Assembly: GCA_017629415.1 (NCBI GenBank)
Contig: JAGBXG010000108.1
Location: 1 to 7,182 of the forward strand
Reading direction: 5' to 3'
DNA from: Pseudomonadota bacterium
GTDB taxonomy: Bacteria > Myxococcota > Bradymonadia > UBA4248
DNA length: 7,182 nucleotides
In this document: piece after piece, positions 1-7,182 of the stretch
How the letters are laid out: every line of letters starts with the position of its first letter
How positions within the stretch are numbered: position 1 is the first letter of the stretch
Made by a program: the position numbers and the translations under genes
The notes under the pieces: generated by a model
Database searches by the model: none
What the model was told of the DNA's origin: nothing
The model's input: only the letters and a program-made list of their open reading frames with translations

Positions 1-254
1 GTGAAACCGCCATGGGAATGGCACTAGGCTGCGCACGCCTGTTCAAAACAGACTGGGCAATCTCTACCACAGGATATGCAGGCCCTGGCGGCGGTGACAG
101 CGCACACCCTGTCGGCACGGTATACATCGCCATCTATTCGCCGCGATGCCAAAAATCCGGAATCTGGAAATTCCGCTTTGAAGGCACTCGAAAAGAAATC
201 ATGAAACAAGCTTCAGAACAAGCGCTGACTCAGCTCAACCTTATGCTGAGTTAA
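1..254 (+). CDS. CinA/PncC family protein (nicotinamide-nucleotide amidase domain), 3' fragment
   Basis: This is the last 83 codons of a gene that begins before the window; bases 1-2 are the end of a codon and the frame is open from the first full codon, reading ETAMGMALG. The glycine-rich stretch GYAGPGGG followed by HPVGTVYIAIY matches the signature of the CinA C-terminal domain (usually GIAGPGGG...PVGTVxIA). In this family the domain deamidates nicotinamide mononucleotide to nicotinate mononucleotide in pyridine-nucleotide salvage. It occurs alone (PncC type) or fused behind an N-terminal CinA domain. The window does not show which form this is, so no symbol is given. The internal ATG at position 12 is not the start, because the family-like sequence continues upstream of it. 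No convincing T-tailed terminator follows directly. An imperfect hairpin at 268-293 and a T run at 317-322 are the only hints. Confidence 0.88.
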   Translation, partial: ETAMGMALGCARLFKTDWAISTTGYAGPGGGDSAHPVGTVYIAIYSPRCQKSGIWKFRFEGTRKEIMKQASEQALTQLNLMLS

Positions 255-353
255 GTCACTTGTAGAAAGCTTGTATTTCCGAACATCCAAGCTACATACG
301 AGCATATCTTGAGCCGTTTTTTGTTAATAAGCTGAAGATAAGAGGTTTCAAAC

Positions 354-503
354 AGGGGGCAAAGCCCCCTGCGGCGCTTTTTGCGCAGCGTATGCCGCTT
401 GCGGCATAGCTCGCAATTGCAAGGCGTATGGAGCCCGTCAGGGCGACATAGCCGAGCGCAAATACGCGCCTACCCCCCATGCGGGGACACCCCGCAACAC
501 CCC
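354..503 (+). repeat. GC-rich multi-hairpin intergenic repeat, copy 1
   Basis: This is a block of nested inverted repeats, matched over about 150 bp by the inverted copy at 5981-6134. Visible stems are AGGGGGC/GCCCCCT (354-360/364-370); an outer stem pairing GGCGCTTTTTGCGC (373-386) with GCGCAAATACGCGCC (456-470), with one bulge and one mismatch; TATGCCGC/GCGGCATA (391-398/401-408); a compound stem with GGC/GCC (423-425/451-453), TATG/CATA (427-430/447-450) and GCCC/GGGC (433-436/441-444); and GCGGGG/CCCCGC (481-486/490-495). Its GC content is far above its flanks. The same-strand neighbours are the cinA-type gene upstream and the rplU promoter downstream. The type of element is unknown: a REP/BIME-like repeat, a non-autonomous mobile element or an RNA structure would all fit. 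Confidence 0.85.
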
Positions 504-504
504 G

Positions 505-550
505 CCGGGGCGTTGCCCCGGACCCCACCAAAGGAGCTAAGCCCCTTTGG
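505..550 (+). repeat. Two extra hairpins attached to repeat copy 1
   Basis: CCGGGG (505-510) pairs with CCCCGG (516-521) around the loop CGTTG. CCAAAGG (528-534) pairs with CCTTTGG (544-550), and the stem extends inward by GC/GC (536-537/541-542) past a mismatch. Both directly follow copy 1 and have no counterpart beside copy 2, so they are either an optional module of the element or a remnant of another one. No T tract follows, so a terminator role is unlikely. Confidence 0.6.
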
Positions 551-617
551 AAACCCACAATACAAAACACTTTTTACCCCCTATAAAACATCAAAATAAG
601 TATTTGGTGAAAAAAAC

Positions 618-647
618 TTGACTTAAATGGCTAGATAAGGCTAGTTT
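618..647 (+). promoter_or_regulatory. Probable sigma70-type promoter of rplU-rpmA
   Basis: TTGACT (618-623) is a good -35 box. The best -10 candidate at 18-bp spacing is TAGTTT (642-647), with CTAGTT at 17 bp as an alternative; both are weak. It is placed about 90-120 bp before rplU, just after the repeat region. The -10 position overlaps the left arm of the first leader hairpin, so either the start point or the hairpin assignment may be off. Confidence 0.4.
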
Positions 648-705
648 GCGCCGTCTTTTCGGGGCGCAAAAAATTTGCGTCTTGATCTTTCTGCCTGCGA
701 GGCAG
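645..705 (+). promoter_or_regulatory. rplU leader with two hairpins, possible autoregulatory element
   Basis: TTTGCGCC (645-652) is perfectly complementary to GGCGCAAA (663-670), and CTGCCT (691-696) to AGGCAG (700-705) around the 3-nt loop GCG. Leaders of ribosomal protein genes are often feedback-regulated, and an L21 leader class is known from low-GC Gram-positive bacteria. I cannot show homology to that class, so a regulatory role is inference from position and pairing. If transcription starts near 654, only the second hairpin would form in the RNA. Confidence 0.4.
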
Positions 706-736
706 GTGTTATTCAGTTTTCGATTGAGGTTTTGAA

Positions 737-1036
737 ATGTACGCTGTGATACGCACAGGTGGAAAACAGTACCGCGTCAGCCAGGACGATGTCCTTCGCG
801 TTGAATCGCTGAAGGCCGATGTCGGCTCCGCTGTTAAATTTGAAGTGCTCGCTATTGGCGAAGGTGAAGATCTTCGCGTTGGCAAGCCGTTGGTTGAAGA
901 TGCAAACGTGACCGGCACAGTCATTCGTCATGCTCGTGCTCGCAAGGTTATCGTTTACAAATTCCGTCCGAAAAACTATTCCCGTAAGAAGGGTCATCGT
1001 CAGGCCTATACGGAAGTCCGCATTTCTATCGCCTAA
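737..1036 (+). CDS. rplU: Large ribosomal subunit protein L21
   Basis: The product is a 99-aa protein of the 50S subunit that contacts 23S rRNA. MYAVIRTGGKQYRV at the N-terminus and KVIVYKFRPKNYSRKKGHRQ near residues 70-90 are characteristic of L21, and the length is typical of the family (about 100 aa). The start is supported by GAGG at 726-729, seven bases before the ATG. rpmA follows after 32 bp with its own ribosome binding site, and the order rplU-rpmA-obgE is common in bacteria, so the first two genes are very likely one transcript. The basic C-terminal half is as expected for an rRNA-binding protein. The gene looks intact, with nothing unusual. Confidence 0.98.
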   Translation: MYAVIRTGGKQYRVSQDDVLRVESLKADVGSAVKFEVLAIGEGEDLRVGKPLVEDANVTGTVIRHARARKVIVYKFRPKNYSRKKGHRQAYTEVRISIA

Positions 1037-1068
1037 TTCGCGCGCGGAAAACGTCAGGAGATTAAACA

Positions 1069-1329
1069 ATGGCTCATAAGAAAGGTCAAGGTTCAAGCCG
1101 TAACGGTCGTGACAGCAACCCCCAATACCGTGGCGTAAAGCTCTACGGTGGACAAGCTTGTCGTGCCGGTAACATCATCGTCCGTCAGCGCGGCACCCAG
1201 GTTCACCCGGGTAAAAACGTCGGCGTCGGCCGCGATTGGACAATCTTCGCTCTCGTCGATGGCACCGTCAGTTTCGAAACTTACGGACGTGGCCTCAAAC
1301 GCGTCAGCGTCATTCCTGCTGAAGTTTAA
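1069..1329 (+). CDS. rpmA: Large ribosomal subunit protein L27
   Basis: This is an 86-aa 50S protein whose N-terminal tail reaches toward the peptidyl-transferase centre in known ribosomes. The sequence starts [16 protein letters not shown] and continues with GVKLYGGQ, the [19 protein letters not shown] core and a TLFALVDG-like segment (TIFALVDG); all are family hallmarks. There is no N-terminal extension, so this is the type that needs no Prp-protease processing, unlike Firmicutes L27. A clear AGGAG (1056-1060) lies 8 bp before the ATG. It is followed by a double hairpin with a T tract, so the ribosomal transcript mostly ends here. Length and all conserved blocks are normal. Confidence 0.98.
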
Positions 1330-1342
1330 TAACAAAGCAGTT

Positions 1343-1364
1343 TGCGTTCTCATTTGAGAACGCA
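1343..1364 (+). repeat. Perfect inverted repeat after rpmA
   Basis: TGCGTTCTC (1343-1351) and GAGAACGCA (1356-1364) form a 9-bp perfect stem with a 4-nt loop, 13 bp after the rpmA stop. No T tract follows, so it is not a terminator on its own. It may protect the 3' end of the rplU-rpmA mRNA or help the terminator just behind it. Confidence 0.7.
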
Positions 1365-1373
1365 GTTTATGAG

Positions 1374-1430
1374 AACACAAAAGGCGTCGCATATTTTCAC
1401 TGCGATACTTTTTGTGTTTTTTTGTATTTT
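1374..1430 (+). terminator. Intrinsic terminator of rplU-rpmA
   Basis: AACACAAAA (1374-1382) pairs with TTTTGTGTT (1410-1418). The stem continues inward through G-T and G-C pairs to TCGCA/TGCGA (1387-1391/1401-1405) with a 9-nt loop. The right arm runs into TTTTTT and a second T-rich stretch. The long stem plus T tract is a classical Rho-independent signal separating rpmA from obgE. Confidence 0.8.
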
Positions 1431-1488
1431 ATCCAACCCAAGGCTTTAACGTCGGCATCCCCCCGACACTCAGTCACAAGGTCATAAA

Positions 1489-2574
1489 ATGAAATTTGTC
1501 GACGAAATCAAAGTACAAGCAACAGCCGGTAAAGGCGGCGACGGCGCAGCCACATTTCGACGTGAAATGTATGTCCCACAAGGCGGACCTAACGGCGGCG
1601 ACGGCGGAAGAGGCGGCAGCGTCATACTCGTCGGAGATGACGGCTTCAATACCCTCAGCCACCTGCGCTTCAGACGCTTCTTAAAAGCTAAAAATGGCGT
1701 CCCCGGCGGAAAAAATAAAATGAACGGTAAAGCCGGTGACGACTGCATCATCAAAGTTCCCGTAGGCACCCTGATCTTTGACGATAATACCAATGAACTC
1801 GTCGGAGATATCACAAGCCATGGTCAGCGCGTTGTCGTCTGTAAAGGCGGACGCGGCGGACGCGGCAATACCCATTTTGCCACCTCCACACATCGCTCTC
1901 CACATGTCGCCGAACGCGGCAGACGCGGCGAAGATAAAACCCTCCGCCTCGAACTCAAAATGCTCGCCGATATCGGATTACTTGGATTCCCAAGCGTCGG
2001 AAAATCCACGTTTATTTCAACGATTTCTAACGCAAAACCCAAAATCGCCGATTATCCGTTTACAACATTAATTCCAAATCTCGGGGTTGTCACCGTTCAT
2101 GATGAAGTCAGCTTTGTCGTCGCAGATGTCCCCGGACTTATCGTCGGCGCAAGCGAAGGAAAAGGACTCGGACTCGACTTCCTTAAACACCTCGAACGTA
2201 CACGCTTGCTCGTCCACCTCATCGAAGTCACCTACCAACTCGAAGGCGCAGAAACCGACCGCGATCCCCTCGAGGATTTCAAAAAGCTGAATCAAGAACT
2301 CGCTTATTTCAGCGAAGATTTGGCCCAAAAACATCAAATCGTCGTTCTGAACAAATGCGACGAACCTTACGTCGAAACCGAAAAAGATCGACTTCGCGCA
2401 GAATTTGAAAACATGGGCTATGAATTCCATGCCATCAGCTGCCAATCGCATGAAGGTCTCACAGAACTTCTTCACTCTTTAGCCCGTCACTTCAGAGCCG
2501 CAGTTGCCGCCGAAAAAGCCGCCGAAGCTGAAGCCGCTCAAAAAGCTCAATCCAGCGTGAATTTTGAAGATTAA
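1489..2574 (+). CDS. obgE: Obg/CgtA family GTPase
   Basis: The product is a 361-aa ribosome-associated GTPase involved in 50S maturation, stress and growth control. The N-terminal Obg fold (about 1-158) shows its glycine-rich loops (AGKGGDG at 13-19, GGPNGGDGGRGG at 32-43, GGRGGRGN at 120-127). The G domain follows, with G1 GFPSVGKST (166-174), switch I DYPFTTL (188-194), G3 DVPGLI (213-218), G4 NKCD (288-291) and a G5-like ISC at 316-318, where SA is commoner. The tail from about residue 336 is an Ala/Glu/Lys-rich helix (AAVAAEKAAEAEAAQKA) in place of a structured third domain, as is frequent in the family. AAGGT (1478-1482) lies 6 bp before the ATG. A strong terminator separates it from rpmA, so obgE may be partly uncoupled from the ribosomal genes. 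The closest promoter-like sequence I see before it (TTGTAT 1423-1428, TTTAAC 1445-1450) is weak. Confidence 0.97.
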   Translation: MKFVDEIKVQATAGKGGDGAATFRREMYVPQGGPNGGDGGRGGSVILVGDDGFNTLSHLRFRRFLKAKNGVPGGKNKMNGKAGDDCIIKVPVGTLIFDDNTNELVGDITSHGQRVVVCKGGRGGRGNTHFATSTHRSPHVAERGRRGEDKTLRLELKMLADIGLLGFPSVGKSTFISTISNAKPKIADYPFTTLIPNLGVVTVHDEVSFVVADVPGLIVGASEGKGLGLDFLKHLERTRLLVHLIEVTYQLEGAETDRDPLEDFKKLNQELAYFSEDLAQKHQIVVLNKCDEPYVETEKDRLRAEFENMGYEFHAISCQSHEGLTELLHSLARHFRAAVAAEKAAEAEAAQKAQSSVNFED

Positions 2575-2601
2575 ACGTTAAAAAAATTCCACGTCCATAT
2601 T

Positions 2602-2642
2602 AAAAAGGGCAGAAACTCAAACCATGAGTTCTGCCCTTTTTT
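2602..2642. terminator. Bidirectional intrinsic terminator between convergent genes
   Basis: The stem AAAAAGGGCAGAA + CTCA pairs with TGAG + TTCTGCCCTTTTT (one bulged A, 5-nt loop), with A and T runs at its two ends so that it works on either strand. It terminates obgE on + and the 358-aa lipoprotein gene on -. The lipoprotein stop codon (2641-2643) overlaps the T run, so the sharing is very tight. Confidence 0.9.
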
Positions 2643-3717
2643 ATGATGTATGCTTTTCAGCCATGACGATTTGAAATGTGACTTCGGGTGCTGTATCTGC
2701 GCCAAGCATGCACCATCCCTCAACTGTTTGTCCAGGTTCTAGTTTGAGCGGATCGTCATCACGCCATGTTCTCTTCGCTTGCAAAATACAATACTGCGGT
2801 ATGACTTCGTCCGTTTTCATCAGAATATGTTCATAAGTCTTCAAACCGCGATGAGTCAGCGTCAAATGTGCGGCAGTATATCGGCTGTTTCCCGTCAAAG
2901 ACACAGATGTCAGACGATTGAGAACGTACTCCACATCGTTCTCAAACTCCTCAGCAAGACGGTGCTGAATCGTATTGGCAGCTTCAAAATGCGAAGTCAT
3001 TTCATCACAAAGCCCGCGATTCTGCACACAGGCAATGCTGAGCAATTCAAGGGCATCATCGAGTTGCCATGATTCAAGTTTTTTCCAAAAATCAGAGATT
3101 TGAATGGGCGTGGCATAACTGTCAAAGATGTTGGAACGCATGAGATACTGCTTTTTATCATTCTTTGCAGGTTCAACCGTAATCTGAATTGTTCTCGTTT
3201 TGGATGCCCCATTAAAATGTTTATCAAAAGCCGCCTCCCAAGCCTTTTCCATGTCAAGATTTGACATTCCTGACATCATTTGAATGGGAGGCACATTCGG
3301 AACATACGGCAGCGTTTGCTGGAATGTGAACATGATATTTCCAGCACTATCTGTTTGTTTAAAGACAGCATTTATATCGGGTTCACAAACCGTATGATGA
3401 GCAATAAATTTGGCAACCGCTGTCATTTTAGGACGCATTCGTGGCGGAATACGTTTCTCAAGCCGTTTTTGAACAAATTGAATGGCATCGAGTTCTTCCG
3501 ACTTAAGAAGATGCTGATATTCACGCCATAGATGCCAGCTCGGGAATGCACCTCTGCTGTATCGACAGAGCATTTGAGCGTTATCTTGAGCTATCCAGGC
3601 ATCTAACGCGTGATTGGCATTTCCCTCTGACAGAGGCACTGGCTCCTGTTTCTGGCATGAACTCAGACAGAGGCACAAGCCCAAACATATCCACGTTCTT
3701 ATGCCTCTGATTATCAT
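2641..3717 (-). CDS. Predicted lipoprotein of unknown function (358 aa)
   Basis: I do not recognise a family. The start chosen (ATG at 3715-3717) gives a standard lipoprotein signal peptide: MIIRGIR, a hydrophobic Cys/Leu core, then the lipobox LSSC with lipidated C21. Gln at +2 gives no inner-membrane retention signal, so the outer membrane is likely. Residues 35-110 and 155-265 look mostly helical; residues 280-353 alternate like beta strands (YTAAHLTLTHRG, TVEGWCMLGADTAPEVTFQI). The longer open frame upstream (to 3792) would place extra residues before the signal peptide and overlap the preceding gene, so it is rejected. The gene begins 7 bp after the 278-aa lipoprotein stop with only a poor ribosome site (AAGAAA), which suggests one transcript and translational coupling. 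Transcription ends in the shared terminator at 2602-2642. No PPC domain is visible, unlike its two neighbours. Confidence 0.85.
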   Translation of the reverse strand: MIIRGIRTWICLGLCLCLSSCQKQEPVPLSEGNANHALDAWIAQDNAQMLCRYSRGAFPSWHLWREYQHLLKSEELDAIQFVQKRLEKRIPPRMRPKMTAVAKFIAHHTVCEPDINAVFKQTDSAGNIMFTFQQTLPYVPNVPPIQMMSGMSNLDMEKAWEAAFDKHFNGASKTRTIQITVEPAKNDKKQYLMRSNIFDSYATPIQISDFWKKLESWQLDDALELLSIACVQNRGLCDEMTSHFEAANTIQHRLAEEFENDVEYVLNRLTSVSLTGNSRYTAAHLTLTHRGLKTYEHILMKTDEVIPQYCILQAKRTWRDDDPLKLEPGQTVEGWCMLGADTAPEVTFQIVMAEKHTS

Positions 3718-3724
3718 ATTTTTC

Positions 3725-4561
3725 TTACGGCACAACGACATCGACAGTATCATAATGTGCCAATTCTTCTGAAGTTGCACGCACTGTGCCATGGCAAGAT
3801 GTCACTTGGCACTGATAGATATCAACTTTTCGGTTCAGACCGCGCAAAACAGCCTTCGCACCTTTTTGAACTTTGTTTTTGCTTCCAATGCCACTGATTT
3901 TAATATCGCACAGATCACTGCCACGCTGTGTCACAAGCACGACAGTACCTTTGACAGTCTTATCAGTCGGTGAAATTTCATCATCAGATGCTGCGGCTTT
4001 TGGCTTGCAGCATTTTTGACCTGATTTGCACTTATCAGCTGGCACACAGGAGGAACGTCGAGAGGTTTTGGGCGCGTCATCCGTAGGTTCAGCAACGATT
4101 TCAGGCTCCGGCATCGGAGGCGGCGGCACTTCAAAATCTGCTTTCAATGTATAGCTGCTTTTCCCTTCACTGGCACGCACGGCAATGAAATATCTGTCTG
4201 CATTGACATCAAATTTGATGAAATCATAGACATTTTGAGATGTATTGCTGGACAATTCATGAAGTGTTCTTCCGAAACCGTCCATGACAGAGATTTGCAT
4301 TTTCGTTTCAGCAGGTTTGTCGACAAAGATACTGACACCAATCAGTCCTTTTTCAGGTGGAGTAAAATAGAACCAGTCTTCGTGATCGCCTTCGATAGCA
4401 GAGATTTCATCCACTTTATTCGTATTCACCAGAAGCTGTGAAGCAGAATCTCGGGAACCATCGTGCCCAGTATTGGAATTGTATTCGATTTCCTTACTGC
4501 ACGATGCAAAGTTCATCAACGCAGTAACCGCGAGAATGCAGATGAGAGATTTTTTAAACAT
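3725..4561 (-). CDS. Predicted PPC-domain lipoprotein with Cys-rich linker (278 aa)
   Basis: The start at 4561 gives MFKKSLICILAVTALMNFASC, a lipoprotein signal peptide with lipidated C21 and Ser at +2. Residues about 48-144 resemble the bacterial pre-peptidase C-terminal (PPC) beta domain: DEI...GDHEDWFYF, VSIFVDKPAET, ISVMDGFGR, RYFIAVRASEG. A Pro/Glu-rich linker (145-170) is followed by a cysteine cluster (C172, C178, C184, C185). A small beta domain occupies about 203-278, with GTVVLVTQRGS, the turn GIGSKNKVQKGAKAVLRG and a DTVDVVVP end. The protein aligns along its length with the 354-aa lipoprotein upstream, apart from the linker, so the two are paralogues. AGGAG (4570-4574) fixes the start. 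No protease or other catalytic domain is present, so an envelope binding or structural role is only a guess. Confidence 0.88.
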   Translation of the reverse strand: MFKKSLICILAVTALMNFASCSKEIEYNSNTGHDGSRDSASQLLVNTNKVDEISAIEGDHEDWFYFTPPEKGLIGVSIFVDKPAETKMQISVMDGFGRTLHELSSNTSQNVYDFIKFDVNADRYFIAVRASEGKSSYTLKADFEVPPPPMPEPEIVAEPTDDAPKTSRRSSCVPADKCKSGQKCCKPKAAASDDEISPTDKTVKGTVVLVTQRGSDLCDIKISGIGSKNKVQKGAKAVLRGLNRKVDIYQCQVTSCHGTVRATSEELAHYDTVDVVVP

Positions 4562-4569
4562 ATTGCCAA

Positions 4570-4574
4570 CTCCT
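4570..4574 (-). promoter_or_regulatory. Ribosome binding site fixing the 278-aa lipoprotein start
   Basis: AGGAG on the minus strand lies 8 bp before the ATG at 4559-4561. It selects this start over the longer open frame reaching 4750, whose extra residues do not resemble protein and would bury the signal peptide. Confidence 0.85.
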
Positions 4575-4623
4575 GGGAGGAAGATATGGTTAAAAGATGT
4601 TTGAGCATGGGGAGCATTATCAT

Positions 4624-4684
4624 CGTCGGCTCCCTCCACGCGCTCCGACGACTTTGTATAGCACCCTTCTGTAAAGTATTGAAA
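4624..4684 (-). promoter_or_regulatory. Candidate promoter and dyad for the two-gene lipoprotein operon
   Basis: On the minus strand TATACA (4655-4660) is preceded directly by TGC, making an extended -10. TTTCAA (4679-4684) is a moderate -35 at 18 bp. A dyad CGTCGG/CCGACG (4645-4650 and 4624-4629) lies just downstream of the -10, over and behind the expected start point. It could be an operator or a 5' hairpin. The upstream gene's terminator (4749-4782) makes a separate promoter here necessary, which supports the call. Confidence 0.5.
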
Positions 4685-4748
4685 AATACGGATTACGAAA
4701 GAAACATGCCAGTCGGAGAAAACTTTATTTATCTTTGAAATCATGAAC

Positions 4749-4782
4749 AAAAAAAGATCCCGGCATGCCGAAATCTTTTTTT
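4749..4782. terminator. Intrinsic terminator after the 354-aa lipoprotein
   Basis: AAAAAAAGAT (4749-4758) and ATCTTTTTTT (4773-4782) are perfectly complementary and enclose the palindrome CGGCATGCCG (4761-4770). On the minus strand it begins 25 bp after the stop codon at 4808 and ends in a 7-T run. The symmetric A/T flanks would let it act both ways. Confidence 0.85.
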
Positions 4783-4807
4783 GTGGTACTAAAACTTGTT
4801 GTGACTG

Positions 4808-5872
4808 TTATTCTGGGGATTTTACGACAAAGCGCGATGCTTTTTTAATATCTTTGGCGCTTGCATTAGTCACGGCAATACAGCTGTTTTCCAGAATTTT
4901 TTCGACTTTAAATCTTCCGCCTTCGAGGATTTCGCCGTCAATATAGATTTCGCCGACAGCCCCTTCATGGACGCCTTGCGCATGTCCAACGTTTAATTTA
5001 ATTTGCGCGCCTTTTTTCTTGCCGGTAACCGACATGATTTCGGCTTCAATTTTTTTATGTCTGCCTTTGATATCACTGCAGATAGGTTTGATGGCAGCTT
5101 TTTCGTTGGATACAGCTGACGTTTTTGAATTCAGTCTTTTGACTTCTGAGGAGGAATAGCCACCGCCGCTTGAAGTATTGACGACGGTAGGTCCAGCCTG
5201 CCCGCCAGGTGCAGCGATACCGCCGGCCGCTGCCGTAGGCAGCACAGCGCCGCCAGCTGCAGCTGTAGGCAACGCGACACCGCCAGCCGCACCGCCAGGC
5301 AAAGCCGCAGCACCGCCGCCAGCAGCACCGCCGCCAGATGCGCCGCCGCCAGATTTACTGGCTTTAGCATTGGCTGCAGATTCCGATTCAAAATCGAGAT
5401 ACGCTTCAAACGTTGGCGCAGTTGTCGGCGCAACAAAACCGTCATAATTTTCTTCAAATCTGACGTTAATCGAATAAATCGATTGTCCGCTTTCAGCACT
5501 GACTTTGATGAAATGCAAACCAGATTCAGGTGTAAATCCCTTCACTTCCCCCGTGGCACCGCCGGAATCACGTCTTTGCACTTCAATAGGGATGCCAAAT
5601 CTGTCGTAAATCCCGATTTCGACATTAAAAACGGCCATGGGATCATCCCAAAATGTATTGACCGTAATATTTCCGGGCGACGGAACAAAAAGCATTTTCC
5701 AGTCAATTTCATCGCCAGCTGTCGGATAAATTTCATCGTTGGTGACTTCTTCGATGGCGATTTGAATAGCCCCAGAGCGCAGCGCATCTTCGTCAAGTTC
5801 AGTCGTACAACCCGCAGCAAAAGTGGCCGCAGCCAAGATTCCCAGGAAAGCATTTTTTGTGAATTTTTTCAT
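4808..5872 (-). CDS. Predicted PPC-domain lipoprotein with Gly/Ala repeat linker (354 aa)
   Basis: The signal peptide MKKFTKNAFLGILAAATFAAGC predicts lipidation at C22, with Thr at +2. Residues about 40-140 resemble a PPC-type beta domain and align with the 278-aa neighbour: NDEIYPTAGDEIDWKM, VNTFWDDPMAV, IGIYDRFG, HFIKVSAESGQSIYSINVRFE. Residues about 172-240 are a low-complexity Gly/Ala linker, including three 10-residue units (GGVALPTAAA, GGAVLPTAAA, GGIAAPGGQA). The C-terminal domain (about 270-352) has the beta pattern IEAEIMSVTG, the turn VGHAQGVHEGAVGEIYIDG and FKVEKILENSCIAV. It recalls small barrels of the FlgT-C or MreC type, but this is a shape resemblance only. AGGTG (5879-5883) fixes the start. 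The gene has its own strong promoter and terminator. No catalytic motif is visible. Confidence 0.88.
   Translation of the reverse strand: MKKFTKNAFLGILAAATFAAGCTTELDEDALRSGAIQIAIEEVTNDEIYPTAGDEIDWKMLFVPSPGNITVNTFWDDPMAVFNVEIGIYDRFGIPIEVQRRDSGGATGEVKGFTPESGLHFIKVSAESGQSIYSINVRFEENYDGFVAPTTAPTFEAYLDFESESAANAKASKSGGGASGGGAAGGGAAALPGGAAGGVALPTAAAGGAVLPTAAAGGIAAPGGQAGPTVVNTSSGGGYSSSEVKRLNSKTSAVSNEKAAIKPICSDIKGRHKKIEAEIMSVTGKKKGAQIKLNVGHAQGVHEGAVGEIYIDGEILEGGRFKVEKILENSCIAVTNASAKDIKKASRFVVKSPE
5195..5284 (-). repeat. Three 30-bp in-frame repeats in lipoprotein linker
   Basis: Three consecutive 10-codon units encode GGVALPTAAA, GGAVLPTAAA and GGIAAPGGQA, the third diverged. They lie in a larger Gly/Ala-coding stretch of about 5150-5355 that is GC-rich compared with the rest of the gene. 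A repeat of this kind can change length by slippage without breaking the frame. Confidence 0.8.
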
Positions 5873-5878
5873 ATTCGG

Positions 5879-5883
5879 CACCT
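5879..5883 (-). promoter_or_regulatory. Ribosome binding site fixing the 354-aa lipoprotein start
   Basis: AGGTG on the minus strand is 6 bp before the ATG at 5870-5872. It favours this start over the in-frame ATG at 5927-5929, which lies upstream and close to the predicted transcription start. Confidence 0.75.
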
Positions 5884-5913
5884 GATGAGATATGAAATGT
5901 CCAAACTTTGAAA

Positions 5914-5942
5914 TATTTAACAAGAACATGTGACTGTGTCAA
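5914..5942 (-). promoter_or_regulatory. Near-consensus sigma70 promoter of the 354-aa lipoprotein gene
   Basis: On the minus strand a perfect -35 TTGACA (5937-5942) is followed after exactly 17 bp by the -10 TAAATA (5914-5919). Transcription would start near 5907, leaving a short 5' leader of about 35 bases that contains the ribosome binding site. This is the best promoter in the window, so the lipoprotein is probably well and constitutively expressed. Confidence 0.8.
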
Positions 5943-5980
5943 AGATGGTATCGGAGATAGCACCTGAAACGCTGTTTTAC

Positions 5981-6134
5981 GGGGCGTTGCGGGGCTTGCC
6001 CCGCATAGGGGGTAGGCGCGTATTTGCCGCGCGGCTATGTCGGCCATTCCGGCCTCCATACGCCTTGCGTTGCGCGTCTATTTTGCGGTGCAAAATACGC
6101 CGCGCAAATAGCGCCGCAGGGGGCGTTGCCCCCT
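5981..6134 (-). repeat. GC-rich multi-hairpin intergenic repeat, copy 2 (inverted)
   Basis: Read on the minus strand it follows copy 1 block by block: AGGGGGC/GCCCCCT, GCGGCGCT, GCGTAT, GCAAGGCGTATGGAG, CGACATAGCCG, AAATACGCGCCTACCCCC, ATGCGGGG, CCCCGCAAC. The variable arms are TATTTTGC/GCAAAATA (6090-6097/6079-6086), where copy 1 has TATGCCGC/GCGGCATA, and GGCC/GGCC (6051-6054/6042-6045), where copy 1 has GCCC/GGGC. Pairing is kept although the bases differ. It begins 55 bp behind the stop of the 221-aa gene and ends 38 bp before the -35 box of the 354-aa lipoprotein gene. Confidence 0.85.
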
Positions 6135-6189
6135 AAAAAGCATGCAAAGCTCTAAGATTTCCTTGCCCATGATATGTCAAACAAAGGTT

Positions 6190-6855
6190 TTAATCCTGAT
6201 GCATACCATCATCATTTTCTTCCTTCCTTTGTAAATCCTCTGCATGAAACGATTCACGCAAGGGAAACCGTTTGCCAAGATTGGTCAGCGTCAAAGGCTC
6301 GAATTCGTATGAAAGTCTCGCGTATTTATTACACGGAATCGCATGACAGTAGGCCAGCGCTGCGGCAGCCCTGCGATAACAATGAATATGCTCTTTGGGA
6401 TGAATCAGCTTGTTATTTTCAAACAAAAGCGCGGTTTTGATGCTCAAAGGCTGTTTGTAAAGATGCGCATAATGCAGGATTTCACGCCCCAGCAAATCGA
6501 TGGGAATAATTTGATGACCGCTGAACATCAGATGACGCGTCAATGCAATAAAAATGTTGGCGCTTGAACTGACAAACAACGGATAATTTCCAACATAAAT
6601 AAGGTAAAGACCGGAAGCATATTTGGCTGGCAAAGCAGCGGAAAAGAAAGGCCCAAACCACTTAGCAACCCACTGACGCGGCCCTTGATAAGGGTCATTT
6701 TCAGGCGTTTCTATAGTTTCACTGTTTTCCGTTTCTGCAGAACCCGGCGCTGTAATCACGGGATTTTCAGCCAGCTCGTTCGGCAACCCTTTGTCATCAG
6801 GTCCAACGACAGCAAACTCTAAAACCTGACTGATTCCCACGTCTTTTTTTGCCAT
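6190..6855 (-). CDS. Hypothetical protein with His/Cys-rich centre (221 aa)
   Basis: I do not recognise a family. The start at 6855 (MAKKDVGISQ) has AAGGGG (6861-6866) 5 bp upstream. Residues about 20-58 are acidic and Pro/Glu/Thr-rich and probably disordered. Residues 60-115 are aromatic and hydrophobic (QWVAKWFGPFFSAALPAKYA, then LYLIYVGNYPLFVSS), without a clean membrane span or signal peptide, so the protein is probably cytoplasmic. The centre holds H152, H156, H158, C159, C170, H171 and C175, spaced like a possible metal site. The C-terminus (from about 195) is charged and ends in EENDDGMHQD. It is the only gene between the repeat copy 2 and the terminator at 6989-7014 and seems to be a single-gene unit. 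No clear terminator precedes the repeat. Confidence 0.75.
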   Translation of the reverse strand: MAKKDVGISQVLEFAVVGPDDKGLPNELAENPVITAPGSAETENSETIETPENDPYQGPRQWVAKWFGPFFSAALPAKYASGLYLIYVGNYPLFVSSSANIFIALTRHLMFSGHQIIPIDLLGREILHYAHLYKQPLSIKTALLFENNKLIHPKEHIHCYRRAAAALAYCHAIPCNKYARLSYEFEPLTLTNLGKRFPLRESFHAEDLQRKEENDDGMHQD

Positions 6856-7037
6856 GACAGCCCCTTTAAGAAATCATTGGCCCATCCAACATACTATTCT
6901 TAAAAATGACTGAGACAGATAAATAATGCAATGATTAAATAGAATTAAGATTTTAAAGCACAGCAAAAAGGGTTTGCATCATGCAAAAAAAAACCGCTCC
7001 AAAGAGCGGTTTTTAAACATGAACTGACATTATGCCA
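6856..7037. other. AT-rich gap between two minus-strand genes
   Basis: This 182-bp stretch has no gene. It holds the terminator of the right-hand gene (6989-7014), a 15-bp palindrome TTTGCATCATGCAAA (6973-6987), and an AT-rich segment (about 6900-6960) that must contain the promoter of the 221-aa gene. No -35/-10 pair in it is good enough to name. Confidence 0.6.
6989..7014. terminator. Intrinsic terminator after the AAAPVAP-repeat gene
   Basis: AAAAACCGCTC (6989-6999) pairs perfectly with GAGCGGTTTTT (7004-7014) around the loop CAAA. It lies 23 bp after the stop codon at 7038 on the minus strand. The A/T runs on both sides make it symmetric. Confidence 0.9.
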
Positions 7038-7182
7038 TTAAGCTGCCGGAGCTACAGGAGCGGCTGCCGGAGCTACAGGAGCGGCTGCCGGAGCTACAGG
7101 AGCGGCTGCCGGAGCTACAGGAGCGGCTGCAGGAGCTACAGGAGCGGCTGCAGGAGCTACAGGAGCGGCTGCAGGAGCTACA
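7038..7182 (-). CDS. 3' end of a gene with C-terminal AAAPVAP repeats
   Basis: On the minus strand an open frame enters at the right edge and ends at TAA (7038-7040). Its 47 full codons encode only Ala, Pro and Val in a seven-residue period (AAAPVAP), finishing in PAA. The reading frame is supported by the 21-bp period being a multiple of three and by a perfect terminator 23 bp downstream. Ala/Pro/Val tails of this kind occur in surface or periplasm-spanning linkers and in histone-like DNA-binding proteins, among others. Nothing in the visible part decides between these, and the functional part of the protein lies outside the window. Confidence 0.75.
   Translation of the reverse strand, partial: VAPAAAPVAPAAAPVAPAAAPVAPAAAPVAPAAAPVAPAAAPVAPAA
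7045..7182 (-). repeat. 21-bp tandem repeat, six full units and a partial seventh
   Basis: The unit recurs at 7045, 7066, 7087, 7108, 7129, 7150 and 7171, continuing past the window edge. The four units nearest the stop codon have GCCGG (Pro codon CCG on the minus strand), and the three further in have GCAGG (Pro codon CCT). Otherwise the units are identical, which points to recent expansion by slippage or unequal exchange. Confidence 0.95.

Follow-up and report, generated by a model that had tools for sequence, protein, structure and literature searches.

The window, the whole 7,182-nucleotide stretch of DNA that was analysed, contains two composite copies of a repeat family whose unit is a single bulged hairpin, alone or in a same-strand pair, in which nine bases are fixed and one of these is unpaired. 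The family may well be a lineage-specific, intergenic, structure-conserved and REP-like non-autonomous DNA hairpin repeat, which a protein would recognise and of which some sense copies would be terminators. Read from side-by-side comparison of copies, the module is stem-CTAT...ATACG-stem', with the C unpaired, which on the opposite strand reads CGTAT...ATAG and leaves a G unpaired. Some units stand alone, others form direct tandem pairs whose cores are separated by about 14 nt, and others belong to composites such as the 150-nt window copies, in each of which an antisense pair lies within another bulged hairpin of the same kind. A Watson-Crick scan with two mismatches allowed, over 1.76 Mb of seven related genomes (the first 20 kb of contigs C1-C20 or C1-C10), gives 482 units, while each of 12 decoy words yields 2-22. 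The density ranges from 0.15 to 0.34 per kb and, extrapolated to genome sizes, probably corresponds to roughly 400 to 1,450 units per genome in this group of uncultured relatives of the myxobacteria. An earlier scan, which required pairing on both sides of the motif, gives 278 matches against 0-22 for 23 decoys, and 277 for the reverse-complement form, as expected. Alternatives to ATACG are rare against these 278: ATAAG 4, ATATG 8, ATAGG 1 and the bulge-free ATAG 12. Neighbours at most 30 nt apart lie on the same strand in 147 cases, on opposite strands in one, and overlap on opposite strands in one. The spacing of same-strand neighbours has its mode at 14 nt (22 cases at 13 nt, 70 at 14, 19 at 15, 13 at 16, six at 17 and eight at 18). 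Many copies belong to a short form without inner hairpins. Sixteen long forms were gathered for their resemblance to the window copies; two nested units in antisense to H2 are present in 15 of them, and a single nested unit is visible in L078.

Both window copies show the same order of parts: H1 (AGGGGGC..GCCCCCT), H2 with one unpaired C and with the two inner hairpins inside, a C5 stretch, H3 (TGCGGGG..CCCCGCA) and a C-rich tail. The features of the window are listed in the table.

Features of the 7,182-nt window, numbered from its first nucleotide
Feature	Positions	Strand	Basis or context
cinA (C-terminal part), rplU, rpmA, obgE		+	Pfam
Four further genes	after obgE	-	no Pfam match
Composite copy 1, long form	354-504	+	gap between cinA and rplU; R1 84.9 bits, E 1.7e-13
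H1 of copy 1, AGGGGGC-AAA-GCCCCCT	354-370	+	sequence and fold
H2 of copy 1, stem 373-386/456-470 with unpaired C465, two hairpins within	373-470	+	sequence, fold, RNAalifold
Nested bulged hairpin of copy 1; + strand CGTAT...ATAG, unpaired G390	389-409	-	within R2 match 383-457 (-)
Nested bulged hairpin of copy 1; + strand tandem GA/GA, unpaired G426	425-451	-	within R2 match 383-457 (-)
H3 of copy 1, TGCGGGG-ACA-CCCCGCA (480-496), then tail ACACCCCG	480-504	+	sequence, fold
Two extra GC hairpins 3' of copy 1	505-521, 528-550	+	sequence only; outside the element common to the copies
Composite copy 2, long form	5980-6134	-	between genes 4808-5929 and 6190-6855; R1 82.0 bits, E 5.7e-13
H3 hairpin and tail of copy 2	5980-6005	-	sequence, fold
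H2 unit of copy 2 (CTAT...ATACG) around the nested pair	6019-6111	-	
Nested bulged-hairpin pair of copy 2, cores 6035-6062 and 6078-6099	6029-6105	+	R2 match

The two extra hairpins at 505-550 have the form G4-loop-C4, followed by ACCCC or AACCC, and similar G4-loop-C4 hairpins lie 3' of composites in G008 (L148, L151 and L154). At 7042-7182 there is a 21-bp tandem repeat (GCTGCCGGAGCTACAGGAGCG and variants) which runs past the window end and has the appearance of the last part of a - strand gene for an Ala-Pro-rich repeat protein.

The two copies lie where the sequence-only reading had placed them, with ends better set as in the table, and the paired changes that it had described are present: TATGCCGC/GCGGCATA against TATTTTGC/GCAAAATA, where both arms changed and pairing is kept, gives three compensated pairs, and GCCC/GGGC against GGCC/GGCC gives one, four altogether between the copies. 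The outer stem that it had drawn around the two hairpins, 373-386 with 456-470, is found with one unpaired C at 465. The difference CTTTTT against CTATTT in this stem is uncompensated and leaves a U.U mismatch in copy 1. Folded as single-stranded RNA and compared with dinucleotide shuffles, copy 1 shows a z of -4.49 (0 of 200 shuffles as good) and copy 2 a z of -3.43 (1 of 200 as good). The outer stem is absent from the MFE fold of copy 2 alone. RNAalifold applied to 12 long forms does draw the outer stem around both inner hairpins, and both partners have changed in 10 of the 39 pairs of this fold, which also prolongs the outer stem by using some bases of the first hairpin's lower stem.

A DNA pattern taken from the inner hairpin finds four loci in the genome collection; they belong to two Myxococcales assemblies, of which one is UBA4248. 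The window ObgE is 81 and 77% identical to the ObgE of those two genomes, in which blastn gives 50 and 17 matches, 40 candidates being scored per genome. Model R1, built from 13 short forms, matches eight of 57 relatives and eight of 377 genomes sampled from the phylum, which are the same eight, with at least 34-79 matches in each (80 candidates scored per genome); both of these large runs score few candidates per genome under strict filters, so that the true numbers may be higher than the counts given and a weak family elsewhere may have escaped detection. Alignment A6 contains 23 tandem pairs, aligned by sequence only and without the window. In it 89.9% of cells pair, against 30-43% in slid registers, 20 of 28 pairs are changed on both sides, and the covariation score is 0.478 against 0.125 in shuffles. 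Since the A6 sequences come from a scan requiring the exact motif and adjacent pairing, the fixed core and some of the pairing follow from the selection itself, and the fair comparison is with the decoy counts. A4, with 76 composites found by R1 and not by that scan, has 176 cells with changes in both partners where shuffles have 49, in an alignment fitted to R1, and each of the four core pairs is intact in 72-75 of 75. The selection for a fold that had been suggested from compensatory change is supported in the family, where core pairs are kept and arms vary together; neither of the outcomes named against it, no more copies or copies without covariation, occurred.

Model R2, built from A6 and also without the window, finds the nested pairs of the window at 6029-6105 (+; 44.5 bits, E 3.9e-9) and 383-457 (-; 32.2 bits, E 6.4e-6), so that the two inner hairpins of each copy are one antisense pair inside H2. 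In 1.53 Mb it reaches 266 matches at E 0.001, a number in which some places are counted on both strands, and among the 377 phylum genomes it matches the eight that R1 matches. No Rfam family exceeds its gathering cut-off in the window or in 97 kb of five multi-unit loci, the best score below cut-off being 21.6 bits where 52.5 are required, in agreement with the earlier view that no named family fits. As far as Rfam and open-access literature searches go, the family is apparently undescribed. Plasmid records show no match (the whole window in near mode, copy 2 in distant mode), and neither do phage records. In viral contigs the composite pattern is found 0 times and the pair pattern at eight loci, among which the model supports pairs in L184 and, marginally (E 0.071), in L181. 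L184 is a 5.9-kb viral contig with portal (PF06381), minor capsid (PF06152), SLT and DUF2213 genes; it carries two hairpin pairs, on opposite strands, and is possibly a phage of this lineage.

The mismatches within the stems bear on which molecule is selected. Wobble mismatches are balanced (G.T 47, A.C 45), and so neither strand looks selected as RNA. The other mismatches, counted on the CTAT strand, are pyrimidine.pyrimidine in 310 cases against 26 purine.purine, tandem mismatches beside the core are TC/CT (18) or TC/TT (one), and extra one-base bulges in the outer stem, mostly T or C, number 45 on the 3' side of the core against three on the 5' side; these counts are not independent, some of the outer mismatches being the bulges themselves, and base composition, which was not controlled, could account for part of the bias. 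Seen on the CGTAT strand, the same mismatches and bulges become G.A, A.G and G.G pairs and unpaired purines. DNA hairpins tolerate these well, and the strand bias suggests that it is the CGTAT strand that folds. Single-strand DNA folding, in which the CGTAT strand has the lower energy in 296 of 458 cases and the higher in 68, was set aside because the fixed motif contributes a constant share.

Placement was determined with a purpose-made simple gene caller (73-85% coding). Of 200 unit clusters with callable context, 187 are intergenic, with the highest density in convergent gaps (41 in 33 kb) and the lowest in divergent gaps (29 in 53 kb). The R2 matches aligned for this purpose number 184, the best 150 of the 266 in 1.53 Mb and 34 from a window-covering search; 173 are non-overlapping in the sampled contigs, and 159 of these lie outside composites. 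The 159 pairs are distributed as follows: 49 sense and 37 antisense in tandem gaps, 37 in convergent gaps, 16 in divergent gaps, 10 in genes and 10 at edges. This placement agrees in part with RNA-level 3'-end elements, that is, terminators or mRNA-stabilising hairpins whose bulge would be read in RNA by an RNA-binding protein or a ribonuclease, a reading that we hold possible rather than probable. In its favour, in addition to the preference for convergent gaps, sense pairs in tandem gaps lie at a median of 18 nt from the upstream stop codon (antisense pairs at a median of 32 nt from the gene running towards the unit), and a T-run lies within 22 nt behind 57 of the 86 pairs preceded by a sense gene and behind 16 of the other 53 (p 4.9e-5), which suggests that some copies also work at the RNA level. 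But these 16 divide into seven of 37 antisense tandem pairs and nine of 16 divergent ones, and T-runs so common in divergent gaps, without an upstream gene needing them, are a misfit with a pure terminator reading. Orientation in tandem gaps is also nearly free (49 against 37, p 0.24). An A-run, which would be the terminator tail from the other side, is not enriched on the side where a gene runs into the unit (11 of 74 against 10 of 65), and G.T is no commoner than A.C in sense (13 and 16) or antisense contexts (10 and 7). Composites show no T-run behind H2 (0 of 39), and a T-run within 50 nt before H2 in 26 of 39 (710 of 2000 random intergenic places), with every gene orientation. Among the options of the sequence-only reading, the REP-like non-autonomous repeat holds up, and selection at the DNA level fits better than a dedicated RNA, given the nearly free orientation, the balanced wobble and the strand-biased other mismatches. 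No gene family stands out among those flanked by units, and the strand of the units shows no bias with respect to GC skew (73 to 79).

The units can differ between related genomes at the same places. In 36 comparable orthologous gaps, 24 are unit-free, eight show a unit in one genome only and four show it in both, on the same strand. No composite is found at the orthologous site of copy 1 in four relatives, or at that of copy 2 in two relatives, G001 being empty there and G003 having a unit pair followed by T7. Among 28 composites of G003 examined, 20 of which were fetched for high R1 scores, three loci carry an identical 81-nt composite and two share a second version of it. Among the closest matches between pairs, 51 of 60 join pairs of the same genome. 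An insertion of H2 between H1 and H3 of an older element was rejected as a candidate, no empty H1-H3 being present in the sampled 1.76 Mb. Other repeats occur near or within the units. A second palindromic repeat (of GAGACGTGTCACGACACGTCTC type) is found within hairpins of the family and elsewhere (L013, L017 and L019), with a GTAG foot in L013. In 19 of 25 G005 composites examined, another repeat (AATCCAAACAATTCGCCTCAGTTCGC...) lies within 60 nt behind, and this association is seen in L065, L070, L072, L080 and L084 and in the G005 loci L209-L226, several of them near contig ends. An unrelated repeat of about 120-130 nt (...TTCACTGGGCTCTGCGA...) lies inside the H3 loop of a composite in L083 (2571-2652 and downstream), and probably in L005 (1620-1694).

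REPs lie near the 3' ends of genes. In PMC3733652 and PMC8266576, the REP/BIME elements of E. coli and Pseudomonas are described as short extragenic palindromes of high copy number, and the E. coli REP as a stem broken by a bulge. The units likewise are short extragenic palindromes in high copy, but they show no GTAG/CGTC foot tag, they have a variable paired stem outside the fixed bases, their pairs are direct, and their sequence is nearly free beyond the nine bases. At the feet of the 159 pairs (5'/3') GTAG is found 3/0 times, CTAC 1/1, CGTC 4/10 and GACG 5/4, against 21/25, 25/19, 70/70 and 61/69 at 1500 random intergenic places, so that a GTAG/CGTC-tagged REP was rejected, neither tag being enriched. 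REPINs, according to PMC3116915, are doublets with preferred spacing, as is common among the units, but theirs are inverted, with conserved 16-mers, and lie beside RAYT genes, whereas the neighbours here are on the same strand and show no clear RAYT linkage. Genes of PF01797 (Y1_Tnp, RAYT-type) are present in six of the eight genomes, at 14 loci. The 39 kb around them contain six unit clusters against 7.1 expected, and 12 R2 matches at about eight places against 6.9 expected, a slight excess at most; a RAYT linkage is not supported, as unit clusters near Y1 genes are no denser than elsewhere. No enzyme that moves the units was found among the Y1 transposases and integron integrases examined. 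The family is REP-like in working, yet it is no REP by tag, RAYT linkage or doublet geometry.

Three other explanations concern how the hairpins arise or move. Replication template switching could keep the arms of a palindrome complementary and so produce double changes in both arms with no selection on the fold. Such self-correcting palindromes, to which foreign palindromes inside several hairpins would also be congenial, are nevertheless unlikely here, as an unpaired base should vanish under this process and CTAT...ATACG outnumbers the bulge-free form by 278 to 12, other bulged bases being found only four, eight and one times; the near-invariant core pairs of the composites and the strand bias of the mismatches also argue against it. 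That the composites are MITE interiors, mobilised through terminal inverted repeats by a transposase binding these ends and with the hairpins as passengers, is distinctly unlikely, although some composites resemble MITEs in having identical copies and what look like such repeats. In the G003 composite L192, TTAAGGAATGTCTGAACAAT and its inverted counterpart flank the element, with ends TTAAGGAA..GTCTGAA on both sides and TTAA at both ends, a candidate target-site duplication that may instead belong to the repeat itself; the G005 composite L207 has one clear inverted end and one weaker, and in several near-identical G003 copies the flanks agree over about 20 nt per side. However, most composites seen lack such ends, including both window copies (none in the window with up to five substitutions), and 159 of 173 pair matches examined lie outside composites. 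MITE-like stretches with TTAAGGAA..TCTGAA inverted ends are also seen at L127 1824-2000 and L129 10069-10341, one of which adjoins a bulged hairpin. Integron attC sites are folded strands with extrahelical bases and strand asymmetry, and the units share with them unpaired purines on one strand, a variable tip and strand asymmetry. That the units are attC-like recombination sites, used on folded DNA by an integron-like or other tyrosine recombinase, is very unlikely all the same: TIGR02249, the only recombinase family examined, exceeds its cut-off in none of the eight genomes (weaker matches in seven; the genomes may be incomplete), and no cassette-like arrangement stands out, just 18 genes in a set of 1051 proteins having units within 200 nt on both sides.

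Within the preferred reading, that of a REP-like DNA hairpin repeat, the folded hairpin would be recognised by a putative protein, probably on the CGTAT...ATAG strand as single-stranded or extruded DNA, and the units would spread and turn over as non-autonomous elements, much like REPs. Sense copies just after a stop codon, with a T-run behind, may serve as intrinsic terminators. Intrinsic termination does not require a fixed bulged motif; the sense pairs directly after stop codons, with frequent T-runs, resemble such terminators, but many units lie in the wrong orientation for them. A further reading, more speculative and on the doubtful side, is a new kind of folded-DNA recognition, in which a lineage-specific protein would read the nine-base bulged hairpin motif on one strand and would act on direct pairs of such hairpins, about 14 nt apart, either in replicative spread or in a chromosomal role, for example to cut, pair or organise DNA, many copies having been recruited by the host as terminators.

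To our knowledge, it is unusual for bacterial repeats to combine clear selection for a fold with so small a number of fixed letters. Hundreds of natural variants of the bulged hairpin are available within a single genome, so that the bases needed by a recogniser are largely readable from them. The arrangement suggests spreading repeats as a source of gene ends across a whole lineage, and the recogniser, if found, would represent a new transposase system of REP-like type or else a new class of proteins that bind hairpin DNA.
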